In this document: positions 1 through 33,372 of the stretch, one piece after another
Layout of the letters: each line of letters begins with the position of its first letter
How positions within the stretch are numbered: the first letter of the stretch is position 1
NCBI GenBank assembly: GCA_012512595.1
Contig: JAAZDW010000028.1
Coordinates: forward strand, 1-33,372
Length of the DNA stretch: 33,372 bases
Direction of reading: 5' to 3'
Source: Erysipelothrix sp.
Lineage (GTDB): Bacteria; Bacillota_I; Bacilli_A; Erysipelotrichales; Erysipelotrichaceae
The notes under the pieces: generated by a model
The model's input: only the letters and a program-made list of their open reading frames with translations
What the model was told of the DNA's origin: nothing
Databases searched by the model: none
Translations under genes and position numbers: made by a program

Positions 1-546
1 ATCGCAAAATTTGCGGCTGGCCAAGTTGAGGAAAACGATACCATCTTTATTAATACAAGCTCAACGGCACTCCTTGTTTTGAAATACATAAAAAGAAAAC
101 ATGTAACAGTTATCACAAATAACGGTAAGGTTTTACTGATGGATTATGATCCAAAAATTTCAGTCCTCTTAACTGGCGGTGAAGTTAGAAATCCAAAGGA
201 AGCCCTAGTTGGTGAGTTTGCCTTGAACAATTTAAGTCTTGTTACTGCCGATAAGTTTTTTATTGGTGTAAGTGGCATTTCAGCTAAATCAGGACTAACA
301 TCGGCCTTGATTTCAGAAGTCGCGGTTAATAAAAATATGTTGTCAAGATGTTCTGGTAAAATTTTTGTTCTTGCAGATCATACAAAGATTGGCATTGACC
401 ATTCATTTCAAAGCGGGTCTTTAAGGAATATAGACTATTTAATTACTGACACAAAGGCTGATCAGAAACATTTAAATGATATTGAAAAACAAAATGTCGG
501 TGTGATAGCTTTAGAACCTTTAAAGTCTTTAGCAACTATCATCTAG
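1..546 (+). CDS. DeoR-family transcriptional regulator, C-terminal part (5' truncated)
   Basis: The frame is open from base 1 and stops at TAG 544-546, so this is the end of a longer gene. The translation reads as the sugar-phosphate-sensing domain of DeoR-family repressors. It has a 'DTIFINTSSTAL' segment matching the usual phosphate-binding GTT stretch, then 'VITNN', 'LTGGEVR', 'FFIGVSGIS' and 'VLADHTKIG', in the family order. The N-terminal helix-turn-helix lies outside the window. A TTG at 79 could be taken as a start, but conserved domain residues lie upstream of it, so it is internal. DeoR proteins typically repress sugar catabolism operons and are released by a phosphorylated sugar. 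The effector here is unknown, and so are its targets; the genes upstream of the window are the likeliest. A hairpin terminator follows directly. Confidence 0.85.
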   Translation: MAKFAAGQVEENDTIFINTSSTALLVLKYIKRKHVTVITNNGKVLLMDYDPKISVLLTGGEVRNPKEALVGEFALNNLSLVTADKFFIGVSGISAKSGLTSALISEVAVNKNMLSRCSGKIFVLADHTKIGIDHSFQSGSLRNIDYLITDTKADQKHLNDIEKQNVGVIALEPLKSLATII

Positions 547-562
547 AAAATAAAATTTAAAG

Positions 563-610
563 CTAAATCCTAAACTGCAAAAGTTTAAATAGGGATTTAG
601 TTTTTTATTT
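563..610 (+). terminator. Rho-independent terminator after the DeoR gene
   Basis: An 8-bp stem CTAAATCC (563-570) pairs with GGATTTAG (593-600). An inner AAACT/AGTTT pairing lies in the loop, and a T-rich run follows from 601. It separates the regulator from the HAD gene. Confidence 0.8.
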
Positions 611-662
611 TAAATGATAATTAAAGTTTATTAGGCCAAAGGCTAGAGTTATACAATACATA

Positions 663-671
663 TGCTAAAAT
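663..671 (+). promoter_or_regulatory. Extended -10 promoter for the HAD phosphatase
   Basis: TGCTAAAAT at 663-671 fits an extended -10 (TGn plus TAAAAT), 23 bases upstream of the ATG. No good -35 box is seen at 16-18 bp. Confidence 0.4.
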
Positions 672-694
672 AGAGAGTAGGAAAAGGGGTTTTT

Positions 695-1492
695 ATGAAC
701 AATATACAATTATTAGTTTTTGATATTGATGGAACACTGGTTGATCGGAGTAAAGAAACAGTAGAAGATAGTGCTGTTGAAAGTATCAATGCTGCAAGAG
801 ACAAAGGTTATCACATTTTAGTGGCAACCGGCAGATCCTTCTTTTTTATTCATGAAGATGTTAGAGAAAGAATCAACACTGAATATTACGTTACTGTTAA
901 TGGTGCATGTTTAAATGATCAAAAAGGTAATATTATTGAAACACATGAGTTTAGTCGTGATACTTTAAATACCTTGATTGACTACTGTGCTGAAAATAAA
1001 TATCCACTTGGAATCAAGTATGATGACCACATTGGTGTTTATGGTGACTATGATTTCTTTGTTAAAAATTATATTGGCTACACCCATAAAGGGATCAAGC
1101 ATTTAGTTGATGACAATGAGCAACAATCACATCTAACATCAACACCACTTGGCGTTTACTGCTTTGCCCCAGTATCCGCAATTGATAAGATTAAAAAAGC
1201 AATTCCAGCCCTTAATTTTATCGCCACTGACTATGATGCCTTTGAAGCAATTCGACAAGGTGTTGACAAGGTCAAAACAATTGAAGAAGTTATCGATCGT
1301 TTAGATTTGACTTGGGACAATGTCGCCGCCTTTGGTGATGGTCACAATGATGTTGAAATGCTTAGCAAGGCTAAGTATGGAGTTGCGATGGGTAATGCTA
1401 ATGACTATGTCAAAAGTTATGCCGACTATGTTACGACGGATATAATGGATAATGGTATTAAAAATGCTTTGAAACATTTAAAAATAATTTAA
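695..1492 (+). CDS. Cof-type HAD-superfamily hydrolase (sugar/nucleotide phosphatase)
   Basis: This 265-residue cytoplasmic protein has all four HAD motifs. The nucleophile motif DIDGT is at residues 10-14, a Thr/Ser motif ATGRS at 44-48, Lys near 192-194, and GDGHNDVEML at 214-223 for Mg2+ binding. The alpha/beta cap between motifs II and III is typical of the Cof/YbjI (type IIB) subfamily, and the length is normal. Members dephosphorylate sugar phosphates, phospholipid-head-type esters or flavin precursors. Substrates cannot be read from sequence. ATG 695 is supported by an upstream AGGAAAAGGGG. The gene stands alone between two terminators, so it is probably monocistronic. Confidence 0.9.
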   Translation: MNNIQLLVFDIDGTLVDRSKETVEDSAVESINAARDKGYHILVATGRSFFFIHEDVRERINTEYYVTVNGACLNDQKGNIIETHEFSRDTLNTLIDYCAENKYPLGIKYDDHIGVYGDYDFFVKNYIGYTHKGIKHLVDDNEQQSHLTSTPLGVYCFAPVSAIDKIKKAIPALNFIATDYDAFEAIRQGVDKVKTIEEVIDRLDLTWDNVAAFGDGHNDVEMLSKAKYGVAMGNANDYVKSYADYVTTDIMDNGIKNALKHLKII

Positions 1493-1501
1493 TTTATAGA
1501 A

Positions 1502-1527
1502 AAAACTAAAATTTAGATTTTAGTTTT
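1502..1527. terminator. Bidirectional terminator between convergent genes
   Basis: A perfect 10-bp inverted repeat, AAAACTAAAA (1502-1511) with TTTTAGTTTT (1518-1527), is flanked by A and T runs. It lies between the HAD gene ending at 1492 and the SIS gene ending at 1537 on the other strand, so it can serve both. Confidence 0.75.
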
Positions 1528-1536
1528 TTTTATTAC

Positions 1537-2262
1537 CTAATAGTGTTTAATGCGATCTTTATATTTTTTATAAATTTCATCATTATTATAACCATCAATA
1601 TTTTGGGATTGAAAGACTGGGAGTTTATACCCTTCTTTAGCTAACATTTTTAAGGTTTCATTTATAATTGTGTTAATAATCAACATAGTTGCCATACTTG
1701 TTGCAGGTGCTGTTAATACATTATCAATTTGCATTAAGGAATCACCAACCGGAACACAGCTATCAAGATTAAAATCAACTAACTGATAAAGATTTTTTTT
1801 ACTATGGTGGCGACTAACAGTGTTTTTTGACTGTTTTAAATTACTTAAGCCAATCGTATAAACACCCTCTTTTTTTGCTCTGATGGCCATTTCAATTGGC
1901 ATGGCATTTCTTCCTGAATTTGATGTAATAACCATTATATCACCAGCTTTGATTTGATATTGATCATAAATAATATCGGCTAAGCCCGAAACTTGTTCCA
2001 AGGCTCCAGCCCTTGGTGCTCCATTGGCTAGGCTCATTGTTGAATCTAAAATCAAATTTACGTTTGCTAAGCCGCCAGCTCTAGCAAAGACCTCCATCCC
2101 CAACATCTGTGAGTGGCCAGTACCAAAGAAATGAATAATCCTATCTTCAATTATGTTATGTTTAAACATTTTTGCGACTTTTATAATATTTTCGGCTTGA
2201 CTATCATTTATTGTATTAAACATTTCCTCAACTTTTTGCATGTACTCAAATTTATATGTCAT
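1537..2262 (-). CDS. SIS-domain protein, UPF0309-like
   Basis: This 241-residue protein has one SIS (sugar isomerase) fold. A phosphosugar-binding FGTGHS loop is at 46-51, followed by the family-typical 'MEVFARAGGL'. A second Ser-rich loop, TSNSGRN, is at 113-119. The layout matches the UPF0309 group rather than MurQ or AgaS as I remember them. SIS proteins bind, isomerise or cleave phosphorylated aldoses and amino sugars; no reaction has been assigned to this group that I can name. The start is set by AAGGGAAAG upstream of the ATG. It is divergent from the MFS/ceramidase-like pair across about 150 bp, which suggests joint regulation in uptake and breakdown of a sugar-containing substrate (inference). 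Confidence 0.8.
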   Translation of the reverse strand: MTYKFEYMQKVEEMFNTINDSQAENIIKVAKMFKHNIIEDRIIHFFGTGHSQMLGMEVFARAGGLANVNLILDSTMSLANGAPRAGALEQVSGLADIIYDQYQIKAGDIMVITSNSGRNAMPIEMAIRAKKEGVYTIGLSNLKQSKNTVSRHHSKKNLYQLVDFNLDSCVPVGDSLMQIDNVLTAPATSMATMLIINTIINETLKMLAKEGYKLPVFQSQNIDGYNNDEIYKKYKDRIKHY

Positions 2263-2304
2263 CTTTTTACTTTCCCTTCTCTAATTTTTACACTTTACTC
2301 TAAA

Positions 2305-2333
2305 AATATACTACTCCAACACCAGTCTGTCAA
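2305..2333 (-). promoter_or_regulatory. Sigma-A promoter for the SIS gene
   Basis: On the minus strand TTGACA (2333-2328) and TATATT (2310-2305) are separated by 17 bp. The -35 is perfect and the -10 near-consensus. It is back to back with the MFS promoter, the two -35 boxes being 24 bp apart. Confidence 0.75.
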
Positions 2334-2357
2334 TAAACAGCTTCTTTTTTAGATGGC

Positions 2358-2385
2358 TTGATAAGTAGATTGTTTAGCGTATAAT
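2358..2385 (+). promoter_or_regulatory. Sigma-A promoter for the MFS/ceramidase-like operon
   Basis: TTGATA (2358-2363) and a perfect TATAAT (2380-2385) are separated by 16 bp. This puts the start of transcription about 20 bases before the ATG at 2412. Confidence 0.75.
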
Positions 2386-2411
2386 TAAGATAGAAAGATA
2401 AAAGGTGCTAG

Positions 2412-3620
2412 ATGAAAACTTTTAAACAAGACTATACAAAAAACTTTGCCGTTTTATATTTTTTACACTATTTGACAACATCTTTAATTATTAGTCAAAG
2501 AATGACCTTTTTAATTCGGACTTCTTATACAATTCAACAACGCTCGCTAATCTTTGCCGCAGTTCCACTTGTTAGTATTGGGCTCCAAGTTTTAGTTGGT
2601 TATTTAAGTGATAAGTATAAGACAATAAAAAAGCTTTATGTCGTTGTCTTAGCATTTTCAGCAATTTTTGCTTACTTATTCTATAGTGTCCAGGTACAAT
2701 TATTTTTCTTTCACTTTGCAATTACGCTTTTATCTAATTCACTAATCTTTTCAATGGAAGACCTTAGTGATGTCTGGGTTTTAGAGTCAGAAGGACCTTC
2801 AAAAAATAACTATAGTTTTATTCGTGCCTTTGGTTCTGCGGGTTGGGCTTTCGGTAGTTTTCTTTTAGCTCAAATTGTTGCGGCTTTTGGATATCAAGGA
2901 CTTGCGGTTACTTCACTGTTATTTAATGTTTTAATTTTAGCGATAATTTTAACTATCAGAGATGACAAAGCGCATATTCATGTTGATGAAATTAAGCCAA
3001 AAATCAAATTTGTAGACATTAAAGAGATTTTTAAAAGCAATACTTACTTAATCGCAATTTTAATTATGTTCTTTATTCGCTTTGCGGATTCAATTTGTGG
3101 TTATATCCTAATTGATAAAATGCTAGCCTTAGGGGGCAGTGAATGGCATATTGGGATGCGCTATTCAATTGCGGCTGGAGTTGAAATACCACTACTTTTA
3201 ATTGGTGATAGAATTCATCGCCAATTAGGCAGTGTCAAAATGATCATAATTGCAAATGTCGCTTATACATTAAAGTTTTTTGGCTACTATCTAGCTGATA
3301 CAAATAACATGATTTTTATCGTCACACTTTTACAAGCAGTCGCTCTACCATTTTTTATTGTAGCAATCAAGTATATGCTGCTTGAACTGTCACCAAGTCA
3401 CCTTAAGTCAACTGGCCAAATAGTTGGACCATCAATTGTAAATGGCCTACAGGGAGTCTTACACCCATTAGTTACTGCTCTTTTAGCTAGTCTCTTTACT
3501 CTCAATGCTCCCCTACTTTTAGCAACACTATTTGGTGTAATCGCCCTACTTTTGAGTTTTCCACTTATTAGTAAATATAATCACTTTAAAAATAACCCCA
3601 CCGCACAAGCAATTGTTTAA
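2412..3620 (+). CDS. MFS permease (MFS_1-like, oligosaccharide:H+ symporter-like)
   Basis: This is a 402-residue polytopic membrane protein with about 12 hydrophobic segments. An MFS-type loop after TM2, 'GYLSDKYKTIKK', corresponds to the family's G-x-x-x-D-R/K signature. A central cytoplasmic loop around residues 190-210 ('DKAHIHVDEIKPKIKFVDIKE') divides two six-helix halves. The overall character recalls the MFS_1_like/LacY-related group that imports nucleosides or oligosaccharides with protons. The substrate is not readable. The start has AAAGGTG seven bases upstream. It is followed after 11 bases by the ceramidase-like gene, whose SD overlaps this stop codon, so the two are one operon. 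It probably imports the substrate of that hydrolase (inference). Confidence 0.8.
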   Translation: MKTFKQDYTKNFAVLYFLHYLTTSLIISQRMTFLIRTSYTIQQRSLIFAAVPLVSIGLQVLVGYLSDKYKTIKKLYVVVLAFSAIFAYLFYSVQVQLFFFHFAITLLSNSLIFSMEDLSDVWVLESEGPSKNNYSFIRAFGSAGWAFGSFLLAQIVAAFGYQGLAVTSLLFNVLILAIILTIRDDKAHIHVDEIKPKIKFVDIKEIFKSNTYLIAILIMFFIRFADSICGYILIDKMLALGGSEWHIGMRYSIAAGVEIPLLLIGDRIHRQLGSVKMIIIANVAYTLKFFGYYLADTNNMIFIVTLLQAVALPFFIVAIKYMLLELSPSHLKSTGQIVGPSIVNGLQGVLHPLVTALLASLFTLNAPLLLATLFGVIALLLSFPLISKYNHFKNNPTAQAIV

Positions 3621-3631
3621 GGAGAAAATCT

Positions 3632-4873
3632 ATGAAACTTGGCTATTTTGAAAAAATAATAACCCCAGAGATTAATATTGACTTAGTCGGCTTTGTTCCT
3701 AGTCGAATCAGCAAATCGATTGAGAAAGATCTCTTTGTTAAAGTTATTAGCCTAAAAAATAATAACAAATATTATAGTTGGCTAGTTTGTGACTTGCTTG
3801 GTTTAAGTCTTTATTTTAAACAGCGTTTATTAAGTAAACTTAAAGGAAACAGGATTATTTTAGATGATTTGCAAATTTTTGCAACCCATACCCACTCGGG
3901 TCCAACTTGTTTAAATGAGAAAGAATATTATAATCCTAAAACTGATCCTAAAGATGTTGCTTACTTTGATTTTTTAGTTGAACAAAGTTATCAGGCCGTT
4001 TATTTAAGTATAGAAAATTTAAAGACTTTCACATATAAACTTGGTAAAAGTCAGATAAGTGATTTTCAGAGTAATCGCTTCAATAAAGATGTTGCTTATG
4101 ATAATCAATTATTAATTATTGAAGTCACATTTTTTGATATGCAACAATTATTGATTTATTCCTTTGCGGGCCACCCAACTATTTTAAATAATCAAAGTTA
4201 TGCGATATCACCTGACTTTGTCGGAGAAGTTTCCTTGTTGCTTAGAGATAAGTATGAAAATAACATCTTTTTTAATGCTCCTTGTGGTGAGGTTAGTAGT
4301 CGTTTTACAAGAAAAGAATCAAGTCTGAAAGAATTAAAACGCTTAGCCAAAATAGCTGCAAGCCAAGTTCTTTTAACTTGTGAAAATCTAAGTGATAAAA
4401 AAGTGTTAGCTAATTACAAAGTCAAACACTTAGAAAAATTAATTGCCTACAAGGATTTTGATAAAAAAGAAGATATAATTAAACAATTACAAAAAGCAAA
4501 AACCAACTTAGAAATATCAAAACAAAATAATTTAGCTTATGAAAAACTAAGACTTTTAGAAAGTAAGATTGAAGGCTTAGGTGTTTATCTTGAAAATAGC
4601 CAAAAGGATTTTCCTGAATTTTATTTAATGAATATTTATATTGCTTACTTTGATGGGTACAAAGTTGTTAATATTGCCGGTGAAATTTTTTCAACCTTGA
4701 TCCTACCTTTAAAAGCTGACGATAAGACTTGGGTTTTAGCTCTATCTGATGAATATCAATCCTATCTAGTTGATAAAAATGCTTTTAAAGATAAGACCTA
4801 TGAAGCTCTAGCTTCTCTCTATAAAGTTAATGAAGCGGAAAATCTAATTAGAGATATTATTAAGAAAATGTAG
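3632..4873 (+). CDS. Neutral/alkaline ceramidase-like hydrolase (ceramidase N-terminal domain)
   Basis: This 413-residue protein has no signal peptide. It carries the landmarks of the neutral ceramidase catalytic domain. These are an N-terminal 'KIITPEINIDLVGF' strand, the zinc motif THTHSGP with His86 and His88, and 'QSNRF' at 146-150 matching the family's NRR region. GHPT with His181 follows, and 'NAPCGEVS' at 215-222, where the family has N-x-GDVS with the nucleophilic serine, here probably Ser222. Neutral ceramidases hydrolyse the amide of N-acylsphingosine and are secreted, about 650 residues or more, with a C-terminal Ig-like domain. This form is shorter and apparently cytoplasmic, so an imported N-acyl compound, perhaps an N-acyl sugar, is likelier than ceramide (inference). 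Its SD AAGGAG overlaps the permease stop. Confidence 0.75.
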   Translation: MKLGYFEKIITPEINIDLVGFVPSRISKSIEKDLFVKVISLKNNNKYYSWLVCDLLGLSLYFKQRLLSKLKGNRIILDDLQIFATHTHSGPTCLNEKEYYNPKTDPKDVAYFDFLVEQSYQAVYLSIENLKTFTYKLGKSQISDFQSNRFNKDVAYDNQLLIIEVTFFDMQQLLIYSFAGHPTILNNQSYAISPDFVGEVSLLLRDKYENNIFFNAPCGEVSSRFTRKESSLKELKRLAKIAASQVLLTCENLSDKKVLANYKVKHLEKLIAYKDFDKKEDIIKQLQKAKTNLEISKQNNLAYEKLRLLESKIEGLGVYLENSQKDFPEFYLMNIYIAYFDGYKVVNIAGEIFSTLILPLKADDKTWVLALSDEYQSYLVDKNAFKDKTYEALASLYKVNEAENLIRDIIKKM

Positions 4874-4893
4874 GTCGTTATCAAAGACTTATA

Positions 4894-4902
4894 TGTTATA
4901 AT
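4894..4902 (+). promoter_or_regulatory. Extended -10 promoter with very short leader
   Basis: TGTTATAAT at 4894-4902 is a perfect extended -10. No -35 is recognisable. Transcription would begin near 4909, inside the AAAAGGAG ribosome binding site, giving a leader of only about 12 bases. Readthrough from the operon upstream is also possible. Confidence 0.4.
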
Positions 4903-4920
4903 TTAAAAGGAGTGATTTAT

Positions 4921-5424
4921 ATGAACAATGAATTTGTTACAATAATATTAATCGTTTTACTACTAGTCTATATGATTATAACTAGGTATAAAATGTACAA
5001 AGCTTTTAAGGAAAACTTACAGCTTGCACAACAACGTAAAGATATGACCGAGATGTTTACCGGGCAAATGTTTGTCATGGTTTATATTTTAGTGATGGTT
5101 TTAAGTGTTATTGCAGGTATTGTTGTTTATATAAATAAGCTTAAATTTGATGACCCACTTTCTTGGCTTTTAGTATTTGCGATTATCTTTGTTTCAGTCT
5201 TAGTTGACCTGGTTAGAGTTAAGGTAATGTATACAACTAACTATAACGACCATGGAATGTATGTTAATACCGACTATATTCGTTATAATAGCATCAAAGA
5301 TTACAAGCAAAAAAAACTAGCTATAACCACCGAACTAATCACCTTTAATAATCAATCATATATTGTACCTACTAAAACCTTAAGGATTTTAAAAGATAAG
5401 ATTATTGCTAAACAGAAAAAATAA
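4921..5424 (+). CDS. Hypothetical three-helix membrane protein
   Basis: This 167-residue protein is not recognised as a named family. It has an N-terminal hydrophobic helix (about 5-22), a basic segment 'RYKMYKAFKEN', two further helices (about 50-70 and 78-98), and a cytoplasmic C-terminal domain of about 65 residues. That domain is strand-rich and contains 'YVNTDYIRYNSIKDY' and 'TFNNQSYIVPTKTLRILK'. Such tails resemble small PH-like or DUF986/YobD-type domains, but this is only a similarity of style. ATG 4921 is preferred over an in-frame GTG at 4912 because AAAAGGAG (4905-4912) is correctly spaced for the ATG and overlaps the GTG. It ends at a strong terminator. Confidence 0.7.
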   Translation: MNNEFVTIILIVLLLVYMIITRYKMYKAFKENLQLAQQRKDMTEMFTGQMFVMVYILVMVLSVIAGIVVYINKLKFDDPLSWLLVFAIIFVSVLVDLVRVKVMYTTNYNDHGMYVNTDYIRYNSIKDYKQKKLAITTELITFNNQSYIVPTKTLRILKDKIIAKQKK

Positions 5425-5432
5425 TATTTCAT

Positions 5433-5470
5433 AAAAAAAACAGGTGTCAAAAATGACACCTGTTTTTTTT
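5433..5470. terminator. Strong bidirectional terminator
   Basis: CAGGTGTCA (5441-5449) and TGACACCTG (5454-5462) form a perfect 9-bp stem with an AAAA loop. Eight A's precede it and eight T's follow, so the stem extends further. It sits between convergent genes ending at 5424 (+) and 5483 (-). Confidence 0.92.
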
Positions 5471-5482
5471 AAACTTAATTAT

Positions 5483-5641
5483 TTATGCTTCGGTTTTTAC
5501 TTGGTCAACAACATCCTTGACAACATCTTTTGCCAACTCTTTTTTATCGACTCTATCACTCATCATTTCAATTGTTTTAGCAACTAAAGTTGTTGCAAGT
5601 GCTACTCCAAAAAGAATTCCCATTAATTTAAAGTTTTTCAT
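5483..5641 (-). CDS. 52-residue single-pass membrane microprotein (YtxH-like layout)
   Basis: The reading is MKNFKLMGILFGVALATTLV, then a charged helical tail ending in 'VVDQVKTEA'. An N-terminal transmembrane helix (about 5-22) is followed by an amphipathic, Lys/Asp/Val-rich helix with 'KDVVKDVVDQVK' repeats. This is the layout of YtxH/gas-vesicle-protein-like small stress proteins, though the family match is not secure. AGAAGGGA lies at acceptable distance before the ATG. It has its own promoter candidate just after the ddl stop and its own terminator, so it is a credible independent gene even though it is short. Function unknown. Confidence 0.7.
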   Translation of the reverse strand: MKNFKLMGILFGVALATTLVAKTIEMMSDRVDKKELAKDVVKDVVDQVKTEA

Positions 5642-5663
5642 TGTATCAATCCCTTCTGTTATT

Positions 5664-5693
5664 ATATTAGCATTATTTAGTGTTTTATCACAA
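5664..5693 (-). promoter_or_regulatory. Promoter for the microprotein
   Basis: On the minus strand TTGTGA (5693-5688), an 18-bp spacer and an extended -10 TGCTAATAT (5672-5664) lie between the ddl stop and the microprotein start. Confidence 0.5.
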
Positions 5694-5695
5694 TT

Positions 5696-6886
5696 TTATA
5701 ATTTGGTTTTAAGCCCTTTGCTGCCAGATGTTGAATAATTACTTAAGATATTTGAACTATATGAAAATGTCATCTTTTCTCTGCGGCGCTGACGATCAAT
5801 TGCTTGTTTGATTAAGTTGTCCATAATTGCTGAAAAACTAACATCCTTTGGCGTCCATAAATAAAAGGCAAGTGAGCCTGGCATTGAATTTATTTCATTG
5901 ACAAATAATTCTTCTGTTTCACTGTCAAGTAAAAAATCGATGCGACAAACTCCAGAAGACCCTAATACTTCAACGACTTTTTTTGAAAGACTGTAGACTT
6001 CTGATTCAAGTTTTGGACTTAAGTTTGCCGGTACCTCACGTTTGGTACTTGCCATCCCTTCACTTTTGCCACCTTTGCTACCTTTGGCATTAGACAAATA
6101 CTTATCTTCAAAGGATAAGATAATGTCCTCTTTAACTACTTCTTCAATTAAAGAAACTTCTGATTCATAAATATCGCCTAAGACGGAACAGTTTACTTCA
6201 CGAAGCTTTGAGATACCTTTTTCAACAACTATTTTTACATCATATTCACTTGCAACATTGACCCCTTCAATAAACTCTTGGTCATTATTGACAATACTAA
6301 TACCTATTGATGAGCCTAAGTTTGCAGGTTTGATAACTAACGGATAGCCAATCGCATTAGCTTGGTCTAGATACTGTTGACTCGCTTCAAATTGGTGGCT
6401 ATAAAACCAAAACCAGTCAACAATTGGAAGCTTGTTATTTTCAAAGACATGTTTCATAATAACTTTATCTTGACCGATGGCTGAAGCTGTGACGTCACTA
6501 CCACTATATGGTACTTTTAGCATTTCTAAGTAACCTTGAAGCACACCATCCTCACCATTAGTTCCATGCATTATTGGAATAACTACATCAATCAGCTGTT
6601 TTTCTGATTTAAATAGTCTTTGTTTTAAAGGGCTTAAATAAACTTGTCCCCCTTCTTTATATAAGTAAACTTGCCTACTTTCAGCAATAAGTTTATCTAA
6701 ATCTTGATATGTTTCAATGTGAAATAAACTATCTGATTGATAAAAATCACTTGTCTTAGAAATATATATTGGCACAATATTATACTTATTTTTATCTAAA
6801 GCTTCGATAGCTTGTAGTGCTGAGATAACACTAACTTCATGTTCAACACTCTCGCCACCAAACATTACTCCTACATTAATTTTCAT
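5696..6886 (-). CDS. ddl: D-alanine--D-alanine ligase (Ddl), ATP-grasp
   Basis: This 396-residue ATP-grasp enzyme ligates two D-Ala for the peptidoglycan stem. Family landmarks are 'EHEVSVISA' (about 14-22), 'MHGTNGEDGVLQGYLEM', 'PYSGSDVTASAIGQDK', the grasp strand 'YPLVIKPANLGSSIGIS', 'CRIDFLLD' and the metal-binding 'FVNEINSMPGSLAFYLW'. The last differs from the textbook 'EVNTLPGFT' but recurs, as I recall, in a Ddl subgroup of Clostridia and relatives. It also has about 30 extra C-terminal residues, basic then Ser/Gly-rich. TAGGAGG sits ahead of the ATG and overlaps the Nudix stop. It closes the operon hydrolase-Mur ligase-Nudix-Ddl; its product D-Ala-D-Ala is what MurF-type ligases use. 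D-Ala-D-Lac or D-Ala-D-Ser specificity cannot be excluded. Confidence 0.9.
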   Translation of the reverse strand: MKINVGVMFGGESVEHEVSVISALQAIEALDKNKYNIVPIYISKTSDFYQSDSLFHIETYQDLDKLIAESRQVYLYKEGGQVYLSPLKQRLFKSEKQLIDVVIPIMHGTNGEDGVLQGYLEMLKVPYSGSDVTASAIGQDKVIMKHVFENNKLPIVDWFWFYSHQFEASQQYLDQANAIGYPLVIKPANLGSSIGISIVNNDQEFIEGVNVASEYDVKIVVEKGISKLREVNCSVLGDIYESEVSLIEEVVKEDIILSFEDKYLSNAKGSKGGKSEGMASTKREVPANLSPKLESEVYSLSKKVVEVLGSSGVCRIDFLLDSETEELFVNEINSMPGSLAFYLWTPKDVSFSAIMDNLIKQAIDRQRRREKMTFSYSSNILSNYSTSGSKGLKTKL

Positions 6887-6897
6887 TATTATTCCTC

Positions 6898-7500
6898 CTA
6901 GTCAACAAAAACTTTTTTATTATTTTTTAAAACATCCCATACTATCGCCAATTCCTTTTTAGTATTATTAGTTGACAGTATTGGTAAAGCATCCATATTA
7001 TAATACTTAGCCTCACTAACTTCAAAGCCAATATCAAGTTTTGATGAATTAATAATCTTGGCATTAAAATACATAACATAGTCTGATAGTATTGTTTTTG
7101 GCGTCCGGTATAATTCGCGGTTAAAAACGGCTAAAAGATCTAAAATTTCGACCTCTAATCCTGTTTCTTCAAAGACTTCTTTTTTGGCATTAGCCTTTGG
7201 CGAAATAAATAAATCACACCAACCACCTGGTACACCCCACTTAGCCTCTACTTTTTCCTTAACAAATAAGACTTGGTCTTTATCATTTGTAATAATGATT
7301 CTAACACTAATATTGGGGGTTGGATAAACATCTCTAACAAATATATTGGAATTGACTTCTTTATTTGAAACCTGACTTAACATTTTGATCCCAAGCTTTT
7401 GTAGTTCGGCGTAATTTTCAATCGCATATTCATCCTTACTATACTTTAGTCCAATTTTCGCAATACTCAATACCTTGGTTATAAATTGTTCATTGGTCAT
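6898..7500 (-). CDS. Nudix hydrolase with NUDIX_N_2-type N-terminus
   Basis: This 200-residue protein begins with a helical 'AKIGLKYSKDEYAIENYAEL' segment typical of the N-terminal domain of ADP-ribose/nucleoside-diphosphate-X hydrolases (PF12535). It is followed by a Nudix fold with 'WGVPGGWCDLFISPKANAKK' then EVFEETGLEVE. The catalytic half of the Nudix box, KEVFEETG at 107-114, is intact, with Glu108, Glu111 and Glu112. The first conserved Glu of GX5E is replaced by Ile99. The start is ATG 7500, with AAAAGGTGA upstream; an in-frame GTG at 7509 lies inside that SD. It is placed between the Mur ligase and ddl with 11- to 14-base gaps, so it is co-transcribed. Substrate unknown; a sugar-nucleotide clean-up role would suit the operon (inference). 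Confidence 0.82.
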   Translation of the reverse strand: MTNEQFITKVLSIAKIGLKYSKDEYAIENYAELQKLGIKMLSQVSNKEVNSNIFVRDVYPTPNISVRIIITNDKDQVLFVKEKVEAKWGVPGGWCDLFISPKANAKKEVFEETGLEVEILDLLAVFNRELYRTPKTILSDYVMYFNAKIINSSKLDIGFEVSEAKYYNMDALPILSTNNTKKELAIVWDVLKNNKKVFVD

Positions 7501-7514
7501 CAGTGTCACCTTTT

Positions 7515-9074
7515 CTAATTACTAAATGCATCTGGTAAATCATTTTCTAAAAGAATAATATCTTTTGCCGTGGCATGACTATAAACATAGGCAAGAGCTT
7601 GTTTTACTGTATCAAAAACTATGATATTATCTAGGTTAAAGTCAGCAGCTTGTAGGCCTTCAACAATTGGTTTTGTTTGATTTTGGCCAACCAAAATAAC
7701 TGTATCAACTTTATCTTTCATATTAAAACCAAACTTATAGTTTTCCTCATTTTGAATTGGACCCAGATCAATCATGCCTGGTGTTATTATAAAACGGTGA
7801 TTATCCATTTGTGAAATTACTTGTAAGGACATATTTGCCCCTTCTGGATTTGAATTAAAGGCATTATCAATAAAGCGGCGTCCATTAATAGTTTTAAGTT
7901 CTAAGCGATGTGGAATAAAGCGAACCTTGCTAACCGCACTAACTAACTTGTCCCAACTTACATCAAGCTCTCTAGCTAAAGCAATCGCACTTAAAATATT
8001 TAAAACATTATGTTCACCTAAAAGTCTTGTTTTAAACTGATAAATCTCATCTTTATATACGACTTCAAAACTGCTACCCAAAATACTGTAAGTAATGTTT
8101 TGGGCTAAATAATCAACCTTGTGATTATTGATACCATAAGATACAATCTTACATGTATTTTTAACTTGGTAATTGTTTATATAATCATTGTCTTTGTTTA
8201 TAATCGCAACCCCACTTTTTGGTAATTTTTCTACTAAAGCCATTTTCTCTTTAACAATATTTTCAATCGATTTAAAGGTTGCCAAATGTTGTGGTCCAAT
8301 TGATGTTACAATTGCATAATCTGGGCGAATAAAATTACTTAACTCAACAATGTCGCCAACTTTGTCAGCGCCCATTTCAGCTATAAATACTTGGTGCGTA
8401 TTCTTTAAATCTTCTCTAATTGTTATTGTGATTCCCATTGGTGTATTAAAGGAAGCTGGAGTTGGTAGTGAGTAAAATTGTTCTGATAATATTTCATGTA
8501 AAATATTTTTACTTGATGTTTTTCCATAACTGCCGGTAATACCAATTTTGATTAAATTATGATGGCTGTCTAATTTCTTTATTGCATCTTTTTTAAATAA
8601 TCCTTTAACAAATTGTTCAATAGGATGAGTGATAAGATGCATTAGATAAATTAGAATATATGGAAGGATTGGTGTCGCTAGCAGTAAGTACATTAATGCT
8701 GTTTTATCAAAACTATAGGCAGTTAAAATAATGATTGTATAAAGCAAAACAAAAACTGCAATCTGACGATAAACGCGTGCTGTAAAAACTATTGGAATAA
8801 TATAGTTTTGTTTTAACTCCTTTAAAGTTAAGTTTAAAAAATAGTAAAACATAATTGCTATAGCTAAATAATCACTAATATAAACGGCTGCAATAAAAGC
8901 TGCTAAGACAAAGGCAAAATTGTAGAGTATTTCAAGTAAGTTATTTTTTATCCAACTACCTATCCACATTGAGTAACGGGACAGTTCATAGCGGTTTTGT
9001 TGAAACATATGCAAAGCCGTTTTAGTCGGGATTATTAATCCGATAACGATTACAATCATTATTATAATATTCAT
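7515..9074 (-). CDS. murF: Membrane-anchored Mur ligase (MurF-like)
   Basis: This 519-residue protein has about 160 N-terminal residues with five or so hydrophobic helices in place of the soluble MurF N-domain. The Mur ligase central domain follows, with P-loop GITGSYGKTS (178-187), 'SFNTPMGITI' (208-217), 'AEMGADKVGDI' (232-242), 'GPQHLATF' (260-267) and the catalytic-Lys region 'EKMALVEKLP'. The C-terminal domain has 'FIPHRLELK', 'FIDNAFNSNPEGANMSL' and 'ITPGMIDLG'. The 'NTPMGIT' and 'D-NSNP' patterns are MurF-like, predicting addition of D-Ala-D-Ala to UDP-MurNAc-tripeptide at the membrane. The start overlaps the hydrolase stop by 4 bases (ATGA), with AGAGGAT as SD. Symbol murF is an inference; another amide ligation is possible. 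Confidence 0.78.
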   Translation of the reverse strand: MNIIIMIVIVIGLIIPTKTALHMFQQNRYELSRYSMWIGSWIKNNLLEILYNFAFVLAAFIAAVYISDYLAIAIMFYYFLNLTLKELKQNYIIPIVFTARVYRQIAVFVLLYTIIILTAYSFDKTALMYLLLATPILPYILIYLMHLITHPIEQFVKGLFKKDAIKKLDSHHNLIKIGITGSYGKTSSKNILHEILSEQFYSLPTPASFNTPMGITITIREDLKNTHQVFIAEMGADKVGDIVELSNFIRPDYAIVTSIGPQHLATFKSIENIVKEKMALVEKLPKSGVAIINKDNDYINNYQVKNTCKIVSYGINNHKVDYLAQNITYSILGSSFEVVYKDEIYQFKTRLLGEHNVLNILSAIALARELDVSWDKLVSAVSKVRFIPHRLELKTINGRRFIDNAFNSNPEGANMSLQVISQMDNHRFIITPGMIDLGPIQNEENYKFGFNMKDKVDTVILVGQNQTKPIVEGLQAADFNLDNIIVFDTVKQALAYVYSHATAKDIILLENDLPDAFSN

Positions 9075-9826
9075 AGCTTATCCTCTTTCAAAAATATGTC
9101 GATAACACTTAAAAATCTAGACATTTGATTCCAATAGGCATAGTGCCCTTCGTTTTTAAAAATTGCCAAACCAGCATTAGGAAGTTGTTTTTCCATTACT
9201 TTGGCCATCCACAAAGGTGTTGCATCATCTAAGTCTCCCCAGACAAGCAGGGTCTCTGCCTTTACGTCTTTTAAGATAGGTGTTAAATCAAGGTTAACGA
9301 TTTTTACAAAGCTGCTCCGCATAACTCCACTTAAGGCCTTGTAGTCTTCACTACCTGAGGCTTGTTGATATTTTTCTTTATATTTATTTAAACCAGGTAA
9401 ACTTAAGATAAGTTTACCAAGTTTATAAGTATAAATTTTAAGATAGTATTTTAAGCCACGTTTAGGTAAAATACCAGCTCCACCGGTTAAAACTAATTTA
9501 TGGACTGGATTATTGGCGGCATATAAAAGCGCTATTCTAACTCCAAAGGAATGGGCAATAATAATTGGATCTTCGATATCGTTTATTTGGATAAATTCTT
9601 TTAACATCGCGGTATATTCTTCAACACCCCAAACAATCTTTGGGGCTTCACTTGCTCCAAAACCTGGAAGGTCAAGATTATAGACAGTAAAGTGAGGACT
9701 TAAGTGATCTGCGACTGGTTTCATCATTTCTATATTTTGACCCCAGCCATGCATTAAAATGACGGCTTGTTTATTTTGGCCATCTTTTGTGTAATTAAGT
9801 TTTACATCCTTTATTAAAAGTTGCAT
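9071..9826 (-). CDS. Alpha/beta-fold hydrolase
   Basis: This 251-residue soluble protein has the oxyanion 'LMHGWGQN' (24-31), a nucleophile elbow AHSFG with Ser93, a probable acid in 'LVWGDLDDATP' (about Asp198 or Asp200) and His228 in 'NEGHYAYW'. The cap region (about 119-180) is basic and contains 'GRGLKYYLK'-like helices. Esterases, lipases, haloperoxidase-like and thioesterase enzymes share this layout, so the substrate cannot be told. It is the first gene of the operon with the Mur ligase, Nudix and ddl, translationally coupled to the Mur ligase by ATGA overlap. AAGGAGC precedes the ATG. The context suggests a role connected with envelope precursors or lipid intermediates (inference). 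Confidence 0.85.
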   Translation of the reverse strand: MQLLIKDVKLNYTKDGQNKQAVILMHGWGQNIEMMKPVADHLSPHFTVYNLDLPGFGASEAPKIVWGVEEYTAMLKEFIQINDIEDPIIIAHSFGVRIALLYAANNPVHKLVLTGGAGILPKRGLKYYLKIYTYKLGKLILSLPGLNKYKEKYQQASGSEDYKALSGVMRSSFVKIVNLDLTPILKDVKAETLLVWGDLDDATPLWMAKVMEKQLPNAGLAIFKNEGHYAYWNQMSRFLSVIDIFLKEDKL

Positions 9827-9849
9827 AAATCGCTCCTTGCCCTTTTTAC

Positions 9850-9878
9850 ATTATAGTATATTTAGGCTAAAATTTAAA
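9850..9878 (-). promoter_or_regulatory. Promoter of the hydrolase-Mur ligase-Nudix-ddl operon
   Basis: On the minus strand TTTAAA (9878-9873), a 17-bp spacer and a perfect TATAAT (9855-9850) lie 24 bases upstream of the hydrolase start. Confidence 0.6.
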
Positions 9879-9898
9879 GTTTATATCTAGGCTTCTTG

Positions 9899-9925
9899 AT
9901 AAAAGCCTGAGTTTACTCAGGCTTT
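9899..9925 (-). terminator. Terminator of the cda-glmM-two-component operon
   Basis: AAAGCCTGAGT and ACTCAGGCTTT (9902-9912 and 9915-9925) form an 11-bp inverted repeat just past the histidine kinase stop. In the minus direction it continues into a short TTTT tract. Confidence 0.75.
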
Positions 9926-9928
9926 AAA

Positions 9929-11263
9929 TTACGTTGTTTTATTTATCTTAACAATAACCCCATCTTGGGTGTTTTCGGCATAAACATCATAGCCATAAGC
10001 TTCAACTACGCGGTGTACAATTGACAACCCCATTCCAAAGCCACCATCACTACCTTTTTCATAGGCTTTAAACATTGTTTCAATGACTTCACTTGTAAGT
10101 GGTATTCCATCATTTTCAAAACTTAAATAATCTTGAGTCAGGGTTATTTTGATGTATGTTTTGGCATATCTAAAGGCATTATCTAAAATATTTTCACAGA
10201 CAACGCGCCAACTTTCTTCTTCACCTTTAAAAATAGAAGATTCAAGTTGAGTAATAATATTAATTTCAGGTCTGACAACTCTAACTGATAAAAGCGTCTT
10301 CTCTAATACAGCTTTTAAATCAATGGTTTTGTCTTCACTAGTAGAAACTAAGTATTCCATTCGATTTAATAAAAGCAGGCTGTAAACTTTTTGTTCTAAT
10401 CGATTTGCATGTTCAATAATTACATCAACACTTTTTTCAAGGGTATCATATGGATAAATTCCATCTTTAATACTCTCTCCATAAGACTTGATGGTAGCGA
10501 TTGGTGTTTTTAAGTCATGTGAGATATTTTGAATTAACTCTTCTTTAACGCCCTCTTGGCGTAAAATTTCCTTATTCATCGAAACTAAAGCCTCCCCAAC
10601 TTGACCAATTTCATCTTGGCGCGAAAGATTTAGTTCAGCTTGTTTGCCACCACTAACTTTGTCAATATAGTCTTGTATCTTACCTAAGGAATGAATAATT
10701 GAAGTAACCCAAATTAACATAATTGCAAAAAGAATAAAGACAATTGCAAAGATAGCATTTAAAATGTTACTTATTAAACGTGATTTGAATTCTTGACGAT
10801 ATGCATTACTTAAAGTTGATACAACGGTAATCTCTTGGTCTGCATCATTTAAGATTGCGATTAAGTATTGTTGATCTGCATCAGAGACCTCGAAAAATGC
10901 AAAATCTTTTTTCTGGGTCAATAATTGTTGCGTAATTAAATTGATTTGATTTCTAACATCACTTGATAGATAACGAAATGATTGGGTTTGGTATTGGGCT
11001 TCTTTGGTCCAAATTTTATGGGAAATGTTAAAGTCATTATTTGACTCTAAAAACATTCCCGTATCCTCGCGCTTGTAATTTTCAACAACGCCCTCTTGCG
11101 CATTGCCTAAAACGCCTTCCATTTCTACTCTAACAAAATTATTAATATTTTTATTTAAATAAACAAAGAAAAAAGACAAAAAGACCGTCACAAAGATTAA
11201 AATAATTCCAACTAATTGTTGAGTTAAACTTAAGTCAGAAAATAAACTATGTTTTCTTTTCAT
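9929..11263 (-). CDS. Sensor histidine kinase (HAMP, HisKA, HATPase_c), CssS-like
   Basis: This 444-residue membrane kinase has TM1 at about 16-36, an extracytoplasmic sensor at 37-165, TM2 at about 168-192 and a HAMP linker. HisKA has 'NISHDLKTPIA' with phospho-acceptor His249. The ATPase domain has the N box 'CENILDNAFRYAK' (357-369), G1 'FENDGIPL' and G2 'GGFGMGLSI' (407-415). The ATG at 11263 starts one base after the regulator stop, implying coupling. An in-frame ATG at 11290 overlaps the regulator and has no ribosome binding site, so I reject it. The partner regulator resembles Bacillus CssR from memory, so this could sense secretion or envelope stress (inference). It is the last gene of the cdaA-led transcript. 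Confidence 0.88.
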   Translation of the reverse strand: MKRKHSLFSDLSLTQQLVGIILIFVTVFLSFFFVYLNKNINNFVRVEMEGVLGNAQEGVVENYKREDTGMFLESNNDFNISHKIWTKEAQYQTQSFRYLSSDVRNQINLITQQLLTQKKDFAFFEVSDADQQYLIAILNDADQEITVVSTLSNAYRQEFKSRLISNILNAIFAIVFILFAIMLIWVTSIIHSLGKIQDYIDKVSGGKQAELNLSRQDEIGQVGEALVSMNKEILRQEGVKEELIQNISHDLKTPIATIKSYGESIKDGIYPYDTLEKSVDVIIEHANRLEQKVYSLLLLNRMEYLVSTSEDKTIDLKAVLEKTLLSVRVVRPEINIITQLESSIFKGEEESWRVVCENILDNAFRYAKTYIKITLTQDYLSFENDGIPLTSEVIETMFKAYEKGSDGGFGMGLSIVHRVVEAYGYDVYAENTQDGVIVKINKTT

Positions 11264-11264
11264 C

Positions 11265-11930
11265 TTAACCAAGCCTATATCCAAAACCATAAATCGTTGA
11301 AATAATTAAGTCTGGCATTTTTCGTCTTAACTTTCTTAAAGTATCATCGATAACCCGATCAGAAACTAAATAGCTATCCTCTTTCCACACTTGTGACAAT
11401 ATTTGTTCACGGGAAAAAGCTGTTTGGGGGTTTTTTGCAAATAAAAGTAGTAAGTCAAATTCTTTTGTAGTTAGATCAATCTGTAAATCATTTTGAAAGA
11501 CTATTCTTGAAGCTTCATCAACTTCATAATTATCTACTTCAATGCGTTTATTTATACTATCTCGGTAAGTTCTTCTAATTACCGCATTGACTCTTAAAAC
11601 GAGTTCTTTTGGTGAAAATGGTTTAGTGACATAGTCATCACTACCTCGCTCTAAACCAATAATACGGTCAAAGTCTTGGTCGCGGGCACTCATAAAAATG
11701 ACTGGTACTTCTGGAGAAACTACTTTAATTTCATCAATTAAATCAAAGCCACTTTTATCATCTAACATAATATCTAAGATCCATAAATCAATATCATCGT
11801 CATTTATTGCAGCATAAGCAGACTCATAAGTAAAGTATTGGCGAACTTCATATCCTTCTTGTTCTAAATACCGCTTTACAAGTTCATTTAGGTCTTTTTC
11901 ATCTTCTACTACACAAATAACTTTCTTCAT
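11265..11930 (-). CDS. OmpR-family response regulator, CssR-like
   Basis: This 221-residue regulator has a receiver domain with acidic pocket 'VEDE' (8-11), phosphorylation site Asp53 in 'LWILDIML', Ser81 and Lys103 in 'TKPFSPKEL'. A winged-helix DNA-binding domain follows with 'LTTKEFDLLLLF', 'FSREQILSQVW', 'SDRVIDDTLRKLRRK' and 'STIYGFGYRLG'. The 'LWILDIML', 'EFDLLLLF' and 'RRKMP-TIYGFGYR' stretches match my memory of B. subtilis CssR, the secretion-stress regulator of htrA/htrB, better than that of WalR or PhoP. No htrA lies in the window. The SD TTAGGTGA overlaps the glmM stop, and the gap is 8 bases. Confidence 0.9.
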   Translation of the reverse strand: MKKVICVVEDEKDLNELVKRYLEQEGYEVRQYFTYESAYAAINDDDIDLWILDIMLDDKSGFDLIDEIKVVSPEVPVIFMSARDQDFDRIIGLERGSDDYVTKPFSPKELVLRVNAVIRRTYRDSINKRIEVDNYEVDEASRIVFQNDLQIDLTTKEFDLLLLFAKNPQTAFSREQILSQVWKEDSYLVSDRVIDDTLRKLRRKMPDLIISTIYGFGYRLG

Positions 11931-11938
11931 TGTTTCAC

Positions 11939-13267
11939 CTAATTCTTATTGTTTACTACTGCGACTATTTCATCAACATACCCTTGACAGAGATCTAATG
12001 TTTTAGCTTCAACCATAACCCTAATCAAAGGCTCTGTACCACTTGCTCGGACTAAAACACGGCCTTCGCCATGAAGTCTTTCGCTAACATTTGAGATAAC
12101 ATCTTTTAACTTTTGGCTGTCTAAAATTTCTTTTGTATTTTTTACAACAACATTAACTAGTAGTTGTGGAAAAATATCCAAATCTTGCATCAGTTGGCTA
12201 ATTGACTTATTTTCTTTTGCCATAATACTTAATAATTTTAAACTAACGACAAAACCATCACCCATATTAGAATACTTCTTTAAGATAATATGGCCTGATT
12301 GTTCACCACCGATAATATGGTTATCATTTTGCATACTCTCAAAAACATTTTTGTCGCCAACGTCAGTAATAACTGTTTTAATACCATTATTATTTAAGGC
12401 CTTGTGCAGACCGATATTTGACATAACAGTTACCACAACCGTATCATTTTCAAGTTCTGCATACTTTTTATAATAGTTTGAAATAATATAAATAATTCCG
12501 TCACCATCAATAATGTTGCCTTGGTTATCAATAATCATTAAACGATCACCATCGCCATCAAAACTAACTCCTAAGTCGAAATCTTTCTTGTGCATAAATT
12601 CTTGGAGCGTTTTTGCATGTGTTGACCCACAGTTGTCATTTATATTTAAACCATCTGGTTGGTTGTGAATCGCTGTAACATTTAAACCAAAATCCTCATA
12701 AAGATGAGCTAAACGACTAGCTGAACCATTAGCGGCGTCAATCGCTATTTTATACTTTGACAAGTCACCATTGAATTGTGCTTTTAAATAGTCAATATAA
12801 CTTTTACTTAAGTCTTCGCGATAATTGATAATTCCAATTCTGTCATCCATCCGATACGGGATTTCAATTTCACCATCAATGTATTGTTCTATCTTACTCT
12901 GAAGAAAAGGATCGATTTTTAATCCTTTGGCATCCATTACTTTTAAGCCATTATCTGAATAGACATTGTGGCTTGCACTAATCATAATACCACCAACATA
13001 ACCGTTATTTTCAAGTAAAAATGATACGAGTGGAGTTACTACTACTCCAACTAAGTCAACATCACACCCTGAAGCACAAAGTCCACTTGCAAGTGCTGCT
13101 TCTAACATTTGTCCAGACTTTCTTGGATCGCGGCCAATTAGAAATTTATCGCCACTTTTTTTAGCTAACTCATAACCCAGATACCTGCCAACTTTATATG
13201 CCATTTCTGGAGTTAATTTTTCATTTGCTCTTCCACGAATCCCATCAGTTCCAAAATACTTCATCAT
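11939..13267 (-). CDS. glmM: Phosphoglucosamine mutase GlmM
   Basis: GlmM converts glucosamine-6-P to glucosamine-1-P on the path to UDP-GlcNAc. The 442 residues match the family length. Landmarks are 'KYFGTDGIRGRAN' at the N-terminus, the phosphoserine loop 'ISASHNVYSDNG' with Ser99, the Mg2+ loop DGDGDR at 237-242, 'GGEQSGHII' for sugar binding and 'RASGTEPLIRVM' at about 407-418. The loop has Val where 'SASHNP' is usual. Start: ATG-ATG at 13267/13264; the first overlaps the cdaR stop as TAATG. In many Firmicutes cdaA-cdaR-glmM is a conserved operon and GlmM binds and inhibits CdaA, so the linkage is functional. Confidence 0.96.
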   Translation of the reverse strand: MMKYFGTDGIRGRANEKLTPEMAYKVGRYLGYELAKKSGDKFLIGRDPRKSGQMLEAALASGLCASGCDVDLVGVVVTPLVSFLLENNGYVGGIMISASHNVYSDNGLKVMDAKGLKIDPFLQSKIEQYIDGEIEIPYRMDDRIGIINYREDLSKSYIDYLKAQFNGDLSKYKIAIDAANGSASRLAHLYEDFGLNVTAIHNQPDGLNINDNCGSTHAKTLQEFMHKKDFDLGVSFDGDGDRLMIIDNQGNIIDGDGIIYIISNYYKKYAELENDTVVVTVMSNIGLHKALNNNGIKTVITDVGDKNVFESMQNDNHIIGGEQSGHIILKKYSNMGDGFVVSLKLLSIMAKENKSISQLMQDLDIFPQLLVNVVVKNTKEILDSQKLKDVISNVSERLHGEGRVLVRASGTEPLIRVMVEAKTLDLCQGYVDEIVAVVNNKN

Positions 13268-14640
13268 TAGTTTTCCACCACTTCCATATTGATTTCATCA
13301 AACTCTAATTTATACGTAATAAAATAATTGTCTGTTTCTACCAACAATGGTAGTGAAACATCGCCTGGTTGGACTCCTGCCATATCAAAGTAGACCCGAC
13401 CAAAATTCTCTTCGGTTATTTCCTCAAGCCTTTTTGCTGTCCCATAAATGGTTACATCTATTTCGGCTTGCTCTGGATCTTGTAATCTTGTTTTATAACC
13501 CCCAACGTTGTTTTCAAATGCCACGGGCAAATTCTTTAAGACCTTTGAAACCTTAGGTCCAAGTTTAATATCTAAATTTACTTTAGCAATACTTGCTTGT
13601 CTGATTCCACTTGGCAATACAATATTTTCATAAATTTTTAAATCTTTATCTATTTGAGAAGCATCAATATTAACTCTAATTTCATTGGTGCTATCTAAGA
13701 CTGCTTGATTTCCAAATAATTCAATTGAAGAGTGATCTAAGGTAATACTGTCAATACTTCGATCACCTGGAATTTCGCCCCTTGGTACTACTCTAATTGC
13801 TACCGTTTTTTTAGGTGACGTAATTGGCACCGTAACCTTAACAATTTTTGGAATTAAATCAACATCGACTTTTTCTCCATTAATGTTGTAAGCATATAGC
13901 GGAGCTTCAGTTGTAAAGGTTTCGGTTGCATCTTTAACATCAATCAAAGCTTTTACATAGGCAATTGACTCTGTCGTTTTTGCGGAAGCTCTAACTAAAA
14001 CTTCTGTTGATTCAAATTCTGGTTCTCCTGGATAATATTTTTCATCCATTTTGTTTAAATTTAAATAATCATGACTTAAAGAAAACTTTGTTGTTTCTTT
14101 TTTTCTGATTCTAATTGTTGCACTATCAGGTTTAGTTGTGACATTAACTCGACTTGAAAAGTTGTCGGTTGTAAATTTTACGGTGTGCTCGCCTGTTTGA
14201 AGTCCAGACAAATCCAAAATAACTTTTGTATTTGATTGACTTTTTGCTGCATTTACATCACTGGCGGTTCTTCCTGTTAAACTAACATCGACGGTTTTAT
14301 CAAAGCCTGTAACTTCATAAACATCTAAATCAGCATTTAAAGTAACTGGATGGTTTTTAATTGTATAAGTTGAATCTAAAGCTAGCTGACCAGTGTTGCT
14401 AAAGTTTAGCATCATATACAAGCCTCCTGCTAAAATAAGTGAAATAATCTTATCGTGTTTACGACTAAATAAAAATCTGTCGACCGATGAACTAAACCAT
14501 CTGAAAACACGTTTAAAGGAATTTTCCACTGATTCATACGTTTCTCGAACACTCTGACTTCTTTCGGCAATTTTTTTAGCACGCCGGGTCTTGTCTTCTA
14601 ATCTTTTACTGTTTTTTTCGTTGTTATCTTTCGCCATCAT
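13267..14640 (-). CDS. cdaR: CdaR (YbbR-domain) regulator of CdaA
   Basis: This protein of about 457 residues has one transmembrane helix (about 64-80) and an extracytoplasmic part built of several YbbR repeats. Repeat-like phrases are 'LDLSGLQTGEHTVKFT', 'IDASQIDKDLKI' and 'VYFDMAGVQPGDVSLPLL'. CdaR partners the diadenylate cyclase CdaA and modulates its activity. Unusually, about 63 highly charged residues (KRLEDKTRRAKKIAERSQ and on) precede the helix; typical CdaR begins almost at the helix. AGAAGGTGATC places the start at ATG 14640 or 14637, not at the GTG at 14646 inside the SD. It overlaps cdaA by 17 bases, so the two are coupled. Confidence 0.92.
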   Translation of the reverse strand: MMAKDNNEKNSKRLEDKTRRAKKIAERSQSVRETYESVENSFKRVFRWFSSSVDRFLFSRKHDKIISLILAGGLYMMLNFSNTGQLALDSTYTIKNHPVTLNADLDVYEVTGFDKTVDVSLTGRTASDVNAAKSQSNTKVILDLSGLQTGEHTVKFTTDNFSSRVNVTTKPDSATIRIRKKETTKFSLSHDYLNLNKMDEKYYPGEPEFESTEVLVRASAKTTESIAYVKALIDVKDATETFTTEAPLYAYNINGEKVDVDLIPKIVKVTVPITSPKKTVAIRVVPRGEIPGDRSIDSITLDHSSIELFGNQAVLDSTNEIRVNIDASQIDKDLKIYENIVLPSGIRQASIAKVNLDIKLGPKVSKVLKNLPVAFENNVGGYKTRLQDPEQAEIDVTIYGTAKRLEEITEENFGRVYFDMAGVQPGDVSLPLLVETDNYFITYKLEFDEINMEVVEN

Positions 14641-15583
14641 GATCACCTTCTTTTTTTACTGGCAAATCTATTTGACTACTTTTAGAAAATTGTTTAATAA
14701 TTCGGTTTGTTTCCATTTCTTCTTTTTGTTGTTGTCTAATTTCCTTTTCAATTTGTGAGACCTTTTCTTCTGATTTGTCTACTTCAGGTTTTACTACCTC
14801 ATGTTCTTCCTCTTGAGCAAAAAGTGTCTTATGTAAATAAGCTGCTAATTCTTTGACTGATATTAAAGACATTCTACCTTCATGAGCGACTGAGACAAGA
14901 CCTGTTTCTTCACTGACAATTATTGTCACTGAATCACTTACTTCACTTATTCCAATTCCAGCCCGATGGCGAGCCCCATACTTGCTTGGCAGCCATTCAT
15001 CCGTTGGTGGAAAATAGGCTGATGCTGCCGCGATTCGATTACCTTGGATAATTACGGCACCATCATGAAGTGGGGTTCCCACAACAAAAATAGAACTAAG
15101 GATTTCTTTACTAACTTCTGAATTTAAACTTGTGCCTGTATTAATGTAATCAGCTAAGGAAATGTCTTGCTCAATTGTTATAAGCGCTCCAGTTTTTTCT
15201 GATGACAGTTGTGTAACTGACTCAACAATTTCGTTTATTAATCGCTCTCTTTGAGAAACAGTTAACGTTGATTGGGTTGAGAAAACACTTGATTTTCCAA
15301 GACGTTCCAACACTGATCTAATTTCAGGTTGAAATATAATTATAATTGCTAAAATTCCCCACGTCATAAATGTTTCTGTAAATATTTGTACCGTCGTAAA
15401 ACCTAAAATTTTAGCGATTAAGTTTGCAACCAACACAAAAAGAATACCTTTAAATATTTGAATTGTCCTGGCGTTATTTCTAATTATTCTTAAAGCATAA
15501 TGGATAATTATTGCCATTATTAGTATATCGAGTAAAACTTGCCCAAACTTTAACAATTTTGACAAAGTTATAAATTCTAACAT
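14624..15583 (-). CDS. cdaA: Diadenylate cyclase CdaA (DisA_N domain)
   Basis: CdaA makes c-di-AMP from two ATP, controlling potassium and osmotic balance and cell-wall stability. This 319-residue form has three N-terminal helices (about 13-33, 40-62, 66-86) and a coiled stretch. The DAC domain follows with 'VVGTPLHDGAVII' (DGA 174-176), 'ASAYFPPTDEWLPSKYGARHR' split by the RHR motif at 205-207, and 'VSEETGLVSVAHEG'. The last 60 or so residues are very charged and probably helical (KVSQIEKEIRQQQKEEMETN), longer than the usual tail. The start is ATG 15583: AGGAGG is 6 bases ahead of it but abuts the in-frame ATG at 15589. First gene of its operon. Confidence 0.95.
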   Translation of the reverse strand: MLEFITLSKLLKFGQVLLDILIMAIIIHYALRIIRNNARTIQIFKGILFVLVANLIAKILGFTTVQIFTETFMTWGILAIIIIFQPEIRSVLERLGKSSVFSTQSTLTVSQRERLINEIVESVTQLSSEKTGALITIEQDISLADYINTGTSLNSEVSKEILSSIFVVGTPLHDGAVIIQGNRIAAASAYFPPTDEWLPSKYGARHRAGIGISEVSDSVTIIVSEETGLVSVAHEGRMSLISVKELAAYLHKTLFAQEEEHEVVKPEVDKSEEKVSQIEKEIRQQQKEEMETNRIIKQFSKSSQIDLPVKKEGDHDGER

Positions 15584-15611
15584 AGACATCCTCCTAAATA
15601 TATACGTTTTT

Positions 15612-15639
15612 ATTATAGCATAATCTCAAGAAATATTAA
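15612..15639 (-). promoter_or_regulatory. Promoter of the cdaA operon
   Basis: On the minus strand TTAATA (15639-15634), 16 bp, then TATAAT (15617-15612) preceded by TGC, making an extended -10. It sits 28 bases upstream of the cdaA start. Confidence 0.65.
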
Positions 15640-15688
15640 GCCTACAATGAAATCTTAAAATCATATCAAATGAAATTATCTTTAAATA

Positions 15689-15697
15689 TGGTATTAT
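15689..15697 (+). promoter_or_regulatory. Extended -10 promoter for msrA
   Basis: TGGTATTAT at 15689-15697 fits an extended -10, 38 bases before the chosen msrA start. It lies downstream of the alternative upstream ATG at 15670, arguing against that start. Confidence 0.4.
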
Positions 15698-15735
15698 TTA
15701 AACAGAGAAAAAAAGAAAAGGAAAGAGTGGTAAGC

Positions 15736-16236
15736 ATGAAGTCAATAGTTTTTGCTGGGGGATGTTTTTGGGGAGTACAGGCCTACTTAAAACAAATAGA
15801 AGGCGTTAAATTTACAGAAGTGGGTTATGCCAATGGTAAGACTATTTCACCATCATATGAAGATGTTTCAAATGGTAGTGGCCATGCTGAGGCAGTCGCG
15901 GTTTGTTTTGACTCTAATATTTTAACAACTAGACGGCTAATCAATTTATTTTTTGAAATAATTGATCCAACCTCTATTAATAAACAAGGTAATGATGTCG
16001 GTATTCAGTATCGAACAGGTATTTTTTCGCAAACTAATGCCCAAGAGGCATTAATTATTGCAGAGGTTGAAAAACTGTCTGTAAAAATAAAAAAAGATGT
16101 AAATATAGAAATTACACCTTTAAGAAATTTTTACCGAGCTGAGGATTATCATCAAAATTACTTAGACAAAAATCCAAATGGATACTGTCACATCCCAAAA
16201 TCAATGCTAAATAAAGAAATACCAGCTGAAGTTTAA
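15736..16236 (+). CDS. msrA: Peptide-methionine (S)-S-oxide reductase MsrA
   Basis: MsrA repairs oxidised methionine using thioredoxin. The 166-residue protein begins MKSIVFAGGCFWG with catalytic Cys10 in GCFW. It continues with 'VGYANGKTISPSYEDVSNGS', 'GHAEAVAV', 'FFEIIDPTSINKQGNDVGIQ' then YRTGIF, and 'FYRAEDYHQNYLDKNPNGYC', in the standard order. The last Cys of that segment is a candidate resolving cysteine. The start is ATG 15736, behind AAGGAAAGAG. A longer frame from 15670 would add 22 Lys/Arg-rich residues not found in the family and start upstream of the promoter. It is a single gene convergent with the TetR gene; no msrB is fused or adjacent. Confidence 0.95.
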   Translation: MKSIVFAGGCFWGVQAYLKQIEGVKFTEVGYANGKTISPSYEDVSNGSGHAEAVAVCFDSNILTTRRLINLFFEIIDPTSINKQGNDVGIQYRTGIFSQTNAQEALIIAEVEKLSVKIKKDVNIEITPLRNFYRAEDYHQNYLDKNPNGYCHIPKSMLNKEIPAEV

Positions 16237-16242
16237 AAAATA

Positions 16243-16818
16243 TTAATCAATGACGCCTAAGATAATCTTGGCGTCTTTTTCTATTTTGCTCAATAAAGAG
16301 TCAAAGTTGTTTTCTTGAATAACCCACAAAACTATCGTCCCAATCATACTACTTAATAAGATATCAACAAGGTCTTCAGGATTGGACATATTTTCAATTT
16401 CATTTCCTGCTTGGGCCTTTTTTATTAAGTCAATCTCAACTAGCCTGATTTTCTGGCGTTTTTCTTTGTTAGATTTAAAGGTACCCTTATTATCTTTTAG
16501 ATTGCTTATGATTATTTGTTTTGAAATGTTTTGGCCAGTATTTGTAAAGTGTTGAATCCTAGGTCTATATAAGGCAAAGAGTTTTTCAACATTAGTTTCT
16601 TTATCTAACATCGCTTCTAACATTAAGACTGTTATTTCACTTGGAATTTTATAAAAATCTTTAAGGATTTCTTCTTTAGATTTAAAATGATAGTAAAAAG
16701 TTCGTTTAGAAATCCCAACTTTTTCAATAATCTCATTAACACTGACCTTAGAAAAGCCTTGATCATTAAAGAGCTTAATTGCAACATCTATTATTTGTTG
16801 TTTAGTACTTTTTTCCAT
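16243..16818 (-). CDS. TetR-family transcriptional regulator
   Basis: This 191-residue repressor has the TetR helix-turn-helix in its first 50 residues. It reads 'KQQIIDVAIKLFNDQGF', then 'VNEIIEKVGISKRTFYYHFK', then SKEEILKDFY, an almost perfect family consensus. The helical C-terminal ligand domain is not recognisable beyond 'VDILLSSMIGTIVLW', a common dimer-interface type. GGAG lies eight bases before the ATG. It is divergent from the two ABC exporter genes across 131 bp, the standard arrangement for a drug- or lipid-responsive repressor controlling its efflux pump. That this pump is the target is inference, supported by repeat elements at the pump promoter. Confidence 0.92.
   Translation of the reverse strand: MEKSTKQQIIDVAIKLFNDQGFSKVSVNEIIEKVGISKRTFYYHFKSKEEILKDFYKIPSEITVLMLEAMLDKETNVEKLFALYRPRIQHFTNTGQNISKQIIISNLKDNKGTFKSNKEKRQKIRLVEIDLIKKAQAGNEIENMSNPEDLVDILLSSMIGTIVLWVIQENNFDSLLSKIEKDAKIILGVID
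16252..16280 (+). terminator. msrA terminator overlapping the 3' end of the TetR gene
   Basis: GACGCC (16252-16257) pairs with GGCGTC (16270-16275), with an inner AAGA/TCTT pairing and a T5 tract. It lies within the last codons of the convergent TetR gene, which ends at 16243. Confidence 0.75.
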
Positions 16819-16844
16819 AGTATCAACTCCATTACAAATGTTAG

Positions 16845-16871
16845 ATTATCACAACTTGAACTCTATTGCAA
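16845..16871 (-). promoter_or_regulatory. Promoter candidate for the TetR gene
   Basis: On the minus strand TTGCAA (16871-16866), a short 15-bp spacer, and GATAAT (16850-16845) preceded by TGT as an extended -10. The spacer is suboptimal. Confidence 0.4.
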
Positions 16872-16878
16872 GATTAAT

Positions 16879-16915
16879 GGTACTGATTGACAATTATGTG
16901 GTACCGTGGTAACAT
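16879..16915 (+). promoter_or_regulatory. ABC exporter promoter with probable TetR operator
   Basis: The promoter is TTGACA (16887-16892), a 17-bp spacer and TAACAT (16910-16915). GGTAC-type elements occur at 16879 (GGTAC), 16900 (GGTACC, itself a palindrome) and 16908 (GGTAAC). The last two form tandem GTGGTACC-GTGGTAAC inside an imperfect dyad bounded by ATGT and ACAT (16896-16915). A repressor bound here would cover the spacer and -10. The promoter is clear; the operator role is inferred from position. Confidence 0.6.
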
Positions 16916-16949
16916 TGACGAAGTATAAATAAAAGAAAGGAAGTAGGAA

Positions 16950-19169
16950 ATGCTAAAATTAACACGATATATTAAGAAACATCTATTTGCTTTTTCAATG
17001 ATAGTAATCTTATTATTTAGTCAAGCCCAAGCTGATTTAGCCTTACCTGGCTATATGAGTAATATTATTAGCTTTGGGATTCAAAATAATGGTATTACTT
17101 CACCGGTACCTGATGCAATTCGCCCTGAGCAATTGGAGAAAATTACTTTGTTTCTAAGTCAAGATGAAATTTTAGAGGTAGAAAAAGCTTATAAACTCAC
17201 TATCCCAGCAGAAGCTTCTGATAATCAAAAAGCACAGTTTCCACTTTTAGAAAGTGAAAGCCTATATATTTTAGACAAAGAAAAAGAAGAGCTAGCAAAA
17301 CTAAGCAATAGCTTTATATTTGCCCAAACAGTTATTAGTTCAATTGACAATGATATTATCCCAATTGATTCAGTTGTGCAACTACCACCGGGAGTAAGCT
17401 TTTATCAAGCAATAGAAGCAATGCCGGAGGCTGACAAGTTAAATGTCTTTGCCAATATTAAAGAGCAAACAGATAAACTAGGTAAACAAATGTTGCAAGG
17501 TGTTGCCTTTAACTATGTTAGTGAAGAATACATGGCAATTGGTATTAACATGCAAAAACTTCAAAGCTCCTATATCTTAGGGATTGGAATTAAAATGCTT
17601 GGGATTACTCTGATTAGTGTTGCGGCTGCCTTTTTGGTTGGTTATTTTTCTTCAATAACCGCCGCTAAAATTGCTAGAGAAATTCGATTAGATGTATTTA
17701 CTAAAATTCAAAATTTAAATGCAGCTGAATATGGAGACTTTTCAACGGCCTCACTAATTACCAGAACAACTAATGACATTCAACAAATTCAACAATTTAT
17801 CGTAATGTTTTTTAGAATCATCATTTTTGCACCGATCATGGCAATTGGGGCAGTTTTAAAAGTTTTACAGTCAAACACTCAAATTACTTGGGTAATAGCG
17901 ATTACCGCTATTATTATTGTTGGTTTTATGTTAGCCAGTTTTGCTTTAATAGTTCCAAGATTTAGTGTTATTCAAAGACTCATTGATAAAATGAACCTTG
18001 TAACTCGTGAATCACTAACTGGGGTTATGGTTATTAGAGCCTTTGATACCCAAATGCACCAAGGAGAAAAATTTGATGCCGTTAATAAAGAGGTTGTTAA
18101 AAATCAATTGTTTGTCGGTAAGACCTTTGCCGTTATCAGACCCTTACTTGAAGTTTTACTCAACACAACCATCTTAGTTATTATTTGGGTATCAGCCAAA
18201 CAAATTGACCTTGGTCAAATGCGAATTGGTGATATGACTGCCTTTATCCAATATGCGATGCAAATTATTATGTCGTTTATAATGATTTCGATGATGGCTG
18301 TTATGATCCCAAGAGCGCAAGTTGCCTTAAAAAGAATTTTTGAAGTTTTAGATAAAGAGATTGATATTACTGACCCTGATAATCCAAAAATGCTAAAAAC
18401 AGGAGATACTGCCGAAGTGTTTTTCGATAATGTTAGTTTTAGATATCCAAATGCCGAAGCTGATGTTATTTCAAATTTAAGCTTTACTGCAAAACCTGGA
18501 ACAACAACCGCCTTTATTGGTAGTACGGGTAGTGGTAAGTCAACTTTAGTTAATCTGATTCCTAGATTTTATGATGTCACCAGTGGTGCCATAAAAATAA
18601 ATGGAGTTGACATTAGAGATGTTACCTTGCACAATCTTCGTGAAGAAATTGCCTTTGTGCCTCAAAGTGCCAATCTCTTTAGTGGAAGTATTGCTTCAAA
18701 CTTACAAATGGGTAGAGAAGATGCTAATGAAGAAGATATGCGCCAAGCCATTGAAATTGCCCAAGCGAGCGACTTTGTCTATGACCGCCCTCAACAATTA
18801 GATTCACCTATTTCACAGGGTGGAACAAATGTTTCTGGAGGACAAAAACAACGTCTTAGTATTGCCCGCGCCATTATGAAAAAAGCAAATATCTTAGTCT
18901 TTGATGATTCGTTTTCAGCCTTAGACTTTAAAACAGATGCAAAAATAAGAGAACAGTTAGATGATTATATAAAAGAAAATCAAGCAACGGTCTTAATTGT
19001 TGGGCAACGTGTTAGTTCGATTATGGATGCTGATCAAATCATTGTCTTAGACCAAGGCCTTGCATGTGGAGCAGGAACCCACAGTGAGTTAATGATAACC
19101 TGTCCAGTTTATCAAGAAATTGCGAGTTCACAATTAACAGAGGAGGAAATCGAAAATGCCAGAAAATAA
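16950..19169 (+). CDS. ABC exporter subunit A, fused permease-ATPase with degenerate ATP site and large external loop
   Basis: This 739-residue half-transporter has a signal-anchor-like TM1 (about 10-40). About 160 extracytoplasmic residues (45-205) precede TM2 (about 207-232), then four more helices and an ATPase domain. Walker A is GSTGSGKST (524-532), the Q-loop 'FVPQSANLF', and the signature NVSGGQKQ (627-634). The Walker B catalytic position is Asp653 (VFDDSFSALD) instead of Glu, and the switch histidine is Gln686 (VGQRVSS). This is the noncanonical half of heterodimeric exporters such as BmrCD, LmrCD or TmrAB. It overlaps the partner gene by 14 bases. Substrate unknown; multidrug or lipid export is likely given the TetR neighbour. 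Confidence 0.92.
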   Translation: MLKLTRYIKKHLFAFSMIVILLFSQAQADLALPGYMSNIISFGIQNNGITSPVPDAIRPEQLEKITLFLSQDEILEVEKAYKLTIPAEASDNQKAQFPLLESESLYILDKEKEELAKLSNSFIFAQTVISSIDNDIIPIDSVVQLPPGVSFYQAIEAMPEADKLNVFANIKEQTDKLGKQMLQGVAFNYVSEEYMAIGINMQKLQSSYILGIGIKMLGITLISVAAAFLVGYFSSITAAKIAREIRLDVFTKIQNLNAAEYGDFSTASLITRTTNDIQQIQQFIVMFFRIIIFAPIMAIGAVLKVLQSNTQITWVIAITAIIIVGFMLASFALIVPRFSVIQRLIDKMNLVTRESLTGVMVIRAFDTQMHQGEKFDAVNKEVVKNQLFVGKTFAVIRPLLEVLLNTTILVIIWVSAKQIDLGQMRIGDMTAFIQYAMQIIMSFIMISMMAVMIPRAQVALKRIFEVLDKEIDITDPDNPKMLKTGDTAEVFFDNVSFRYPNAEADVISNLSFTAKPGTTTAFIGSTGSGKSTLVNLIPRFYDVTSGAIKINGVDIRDVTLHNLREEIAFVPQSANLFSGSIASNLQMGREDANEEDMRQAIEIAQASDFVYDRPQQLDSPISQGGTNVSGGQKQRLSIARAIMKKANILVFDDSFSALDFKTDAKIREQLDDYIKENQATVLIVGQRVSSIMDADQIIVLDQGLACGAGTHSELMITCPVYQEIASSQLTEEEIENARK

Positions 19170-21006
19170 ACAAGAAACAAAAAAACAATCTCCTCCAAAG
19201 ATGGGACCTGGAAGTAATCAAGCTAAAATAGTTGAAAAGCCAAAAGATATGAAGTATGCACTAAACCGCTTATTAATAACTTTAAAACCGCACTCAATAA
19301 AAATTATCGCAGCGGTTATCTTCTCAATTTTAGCGACAGTTCTTTCAATTGTTGGTCCAAAGGTATCCAGTCGGATTACAACGATTGTTGCGGATGGATT
19401 ATTTTCAAAGATTGATGGTAGTGGTGGTATTGATTTTGACCGCATCTTGCAAATCGTTCAAATCATGTTAGTAATATACGCTGCATCCTTTGTCTTTAAC
19501 TTTATTCAAAGATTATTAATGAACAAGATTACACAGGATGTTGCCTACAAACTTAGAAGTGATATTGCAAGTAAGATTAATCGCTTACCATTAAAATACT
19601 TTGATAATAAAACCCATGGTGAAACACTTTCAGTTGTAACAAATGATGTTGATACAATTGCCTCATCATTAAACGAAAGTTTAGCTAATATTATAACTTC
19701 CGCAACATCTGCAGTCGGAATTGTAATTATGATGTTAACTATTAGTTGGCAAATGACGGCTGTTACTTTAGTTACCCTACCTTTATCATTATTTTTATTA
19801 TCATTTATCATTAAAAAATCGCAAACATTCTTTGTGGCTCAGCAGCGAAACTTAGCTGAATTAAATGGTCATATTGAAGAGGCCTATGGTGGCCATACGG
19901 TTATTAAAGCCTTTAACTATGAACAACAGTCAATTGATCAATTTGCCAAACATAATGAAGACCTTTATGAAAGTGGCTGGAAATCACAGTTTCTTTCTGG
20001 GTTAATGCGTCCAATCATGAACTTTGTCGGCAATGTTGGCTATGTTATTGTTGCCATTTTAGGTGGTTATTTAGCGGTGAGAAATGTTATTAGTATTGGT
20101 GATATTCAAGCTTTTATTCAATATGTAAGAATGTATAACCAACCCATCGCCCAACTTGCCCAAGCTTCAAATGTTATTCAATCAACACTAGCTGCATCAG
20201 AGCGGGTTTTCCAATTTTTAGATGAAGAGGAAACAGTAGCAGATGTTAGTGTTGGCGCTAGTACCAAAGACATTAAAGGTAAAGTTAGCTTTGACCATGT
20301 AAAATTTGGTTATCGTGAAGATGAAATAATTATTAATGACTTTAATGTTGTCATTGAACCTGGAAAAAAGATTGCCATTGTTGGACCGACCGGCGCTGGA
20401 AAAACAACCTTGATTATGTTGTTAATGCGCTTTTATGAACTAAATGGTGGAGCCATCTATATTGATAATATAAACATCAATGACTTTAAACGTAGTGATT
20501 TAAGAAAACTGTTTGGAATAGTTCTTCAGGATGCTTGGCTATTTAATGGTAGCATCATGGATAACTTACGCTTTGGAAACTTAGATGCAACTGATGAAGA
20601 AGTTATCGATGCCGCTGATCGAGCCTATGTTGATCACTTTATTAGAACTTTAGAGCATGGTTATCAAACTGAAATTAATGAAGAAAGTAGTAATGTCTCA
20701 CAAGGACAAAAACAACTTCTAACAATAGCGCGAGCCTTTTTAGCCGACCCAAGAATTTTAATCTTAGATGAAGCCACATCCTCAGTTGACACAAGAACTG
20801 AAGTTTTGATTCAAAAAGGAATGGCTAAGTTAATGGAAGGTCGAACAAGTTTTGTAATTGCGCATCGACTCTCGACAATTCGTGATGCTGATGTTATTCT
20901 AGTTATGGACCACGGAGATATTGTTGAGGTTGGAAATCATGAAGAATTACTCGCAAGCGACGGATTTTATGCAAGCTTGTACATGAGCCAATTTGATGAA
21001 CAATAA
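19156..21006 (+). CDS. ABC exporter subunit B, fused permease-ATPase with canonical site residues
   Basis: This 616-residue partner has a 33-residue Lys/Pro-rich cytoplasmic N-terminus and six helices. Helices 1 and 2 are joined by a short Gly-rich loop. In the ATPase, Walker A is GPTGAGKTT (410-418), the signature NVSQGQKQLL, Walker B ILILDEATSSVD with catalytic Glu539, and the switch is His570 (IAHRLST). The active ATP site therefore combines this Walker A/B with the other subunit's signature, as known for BmrCD/TmrAB-type pairs. AGGAGG is inside the 3' end of the first gene, and the genes overlap by 14 bases, ensuring equal synthesis. A terminator follows at once. Confidence 0.93.
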   Translation: MPENKQETKKQSPPKMGPGSNQAKIVEKPKDMKYALNRLLITLKPHSIKIIAAVIFSILATVLSIVGPKVSSRITTIVADGLFSKIDGSGGIDFDRILQIVQIMLVIYAASFVFNFIQRLLMNKITQDVAYKLRSDIASKINRLPLKYFDNKTHGETLSVVTNDVDTIASSLNESLANIITSATSAVGIVIMMLTISWQMTAVTLVTLPLSLFLLSFIIKKSQTFFVAQQRNLAELNGHIEEAYGGHTVIKAFNYEQQSIDQFAKHNEDLYESGWKSQFLSGLMRPIMNFVGNVGYVIVAILGGYLAVRNVISIGDIQAFIQYVRMYNQPIAQLAQASNVIQSTLAASERVFQFLDEEETVADVSVGASTKDIKGKVSFDHVKFGYREDEIIINDFNVVIEPGKKIAIVGPTGAGKTTLIMLLMRFYELNGGAIYIDNININDFKRSDLRKLFGIVLQDAWLFNGSIMDNLRFGNLDATDEEVIDAADRAYVDHFIRTLEHGYQTEINEESSNVSQGQKQLLTIARAFLADPRILILDEATSSVDTRTEVLIQKGMAKLMEGRTSFVIAHRLSTIRDADVILVMDHGDIVEVGNHEELLASDGFYASLYMSQFDEQ

Positions 21007-21030
21007 AAAAGGTGGGAAACCACTTTTTTT
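21005..21030 (+). terminator. Terminator of the ABC exporter operon
   Basis: AAAAAAGGTGG, loop GAAA, CCACTTTTTTT. The GTGG/CCAC core is extended by a G-T pair and A-T pairs, and the T run gives the termination signal. It starts within the stop codon. Confidence 0.75.
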
Positions 21031-21048
21031 ACTTTAAAGGAGACAAAG

Positions 21049-22215
21049 ATGTTAGATAATAATATACACAAAATACAATATAAAGATAAAACCATTATTT
21101 TAGTTGGCACAGCACACGTTTCAAAAGATAGTGCTGACTTAGTTAAAGCGGCAATCAATCATTATCAGCCTGATAACATTTGTATCGAACTTGACAGTGA
21201 TCGCTTAAAAGCTTTAGAAAATCCTGATGCTTGGAAGCAAACTGATATTGTTCAAGTTATCAAAGATAAAAAGGCGATGCAACTTTTAGCTAACACAATT
21301 TTAAGTACCTATCAAAAACGGATGGCTGAAAAAATGGATAGTGAAGTTGGTTTGGAAATGATTACTGCAATTAAGATGGCAAAAGAATTAAATATTCCGC
21401 TAACTAATGCTGATCGAAATGTTAATATTACCTTTAAAAGAATTTGGCGTTCACTAACACTTTTTGATAAGTTTAAACTGTTAACGGCTTTTGTTTCTTC
21501 AATCTTTGATTCTCCTGAAGATGATATTAGTGAAAAAATGATTGAAGAAATGTTAGAAGAAGATGTTTTAACCGCAGCTTTATCTGAAATTAGAGAAGAA
21601 CTTCCAACTATTGCAAAGATTTTAGTTGATGAGCGTGATCAGTTTTTAGCCCACTCAATTAAAACTGCCCCCGGGCTAGTAACACTTGCGGTTGTTGGTG
21701 GAGCTCATGTTCCAGGTATTAAAGCTGAAATAGACAAAACCCAAAATATCCAAGAAATAACCCATATTCCTGATAAAAAATCTTATACTAAAATCGCAAG
21801 TTGGCTAATTACCCTACTGATTGTCTTGCTTTTAGCCTCAGGCTTTAGAGATGGCTTTCAACAAGGAATCAAAACACTTGCAACCTGGTCATTATGGTCA
21901 GGAGGTATGGCTGCAATGGCTACAGTCATCCTTAGGGCTCATCCCCTTACGACGCTTGCCACATTCTTTGCGGCCCCGCTAACAGCCTTAAACCCCCTTA
22001 TTGCGGTTGGTTTTATTTCCGCGACCGTTGAAGCTTCTTTAAGAAAACCAACAGTTGCTGATGTCGACAATATCAATGAAGATATTAAAAGCTTTAAGGG
22101 ATGGCGTAAAAATCGTTTCATTAAATCGCTAGCCCTTGTTTTTATTGCCAATCTTGGCAGTGTCATTGGACAGTTAATAAGTGGCTTTTCAATCTTTAGC
22201 AATTTATTTAGATAG
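21049..22215 (+). CDS. TraB/PrgY-family membrane protein
   Basis: This 388-residue protein has the N-terminal TraB/TIKI-like domain. It shows 'ILVGTAHVSKDSADLV' with His23, 'PDNICIELDSDRLKAL', 'LTNADRNVNITFKRIW', 'LVDERDQFLA' (Glu195, Arg196) and 'VVGGAHVPGI' with His220. Paired GTAHVS and GGAH motifs with conserved acidic residues are the family's proposed metalloprotease-like centre. The C-terminal half has four or so membrane helices, with 'AHPLTTLATFFAAPLTALNP' and 'ASLRKPTVADVDNI', both very typical. TraB/PrgY of Enterococcus blocks self-induction by sex pheromone. Chromosomal homologues are widespread and their role is unsettled. AAAGGAG precedes the ATG; the gene is monocistronic after the exporter terminator. 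Confidence 0.9.
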   Translation: MLDNNIHKIQYKDKTIILVGTAHVSKDSADLVKAAINHYQPDNICIELDSDRLKALENPDAWKQTDIVQVIKDKKAMQLLANTILSTYQKRMAEKMDSEVGLEMITAIKMAKELNIPLTNADRNVNITFKRIWRSLTLFDKFKLLTAFVSSIFDSPEDDISEKMIEEMLEEDVLTAALSEIREELPTIAKILVDERDQFLAHSIKTAPGLVTLAVVGGAHVPGIKAEIDKTQNIQEITHIPDKKSYTKIASWLITLLIVLLLASGFRDGFQQGIKTLATWSLWSGGMAAMATVILRAHPLTTLATFFAAPLTALNPLIAVGFISATVEASLRKPTVADVDNINEDIKSFKGWRKNRFIKSLALVFIANLGSVIGQLISGFSIFSNLFR

Positions 22216-22216
22216 T

Positions 22217-22290
22217 AAAAAAACATCATCTATTTGATCGTCACCCACTAAAGTTGGCAGGCGAAATAAATAAAATATTTGATGTTTTTT
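22217..22290. terminator. Long convergent hairpin, bidirectional terminator or small RNA
   Basis: An 11-bp outer stem, AAAAAACATCA (22218-22228) with TGATGTTTTTT (22280-22290), encloses about 50 bases. The centre is markedly richer in G and C than its surroundings (CGTCACCCACT / AGTTGGCAGGCG) and can form short inner pairings (TCG/CGA, CCA/TGG). T runs on both strands make it work in both directions for TraB and the minus-strand genes. The inner structure is more than a terminator needs. Confidence 0.55.
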
Positions 22291-22307
22291 ATTTTGTTTA
22301 ATTTTTT

Positions 22308-22550
22308 TTAAAAATAGATTCTTATTAAAGCAATAATTGAACTTGATATCCATAAAAATATTACAAGATAAACATATTTCCTTTTTATTCTTTGATCTAA
22401 AGATAACTCGTAAGCAAAAAGGGCCATAAAAATATTAGATAAAATAAAAGTAATGCCTGGATGATCAAATAAATATGATATTGCGACAAGGACAATGCTA
22501 ACTCGTGTCGCTATTGTAATTAAGTTTTTATTGTTTTTACTGCCACGCAA
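22308..22550 (-). CDS. Small hypothetical membrane protein
   Basis: About 80 residues with three hydrophobic helices ('LITIATRVSIVLVAISYLF', 'FILSNIFMALFAYEL', 'VYLVIFLWISSSIIALI') separated by short basic loops 'RGSKNNKN' and 'DQRIKRKY'. Not recognised as a named family. The frame is open upstream to TTG 22568, but GGGAG at that point serves better as the ribosome binding site for TTG 22550, two bases after the nucleotidyltransferase stop. Both starts are TTG, so the exact start is uncertain. It is the last gene before the convergent hairpin and is co-transcribed with the nucleotidyltransferase. Confidence 0.6.
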   Translation of the reverse strand: MRGSKNNKNLITIATRVSIVLVAISYLFDHPGITFILSNIFMALFAYELSLDQRIKRKYVYLVIFLWISSSIIALIRIYF

Positions 22551-22552
22551 AA

Positions 22553-23479
22553 TTATTTGCTCTCCCAAAGATCAAATGGATATTTACCTTGGTTTTTCAT
22601 TTCTTCAAATTTAGCAACAACCTTTGGTTTGTCTTCTTTATAAGTAACTCCAAACCATGATTCTTCACTCTCTAATACTTTAACTTTAACACCCTTGTGC
22701 TTAATTAGCGTATCAACATCATTTGGTAAAAGTGCTTCTGATTTTAGTGGGTTATCTTTAACATCGCTCTTTAAAAAGTCAACAAAGACATCTTCTAATA
22801 GTTCTAAAACTTTCGGAGTAAAGGCCCAGAAATTCATTGATACAAGGGTTTTTGGATCAATTGTTTGCCAATTACCATCTTTATCTTCATATTTTGCGCC
22901 ATCATTATCTTTAACTATTTTTAAGATTTCAACAATGTTATGTAAAAAGCCATCTTTAACTTCACAAACACCACGTGTTACTGAACCACTGTCACTTAGA
23001 GTATTGTGTAGTTGGTAGCCCATTAAAGCAAACTCACTATCAGTAATGTCATTTAAGAGATAGTCATACATTTTTACAAAGGCTTGTTTACCATAATAGT
23101 CATCCGCATTTAAGATTATAAATGGCTCATTAATTTGACCCTTTAAAGATAGTAGTGCATGGGTTGTTCCCCATGGTTTTTCACGGCCATCAGGAATTTC
23201 AAATCCTTGTGGGATATCTTCTAAGGCTTGGTATACATATTCTAATTGTATATGGTCTCTAATTTTATTACCTAATTCTTGATCAAAGGCTGCTTCATGT
23301 TTTTCTTGAATAATTAAATAAACTTTCTTAAATCCAGCTTCGATTGCATCATAAATAGAAAAATCAATAATACTTTCACCGTTGTTTCCAACTGTATCAA
23401 TTTGTTTTAATCCGCCATAGCGGCTTCCCATCCCAGCAGCTAAGATTACTAAGGCTGGTTCTCTTTTATCTAAACTCAT
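22553..23479 (-). CDS. Sugar-phosphate nucleotidyltransferase (NTP_transferase family)
   Basis: This 308-residue protein has a Rossmann-like nucleotidyltransferase fold. The signature 'VILAAGMGSRYGGLKQID' is at about 11-28. It continues with 'SIIDFSIYDAIEAGFKKVYL', 'GTTHALLSLKGQINEPFIIL' then NADDYYG with the metal-binding Asp pair, and 'SMNFWAFTPKVLELLE'. It should join a sugar- or alcohol-phosphate to an NTP. The sequence is not GalU, GlmU or RmlA proper. It resembles a nucleotidyltransferase group seen in Firmicutes and Bacteroidetes whose substrate I cannot name. GGGAG lies before the ATG. It is 16 bases after mscL and upstream of the small membrane protein. Confidence 0.85.
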   Translation of the reverse strand: MSLDKREPALVILAAGMGSRYGGLKQIDTVGNNGESIIDFSIYDAIEAGFKKVYLIIQEKHEAAFDQELGNKIRDHIQLEYVYQALEDIPQGFEIPDGREKPWGTTHALLSLKGQINEPFIILNADDYYGKQAFVKMYDYLLNDITDSEFALMGYQLHNTLSDSGSVTRGVCEVKDGFLHNIVEILKIVKDNDGAKYEDKDGNWQTIDPKTLVSMNFWAFTPKVLELLEDVFVDFLKSDVKDNPLKSEALLPNDVDTLIKHKGVKVKVLESEESWFGVTYKEDKPKVVAKFEEMKNQGKYPFDLWESK

Positions 23480-23495
23480 CTAATCGACTCCCTTT

Positions 23496-23909
23496 TTATT
23501 TTTGTTTTAATTCTTGTAAAATTTTATTTAATAAAACTTCGGTCTCACTTGGTTGGACAACTTCTTCTTCAACTTTTTCTGCTTCTTTACGTTTAAATTT
23601 ATTAATGAATTTAATTGCCATAAAAATTGCGAAAGCGATAATTAAAAAATCCAATATTGCAAGTATAAAAGCTCCATAGTTAACAATTACAGCTCCAACT
23701 ACTTCACCATCAGCTGTTAATTCTCCGGCTTTTATTGTCCACACAAGTGAACTTAAGTCCGTTGAGCCTGTAATTAAACCAATCAATGGTGAGACTATGT
23801 CTCCAACAAAAGATGTTACAATTTTTCCAAAGGCTCCACCAATAATTACCCCTACCGCAAGGTCAATAACATTTCCTCTAGATATAAACTCTTTAAATTC
23901 CTTTAGCAT
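23496..23909 (-). CDS. mscL: Large-conductance mechanosensitive channel MscL
   Basis: MscL opens under membrane tension and releases solutes during hypo-osmotic shock. The 137-residue protein starts MLKEFKEFISRGNVIDLAVG, then 'VIIGGAFGKIVTSFVGDIVS' for TM1 with the Gly-rich constriction, a short periplasmic loop, TM2 'AFILAILDFLIIAFAIFMAI', and the charged C-terminal helix 'ETEVLLNKILQELKQK'. ATG 23909 is chosen because AAAGGAGG lies at ideal distance. An in-frame upstream ATG at 23942 would add 11 atypical residues. With CdaA in the same window this gives two osmotic-balance systems, though in different operons. Confidence 0.96.
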   Translation of the reverse strand: MLKEFKEFISRGNVIDLAVGVIIGGAFGKIVTSFVGDIVSPLIGLITGSTDLSSLVWTIKAGELTADGEVVGAVIVNYGAFILAILDFLIIAFAIFMAIKFINKFKRKEAEKVEEEVVQPSETEVLLNKILQELKQK

Positions 23910-23940
23910 GAAAATTCCTCCTTTATTTATTACTATTATC

Positions 23941-23949
23941 ATTTTAACA
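23941..23949 (-). promoter_or_regulatory. Extended -10 candidate for mscL
   Basis: On the minus strand TGTTAAAAT (23949-23941) lies 31 bases upstream of the mscL ATG. No convincing -35 is seen. Confidence 0.4.
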
Positions 23950-23979
23950 TATTACATAATTTATTAAATAAAAGAAGGT

Positions 23980-24318
23980 TTAGATAATTCTAAATAAATT
24001 ATAAATAAATAATATGGCTGCAATTACAATTGAAAGCTTTAAGTATTTTCGCTTTTCTGTATATAAGTAAAGACTTATAAATAATAGTAAAAATGGTCCC
24101 AAAATAAATAGGCCATGGTATAAAAAGGCTTGGTTAAAATTTAAACTTAAAACACTAAGCCAAGCTCTTGTCATTCCGGTGGTTGGCGTTAGTAGTCCAA
24201 AGAAATATGTGATTGGTGAGTAAACTTTAAATACTTGTAAGGCAATTGTGTAAATAAAAAGAACACTTAAAATTAAAACTGCTTTATGTGTTCTTTTATT
24301 TTGATTGTTTTTATCCAT
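23980..24318 (-). CDS. DUF2752-like membrane protein lacking the usual cysteines
   Basis: This 112-residue protein has three hydrophobic segments. The centre reads 'GLLTPTTGMTRAWLSVLSLN' and 'QAFLYHGLFILGPFLLLFIS', which aligns by eye with the DUF2752 signature C-P-G-C-G-x-T-R-A followed by 'AxxxNPL'. Here both Cys of the CPGCG motif are replaced (PTTGMTRA), while Gly-Met-Thr-Arg-Ala is kept. Function of the family is unknown. The start overlaps the stop of the TM2 gene as TAATG, so the two are coupled; DUF2752 next to TM2 is, as I recall, a recurrent pairing in Firmicutes and Bacteroidetes. Confidence 0.72.
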   Translation of the reverse strand: MDKNNQNKRTHKAVLILSVLFIYTIALQVFKVYSPITYFFGLLTPTTGMTRAWLSVLSLNFNQAFLYHGLFILGPFLLLFISLYLYTEKRKYLKLSIVIAAILFIYNLFRII

Positions 24319-24653
24319 TACACCAAGTTTAAAAACATTTGAAGATTTTGTTGTTTAACTCGGTTTGAAATAATAAACCAGTCATAAATTGTTAAGATTC
24401 CACAAAGCCCTCCCGTTAAAAGCTTTAAGACTCCCATCCCCATATCACCAATCATAAATCGGTCGATACCTAAAGTTCCCCCGACAACTGAAATAATTAA
24501 GTACATAGTTGGATCTTTCAAATCAAGACTATTAATCATATAAAGATCTTTTTCCTCTAAAGTGTCTAAAATTTCTTTGATTGACCTTAGTGATTCTTGT
24601 GGAAAAAACTTAGCCTTGTTGGCAAAAAATAAATCTGTTTGTGTTACACTCAT
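24318..24653 (-). CDS. TM2-domain protein
   Basis: 111 residues. About 45 hydrophilic N-terminal residues ('FFPQESLRSIKEILDTLEEK') precede a TM2 domain. Its first helix is 'MYLIISVVGGTLGIDRFMIG', carrying the family's G-x-x-G-x-D/H-R-F turn. The second is 'GVLKLLTGGLCGILTIYDWF'. TM2 proteins are small membrane proteins of unknown role. ATG 24653 is preferred over ATG 24659 because AAAAAGGGGA is correctly spaced only for the former. A 33-base gap without a terminator follows the PTS IIB gene, so they may share a transcript. Confidence 0.82.
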   Translation of the reverse strand: MSVTQTDLFFANKAKFFPQESLRSIKEILDTLEEKDLYMINSLDLKDPTMYLIISVVGGTLGIDRFMIGDMGMGVLKLLTGGLCGILTIYDWFIISNRVKQQNLQMFLNLV

Positions 24654-24686
24654 ATTCATTCCCCTTTTTCTATTCCTTTATTAATC

Positions 24687-24995
24687 TTACACAAGAAGTC
24701 GGTAAGTTTCAAGTGCATCTTTTAAAATTAAATCCCCACGCAGCAGTCCAAAGTCTTGTGTATTCATAACTAAAACTAATTTCCCTTTAGATAAACTTTT
24801 AACGTCTTCTAAAGTATATCTAATTTGTGGGCCTAATAAGATAATGTCAGCTAGTGGGATCCTATCTTTTTTTTCCAAATCACCAATTGCTAAAACTTCT
24901 ACATCAAGCTTATTTTTTTCTACATAGGCTTGCATATTTTCAACTACTTTTTGTGTTGAAATCCCACTTGTACATATAAGTAAAACTTTTACCAT
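24687..24995 (-). CDS. Orphan PTS EIIB, lactose/cellobiose type
   Basis: This 102-residue cytoplasmic protein is MVKVLLICTSGISTQKVVEN followed by 'MQAYVEKNKL'. This is the PTS_IIB fold of the lactose/cellobiose class, with the phosphoryl-carrying Cys8 and the C-x5-S/T loop at 8-14. The rest, 'VEVLAIGDLEKK', 'ADIILLGPQIRYTLEDVK' and 'VLVMNTQDFGLLRGD', agrees with the family. EIIB passes phosphate from EIIA to sugar in EIIC. Neither EIIA nor EIIC is in this window, so it either works with subunits elsewhere or is regulatory. ATG 24995 has GGAGGG nine bases ahead; an in-frame ATG at 25019 lies upstream of that SD and of the family's usual start. Confidence 0.85.
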   Translation of the reverse strand: MVKVLLICTSGISTQKVVENMQAYVEKNKLDVEVLAIGDLEKKDRIPLADIILLGPQIRYTLEDVKSLSKGKLVLVMNTQDFGLLRGDLILKDALETYRLLV

Positions 24996-25017
24996 GATAA
25001 TCCCTCCATCCACCTTC

Positions 25018-25026
25018 ATTATAACA
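25018..25026 (-). promoter_or_regulatory. Extended -10 promoter for the PTS IIB gene
   Basis: On the minus strand TGTTATAAT (25026-25018) is a perfect extended -10, 22 bases before the IIB start and immediately after the terminator of the preceding gene. No clear -35. Confidence 0.55.
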
Positions 25027-25030
25027 TTAA

Positions 25031-25072
25031 TAAAAAATGAGTGTAAACGACACTTAATCCTTTACACTCATT
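25031..25072 (-). terminator. Terminator of the ankyrin/EF-G-like operon
   Basis: A perfect 12-bp stem, AATGAGTGTAAA with TTTACACTCATT (25036-25047 and 25061-25072), with a 13-base loop. It is followed on the minus strand by a T run (25035-25031). It begins 7 bases past the stop of the GTPase gene. Confidence 0.9.
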
Positions 25073-25078
25073 CATATT

Positions 25079-27142
25079 TTAGTCTTCTTTTTTGTTTGCC
25101 TCAATTACGGCCGTTGCAATACTGTTTGGAACTTCTTTATATCTCGATAATTCATAAGTATATTGGCCCTTGCCCTGGGTCATTGATCTTAAGTCAGTAG
25201 CATATTCAATAACTTCGGCCATTGGAACTTCTGCATTAATAATTTGGTCATGGTATGGATCATAGTCCATGCCCGTAATAATTCCGCGCTTTTTGTTTAA
25301 GTCGCCAACGATAGTTCCCGTATATGCCTCTGGAACTACGACTTGCATCGTCACCATTGGCTCAAGTAAGACTGGCTCAGCCTTTGGTATACCTGCCCGA
25401 TAAGCAATCCTGGCGGCCGTCTTAAAGGCGATATCTTTCGAGTCGACATCATGGTAAGAACCATCAGTTAAAGTAGCTTTGACTCCGACCATTTTATAGC
25501 CAGCTAAAACGCCTTCCTTCATTGCTTCGCGTAAGCCATCTTCAACAGCTGAGAAATACTGTCTTGGAACACTTCCGCCAAAAACGGTTTCTTCAAAAAT
25601 CATTTCTTCAGTATCAGCTGGTTCAAAGTTTACAAATACATGACCATATTGGCCTGAGCCACCTGATTGTTTTTTATGTTTACCTTCGGCTAAAACACTA
25701 CCTTTTATTGTCTCGCGGTATTGAACTTTTAATGGTTGTTTAATAACTTCAACTCGATATCTTGCCTTCATTTTGGCAATTGCGACATCAATTAGTTGCG
25801 AGCCAATTCCATACATTACTGTTTGATTTGTTTCGCGGTTACGGTCAATTCTAATTGTTTTATTTTCTTCTGTGATACGGTGGAGGGCATTTGATAATTT
25901 ATCTTCGTCATCTTTGGACTTTGGTTCAATTGCAACACCTAACATTGGACGACTAAAGTCAATTGGAAAGTGTTTGACAGGATAGTCTTTTGTAGCCAGC
26001 GTATCATTTGTGTCAGTGTTGGATAATTTAACAACAGCCCCAATATCACCAGTAAACAGTTTTCCAACTGCTTCTTGGTATTTACCATTAATTATATAGA
26101 TGGCATTGATTCTTTCGACTGCTCTTTTTTGAACATTGTATATTTCTGAGTCTGAGGTTAAAACACCACTCATAATTTTAATATAAGAAATCTTACCTAC
26201 AAAAGGATCAATAATCGTCTTAAAGACAAAGGCTGATAAGTGTTCTTGTTCATTTGTTTCTAATTCAATAACACTATTGTCTTGGTCAAAGGCTTCAACT
26301 GTCCCTTTTTCTTCATAATTTGGAAAGTATTCTGTTATTAAGTCTAAAAGACGTTTAATCCCAGTTTGATTTAAAGCTGACCCACAGTAAACTGGTCTAA
26401 TTTCACCTTCACGGACAGCTGTTTTTAAACCAACCGCAATTTCTTCTTCAGTAAATCTTTCACCTTCAAAGAATTTTTCCATTAAACTATCATCAGTCAT
26501 CGCCACGGCTTCAGCTAAATGATTATAGTACTCATCAACGATGTCCTTCATATTTTCTGGAACATCTTTTGCGGTCTTACGGTCATTGTAGTACCATGCC
26601 TTATTTCTTAAAATATTGACACTACCAATAACTTTACGGTCTTCAATAATCGGAATTTCAAATAAAATAACACTTTTACCAAATTGTTCTCTTAGTGAAT
26701 TATATACTTGGTCAAAGTCAGCTTTTTCATCATCTAGTTTATTAATAAAAAAGATTGTTGGAAGATTAAGACGATTTACTTCGCGATAAGCACTAATTGT
26801 CCCAGCTTCAACTCCTTCAATCGCACTTACTACAATTAAGGCATTATCGGCGACTTTTAAGGCTGATTCTTGTTCGCCTACAAAGTCTAAATAGCCTGGA
26901 GTATCTAGCATGTTTACTTTGCAGTCATTCCACTCAACTGGAATAACAGCTGTGTATATTGACTGACCTTTTTCAATTTCTTCTGGTTCAAAGTCTAAAG
27001 AACTTGTACCTTGGTTACTGTTGCCCATCCGGTCAGTTACGCCATTATAATAAAGAATTGAATCTACAAGCGAAGTTTTTCCGCTACCACTGTGTCCAAG
27101 TAAGACAATGTTTCTAATTTGATCTGCTAAATAGTCTTTCAT
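25079..27142 (-). CDS. EF-G-like translation-factor GTPase (FusA paralogue)
   Basis: This 687-residue protein has the EF-G domain order. The G domain has P-loop GHSGSGKT (16-23), 'DFEPEEIEKGQSI' as a divergent switch I (49-61), DTPG (80-83) and NKLD (134-137). Domain II ('VFKTIIDPFVGKISYIKIMS'), domain III, domain IV ('GGSGQYGHVFVNFEPA') and domain V ('EPMVTMQVVVPEAYTGTIVG', 'GQYTYELSRYKEVP') follow. It resembles the EF-G2/EF-G-like group more than canonical FusA, whose switch reads RGITI, or TetM. Roles of such paralogues are mostly untested; ribosome recycling, rescue or protection are options. Start ATG 27142, behind AGGAGG in the end of the ankyrin gene, one base after that stop. Confidence 0.9.
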   Translation of the reverse strand: MKDYLADQIRNIVLLGHSGSGKTSLVDSILYYNGVTDRMGNSNQGTSSLDFEPEEIEKGQSIYTAVIPVEWNDCKVNMLDTPGYLDFVGEQESALKVADNALIVVSAIEGVEAGTISAYREVNRLNLPTIFFINKLDDEKADFDQVYNSLREQFGKSVILFEIPIIEDRKVIGSVNILRNKAWYYNDRKTAKDVPENMKDIVDEYYNHLAEAVAMTDDSLMEKFFEGERFTEEEIAVGLKTAVREGEIRPVYCGSALNQTGIKRLLDLITEYFPNYEEKGTVEAFDQDNSVIELETNEQEHLSAFVFKTIIDPFVGKISYIKIMSGVLTSDSEIYNVQKRAVERINAIYIINGKYQEAVGKLFTGDIGAVVKLSNTDTNDTLATKDYPVKHFPIDFSRPMLGVAIEPKSKDDEDKLSNALHRITEENKTIRIDRNRETNQTVMYGIGSQLIDVAIAKMKARYRVEVIKQPLKVQYRETIKGSVLAEGKHKKQSGGSGQYGHVFVNFEPADTEEMIFEETVFGGSVPRQYFSAVEDGLREAMKEGVLAGYKMVGVKATLTDGSYHDVDSKDIAFKTAARIAYRAGIPKAEPVLLEPMVTMQVVVPEAYTGTIVGDLNKKRGIITGMDYDPYHDQIINAEVPMAEVIEYATDLRSMTQGKGQYTYELSRYKEVPNSIATAVIEANKKED

Positions 27143-27143
27143 C

Positions 27144-27824
27144 TTAGTCCTCCTCAACTTTCAAGTAAGGCTTTAATTCTTCAAAACTGTGACCTCTAAC
27201 ATAATGAATAGCATAATTTCCATCATTATCTTTTATACTAGTATCAGCACCTGCATTTAATAATAGCTTAACTAAATCAACATAGCCTGAATAACTAGCA
27301 CGCATTAAGGATGTTACACCATTAAAGTCTTGGGCATCAACTTGTGCACCATTTGTCAGTAAAACTTTTACTACATCAACTTTAAAGGCAATACAAGCAT
27401 CCATTAATGCGGTGCGACCTTTATTATCGGCAACATTAACGTCAGCACCCTTTTCAATTAATAGTTCAACAATATCTGTATGGCCTAAAAATGCGGCGCG
27501 CATTAAGGCTGTTCGACCACGATAGTCGGCTTGATTAATAACAGCACCACGGGCGACTAAGGAATCGACGATATGGTAGTGACCATTTTTAGCGGCTCCC
27601 ATTAGAGCTGTTTTATTATTTTTGTCTAAAAGATTAGTCTTAGCACCACGTTCCATTAAAAAGTCGACGACCTCATCATAGCCACGTTTGGCTACTCTTG
27701 TAAGAGCGGTACGGTTATCGGCATTGACAACATTGATGTCAGCGCCAGCTTCAAGTGCTTCAAGAACGCTTTTTAAATCTCTAGCGACGGCACCCTCGAA
27801 AAATTTACGATCTACTTGATTCAT
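27144..27824 (-). CDS. Ankyrin-repeat protein
   Basis: This 226-residue soluble protein consists almost wholly of six to seven ankyrin repeats. Successive phrases are 'NRTALTRVAKRGYDEVVDFL', 'NKTALMGAAKNGHYHIVDSL', 'GRTALMRAAFLGHTDIVELL', 'GRTALMDACIAFKVDVVKVL' and 'GVTSLMRASYSGYVDLVKLL', plus degenerate first and last units. Such repeats bind proteins; no enzymatic domain is present. ATG 27824 has AAAAGGAGGAG directly upstream; longer frames have no ribosome binding site and read back into the attenuator. Its last codons hold the SD of the EF-G-like gene, which starts one base later. This coupling suggests the two products act together (inference). Confidence 0.92.
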   Translation of the reverse strand: MNQVDRKFFEGAVARDLKSVLEALEAGADINVVNADNRTALTRVAKRGYDEVVDFLMERGAKTNLLDKNNKTALMGAAKNGHYHIVDSLVARGAVINQADYRGRTALMRAAFLGHTDIVELLIEKGADVNVADNKGRTALMDACIAFKVDVVKVLLTNGAQVDAQDFNGVTSLMRASYSGYVDLVKLLLNAGADTSIKDNDGNYAIHYVRGHSFEELKPYLKVEED

Positions 27825-27857
27825 AATTACTCCTCCTTTTTCTATTTGACTTGGAAT

Positions 27858-27884
27858 AAAAAAAGACGACACAGCGTGTACGTC
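27858..27884 (-). terminator. Attenuator terminator ahead of the ankyrin/EF-G-like operon
   Basis: On the minus strand GACG-T-ACAC, loop GCT, GTGT-CGTC (27884-27865) is followed by seven T's (27864-27858). The stem is 8 bp with one bulged T. It lies between the leader ORF stop, which it touches, and the ankyrin start 34 bases on, so every transcript from the promoter at 27964-27991 must pass it. Confidence 0.8.
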
Positions 27885-27941
27885 CTAATTCTCCATATTA
27901 AAGATAATATCTCGTGATTTGATTTTTACAACTCTGCACAT
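27885..27941 (-). CDS. Leader peptide, 18 residues, of a probable ribosome-mediated attenuator
   Basis: The minus strand reads MCRVVKIKSRDIIFNMEN and stops at TAG 27887-27885, directly against the terminator hairpin. AGAGGTG lies six bases ahead of ATG 27941; an in-frame ATG at 27947 abuts that SD and is unlikely. A six-base inverted repeat ATATTA/TAATAT (27895-27910) falls inside the frame. A ribosome sitting at the end of this ORF would cover the 5' arm of the terminator. Promoter, SD, short ORF, hairpin with T run and operon follow one another as in known antibiotic- or amino-acid-responsive leaders such as that of tet(M). The peptide has no run of one amino acid, favouring a ribosome-state signal over an amino-acid signal (inference). 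Confidence 0.65.
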   Translation of the reverse strand: MCRVVKIKSRDIIFNMEN

Positions 27942-27963
27942 AAACATCACCTCTGTTAATATG

Positions 27964-27991
27964 ATTATATAATAATTAAAAGAAAATGCAA
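27964..27991 (-). promoter_or_regulatory. Promoter of the leader-ankyrin-EF-G-like operon
   Basis: On the minus strand TTGCAT (27991-27986), 16 bp, then a perfect TATAAT (27969-27964). The leader ATG follows 22 bases later. Confidence 0.7.
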
Positions 27992-28062
27992 GGGCTTTCA
28001 CTTGTTTAACTTTGATTTCCTTGAAAATTCAAAAATTGTTTACTTTTTAAAGTTAGCTAAAT

Positions 28063-29253
28063 TTAAGAGTTTAATTTTGAGATGTTTAAACTTAAACGCT
28101 TTAAAGCTGCATCTAAAGCCCAACTTGGGGTTGCGATATTAAAACGTACAAAACCTTGACCACTTTTGCCATAGGTATCTCCACTATTAATATAAATTTG
28201 ACAAACATCAACTAAAAAATCAAACAATTCCTTGTCACTTTTATTTAAAGCCCTAAAATCTAGCCATAAAAGATAAGTTCCTTCTAAGGGGCTAACTTTA
28301 ATCATTGGTAAGTGCTCTTTTATGTACGTATTCATTAGATTGTAGTTATATGTAATTTGGGTTAAAAACTCATCAAACCAAGCTTCACACTCGGTATAGG
28401 CAATTTCTGTTAACTTAAAGCCAAAAGCATTAAAATTTGTTTTACAGTTTTTAGCCACATAATCATTATAACGATTACGGATATCTTGATTTGGAATTAC
28501 AATAAAGGATGTTGTAACCCCGGCTAAGTTAAAAGACTTTCCAGCTGAGGTTAACATAATTGTATTCTCTAAACTGCGCTTATTTAAACTGGCATAAATG
28601 TGGTGGCTATGACCTTCTAAGGTTATGTCCATATGTATTTCATCTGAAACGACTAAAACACCATATTTTGTCGTAATCGTTGAAACTTCTTCTAATTCTG
28701 CCTTTGTCCAAACTCGACCAACCGGATTGTGGGGTGAACATAAGATTAAAACTTTATTATTTGAATTAGCACACTGTTTTTCTAATAAGTCAAAGTCAAT
28801 GGTATACTTTCCATTTGTATTTATTAGTCCACACTCGATAACTTTTCTTTCGGCTTTTACAATACTTTTAGCAAAGGGTGGATAAACTGGGGTCATAATA
28901 ATGATGCCATCCCCTTCACTGCTGAAGGCTCTAATACTATTAAAGATACTAGCAACCACACCACTACCATCTAAGATCCACTCGCGCTTTATTTCAAAGT
29001 TATAGCGCTTAATAACCCAATTAATAAAACTATTGTAGTAGTTGTCATCAGGTTGTGTATATCCAAAAAGTGTCTCATCAATATATTGTTTAAACTTATC
29101 TATTAAAACATCGGGATATTTAAAATCATAATCTGCGATTGAAAATGGTGGAATGTTATTACTGGCAAGATTTGAATTTCTTTTATCCATCAAGTTCCAT
29201 TTGATTGAGTTTTTATTTTTTCGATTAACTAATGTTTCAAAGTCATACTTCAT
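28063..29253 (-). CDS. MalY/PatB-type PLP-dependent C-S lyase (cystathionine beta-lyase-like)
   Basis: This 396-residue fold-type I PLP enzyme is of normal length. The PLP lysine is Lys239 in 'LTSAGKSFNLAG'. Other landmarks are 'DYDFKYP' (41-47), 'GYTQPDDNYY', 'PVYPPF' (122-127), 'CSPHNPVGRVWT' (172-183), 'VVSDEIHMD' (201-209) and a C-terminal 'GQGFVRFNIATP' arginine that binds substrate carboxylate. Members cleave cystathionine or cysteine conjugates to a thiol, pyruvate and ammonia; some act as regulators (MalY). TAAGGAGG is upstream of the ATG. It is monocistronic with its own promoter; no methionine-pathway genes adjoin it. No obvious terminator is seen after its stop. Confidence 0.9.
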   Translation of the reverse strand: MKYDFETLVNRKNKNSIKWNLMDKRNSNLASNNIPPFSIADYDFKYPDVLIDKFKQYIDETLFGYTQPDDNYYNSFINWVIKRYNFEIKREWILDGSGVVASIFNSIRAFSSEGDGIIIMTPVYPPFAKSIVKAERKVIECGLINTNGKYTIDFDLLEKQCANSNNKVLILCSPHNPVGRVWTKAELEEVSTITTKYGVLVVSDEIHMDITLEGHSHHIYASLNKRSLENTIMLTSAGKSFNLAGVTTSFIVIPNQDIRNRYNDYVAKNCKTNFNAFGFKLTEIAYTECEAWFDEFLTQITYNYNLMNTYIKEHLPMIKVSPLEGTYLLWLDFRALNKSDKELFDFLVDVCQIYINSGDTYGKSGQGFVRFNIATPSWALDAALKRLSLNISKLNS

Positions 29254-29276
29254 AAAATAACCTCCTTAATAAGTCT

Positions 29277-29306
29277 ATTGTATAATAAACACTTCAATAT
29301 TTACAA
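29277..29306 (-). promoter_or_regulatory. Promoter candidate for the PLP lyase gene
   Basis: On the minus strand TTGTAA (29306-29301), 18 bp, then TACAAT (29282-29277). A TATACA register with a 16-bp spacer is equally possible. Confidence 0.5.
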
Positions 29307-29346
29307 TTATTTAATTAATAAATAGTCAGTCTTTAGGGCTTATGTT

Positions 29347-29382
29347 AAAAAGTATAAAAGCCAACCTTTTAAGTTGGCTTTT
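29347..29382 (-). terminator. asnS terminator
   Basis: AAAAGCCAAC (29356-29365) and GTTGGCTTTT (29373-29382) form a 10-bp stem with a 7-base loop. On the minus strand it is followed by an interrupted T tract down to 29347, 20 bases past the asnS stop. Confidence 0.8.
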
Positions 29383-29401
29383 AGAGTAAATTTTACCTTG
29401 T

Positions 29402-30781
29402 TTAAAACTCTAAATTATTAACTGTTCTTGGAAATGGGATAACGTCTCTAATATTTGAAACGCCAGTAATATACATTAGAAATCTTTCAAAGCCCAGTCC
29501 ATAGCCAGCATGTTTAACTCCGCCATAGCGTCTAAGATCTAAGTACCAGTCCATTGAAATATCTTTTATATGTTCTTCTTGCAGACGGCTTTCTAAGACA
29601 TCTAAGCGTTCTTCTCTCTGTGATGCACCGACAATCTCACCAACTGATGGAACAAGTAAGTCCGCTCCAGCAACCGTCTTGCCATCATCATTGGCACGCA
29701 TGTAGTAAGGTTTGATTGCCTTTGGATAATCTTTTACAAAGACTGGTCCTTTAATGATTTCTTCACAAATATAACGTTCGTGTTCAGACTTTAAGTCAAT
29801 TCCCCATTCAACTGGAAATTCAAAATTTTGTTTTGATTCTAATAACATCTCAATTGCTTCTGTGTAAGTGATGATTTTAAATGTCGAATCGGCAACTTTT
29901 TCTAATTTCTCAATTAAACCTTTTTGGATAAATTTATCAAAAAATTCCATTTCAACTTCACAGTTAACTAAAACATATTTAATTAAATACTTAACCATGT
30001 CTTCAACTAAGTCCATACAGTCATCTAAATCGGCAAAGGCAATTTCAGGTTCGATCATCCAAAACTCTGAAGCATGACGGTTAGTGTTAGATTTTTCGGC
30101 TCTAAATGTTGGACCAAAAGTATACACATCTCTAAAAGCCATGATAAAGGCTTCGGCATGAAGCTGTCCAGTGCCAGTTAAAAACGCATGCTTTTTAAAG
30201 TAGTCTTTTTCATAGTCAGCATCTTGACGGGTAGTAACAGTAAATGTTTGACCAGTTCCTTCGCCATCACTTGTGGTTAAAATTGGTGAGTGTAAGTAAA
30301 CAAAACCTTGGCTTTGAAAAAACTCATGGACTCCCATTGATAAGATTGATCTTACTCTAAAGACGGCATTAAATGTATTTGTCCTTGGTCTTAAGTGCGA
30401 TATTTCTCTTAAGTATTCAAAAGAATGGCGTTTTTTCTGTAATGGATAACCTTCCTCTACATCGCCCTCTAAGATAACCTCTTTTAGTAAAATTTCAAAA
30501 GGTTGTTTTGACTTTGGAGTTAAAACTAGTTTTCCACTAACGGTAATTGCAACGCCAGTATTATAAGTAGAAACCTCATCAAAGTTTTCTAAAGTTTTGT
30601 CATAAACTAATTGGGTACTTTTAAAATATGTTCCATCATTAAATTCAATGAAGCCAATTTGGCCACTATCACGATTAGTTCTTATCCAACCTGATAATTC
30701 AACATATTCTAAACTATCTAATTGAGCTAAACTTTGAGTTTTAACTAACTCATATAATTCTCTTACGGTAACAAATTCCAT
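29402..30781 (-). CDS. asnS: Asparaginyl-tRNA synthetase AsnRS
   Basis: This 459-residue class IIb synthetase charges tRNA-Asn. The N-terminal OB-fold anticodon domain has 'VELSGWIRTNRDSGQIGFIE'. The catalytic core has 'THTFNAVFRVR'-like motif 1, motif 2 'FGPTFRAEKSNTNRHASEFW' (222-241), which with its Ser-Asn-Thr-Asn phrase is AsnRS- rather than AspRS-type, and motif 3 'GYGLGFERFLMY' (about 426-437). The length fits bacterial AsnRS. ATG 30781 has AGGAGG upstream; the frame runs on 12 codons into the T-box region but without a start signal. Expression is controlled by the T-box leader with an Asn specifier, and a terminator follows. Confidence 0.96.
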   Translation of the reverse strand: MEFVTVRELYELVKTQSLAQLDSLEYVELSGWIRTNRDSGQIGFIEFNDGTYFKSTQLVYDKTLENFDEVSTYNTGVAITVSGKLVLTPKSKQPFEILLKEVILEGDVEEGYPLQKKRHSFEYLREISHLRPRTNTFNAVFRVRSILSMGVHEFFQSQGFVYLHSPILTTSDGEGTGQTFTVTTRQDADYEKDYFKKHAFLTGTGQLHAEAFIMAFRDVYTFGPTFRAEKSNTNRHASEFWMIEPEIAFADLDDCMDLVEDMVKYLIKYVLVNCEVEMEFFDKFIQKGLIEKLEKVADSTFKIITYTEAIEMLLESKQNFEFPVEWGIDLKSEHERYICEEIIKGPVFVKDYPKAIKPYYMRANDDGKTVAGADLLVPSVGEIVGASQREERLDVLESRLQEEHIKDISMDWYLDLRRYGGVKHAGYGLGFERFLMYITGVSNIRDVIPFPRTVNNLEF

Positions 30782-30800
30782 ATTATTTCCTCCTAAATAT

Positions 30801-30985
30801 AAAAAAACGCATAACAAGGAACGTCATGCGCGGTACCATCCTAATTCATTATAAAAATGCTCTCGATACAGTTAACGCCTGTTTACGTAGTTGTCTACTT
30901 AACTTTCACCAACTAAGCTCATAAAGTGTTGAATATTATTTAGCAAATACTTAGCTTCCACCACTCTAAGCTCGCTGAAAATGCT
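30801..30985 (-). promoter_or_regulatory. T-box leader of asnS (tRNA-Asn sensing)
   Basis: The minus strand carries the T-box sequence AGGATGGTACCGCG (30842-30829), which overlaps the terminator hairpin GTCATGCG/CGCATAAC (30830-30808) ending in seven T's. Upstream, Stem I includes the AGAG-TGGTG region (about 30970-30955) and a specifier loop. There the phrase TTC-AAC-ACTTTATGAGC puts AAC, an asparagine codon, at 30930-30928, just before the conserved ACTTT-GAG. Uncharged tRNA-Asn would pair with AAC and with the T-box bulge to form the antiterminator and allow asnS transcription. The specifier agrees with the gene, which supports the reading. Stem II/III details were not modelled. Confidence 0.88.
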
Positions 30986-30989
30986 AGTA

Positions 30990-31017
30990 ATAATATCTTC
31001 TTTAATCTTTGCTATAA
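30990..31017 (-). promoter_or_regulatory. Promoter candidate for the asnS T-box transcript
   Basis: On the minus strand TTATAG (31017-31012), 16 bp, then TATTAT (30995-30990). It overlaps the last codons of rex and fires just before Stem I. The -35 is weak; readthrough from rex is the alternative. Confidence 0.4.
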
Positions 31018-31628
31018 CGATCAGATGTTTCAAATACAATTTCTTGGATCGATGATACTACGTCAACTTCCCTAATCACAATGCCATCTGGTACATTTAC
31101 ATGTTCATGTGTGAAATTTACAATACCTATTATACCATATTCAATTAACTTATCAACTGTCTCTTGTATATTATCAGAGCCAGTTAAGATCGCAATCTTG
31201 CTTCCATCTGGAATTTTTGTTTCTAATTCATCGATGTGATAAACTGGTACATTTAAATTTTGTTTGTCTTCTATTTTGGAATCAAAACCACAGACAATTT
31301 CTCCAACAACATAATCCCAATGGTTGTAATTAAGTAGGGCTCTACCTAAGTTACCGACTCCAACTAAGATTATTTTCTCTTCAAAATTCATTCCTAAAAT
31401 TTCATTAAATCGACTTTCTAAAAGTTCAACATCATAACCATAACCTTGTTTACCAAGTTTTCCTAATAAGGAAAAGTCTCTTCTGATTGTTGTTGATTTA
31501 ATATTAACTAAGTCACTTAATTCATGTGACATTACTTTGTCGACGCCTTCTCTTTTAAGTCTTCTAACAGCCTTTAAATAAAGCGGGTATCTTCTTAGTG
31601 TTGCATTTGATATTTTATTTTTACTCAT
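31002..31628 (-). CDS. rex: Redox-sensing transcriptional repressor Rex
   Basis: Rex senses the NADH/NAD+ ratio and represses fermentation and respiration genes. This 208-residue protein has an N-terminal winged helix ('ISNATLRRYPLYLKAVRRLK', 'VNIKSTTIRRDFSLLGKLGK') and a Rossmann domain with GVGNLG (90-95). 'VCGFDSKIED' and 'VYHIDELE' follow, and the swapped C-terminal helix 'SSIQEIVFE' closes the domain. The 'TTIRRDFS-LGK-GKQGYGY' phrase is diagnostic. ATG 31628 has GGTGAT upstream; an in-frame ATG at 31661 would extend into the promoter. A TCACAA-TTGTGA palindrome at its promoter suggests autoregulation. Preceded by tsaD after 105 bases. Confidence 0.95.
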   Translation of the reverse strand: MSKNKISNATLRRYPLYLKAVRRLKREGVDKVMSHELSDLVNIKSTTIRRDFSLLGKLGKQGYGYDVELLESRFNEILGMNFEEKIILVGVGNLGRALLNYNHWDYVVGEIVCGFDSKIEDKQNLNVPVYHIDELETKIPDGSKIAILTGSDNIQETVDKLIEYGIIGIVNFTHEHVNVPDGIVIREVDVVSSIQEIVFETSDRYSKD

Positions 31629-31653
31629 ATAATCACCATTGCTATGATACCAC

Positions 31654-31683
31654 ATTATCACAAGTTTGTGAATCTTTTATTAA
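31654..31683 (-). promoter_or_regulatory. rex promoter with TCACAA/TTGTGA palindrome
   Basis: On the minus strand TTAATA (31683-31678), 18 bp, then GATAAT (31659-31654) with TGT in front as an extended -10. The palindrome TCACAA-N2-TTGTGA (31658-31671) overlaps the -10 and spacer. The half-sites are those of Rex operators (TTGTGA-N6-TCACAA) but face outward with a 2-base gap. Confidence 0.55.
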
Positions 31684-31733
31684 TCTAAAACGTAATGTTT
31701 TGCTAATATACTTGCTTTTATTCCAAATTAGTA

Positions 31734-32747
31734 CTAAAACAACTTTTTATGCGAAGGATTAGCCCCATCTTTTAAAGTTCCAAACTTGCTAGCTCGATAT
31801 AATGGAAAGGCTGCTGCGCCAATCATGGCAGCATTATCACTACAATACTTCATTTGTGGATAGGCAAATACTATGTCAGGATATAATTCTTTAAAACGAT
31901 TAATTTCGGAACGAAGCCGGCTATTAGCGGCCACGCCTCCTGCTAAAACAAACTGTTTAATTGGCAATTCTTTTATTAATTCTTCACTTTTTCTAACTAA
32001 CTGATCAATCGCAACTTGTTGAAATGAGGCAGCTAAATCCGCGTTATCGACGCTTCGCCCAGCTTTGTTTTCACGTTGAACCAGTTGTAAAACACTAGAT
32101 TTTAAGCCACTAAAAGAAAAGTTAAATTCACCTTGGGCCTTTGGCTCTGTTAATTCATACTTTGGTTGGCCAAATTTTGATAACTTGTCAATTTCTACCC
32201 CACCTGGATAGGGAATATCCATAATTCTACCAACTTTATCAAAGGCTTCACCAACTGCATCATCGGTTGTTTTGCCATAAATTTTATATGTTTGTTCATC
32301 AGAAAAATAGATTAACTCTGAGTGTCCTCCTGAGACAACAAGCGCTAAAAGCGGATATAATAATTTTTCACTATCAATTTGGTTGGCCATAATATGACCA
32401 TAAATATGATTAACTGGGATTAAAGGTTTGTCGATGGTCCAGGCTAAAGTTTTTGCGGCGACAACCCCGACATGAAGTGATCCAATTAAGCCTGGTCCTT
32501 GAGTATACGCAACTGCATCTATGTCCTGATATTCAATATTGGCAGCTTTAATTGCGGCATCAATTACCTTTGATATATTTTCAACGTGCATTCGCGAGGC
32601 ACTTTCTGGAATTACTCCACCATATTGTTTGTGAAAATCGACTTGACTGTTGACGATATTACTTAAAACCGTTGAGTCATTTTTTAAAACAGCACAGGCT
32701 GTTTCATCACAGCTACTTTCAATTGCTAGTATAATTATATCACTCAT
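31734..32747 (-). CDS. tsaD: tRNA N6-adenosine threonylcarbamoyltransferase TsaD
   Basis: TsaD transfers threonylcarbamoyl to A37 of ANN-decoding tRNAs, working with TsaB and TsaE. The 337-residue protein has 'ILAIESSCDETACAV' (6-20), 'GGVIPESASRMHVENI', 'YTQGPGLIGSLHVGV' and the metal site 'VNHIYGH' with His114 and His118. 'LVVSGGHSELIYF', 'DAVGEAFDKVGRIMDIPYPG' and 'VLAGGVAANSRLR' follow, the full ASKHA-fold set. GGAGG lies six bases before the ATG. It overlaps rimI by 8 bases, in the order tsaB-rimI-tsaD, common in Firmicutes. Length is normal. Confidence 0.97.
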   Translation of the reverse strand: MSDIIILAIESSCDETACAVLKNDSTVLSNIVNSQVDFHKQYGGVIPESASRMHVENISKVIDAAIKAANIEYQDIDAVAYTQGPGLIGSLHVGVVAAKTLAWTIDKPLIPVNHIYGHIMANQIDSEKLLYPLLALVVSGGHSELIYFSDEQTYKIYGKTTDDAVGEAFDKVGRIMDIPYPGGVEIDKLSKFGQPKYELTEPKAQGEFNFSFSGLKSSVLQLVQRENKAGRSVDNADLAASFQQVAIDQLVRKSEELIKELPIKQFVLAGGVAANSRLRSEINRFKELYPDIVFAYPQMKYCSDNAAMIGAAAFPLYRASKFGTLKDGANPSHKKLF

Positions 32748-33186
32748 ATAATACCTCCTTTTGCATCATATAGGCATCTTCGCCTGTTTTATCATAGTAG
32801 TTTTTAATTGTTCTTAAAGTTGTAAAACCTAGTTTATAATATAGATTATAGGCAGCATGGTTATTAACGTTTACTTCTAAGGTGATGGTTGTAGCCTTAA
32901 TTTTATGGGCATAGTCAAATAAACTGTCAAACAATCTAGTCGCTATTCCCATTCTTTGATGATTTTTTGATATCGCAATATTTATAATATCAACATTGTC
33001 ATCAAAGGCCCAAAAACCAAGGTATCCGACAAGGATATTATTTATATAAGCACCAAAAAAGACGCTTTTTTCATTTTTGATTACTTCGTAGTATAAAATC
33101 TTAAAATCCCATGGTTGTGAATAGTTTTCTCGCTCTATTTCTAACATGGTTATTAAGTCTTTCTCTTTTACACTTCTAATTATCAT
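32740..33186 (-). CDS. rimI: Ribosomal-protein-S18-alanine N-acetyltransferase RimI (GNAT)
   Basis: This 148-residue GNAT enzyme has 'IERENYSQPWDFKILYYEV' at the N-terminus, motif A 'INIAISKNHQRMGIATRLF' with the acetyl-CoA loop Q-R-M-G-I-A (77-82), and 'LEVNVNNHAAYNLYYKLGF'. This last is the RimI-type Asn/Tyr segment. RimI acetylates the N-terminal alanine of ribosomal protein S18; in many genomes it sits between tsaB and tsaD, as here. The ATG overlaps the upstream gene's TGA as ATGA, and the end overlaps tsaD by 8 bases, so the three are translationally coupled. Other acetyl acceptors are possible. Confidence 0.9.
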   Translation of the reverse strand: MIIRSVKEKDLITMLEIERENYSQPWDFKILYYEVIKNEKSVFFGAYINNILVGYLGFWAFDDNVDIINIAISKNHQRMGIATRLFDSLFDYAHKIKATTITLEVNVNNHAAYNLYYKLGFTTLRTIKNYYDKTGEDAYMMQKEVLYE

Positions 33187-33372
33187 AAATTACTCTTATA
33201 ATACTCCGGTTTTGCATCTAAAGCTGACTCTTTTTGCCAATATTGTCTCAAAAGTATAAAATTATCTTTTAAATCGTAAAACTTATCTTCTAAACCAAGA
33301 ATTGATGCTTCACCAATAATTTCTTGATTTTTAACTAATTCTAAGGCTTCAATATTATACATACCTTCTTTA
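33183..33372 (-). CDS. tsaB: C-terminal fragment, probably TsaB (truncated by window end)
   Basis: The minus strand is open from the window edge to TGA 33185-33183, giving about 63 residues ending 'WQKESALDAKPEYYKSNL'. The TGA overlaps the rimI ATG by four bases (ATGA). TsaB proteins usually end with a P-x-Y-hydrophobic motif of the 'xPxYLR' type, and 'KPEYYK' is compatible. The assignment rests mainly on the conserved order tsaB-rimI-tsaD. The visible segment alone ('LVKNQEIIGEASILGLEDKF') is not diagnostic. TsaB is the TsaD paralogue without catalytic metal that makes the active heterodimer. Confidence 0.6.
   Translation of the reverse strand, partial: KEGMYNIEALELVKNQEIIGEASILGLEDKFYDLKDNFILLRQYWQKESALDAKPEYYKSNL

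Follow-up and report, generated by a model that had tools for sequence, protein, structure and literature searches.

A predicted leader-ORF attenuator before an ankyrin/EF-G paralogue operon, kept in nearly all of one gut-associated family

What controls an operon that couples an ankyrin-repeat protein to a paralogue of EF-G? The question is raised by a short stretch (27858-27991) of a 33,372-nucleotide contig of Erysipelothrix sp., the whole of which is called here the window. The two genes lie on the minus strand, as do all the parts of the locus described below: the gene for the ankyrin-repeat protein (226 aa; 27144..27824; Pfam Ank_2, E=4e-47) comes first, and it is overlapped by that of the EF-G paralogue (25079..27157). 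Judged by its sequence, the latter protein belongs with the EFG II type and not with the Tet(M) type. NF009381 is its best-scoring model, and an identity as a tetracycline ribosome-protection protein was rejected at 337 bits against a cut-off of 775. EFG II proteins, which are widespread and whose role is an open question, lack the RGITI G2 motif and carry Gly at position 16 (PMC3150367); both of these sequence-readable features are found in the window copy, which has KGQSI in place of RGITI and Gly for Ala at position 16 in the P-loop region, where LGHSGSGKT aligns with AAHIDAGKT (the G and H of LGHSGSGKT are invariant in alignment A1). Furthermore, at the position of the catalytic His, set by alignment with an EF-G of known structure, Tyr is found (DTPGH to DTPGY) in all 30 copies read, namely that of the window and 29 orthologues, which suggests that GTP hydrolysis may be altered or absent. 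A Bacteroides EF-G paralogue devoid of GTPase activity and induced in carbon starvation is described in reports cited in PMC10994844. Within the EFG II subfamily, the ankyrin partner and the leader attenuator are, as far as found, particular to Erysipelotrichaceae.

The sequence-only reading placed, ahead of this operon, a promoter, a Shine-Dalgarno (SD) sequence and an 18-codon ORF whose stop touches a terminator hairpin with seven T's, and every one of these parts was confirmed. A perfect -10 box (TATAAT, 27964..27969) is accompanied by a -35-like TTGCAT (27986..27991; 3/6 consensus, spacing 16), so weak that a consensus scan missed it, and transcription would be expected to start near 27957. 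The strong SD of the leader ORF, AGAGGTG (27948..27954), precedes the ORF itself (27885..27941; MCRVVKIKSRDIIFNMEN), the stop codon of which, TAG (27887-27885), is followed immediately by the first base (27884) of the terminator hairpin GACG(U)ACAC-GCU-GUGU-CGUC (27865..27884; 8 bp, one bulged U, loop GCU). The T7 tract of this intrinsic terminator (27858..27864) lies directly 3' of the hairpin, and the SD of the ankyrin gene, AGGAGG, was read from the sequence at 27832..27837. From the T-tract to the ankyrin ATG (27824) there are only 33 nt, too few for a second promoter. RNA folding predicted two hairpins in the leader RNA (z = -2.05), namely the terminator and a hairpin P1, whose 5' arm (27937..27954) comprises the leader SD and start codon and whose 3' arm (27900..27916) is formed by the late leader, complementary to the SD. 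At the gathering score, Rfam gave no match to the leader; its sole match in the window is a T-box leader elsewhere (RF00230, 93.6 bits; 30814-31018, minus strand), located just before a gene that resembles asparaginyl-tRNA synthetase (29402-30817).

Is such an arrangement an accident of one genome? Good full-length matches to the EF-G paralogue occur throughout Erysipelotrichaceae; the cultured Amedibacillus dolichus DSM 3991 and genomes of the Solobacterium type are among the relatives. An orthologue of the ankyrin gene is present in 236 of 273 Erysipelotrichaceae genomes and, within a set of 296 genomes of the class, in none that falls outside the family; the contig scan worked with an EF-G2 alignment as the query, and a single ankyrin protein used as the query found nothing. 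Conservation of the element was assessed on 156 distinct regions preceding the ankyrin gene by a strict automatic detector, which looks for a terminator plus an SD-led ORF with its stop between -13 and +18 nt from the hairpin start. A terminator was detected in 145 of these regions and an ORF of this kind in 126 of the 156, with the stop at exactly +2 of the hairpin in 57 of the 126. The chance level is far lower, as shuffled ORF interiors give a first stop in this interval in 12%, and the stops of the +1 and +2 frames fall there in 3 and 12, respectively, of the 126 regions. A -10-like box precedes the leader start by 22-65 nt in 117/126 relatives (74 when shuffled), the leader SD shows strong anti-SD pairing in the family profile, and the architecture of leader ORF and terminator recurs in at least 39 genera. 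Some of the regions missed by the detector are matches by eye (e.g. L031, L117, L146 and L153), and at least four (L015, L022, L125 and L152) seem to be without the element. The leader-ORF attenuator predicted before the ankyrin/EF-G operon is, then, kept in nearly all of this one gut-associated family. Two departures from the common form may be mentioned. In L047, L053 and L055 (genus g64), a terminator-like T-tract, CATCTTTTTT, stands about 250 nt ahead of the ankyrin gene, which looks like the result of an insertion that has pushed the element away; in L003, which belongs to the genus of the window, the leader ORF crosses the terminator and extends over the start codon of the ankyrin gene, which could be a natural variant or an assembly error. 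Like the regions without the element, L003 counts against the switch proposed below.

The element also appears to be specific for this operon. It was found in none of about 70 DTPGY EF-G paralogues that lack the ankyrin gene and stem from outside the family (Lachnospiraceae, Chloroflexota and others), and in 7 of 7 members of the family within the control set, as recognized by their ankyrin gene. Among other genes in the loci of the family the detector scored three; applied to about 362 kb of the genome to which the window belongs, it scored the ankyrin gene and 2 of 223 others, the latter two by chance ORFs of 8-9 residues. The genes upstream of the element vary, from a PatB-type aminotransferase in the window to the C-terminus of asparaginyl-tRNA synthetase in L003 and probably L004. 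Since these neighbours differ between relatives while the element stays, it was assigned to the ankyrin/EF-G operon, and the idea that the terminator is the upstream gene's own was rejected. With the conserved placement of the stop, this tie to the operon lends support to the original proposal of an attenuator based on a leader ORF that would control the two genes. A constitutive short RNA, or a small-protein gene with its own terminator, behind which the operon would live on leakage with the ORF being incidental, would account for the terminator anatomy, which could in principle yield a stable RNA ending at 27858. The same tie to the operon makes this very improbable, as do the conservation of frame and stop position, the lack of selection on the peptide described below, and the distance between hairpin end and ankyrin ATG, which, with a median of 40 nt across relatives, is too short for another promoter.

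Which features of the leader ORF are maintained by selection? Conservation of its amino acids in relatives, which the sequence-only reading had made a test of its proposal, was contradicted by the comparison of upstream regions: in 35 related pairs, the substitutions at codon positions 1, 2 and 3 number 138, 156 and 155. Given this even distribution, there is no sign of amino-acid selection in the aligned leaders, a conserved peptide was rejected as the signal, and stalling residues like those kept in leaders of the erm, hflXr or tnaC type were not found; a peptide-specific stalling device is thereby ruled out, an attenuator is not. The reading frame, on the other hand, leaves its mark on the indels, which are multiples of 3 in 25 of 65 cases in the ORF vs 9 of 89 in the flanks (p=5e-5), and on codon usage, where GTT accounts for 7.2% in frame and for 1.2% out of frame. 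What appears to be maintained is translation up to the hairpin, i.e. frame, stop position, SD and terminator, and not the peptide.

Some preferences of sequence are nevertheless found in the leaders. Val makes up 14% of their residues vs 7% in the proteins of the window, and 119 of the 126 leaders contain at least two. Amino-acid-specific attenuation, for instance a sensing of valine, would explain this richness, and is yet very improbable: in the leaders listed there are no runs of Val codons and no Val is fixed near the terminator, the enrichment being only diffuse, the search for an antiterminator (see below) was negative, and the target is not a biosynthetic operon. The leaders often begin with M-x-R, and 40 of 94 representatives end with Phe, which is part of the T-run before the hairpin. 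In genus g32 (L062-L115), conservation extends to the nucleotides themselves in a box, CTTTTCGGCGGGGTTG, which lies inside the leader ORF at -43..-26 from the hairpin and in which the third codon base is also fixed. The NusG-type pause motif TTNTTT occurs at this box in 15 of 43 cases (4 expected) and near the hairpin in 28 of 126 (8 expected), frequencies at which it was set aside as a general part of the element and kept as a lead only; an SD-like internal pause in the leader was also discarded as weak. In view of the Val enrichment and the sequence boxes, some sequence-dependent pausing could matter.

Classical attenuators of the trp/erm type oppose an antiterminator to the terminator. The pairing potential of the leader was compared within each leader and between it and parts of other leaders (own vs swapped), a procedure in which the terminator arms, as positive control, behaved as expected. 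Among relatives outside g32, the leader SD pairs more strongly with its own late leader than with swapped ones (-13.7 vs -10.0 kcal/mol, p=1e-11), which points to conservation of P1 through compensatory changes; the g32 leaders show no significant difference. The pairing probability of the SD and start region is 0.83 vs 0.41 in shuffles. In contrast, the late leader pairs less strongly with the 5' arm of its own terminator than with swapped arms (-5.1 vs -5.9, p=1e-5), and RNAalifold on the g32 sequences returned the terminator and no other conserved secondary structure. All of these p-values are optimistic because the pairing tests treat related sequences as independent. An antiterminator was rejected on these two grounds, which also bear on the possibility of an attenuator like those of erm, hflXr or vmlR, where a drug- or peptide-specific stall at defined residues releases an antiterminator. 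Such a device would have a leader, a terminator and a translation-GTPase target much like those found here, and the Val-rich leaders with their loose M-x-R and VFIV-like stretches could be read in its favour; it is improbable in the face of unselected amino acids, an avoided antiterminator pairing and a g32 structure consisting of the terminator only.

How, then, could the terminator be switched? With no antiterminator to compete, a ribosome on the 5' arm is what can block formation of the hairpin. Probably, the element is an attenuator that works without an antiterminator and is switched when a ribosome at the leader stop codon covers the 5' arm of the terminator. The earlier suggestion that this arm is masked by a ribosome close to the leader's end is thus upheld in a stricter form, on the strength of the conserved placement of the stop on the hairpin and of the missing antiterminator. 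The footprint of a ribosome with a stop codon in the A site extends some 10-12 nt further downstream; a ribosome holding the leader stop would cover the whole 5' arm. The leader SD would be open only during RNA synthesis, since P1 would sequester it as soon as the late leader has been made; translation of the leader would then be left to about one ribosome that closely follows RNA polymerase. If this ribosome is on the stop codon when the polymerase reaches the T-tract, the terminator would be blocked and the operon transcribed; if it has not yet arrived, or has already been released, transcription would end at 27858. The switch would be set by the timing of arrival and release of the ribosome, and the sequence of the peptide would hardly matter.

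Control by stop position in the absence of an antiterminator has an experimental precedent, by analogy, in the pil1 leader of S. gallolyticus, in which a stop just before or beyond the hairpin gives high expression and one at least 28 nt upstream mostly low expression (PMC3894217). The two systems share a leader ORF and a terminator with no described antiterminator, a stop-to-hairpin distance that sets readthrough (here as proposed) and a secondary role of the peptide. They differ in that slippage at repeats shifts the stop of pil1 (phase variation) whereas the stop described here is fixed on the hairpin family-wide, and in the SD-sequestering hairpin and the EF-G paralogue as target found here.

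To which state of the translation machinery would such a switch respond? A toy kinetic model, run on assumed rates, gave higher readthrough with slow release, lower readthrough with slow elongation, and almost none with the stop 15 nt or more upstream of the hairpin. That the EF-G paralogue is made when translation is impaired, as had been proposed, does not follow automatically, given that slow elongation lowers the modelled readthrough. The model, pil1 and the geometry of the stop together favour dwell at the stop codon, and slow release or recycling of the leader ribosome is put forward tentatively as the inducing signal, with a chance placed somewhat below even; the speed of coupled translation is its main rival. 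According to the latter, the same switch would be read in the opposite sense, brisk and closely coupled translation of the leader being the on state and impaired elongation the off state. Besides the lowered readthrough with slower elongation under the assumed rates, it can appeal to pil1, where the translated long leader is ON and loss of the start codon is OFF (PMC3894217). However, an ORF running through the hairpin would serve this purpose best, and the stop is instead held on the hairpin base, which implies that departure of the ribosome is part of the design; the opposite reading was judged unlikely, with a share of probability that is still appreciable. If slow release or recycling were the signal, the operon would be a feedback inducer of an EF-G-type factor. 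The most far-reaching version, a family-wide and sequence-agnostic sensor of release and recycling, in which the stop-codon dwell of a timed ribosome sets the level of the EF-G paralogue and a shortage of recycling induces a recycling-type factor, is speculative and, as a whole, rather unlikely. Occupancy of a leader stop codon is able to shift attenuation in E. coli, where RF3 deficiency shifts it toward termination, a direction due to the antiterminator geometry of that system (PMC5373646).

Further attenuators invite comparison. In Tn916, tet(M), the gene of an EF-G-like GTPase, is preceded by an attenuator that reportedly consists of a short leader ORF and a terminator and is relieved by translation inhibitors. 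For this attenuator, Su et al. 1992 is cited in PMC5418344 and PMC9154091. The present element has in common with it the short leader ORF and the terminator upstream of an EF-G-like GTPase gene, and differs in a target that is of the EFG II type instead of a tetracycline protection protein and in a peptide that is not conserved. Similarly, hflXr/rli80 of Listeria is a uORF-dependent attenuator upstream of a ribosome-splitting/recycling GTPase, but its leader combines an RLR stalling motif with an antiterminator (PMC6310831), neither of which was found here. The vmlR leader of B. subtilis shares tolerance of uORF variants, terminator control and the NusG TTNTTT pause, and is unlike the present one in its anti-antiterminator/antiterminator structures and its 3-codon uORF (PMC9226507).

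An attenuator that reads the behaviour of the ribosome on a leader stop would offer an experimental handle on the EF-G paralogue, as the translation defect that induces it would point to the factor's job. If the proposed mechanism is true, attenuation can be maintained over long evolutionary time without a conserved peptide or an antiterminator, and attenuators of such a kind would escape searches based on conservation of sequence or structure.

Elsewhere in the window (11939-15589, minus strand), the translations predict genes in a cdaA-ybbR-glmM-like order (diadenylate-cyclase-type, YbbR-like and phosphoglucosamine mutase), adjoining those of a response regulator and a histidine kinase (9929-11930), also predicted from translations.
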